Assembly (NCBI GenBank): GCA_017964345.1
Contig: JAGCSD010000122.1
Coordinates: 1-11,302, forward strand
From: Clostridia bacterium
GTDB lineage: Bacteria > Bacillota > Clostridia > Christensenellales > QALW01
Direction of reading: 5' to 3'
Length of the DNA stretch: 11,302 nucleotides
Under the pieces are notes generated by a model that ran no database searches, was not told where the DNA came from, and saw nothing but the letters and a program-made list of their open reading frames with translations. Of the stretch, positions 1-11,302 are shown in pieces. Within the stretch, counting starts at the first letter, position 1. Each line of letters opens with the position of its first letter. The position numbers were made by a program, and so were the translations under genes.

Positions 1-1
1 A

Positions 2-127
2 GGCGACTACACCGCCGCCGCAGTCAGCAGTTTCAGCGCCGGAGAGCCGCATGCCACCGTCGATGGCAACGTATATCGGGTGTTGGCGCGATGGTTCGAC
101 CTCGACACGCCGACGGACACGCCGGCG
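2..127 (+). pseudogene. mutY: Internal fragment of adenine DNA glycosylase MutY, truncated at both ends
   Basis: The translation begins GDYTAAAVSSF and continues VDGNVYRVLAR. GxGxYT is the end of the MutY helix-hairpin-helix DNA-binding motif. The Asp of DGNV matches the catalytic Asp (Asp138 in E. coli MutY) and the following RVLAR is family-typical. MutY removes adenine mispaired with 8-oxoguanine. The family is normally about 330-370 residues; here everything after about DTPTDTPA is missing, including the Fe-S cluster cysteines and the C-terminal 8-oxoG-recognition domain. The fragment reads straight into the linker of the glycosidase gene. The 5' part lies outside the window, so an intact copy elsewhere cannot be excluded. 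The exact end is uncertain by about 25 bp because DTPTDTPA could belong to either partner. Confidence 0.82.
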
Positions 128-2458
128 AATACGATGACCGGTACTGCCGGGAACACGGCGGCGGTCACGACGCAGGCAGCGACAAATACGCAGTCCGCGG
201 CGACACCGACGGCGGCCCCCGCGTCTACCGGCAACGTCATACCCGCGGCGAGCAGTACGTTTAATACCGTCAGCAATATCAATCAAACCGCATGGACGGA
301 GAAATACGGCAGTATTACCGCCACCATCGACAAGGACGGCTATAACGGCACGAAATGCTTAAAATTCACCAAATCCGGCGGCAGCGCGGCGTCCTTCCAC
401 ACGGCGGCGATTGATTTGATTCCGTTTGTCAAAACGGCGGACAGTTATGTCATCCGGTTTTACTTTAAGGTGACGTCCTCCAAAACGCAATCGCCGTTTC
501 ACGGCGTTATTCGTACCGATCAGGTCTATTCTTTCTCGCAAGCCTACGGAAGCAATACGTATGCCGACCTTGCTACCGCGCCGACCTGTCATCCCAATGA
601 ATGGACGTACTATGAAGACTATATAACCGTCACACAGGGGGATCTGAACAAAGCGAAAGCCGCGGGCGCTTTCTGGCGGTTTGGCTTTCATATGTTCAAA
701 GACGGCATTACCGCGGTATATGTCGATAATTTTGAGGTCGTTCCGCTATCGGCTTTGAACGAAAAGGAAGAAAAGCCGGTCACTACCGCCAAGACATGGG
801 TGGCGGAAGAAATCGTACTGCTTTCAAGCAAGACGTATAACGATCCCTACCGCGATGTGGATGTGAGCCTCGTTTTGACCAAGGGCTCCACGACGCTGAC
901 GGTTCCCGGCTTTTGGGACGGCGGCAACGTGTGGCGCGTTCGTTTCGCCTGCCCGAGCGCGGGAGAATGGTCGTATAAGACCGTTTGCACCAACACCGCC
1001 GACAAAGGTCTGCACAACCGCACCGGCAAGGTGACCTGCACGCCATACAGCGGCAGCTTGGATATTTACAAGCGAGGTTTCGTCAAGACCGTGTCCGGCA
1101 AAACATATTTTCTTTATGACGACGGCACACCGTTCTTCTACTTAGGCGATACGCACTGGAGTCTGTCCGGCGAGCCGGTCGCGCAGGTGCGAAAAACTGC
1201 CGACGCGCGCGTTTCGCAGGGATTTACGGTCATACAAAGCGAACCGCTCAGCGCCGCGTTCAAAATGGACGACGGCATTTCCTCAACGGATATTCTGGGC
1301 TTGCGCGCCAATGACGAACGGTTTGCCTATATCGCCAAAGTCGGGCTGGTACACGCCAACGCGCAGTTCTTCTTCCCCAGTGAAATGGAATCTTTCATCA
1401 ATCTTTTCGGCGGGTTTACGGGAAAAAGCGCGGGTACGGCGTACGGGAAAACGTACCGGGAGCCTTCCGATAGCGCAAAAAAAGAACTGGAACGTCTGTC
1501 GCGGTACTGGGTGGCGCGCTACTGTGCCTATCCCGTCATGTGGACTTTGGGGCAGGAAATTGACCGTGATTTCTATGCCGCGGGCACGAATCGCGCGTGG
1601 TGTTATTTGAATAATCCCTACAAACTGGTCGCGCAGTATATCGCCAAGTACGATCCGTACAAGCATCCGCTGACAGGACATCAAGAGGATGTCAGCTACA
1701 CCAAGGCAAGCAATTCTTCGTTCCGGGATGTGACGTCGCATACCTGGTATGCCGCGCAATGGTCGCAGAAGTACGATACCGCCATTGACTATGCCGCGCC
1801 CAGAGATTTCTGGAACAATAACCAGGGAAAGCCCGTGGTACTCTACGAAAGCAGATACTGCTATCTGTGGACGAAAAACTTCGGCGCCCGCGTGCAGGGG
1901 TGGATGGCGTTTTTGAACGGAATGTGCGGTTACGGTTGGGGCGGTCAGGACACTTGGAGTTATCTGAATCCCTATAACGAAAACGCCGATTCCGAGGACG
2001 GCGTAGATACAATCACCGCGGCGGAAAAACAAGCCGCCACGTGGGAGGATTCCCTGAAATACGAAAGCTGTTTCCAGGTCGGGTATATGCGCACGTTCTT
2101 TGAGAAAACCGTGGGCGACTGGTACTCTTTGATCCCACGGTTCGGCAGCAGTACCTACATGACGGGCAATACGACGCTCTTCATGCTGGCAAGCAACGCC
2201 GCCCATACGAAGATCGTCGTGTACTTCTACAATTTCTCCGATTCGAGCTTAGCGGAAAAGCCCAACAGCACCGCCGCTGACGCGGTCAAGACCGGCACGC
2301 TCAAGAATCTGACGCCGGGCGCGCAGTATCACTACCGGTGGTTCGATCCCGTGACCGGTAAGACGACTGACCCAAACACCTTTACGGCTTCTGCTTCCGG
2401 GACATGGGCGATCGGCTCCAAGAGCAAAGGCGATATGGTGCTATATGTGTACCGCTGA
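2..2458 (+). CDS. In-frame fusion: MutY fragment joined to DUF5060/DUF4038 glycosidase-like protein (5' partial)
   Basis: The frame is open from the window edge and ends at TGA 2456-2458. About the first 40 codons are MutY-like (separate entry). A Thr/Ala/Pro-rich linker follows (about 128-255), then a beta-sandwich resembling CBM4/9-type modules, ending in YVDNFEVVPL (about 256-750). A DUF5060 Ig-like domain with GFWDGG spans about 778-1060, and a DUF4038 (apiosidase-like, TIM-barrel) domain about 1057-1960. A C-terminal beta-sandwich ends with WFDPVTGKT. Candidate catalytic acids are the Glu of LGQEID (codon 1556-1558) and of LYESRY (codon 1847-1849). The paralogue at 2594-4999 has a signal peptide; this protein has none visible, so it probably lost its native N-terminus. 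In-frame GTG 80 and ATG 134 lack convincing ribosome sites, so neither is accepted as a start. The domain calls are firm; exact substrate is unknown, and whether the fusion exists in the cell is unproven. Confidence 0.85.
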   Translation, partial: GDYTAAAVSSFSAGEPHATVDGNVYRVLARWFDLDTPTDTPANTMTGTAGNTAAVTTQAATNTQSAATPTAAPASTGNVIPAASSTFNTVSNINQTAWTEKYGSITATIDKDGYNGTKCLKFTKSGGSAASFHTAAIDLIPFVKTADSYVIRFYFKVTSSKTQSPFHGVIRTDQVYSFSQAYGSNTYADLATAPTCHPNEWTYYEDYITVTQGDLNKAKAAGAFWRFGFHMFKDGITAVYVDNFEVVPLSALNEKEEKPVTTAKTWVAEEIVLLSSKTYNDPYRDVDVSLVLTKGSTTLTVPGFWDGGNVWRVRFACPSAGEWSYKTVCTNTADKGLHNRTGKVTCTPYSGSLDIYKRGFVKTVSGKTYFLYDDGTPFFYLGDTHWSLSGEPVAQVRKTADARVSQGFTVIQSEPLSAAFKMDDGISSTDILGLRANDERFAYIAKVGLVHANAQFFFPSEMESFINLFGGFTGKSAGTAYGKTYREPSDSAKKELERLSRYWVARYCAYPVMWTLGQEIDRDFYAAGTNRAWCYLNNPYKLVAQYIAKYDPYKHPLTGHQEDVSYTKASNSSFRDVTSHTWYAAQWSQKYDTAIDYAAPRDFWNNNQGKPVVLYESRYCYLWTKNFGARVQGWMAFLNGMCGYGWGGQDTWSYLNPYNENADSEDGVDTITAAEKQAATWEDSLKYESCFQVGYMRTFFEKTVGDWYSLIPRFGSSTYMTGNTTLFMLASNAAHTKIVVYFYNFSDSSLAEKPNSTAADAVKTGTLKNLTPGAQYHYRWFDPVTGKTTDPNTFTASASGTWAIGSKSKGDMVLYVYR
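104..127 (+). repeat. Imperfect 12-bp tandem repeat at the MutY/glycosidase junction
   Basis: GACACGCCGACG (104-115) is followed directly by GACACGCCGGCG (116-127), 11 of 12 bases matching. It encodes DTPTDTPA and lies where MutY similarity gives way to the linker. Such short repeats can mediate deletion or slippage, or mislead an assembler. Confidence 0.7.
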
Positions 2459-2473
2459 ACCGTGTAAACGCGG

Positions 2474-2508
2474 GATACCGGCTGATATCAGCCGGTATCG
2501 CTGTTTTT
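2474..2508 (+). terminator. Rho-independent terminator after the fused glycosidase gene
   Basis: A perfect 26-bp palindrome (2474-2499) folds into an 11-bp stem, GATACCGGCTG, with an ATAT loop. It starts 16 bp after the TGA stop and is followed by GCTG and five T (2504-2508). On the minus strand the same hairpin has no T-tract, so it should terminate mainly the plus-strand gene. Confidence 0.75.
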
Positions 2509-2593
2509 ATTACGCCTTTAGGCAGGTTGAGCACGAAGCGCGAAACAAACAACCACCCGTTTGACGAGTGTGCTGACTCCGGAAGGGAATAAT

Positions 2594-4999
2594 TTACGGT
2601 TTTTTCTTGGGCTTGAGCGCGTAGACCGCCACGCCCGCGACCGCGGCGACCGCCGCGACCGCCATCACGACGACCGGGACCGTGTTGCTTTTCGCGGCTT
2701 TTGAGCCGGCGTCGTCAGCTGTATCCGTATCTGCCGGTCGGATATCGGACACGCCGTCGGAATACACCGTGATGCCGGTGATCGCCGTGCGATAATAGTA
2801 GCTCTTTGTGTATTCGTTATAATAATATTCCAGATTGGAAGCCTTGGCTTCCGCCTCGGTAATATCATCGGCGACGAGCAATAAAACCTTCACATAGCGG
2901 AAATCGCCCGCCAAGGGTTCGCTGACGTTGTTGCCGTCCTTGACGGCGGGCAAATCCGTCCGGTTGACGATAATCGTCCAATCCTTGCCGTCATTTGAAC
3001 CTTCGATGCGATAGCGGGGCAGAGTTGTTTTTTCCGCCGGCGCGATAATGATATGCGTCAGCTTGTGCGCATCGCCCAAATCGTAAAGGATCGTCTGGCT
3101 GACACGATCGGCAAACGGACGCCAGAGAGTGGACGCATCGTTATCATATAAATTTGCGGTAAGATCGACCATGACTTGTTTGTTGTTATAGCTGATGCCG
3201 CCGATCGCCGTCACCTTGGCGGGCGTGACGGCGCTGCCGGTAACGGCACTGCCGCGGGAGGACAAGTCTTCGTACGGTTTTTCCGTTTTTATGCTCTTGC
3301 GCATCTGCTCGCAGGTGACGACCAGCGCCCAATCCGCTTTATCGGGCTTTTGGGGCAACTGCGCGATCGTGCCGTTCACGCTCACGTCAGCCGGCAGGAA
3401 TTTGCCGGTCAGCGGGTTGTACCACATGGCGGTATAAGTCTGTCCGGCGGCAAGTTTGAGCAACGTGCCGGTCGACTGATCGCCGTTGAAGAAATAACAG
3501 ACGAACGTCTTGCCGTCCTCGGAAGAGGAAACCAGTTTGTCATCATCCGCCGCGAAAGAAGCGTAATGCGTGTCGTTGAAGCGCGGGACAAGCGTCGTCC
3601 AATCGGGCAGGGTTTCAAAGAAGTTTTTCATGTACATGACTTCATAAGAACCCGGTTTGTTTAGACCCATATACCACGGTTCATAGCTGTACGAGCCGCC
3701 TTTGCCGTTGAACCAACCGGTTCGTCTGGTGGTGGAATAACAGCTTGCCCAAATGCCCGAAACGCCGTAAGTAAAGCCCGCACAGCCGCACATGATCGAT
3801 TTCCACGCGCAGTAGCGCGGGGCGTTGTAGCCGGTAAAGCCGCCGCAGTTGATTTCCTCATAGTTGGCTTCGCCCTCAATGACGGGCTTGACGTTCGGCA
3901 GTACGTAATAGCTCCGATAGAAGCTTTTAGGCTGTGTTTTGCCGCCGTGACCGCCTTGGAGGATCCATACATTGTGCCAGTCCGCCGAGTACAGACGTAA
4001 AGCGCGCGCATCCGTCATGGTCATCGGGTACATATGCGCGCCCTGCGGATGGTGATAGCCGTCCAGCTCGGCGGTCAACTCGGCAGTATCCATCCACACA
4101 TCCATACAGGTTTTGCCTTTGGTGAGGCTGTCTTTGGTATCGGTGATCTCCTGTCCGGTGATCCACACGATGTTATAGCAGGAATACCGCGCCATACAGT
4201 ACCGGACGAAACGCAGGAGCTGATCTTCCTTGAGCAGGTTGGGCGTGCCGGAGTGCAAACCGAAACCGAGCGCGATGACCATGCCGGAATTGTGAATGTA
4301 TTCAAACATTTTATCCACACGGCTGCGGAATACGTCGGGTCTGATCTTTCTGCCGGTGGTGACCCAGTAGCTTTTCAAGCCCTGCTCGCCGCCCTTGCAG
4401 GAAAAATACGTCTGATACACCGTAAAGCCTTTGGCGACGCGGTTGTCGACTTCTTCTTTCAGCATACTTCCGTTTTCATTATAAGGATAGTTGCTTTCGT
4501 CCCACGCCACGCATTCGGGTGCCTGCCAGTTGGTATCGCCCAGCCAGAAAAACGGCGTGCCGTCGTCATAGACGAAATAGCGTTTGTTGTCAGAAAGTCT
4601 GACGAAGCCGTGCTTGGCGGTATCGGTACTGCCGGCAGACGGCACCGCTTTGACCGTGCCGCTTGTCATCAGTCCGGTATCTTCCGCGTTGGAACAGGTC
4701 GTCGTATACGTCCAAACGCCTGTTTTGGTCGGAGAAAACCGTACCGCCCAGTTCTGCCCTCCGTCCCAGAAGCCGGGAGTCTTGATGACTGTTCCGTCCT
4801 CGTGGGTAAAGACGGCGTCGAGCTCCGCGTCGGTGTAAGCGTTGTCATACGACACCGTGCTGGTCAATTTGATTTCAACCGGCGACCACAGTTCTGCTTC
4901 ATAGTCCGCGCCCTCGGCAAACAGGTGCGCACTGCCTAAAACAGGCGTCGCTCCGCATACGAGCGTCAGGCACAGAAGCGAAGAAAGCCATCGTTTCAT
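2594..4999 (-). CDS. Secreted, membrane-anchored DUF5060/DUF4038 glycosidase-like protein with F5/8-type C domain
   Basis: 801 residues. An Sec-type signal peptide (KR, then a hydrophobic stretch, about 1-28) leads into a DUF5060 Ig-like domain (about 35-125, GFWDGG at 76-81) and a DUF4038 barrel (about 130-450, DDGTPFFWLGDTNW at 145-158). Candidate catalytic acids are E284 in TGQEI and E377 in VIEGEANYE. A beta-sandwich with MWYNPLTGK follows (to about 565), then a discoidin/F5-8 type C domain (about 590-745, SNDGKDW), an acidic linker, one Ala/Val-rich membrane span (about 773-795) and a KPKKKP tail. It should sit on the cell surface and act on glycans; the family includes GH140 apiosidases, but the substrate here is not shown. 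Start: ATG 4997-4999 has GGGAGGA at 5006-5012. It is a paralogue of the gene at 2-2458 and converges on it. No clear terminator follows its TAA. Confidence 0.9.
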   Translation of the reverse strand: MKRWLSSLLCLTLVCGATPVLGSAHLFAEGADYEAELWSPVEIKLTSTVSYDNAYTDAELDAVFTHEDGTVIKTPGFWDGGQNWAVRFSPTKTGVWTYTTTCSNAEDTGLMTSGTVKAVPSAGSTDTAKHGFVRLSDNKRYFVYDDGTPFFWLGDTNWQAPECVAWDESNYPYNENGSMLKEEVDNRVAKGFTVYQTYFSCKGGEQGLKSYWVTTGRKIRPDVFRSRVDKMFEYIHNSGMVIALGFGLHSGTPNLLKEDQLLRFVRYCMARYSCYNIVWITGQEITDTKDSLTKGKTCMDVWMDTAELTAELDGYHHPQGAHMYPMTMTDARALRLYSADWHNVWILQGGHGGKTQPKSFYRSYYVLPNVKPVIEGEANYEEINCGGFTGYNAPRYCAWKSIMCGCAGFTYGVSGIWASCYSTTRRTGWFNGKGGSYSYEPWYMGLNKPGSYEVMYMKNFFETLPDWTTLVPRFNDTHYASFAADDDKLVSSSEDGKTFVCYFFNGDQSTGTLLKLAAGQTYTAMWYNPLTGKFLPADVSVNGTIAQLPQKPDKADWALVVTCEQMRKSIKTEKPYEDLSSRGSAVTGSAVTPAKVTAIGGISYNNKQVMVDLTANLYDNDASTLWRPFADRVSQTILYDLGDAHKLTHIIIAPAEKTTLPRYRIEGSNDGKDWTIIVNRTDLPAVKDGNNVSEPLAGDFRYVKVLLLVADDITEAEAKASNLEYYYNEYTKSYYYRTAITGITVYSDGVSDIRPADTDTADDAGSKAAKSNTVPVVVMAVAAVAAVAGVAVYALKPKKKP

Positions 5000-5027
5000 A
5001 TTTATTCCTCCCTTTCAGTCTATCATC

Positions 5028-5056
5028 ATTATATACTGCGGAAACAAAAAAAGCAA
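5028..5056 (-). promoter_or_regulatory. Sigma-A promoter of the membrane-anchored DUF4038 gene
   Basis: On the minus strand, -35 TTGCTT (5051-5056) and -10 TATAAT (5028-5033) are separated by exactly 17 bp, about 30 bp upstream of the start codon. The -35 box lies inside the 3' end of the terminator of the upstream pyruvate kinase/SDR unit. Confidence 0.85.
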
Positions 5057-5090
5057 GCCTCTTCCTGAAAAAAGGACAGCGAAAAGGCTT
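5046..5090 (-). terminator. Rho-independent terminator of the pyk-SDR unit
   Basis: Read on the minus strand, AAGCCTTTTC (5090-5081) pairs with GAAGAGGCTT (5064-5055), 10 bp including one G-T pair. After a bulged G, CTG pairs with CAG, closing a 9-base loop. GC and seven T follow immediately (5046-5052). It lies 36 bp beyond the SDR stop codon. Confidence 0.85.
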
Positions 5091-5100
5091 TTTCGGAACA

Positions 5101-5116
5101 GCCGCCGCTTGGCGGC
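5101..5116 (-). other. Small GC-rich hairpin just after the SDR stop
   Basis: GCCGCC and GGCGGC form a 6-bp stem with a 4-base loop, 9 bp downstream of the SDR TAA. There is no T-run directly after it on the minus strand, so it is not a terminator alone. It might protect the transcript's 3' end, ahead of the real terminator at 5046-5090. Confidence 0.45.
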
Positions 5117-5125
5117 GTACCGCGT

Positions 5126-5872
5126 TTATTTTTCTTTCATTCGTTTCGTCTGCACGCGGCAGGAGAACGCCGTGAGCCATGACTCCGGCATCAGCTTGCT
5201 CATCACGAACGCCGCGCGCATCTTGGCGGTGGGAATGATGATCGCCTTGCCCGCGAACAGCTTTTTCAGCGCGTACTGCACGCATTTTTGCGCCGAGATC
5301 GGTTTGGTGGACGACGTGGTGCCCGCGCGGAGGTTAAATTCCGTTGCCACACTGCCGGGACAGAGCGCGGAAACCGTAACGCCGAGCGGTTTCCATTCAC
5401 AGGCAAGCGCCTGCGACAGACGGAGCAGATAAGACTTGGATGCGTAATACAGCGCAAAATACGGACCTGCCATAAACGCCGCGGACGACGCGGTATTCAG
5501 AATATATCCGCTCCCGCGCGCGGTAAATGCCTCGCCGTAAAGCCGAAGCAAAACCGTTGCCGCCGTGACGTTGGTCGCGATCATGCGCTCCAGTACGGCG
5601 GGATCGCTTTCGCGGAACGCGCCGAACAACCCGAATCCCGCGTTGTTGATCAAAATATCCGCCTCCGGAAACCGTTCAAACAGCTTTTGGGCGTTTTCCG
5701 GGACAGCCAGGTCCATGCACACGACCTCGCTTTTGTTCGTCAGGGTGTGCCGGAGCGTTTCCAACTGTTCCCGCCGCCGCGCCACCAGCACCGTTTCATA
5801 GCCCATCGCGTCAAGCTGTCTGGCAAATTCCGCGCCCAGCCCGCTGCTGGCGCCGGTAATGACCGCCTGCAT
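5126..5872 (-). CDS. Short-chain dehydrogenase/reductase (SDR), classical type
   Basis: 248 residues, the usual length for a classical SDR. It is an NAD(P)-dependent oxidoreductase with a Rossmann fold. Seen: TGASSGLG cofactor motif (6-13), NNAG (76-79), and the full catalytic set N101, S129, Y142 and K146 (YYASK). Arginines at 32-34 after the second strand suggest NADPH preference. Sequence style is that of the broad DltE/YqjQ-like group (COG0300), whose substrates are mostly unknown, so no gene name is given. No signal peptide or membrane segment is evident; it should be cytosolic. The ATG at 5870-5872 is 11 bp past the pyruvate kinase stop, and its ribosome site AAGGGG overlaps that stop codon, so the two genes are probably co-transcribed and translationally coupled. 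The unit ends at the terminator 5046-5090. Confidence 0.9.
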   Translation of the reverse strand: MQAVITGASSGLGAEFARQLDAMGYETVLVARRREQLETLRHTLTNKSEVVCMDLAVPENAQKLFERFPEADILINNAGFGLFGAFRESDPAVLERMIATNVTAATVLLRLYGEAFTARGSGYILNTASSAAFMAGPYFALYYASKSYLLRLSQALACEWKPLGVTVSALCPGSVATEFNLRAGTTSSTKPISAQKCVQYALKKLFAGKAIIIPTAKMRAAFVMSKLMPESWLTAFSCRVQTKRMKEK

Positions 5873-5883
5873 ACTCTTCCCCC

Positions 5884-7296
5884 TTAAACCGTTTCCACTT
5901 TGATCAGATTCGTATTGCCCGAAACGCCGTTGGTCATGCCGCCGGTAATAACGACGCGTTCCCCGCTTTTCAGATCGAACATTTGCTTAGCGAGGTTTTT
6001 GGCGGTATAGAACAGGACGTCCGTAGACGTAAACGTTTCGCTCATGACCGGTGTGACGCCCCAGGACAGCGCGAGCTTGTGCCACGTTTTTTCGTCCGTC
6101 GTCACGCCTAAGATATCTACCGGCGAGCGGAAGCGGCTGACCATGCGCACCGTGGCGCCGGAAAGCGAACAAACGGCGATCGCCTGCGCGTGAATGTCGA
6201 TCGCCATGCCGCAGGTGGCGTGACTGATCGCGTCCACGATGTTGTGGATCTTGAAATCCGCGCCGATGAAGCGATGCGCGTAATCGATATGTTTTTCCGC
6301 TTCTTCCGCGATGCGCGCCATGGTGGCGACCGTCAGAACGGGATACTGCCCCGCCGCCGTTTCACCCGAAAGCATGACGGCGCTGGTACCGTCGTACACG
6401 GCGTTTGCCACGTCCGACGTTTCCGCCCGCGTGGGACGCGGATTGTGGATCATGCTCTCCAACATTTCCGTCGCGGTAATGACGCGCTTGCCGAGCATCC
6501 GGCATTCGGTGATCAGGTGCTTCTGGATCGCCGGCAGTTCCTCAAACGGGATCTCCACGCCCATGTCGCCGCGCCCGATCATAATGCCGTCGCATTCTTC
6601 ACAAATGGCGTCGATATTGTCCACACCCGAACGGTTTTCGATCTTGGCGATCAGTTCAATGCCCTTGGCACCGTGCGCGGCGAGGAAGGCTTTGACATCC
6701 ACAAGGTCCTGCTTGCGCGAAACGAACGAACAGGCGACAAAATCCACATCCTGTTCAATGCCGAACAGGAGATCGCTTTTATCCTGCTCGCTCAAATACG
6801 TTTGAGAAAGCAGGCGTCCGGGGAAGCTCATGCTCTTGCGGTCGGACAGCACGCCGCCTTCTTCCACGACGCAGACGGCGTCGAAATCGTTTAGCTCGCG
6901 CACGGTGAAGCGCAGAAGCCCGTTGTTTAATAAAACCGTATCACCCGGTTTCAGGTCACGGATCAGATTCGGGTATGTCACGGAAACGCCCGTTTCATCG
7001 CCGATCCTGTCCTTTACGGTAAAGGTGAAGAGTTGCCCCGGCGTTAGGGTGACTTTACCGTCCCGAAACGTCTTGATGCGCACCTCGGGACCCTTGGTAT
7101 CCAGCATGATCGCCAGCGGGCGGTTCAGCTCGCGGCGCACTTCTTTGATGAGCGCGATCATCTCCGCGTGGGATTCATGCGTGCCGTGCGAAAAATTCAG
7201 CCTTGCCACATTCATGCCCGCAAGGCACATCTCCTTCAGTGTTTCCTTGTTTCCGCACGCCGGACCGATCGTGCAGACGATCTTTGTTTTTCTCAT
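5884..7296 (-). CDS. pyk: Pyruvate kinase
   Basis: 470 residues, the length of E. coli PykF and without the extra C-terminal PEP-utiliser-like domain found in many Bacillus enzymes. It converts PEP and ADP to pyruvate and ATP, the last step of glycolysis, in the cytosol. Seen: ARLNFSHG (31-38), LDTKGPEVR (65-73), the catalytic KIEN lysine K218 with metal-binding E220 and D244 (MIGRGDMGVE), and TATEMLESM (275-283). HNPRPTRAETSDVANAV follows, and the regulatory C-domain contains SGATVRMVSRFR. The usual Gln of TATQML is Glu here. Glu101 (GDETG) may be the residue marking potassium-dependent enzymes, but this alignment is tentative. Start ATG 7294-7296 has AGGGAGA at 7304-7310. It is first gene of a two-gene unit with the SDR and divergent from the GH78 gene. 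ppdK, which acts on the same metabolite pair, lies about 2.8 kb away. Confidence 0.97.
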   Translation of the reverse strand: MRKTKIVCTIGPACGNKETLKEMCLAGMNVARLNFSHGTHESHAEMIALIKEVRRELNRPLAIMLDTKGPEVRIKTFRDGKVTLTPGQLFTFTVKDRIGDETGVSVTYPNLIRDLKPGDTVLLNNGLLRFTVRELNDFDAVCVVEEGGVLSDRKSMSFPGRLLSQTYLSEQDKSDLLFGIEQDVDFVACSFVSRKQDLVDVKAFLAAHGAKGIELIAKIENRSGVDNIDAICEECDGIMIGRGDMGVEIPFEELPAIQKHLITECRMLGKRVITATEMLESMIHNPRPTRAETSDVANAVYDGTSAVMLSGETAAGQYPVLTVATMARIAEEAEKHIDYAHRFIGADFKIHNIVDAISHATCGMAIDIHAQAIAVCSLSGATVRMVSRFRSPVDILGVTTDEKTWHKLALSWGVTPVMSETFTSTDVLFYTAKNLAKQMFDLKSGERVVITGGMTNGVSGNTNLIKVETV

Positions 7297-7328
7297 TTTT
7301 TGTTCTCCCTATGCAAGGTATTATACAT

Positions 7329-7357
7329 ATTTTAGCATAGAACCGCGGTTTTCGCAA
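7329..7357 (-). promoter_or_regulatory. Promoter of the pyk-SDR unit
   Basis: On the minus strand, -35 TTGCGA (7352-7357) and -10 TAAAAT (7329-7334) are 17 bp apart, with an extended -10 TG (7336-7337). It lies about 33 bp upstream of the pyk ATG. A TATAAT-like hexamer a little further downstream has no matching -35. Confidence 0.7.
7341..7350. promoter_or_regulatory. Possible operator: 10-bp palindrome inside the pyk promoter spacer
   Basis: AACCGCGGTT is a perfect palindrome between the -35 and -10 boxes of the pyk promoter. A central CG with A/T-rich arms is a LacI-family style of operator, but it is short, single and may be chance. No regulator gene is in the window. Confidence 0.3.
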
Positions 7358-7392
7358 GGACATATACCCGCGTAAAGGGAGAAAACTCGAAC

Positions 7393-7421
7393 TTGTTAAA
7401 AAGATGTCTTCGTGATACAAT
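7393..7421 (+). promoter_or_regulatory. Promoter of the GH78 gene
   Basis: -35 TTGTTA (7393-7398) and -10 TACAAT (7416-7421) are separated by 17 bp, with an extended -10 TG (7413-7414). The ATG is 25 bp beyond the -10 box. It is divergent from the pyk promoter, with 35 bp between the two -35 boxes. Confidence 0.8.
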
Positions 7422-7446
7422 AAAAACGTAAGAGGGGAGCGATCGC

Positions 7447-10020
7447 ATGCACTATCAGGATGAAGAACGCGCCTTTGCCGGTGCCAAATGGATCTGCGGC
7501 GGCGATGCTTTTTTGGAATCGCTGGAGCAAAAGCCCGCTATAGCAGGTACGCATTGGATATGGCAGGATTGCCGTGCGCGCGCGCATCTGTATAAGACGT
7601 TCGCGCTCGACGCGCCGGTGTCGGCGCGGGCGTGTTTTTTATGCGATAACCCGTTTGCGCTGTTTTTGAACGGCGTCTGTCTGGCGCGCGACGTGCGCGC
7701 GTTTGACGGCGACGTCACCGCCGCGCTGAAAAAAGGCGAAAACACCGTGTTTCTTGCCTGCCGCCAAACGGATGCGGACGATTGGTTTTCCTCCGCGCTA
7801 TGCGGTAAGATCGAGGGCGACGGGCTTTTTGTCCCGACCGACGCAAGCTGGACGAGCGGATTGGAAGCAACCGGCGGCGAGGATATCGAACGTCAACCGG
7901 CGGCGGAGCATCCGGCGCGGATCATCGCTTGTCCGCTTCATCCGCGCGCGCAGAAGCGTTCGCTGTATTTTCGCAAACAGTTTTTCTGTCCGCACCCGGT
8001 CACAAAAGCGGCGCTGTTCGTGTCCGAGGAGGGCGAAACCGAGGTGTACTGCAACGGCAGCCGCACGGACGACGAACTGCTGCCGCAGGGAACGTGCGCG
8101 GATCCGCGCGAATTTCGGGAGATCGATATCACAAATCGGATCGTGCCGGGGGAAAACGTGATCGGCTGTCTGACGGGGAACGGCTGGCTGAACAGCGAAC
8201 CGCTTTTTCAGGGCGCTCCGTTCAAGAACCGCGTGATGATGCGGTTGGTTTTATCGTTTGACGATGGCGGCGAACAAAGCATCAACACCGATGAAACTTG
8301 GAAATGCGCGCCCTCGCCTTTATATGAAAACGATTTACAGTATGGCGAACGCTATGACGCGCGCCGGGAAATACCCGGCTGGTGCCGGGCGTCCTTTGAT
8401 GATACCGCGTGGACGAACGCCGTGTGCGAACCGCCGTTCTCTGCGCGGCTGATCCGGCGCGTCATGCCTCCGATCCGCGTGATGCGCACGCTTGCGCCGC
8501 AAGCCGTATGGACGCGGGACGGCGCGGTGTTTTTCGATTTCGGGGAAACGGTCGCCGGGCGGTACCGTCTGCGCCTGACGCGCACGCGCCCGGGGCAGCG
8601 CATCAAAATTTCCTTCTGTGAACGGTTAGACGGCGCCGGTAAGCCGGTTGTCAGCGCTTCCGACCTAAGAAATTTCGACCTCTACCTTTGCAAGGGCGGA
8701 AAGGAAGAAGTGTACGAACCGCGTTTTGCCTTCAACGGCTTCCGATATCTGTACGTTACGGGGACGGATGCTCCCGCGCAGGCGGAACTGACCGCTCATG
8801 TGTGGCATAACGCGCTTGCCAAAACCGGTACCCTGCAGAGCCGGTATCGCTTTCTGCGCGAGCTGTACCGCGCAACGGAACGGACCATGGAGGGCAACTG
8901 CTTCCACGGTTTTTTGAATTGTCCCACGCGAGAAAAGACTCCTGCTTCGGACGTCACGCAGATTTTTGCTCCCACCGCGTGTTTTTTGGCGGATTGCTCC
9001 GCGCTTCTGGCGCGTTGGACCGACCACGGACGCAAAACGTGTTCGGACGTCTACGGCCGCAGCGATGAACTCTATTTGGTGCCGTGGACGCTCTATCGAT
9101 TTTACGGCGATCGCGGGATCTTAGAGGCGCGGCGCGACGCGATCTTCGATCTGGCGCGGCGGCGCTGTGAGAGCGTCAGCGACAATCTGCCCGAAGAATT
9201 CTGTTCGCCGTTTAACGATCGCGCTTCCGTTTCGGCAAACCTGCCGCCGGATTTTTTCGCGCACGCCTATTTCTGTTATATGCTTAAGATCGTCACGCAG
9301 ATAGCCGAGGCGCTCGGTGATTTCACGGTGACCGAGGAATTTGCCCAAAAGCTCGAAAACGCGCGTTACGCGTTTCGCCGGCGGTATTTTTTGCCGCTGG
9401 AAAACGATTTCGCGCCGCGCACCCAGAGCGCGCTCGTCCTGCCGTTGGCGTTTGACATTCTGCCGCCGCACCGCTGCGCCGCCGCGGCGCGCACGCTGCG
9501 CGACCGGATCTATGCCGACGGACATATCACGACCGGCGTGGTCGGTACACGGTATATTCTCAACGCGCTGTGCGAAAACGGGCAAACCGACGCGGCGTTT
9601 TTCCTTCTGGATCATGAAGCGTACCCTTCGTGGAAAGCGATGCTCAAAAACAGCATCACGCTGACGGAGGGGTGGCGCGGCGCGGCTCCCCTGCCGCAAA
9701 ACAGCATAAATCATGTTTCTTTCGGCACGGTGACCGGCTGGATGTTTGAATGTTTGGCGGGTATCCGTCCTTGCGAATCGGAACCCGGTTTTGCGCATGT
9801 GGTGCTGAAGCCGTCGATTCTGCCGCAGTTGGGTTCGTTCAAGGCGGACTTCCGTTCCGTTTCCGGACCGATCCGTGTGGAATGGCGCGTTTCCGGCGAT
9901 ACCGTCACCTATGCGTTTTCCGCCGCGCGGAGCGTCACCCTGATCCAGCCCGACGGCGTGATCCGCTCCTTTCCCTCCGGCACGCACAAGGCGATCTGGC
10001 GGCATCGCGCGGAAGACTGA
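7447..10020 (+). CDS. GH78 alpha-L-rhamnosidase-like protein, divergent catalytic motif
   Basis: 857 residues, no signal peptide, so probably cytosolic. Start ATG 7447 has AGAGGGGAG at 7431-7439. Order: an N-terminal jelly-roll (about 1-150); a Bac_rhamnosid_N-like lectin domain (about 175-300, ending NVIGCLTGNGWLNSEP); the Bac_rhamnosid beta domain with FFDFGETVAGRY; an (alpha/alpha)6 catalytic domain (about 460-765); and a C-terminal beta-sandwich with HVVLKP. GH78 enzymes release terminal L-rhamnose from pectin side chains and glycosides. The family motif DCPxRExxxWxGD is NCPTREKTPASD here (N491-D502): the first Asp is Asn, the Trp is gone and one residue is missing, though E496 remains. 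The second catalytic Glu seems kept (E741 in TLTEGW), as does NH at 755-756. The usual GDW segment is not recognisable. It could have changed specificity or be inactive; a family call is firm, activity is not. Confidence 0.88.
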   Translation: MHYQDEERAFAGAKWICGGDAFLESLEQKPAIAGTHWIWQDCRARAHLYKTFALDAPVSARACFLCDNPFALFLNGVCLARDVRAFDGDVTAALKKGENTVFLACRQTDADDWFSSALCGKIEGDGLFVPTDASWTSGLEATGGEDIERQPAAEHPARIIACPLHPRAQKRSLYFRKQFFCPHPVTKAALFVSEEGETEVYCNGSRTDDELLPQGTCADPREFREIDITNRIVPGENVIGCLTGNGWLNSEPLFQGAPFKNRVMMRLVLSFDDGGEQSINTDETWKCAPSPLYENDLQYGERYDARREIPGWCRASFDDTAWTNAVCEPPFSARLIRRVMPPIRVMRTLAPQAVWTRDGAVFFDFGETVAGRYRLRLTRTRPGQRIKISFCERLDGAGKPVVSASDLRNFDLYLCKGGKEEVYEPRFAFNGFRYLYVTGTDAPAQAELTAHVWHNALAKTGTLQSRYRFLRELYRATERTMEGNCFHGFLNCPTREKTPASDVTQIFAPTACFLADCSALLARWTDHGRKTCSDVYGRSDELYLVPWTLYRFYGDRGILEARRDAIFDLARRRCESVSDNLPEEFCSPFNDRASVSANLPPDFFAHAYFCYMLKIVTQIAEALGDFTVTEEFAQKLENARYAFRRRYFLPLENDFAPRTQSALVLPLAFDILPPHRCAAAARTLRDRIYADGHITTGVVGTRYILNALCENGQTDAAFFLLDHEAYPSWKAMLKNSITLTEGWRGAAPLPQNSINHVSFGTVTGWMFECLAGIRPCESEPGFAHVVLKPSILPQLGSFKADFRSVSGPIRVEWRVSGDTVTYAFSAARSVTLIQPDGVIRSFPSGTHKAIWRHRAED

Positions 10021-10027
10021 CCGCGCG
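10006..10027 (+). repeat. Inverted repeat flanking the GH78 stop codon
   Basis: CGCGCGG (10006-10012) and CCGCGCG (10021-10027) could form a 7-bp GC stem with an 8-base loop holding the TGA. No T-tract follows, so it is not an intrinsic terminator. No other terminator is visible before ppdK, so some read-through into ppdK is possible. Confidence 0.4.
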
Positions 10028-10052
10028 GCGCAAGGGAAAGTCAAAAAAACGG

Positions 10053-10081
10053 TTGCCAAGATTTGTGAATTCCATTATAAT
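10053..10081 (+). promoter_or_regulatory. Near-consensus sigma-A promoter of ppdK
   Basis: -35 TTGCCA (10053-10058) and -10 TATAAT (10076-10081) with exactly 17 bp between them, 53 bp upstream of the ATG. It implies strong, housekeeping-type expression independent of the GH78 gene. Confidence 0.88.
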
Positions 10082-10134
10082 AGATAAGGTATGCAAAGAA
10101 AGAGCGGCAGCTCGTGAAAAATAGGAGGAAGAAT

Positions 10135-11302
10135 ATGTCGAAAAAGTATGTTTACCTTTTCAGCGAAGGCAACGCGACTATGCGTGAACTGCTCGGTGGA
10201 AAAGGCGCCAACCTCGCGGAAATGACCAATATCGGTCTGCCGGTGCCGCAGGGCTTCACGATTACGACCGAAGCCTGCACGCAGTATTATGAAGACGGAC
10301 GTCAGATCAATGACGAGATCATGGGACAGATCATGACCTATGTTGCCAAGATGGAAGAGATCAACGGCAAAAAGTTCGGGGACAAGCAAAATCCCCTGCT
10401 CGTTTCCGTTCGTTCCGGCGCGCGCGCTTCCATGCCCGGCATGATGGATACCATTCTGAACCTCGGCTTGAACGACGACGTGGTCGCCGCGATGATCGCC
10501 GGCAACCCCGATCCCAAATTCGAGCGGTTCGTATATGACTGCTATCGCCGCTTCATTCAGATGTTCTCGGACGTCGTGATGGAAGTGGGCAAAAAGTATT
10601 TTGAGGCTCTTATCGACGAGATGAAGGAAGCCAAGGGCGTGAAAAACGACATCGACCTGGATGCCGCGGATCTGCGCAAACTGGCGGAACAGTTCAAGGC
10701 GGAATATAAGAAACAGATCGGTAAGGACTTCCCCTCCGATCCCAAAGAACAGCTCTACGAGGCAATCCGTGCGGTGTTCCGTTCCTGGGACAACCCCCGC
10801 GCCAACGTCTATCGCCGCGACAACGACATTCCCTATTCCTGGGGTACTGCCGTCAACGTCATGCCGATGGTGTTCGGCAACCTGAACGATGAGTCCGGTA
10901 CGGGCGTGGCGTTCACGCGCGATCCGGCAACGGGCGAAAAGAAACTGATGGGCGAGTTCTTGACCAACGCGCAGGGCGAAGACGTGGTCGCCGGCGTGCG
11001 TACGCCGATGCCCATTTCGCAGATGGCTGAAAAATTCCCGCAGGCGTACGCCGATTTCGTCAAGGTCTGCGATCTGTTGGAAGATCATTACCGCGATATG
11101 CAGGATATGGAGTTCACCGTTGAAAACGGCAAACTGTATATGCTGCAGTGCCGCAACGGTAAGCGTACCGCTAAGGCGGCGCTGAAGATCGCCTGCGATC
11201 TGGTGGACGAAGGCATGATCGACGAGAAAAAAGCGGTCGCCATGATCGATCCCCGCAATCTGGACACCCTGCTTCATCCGCAGTTCGACCAGAAGGCGCT
11301 CA
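10135..11302 (+). CDS. ppdK: Pyruvate phosphate dikinase, N-terminal part (3' partial)
   Basis: The 389 codons seen run off the right edge; the family is about 875 residues. The enzyme interconverts pyruvate, ATP and phosphate with PEP, AMP and pyrophosphate in the cytosol. The visible part is the ATP-grasp nucleotide-binding region: LLGGKGANLAEMT, with K23 matching the ATP-binding Lys22 of C. symbiosum PPDK, then LVSVRSGARASMPGMMDT, AVFRSWDNPRA, INAQGEDVVAGVRTP-type motif (TNAQGEDVVAGVRTP here) and DMEFT with LQCRNGKRT. These hold the Asp, Glu and Gln that bind nucleotide and metal. The phosphohistidine and PEP/pyruvate-binding domains lie beyond the window. Start ATG 10135 is set by AGGAGG at 10123-10128, 6 bp upstream, and by the family N-terminus (KKYVYLFSEGNA). 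It has its own promoter. Together with pyruvate kinase nearby it could set the direction of flux between PEP and pyruvate. Confidence 0.97.
   Translation, partial: MSKKYVYLFSEGNATMRELLGGKGANLAEMTNIGLPVPQGFTITTEACTQYYEDGRQINDEIMGQIMTYVAKMEEINGKKFGDKQNPLLVSVRSGARASMPGMMDTILNLGLNDDVVAAMIAGNPDPKFERFVYDCYRRFIQMFSDVVMEVGKKYFEALIDEMKEAKGVKNDIDLDAADLRKLAEQFKAEYKKQIGKDFPSDPKEQLYEAIRAVFRSWDNPRANVYRRDNDIPYSWGTAVNVMPMVFGNLNDESGTGVAFTRDPATGEKKLMGEFLTNAQGEDVVAGVRTPMPISQMAEKFPQAYADFVKVCDLLEDHYRDMQDMEFTVENGKLYMLQCRNGKRTAKAALKIACDLVDEGMIDEKKAVAMIDPRNLDTLLHPQFDQKAL

Follow-up and report, generated by a model that had tools for sequence, protein, structure and literature searches.

A reading frame that opens with part of a DNA repair enzyme and continues without a stop into a glycosidase raises the question of whether one bacterium makes both as a single polypeptide or whether pieces of two genomes were joined on the way to the assembled sequence. 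The window, that is, the whole stretch of DNA analysed here (11,302 bases), makes up all of contig C54; the assembly to which it belongs totals 1,022,296 bases over 204 contigs and is 73.29% complete. If true, the fusion would link DNA repair with polysaccharide degradation and suggest a mutator lineage; the evidence backs neither, and what looks like a fusion protein is almost certainly an everyday artefact. The original prediction described a MutY core passing in frame into a glycosidase, and the letters are as described: the open reading frame at 2..2458 on the forward strand encodes 818 residues with an open 5' end and zero internal stops, and it matches the NCBIfam mutY profile TIGR01084 as well as CBM_4_9, DUF5060 and PF13204. 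The features of this frame are as follows.

1..127, forward strand: piece of a mutY gene, most likely foreign; its bases 2-127 give 42 residues that coincide with 110-151 of the database protein P0124
104..127, forward strand: junction stretch GACACGCCGACGGACACGCCGGCG (DTPTDTPA), a candidate shared word that suits a MutY reading and a Thr/Pro-linker reading alike
128..2458, forward strand: 3' part of an apiosidase-like glycosidase gene, its signal peptide and some of its linker presumably lost at the contig edge
281..652, forward strand: CBM_4_9 match, residues 94-217 (Pfam, E = 3.2e-6, over the cut-off)
788..988, forward strand: DUF5060 match, residues 263-329 (Pfam, E = 1.6e-18; 67.2 bits vs a cut-off of 27.2)
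1097..2107, forward strand: Apiosidase PF13204 catalytic domain, residues 366-702 (Pfam, E = 6.5e-33; 115.1 bits vs 26.5)

Base 1 of the window is the edge of contig C54 and would be the last base of the codon preceding the 42 MutY codons. When the whole frame was scanned, its residues 1-41 matched positions 116-156 of TIGR01084 (E = 4e-7), and the first 58 residues scanned alone matched positions 116-155 (E = 7.7e-9). The score of the frame, 29.9 bits, lies below the curated cut-off of 286.5, so that the match is beyond chance and that of a fragment only, and by this whole-protein cut-off the frame does not count as a MutY; a Pfam scan of the frame gave no MutY-type match to the piece. As in known MutY proteins, the 42 residues from bases 2-127 fall in the HhH-GPD region and include the VDGNV motif with the catalytic Asp. 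The piece differs from them in spanning 41 of 277 profile positions, with the N-terminal part, the iron-sulphur region and the C-terminal domain missing; the iron-sulphur Cys residues and the C-terminal MutY domain are absent because the profile match stops at residue 41 and the identity to P0124 at residue 42. With so few of the profile positions present, the piece would not be expected to work as a MutY. Third-position G+C was 0.81 in the 42 MutY codons vs 0.68 in the other 776, a comparison with too few codons to weigh.

An intact counterpart of the piece emerged from a protein search in which only the 42 residues were scored, embedded in a complete MutY to bring full-length candidates into consideration (244 proteins at E ≤ 0.001 among 256 candidates, 120 of them listed). 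The top match, P0124, is a protein of 339 aa encoded on a separate contig of 6,982 bases, and at the protein level it is identical over all 42 residues (100%); the second match by E-value is 78% identical, and none besides P0124 exceeds 81% among the 120 matches listed. P0124 is itself a MutY over the TIGR01084 cut-off (303 vs 286.5 bits) and can be aligned over residues 5-324 with solved MutYs. At the junction P0124 reads DTPTDTPAGNRLF and the window reads DTPTDTPANTMTG, the two splitting at residue 43, base 128. Because the piece sits at a contig edge and agrees at 42 of 42 residues with an intact MutY on another contig before parting from it at residue 43, the apparent fusion is very probably a chimeric contig end in a metagenome assembly. 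As expected of a chimera, one side is intact elsewhere, with an identity that ends abruptly at residue 42, and the two sides are of different lineage, with a Bacteroidota-like MutY (the lineage of P0124 being judged from similarity) against a family that bears Spo0A. Of the three explanations that the original prediction had offered, a chimeric assembly join is thus strongly supported by the contig edge, the end of the P0124 identity and the lineage mismatch.

This mismatch was traced on both sides of the junction. Among the 80 named loci kept from the fragment scan (best 80 of 324), 73 were Bacteroidota, 3 Elusimicrobiota, 3 Poribacteria and 1 Acidobacteriota, and of the eight organism-naming entries among the 120 listed fragment matches, six were Bacteroidota (Saprospiraceae and Lewinellaceae among them), with one from Thermoanaerobaculia and one from Burkholderiales. 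Identity of P0124 reached 57.5% with the named loci (best 80 of 324) and no more than 47% with the listed matches from 297 genomes of the window's order, not counting the window. This comparison mixes samples, since motifs of the fragment itself served to pick the named loci (best 80 of 324) and similarity to P0124 the in-order loci (best 30), which tilts it somewhat towards Bacteroidota. In a quick tree of 120 MutYs, from which the named locus L064 was left out (alignment shorter than 200 residues), the 30 in-order sequences fell on one side of a branch (SH-aLRT 96), and nearest to P0124 were two database proteins and then Rikenellaceae (Bacteroidota). P0124 shared its only starred small group with these two database proteins, and no starred branch in this tree tied P0124 directly to Bacteroidota; its placement among them therefore draws on similarity and path length.

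The contig itself points elsewhere. No MutY over the family cut-off was found in any of five genomes of the window's family, its own included, three of which are at least 90% complete; the sub-cut-off matches in G001, G002 and G004 (81.2, 77.7 and 66.3 bits) are, judged by their scores, probably endonuclease III. Spo0A_C was found in 5/5 family genomes vs 1/14 controls (B. subtilis), pointing to Bacillota, and strong Shine-Dalgarno sequences precede 5/5 of the gene starts examined, whereas Bacteroidota usually do without them. Together, the Bacteroidota-leaning relatives of the piece, the MutY-free family, Spo0A and the Shine-Dalgarno sequences suggest a Bacillota contig that opens with a piece of what, judged by the similarity of P0124, looks like a Bacteroidota mutY.

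A real rearrangement, in which a Bacteroidota-like mutY was acquired and a later deletion fused the middle of this gene to that of the glycosidase and left a cytosolic remnant, would account for a frame that is kept and open. In a bin that is 73% complete, a missing gene says little about this one genome, and MutY looks patchy in the window's order, where 103 of 297 genomes match P0124 at a score of at least 169 bits and the remaining genomes give no match or, apart from the fragment in the window, one of about 61 bits at most. Against such an event stand the count of family genomes with a MutY over the cut-off (0/5), the agreement of all 42 residues with an intact MutY from a different contig and the confinement of the piece to the contig edge, and we consider it very improbable. 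The composite claim that an acquired Bacteroidota-like mutY is really joined to an exported glycosidase gene in a Bacillota bacterium, giving a cytosolic chimeric protein, is more improbable still. A check proposed at the outset, a complete mutY in the same genome, came back empty: the matches of P0124 in the window's own assembly were C54:2-133 and one endonuclease III, no second mutY was found there, and the sole HhH-GPD match over the cut-off was the endonuclease III on contig C159. At the DNA level, only the window itself matched when bases 1-420 were searched against three genomes of the genus and bases 1-260 against five of the family; with bases 1-130, six others among 396 genomes of the order matched over 24-40 bases (E = 1.1e-4 to 9.3e-4), which we took as chance. 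The suggestion of a genomic deletion that left a truncated mutY and raised mutation was rejected on the MutY-free family and on the existence of an intact MutY with the same 42 residues; the raised mutation was a deduction that found no support, and the worry about a mutator is lifted, since the fragment most likely comes from a different organism with an intact MutY of its own.

For the chimeric contig end, a mechanism can be proposed. The mutY of one organism and the glycosidase linker of another would have been joined via a short shared GC-rich word near 104-127; DTPTDTPA would be present in both sequences, and the shared codons would keep the frame. The native linker of the window's glycosidase may contain the 24-base word; the linker of a paralogue on contig C91 holds ACGCCGACCGACACG (TPTDT) and agrees with the junction word at 14/15 core bases but at only 16/24 over the whole word. 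The true upstream part of the glycosidase gene would presumably encode a signal peptide and further linker. Nodes shared between species are described as leading to chimeric contigs in de Bruijn metagenome assembly (PMC8171044). The present case resembles these contigs in that a short word, which could occur in both of two unrelated stretches, marks their meeting point and in that one side is intact on another contig; it differs in that the presence of the word on the glycosidase side is something we infer. The step from mutY into the linker would probably have been taken by the assembler. Within the same explanation, the sequencing of a DNA molecule that was already chimeric in the library would also fit the short similarity at the join, and we regard this route as rather unlikely, since joins via nodes common to several species are a described assembler error (PMC8171044).

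Of the 408 contig tips of this assembly, 202 were taken, the window's two included; 56 masked tips were left out and 146 were readable and compared. Two end-overlap pairs were present among the readable tips, with 26 and 20 bases, so short words do connect contig ends in this assembly; no shared starts of at least 12 bases were found among the 146. The piece is 127 bases long, and the idea that 127 was the assembler's word size is unsupported, no 127-base overlap occurring among the 146 readable tips. One of the six short DNA matches in other genomes of the order, G069:C14:10639-10662 (L100), agrees with the junction word 104-127 at 23/24 bases and lies outside any recognisable glycosidase linker.

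In favour of a genuine and functional MutY-glycosidase fusion stands one open frame with significant matches to both parts. Residues 1-110 of the fusion were searched against 5.8 billion proteins (2658 candidates), and no second MutY-glycosidase junction was found: apart from the window itself, the four matches comprised three proteins that have a MutY-type domain but lack the glycosidase domains. Looking for the same junction in protein databases, as the original prediction had advised, therefore returned the window alone, and its suggestion of a novel fusion is not supported, this search having found the junction in no other protein. The 818-residue protein is already present in a large protein collection as P0001. 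The same search brought up two other odd MutY combinations, in P0002 (on a contig of 2,022 bases) MutY running into a histidine-kinase-like part and in P0003 (4,795 bases) a prephenate-dehydratase/ACT-like part running into MutY, and these are possibly chimeras of a like kind.

The relatives of the glycosidase side speak against a true fusion as well. Residues 43-818, with PF13204 and DUF5060 both over their cut-offs, belong with the apiosidase-like glycosidases, and a search with them returned 1015 proteins at E ≤ 1e-50 among 8000 scored candidates, 120 of which were listed; all six organism-naming entries among those listed were Clostridia, Clostridiales or Ruminococcaceae. The likeness to DUF5060/PF13204 apiosidase-like glycosidases of Clostridia is close, P0005-P0013 aligning over 95-99% of the query at 51-59% identity; the difference is that in the window the signal peptide and the first part of the linker are missing and a MutY piece stands instead. 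The ten closest among the matches listed (P0005-P0014) pass a lipobox pattern near the N-terminus and are exported lipoproteins by sequence, and the nine that were read (P0005-P0013) each open with a lipoprotein signal, after which comes a Ser/Thr-rich linker; such an N-terminal export signal is absent from the window's frame. Besides the window, 119 listed glycosidase matches were available, and none carried a MutY motif. The lipobox pattern was passed by 46 of them; among the other 73, inspection by eye shows Cys-containing lipoboxes or Sec signals in many, and in some no signal at the first residue. Given these relatives and the junction search, we give a functional fusion hardly any credence.

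The original prediction had named intact genes at separate loci as the sign of an assembly artefact. The MutY half of this stands in P0124, and for the glycosidase the own-assembly paralogue on contig C91, identical in sequence to P0005, has its lipoprotein signal; no complete version of the window's own glycosidase gene turned up, same-genus relatives being at most 48% identical. We offer the case as a warning: where two good domain matches lie in one frame at the edge of a contig, their fusion can be an artefact, and one route to it is open wherever two organisms share a short low-complexity coding word whose shared codons preserve the frame.

Some further glycosidase homologues were seen along the way. 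In a genome of the window's genus, G002:C43:180-22021 carries five of them (L146, L148, L150, L152 and L155), closely spaced on one strand, in what looks like a tandem array, and G000:C96:4387-6651 (L144) holds another at 51% identity with one in-frame TGA within the match. The window itself has a second apiosidase-like gene at 2594-4999 on the reverse strand, with DUF5060 and F5/8 type C domains, whose product ends in a hydrophobic C-terminal tail closing with KPKKKP that looks like a membrane anchor.
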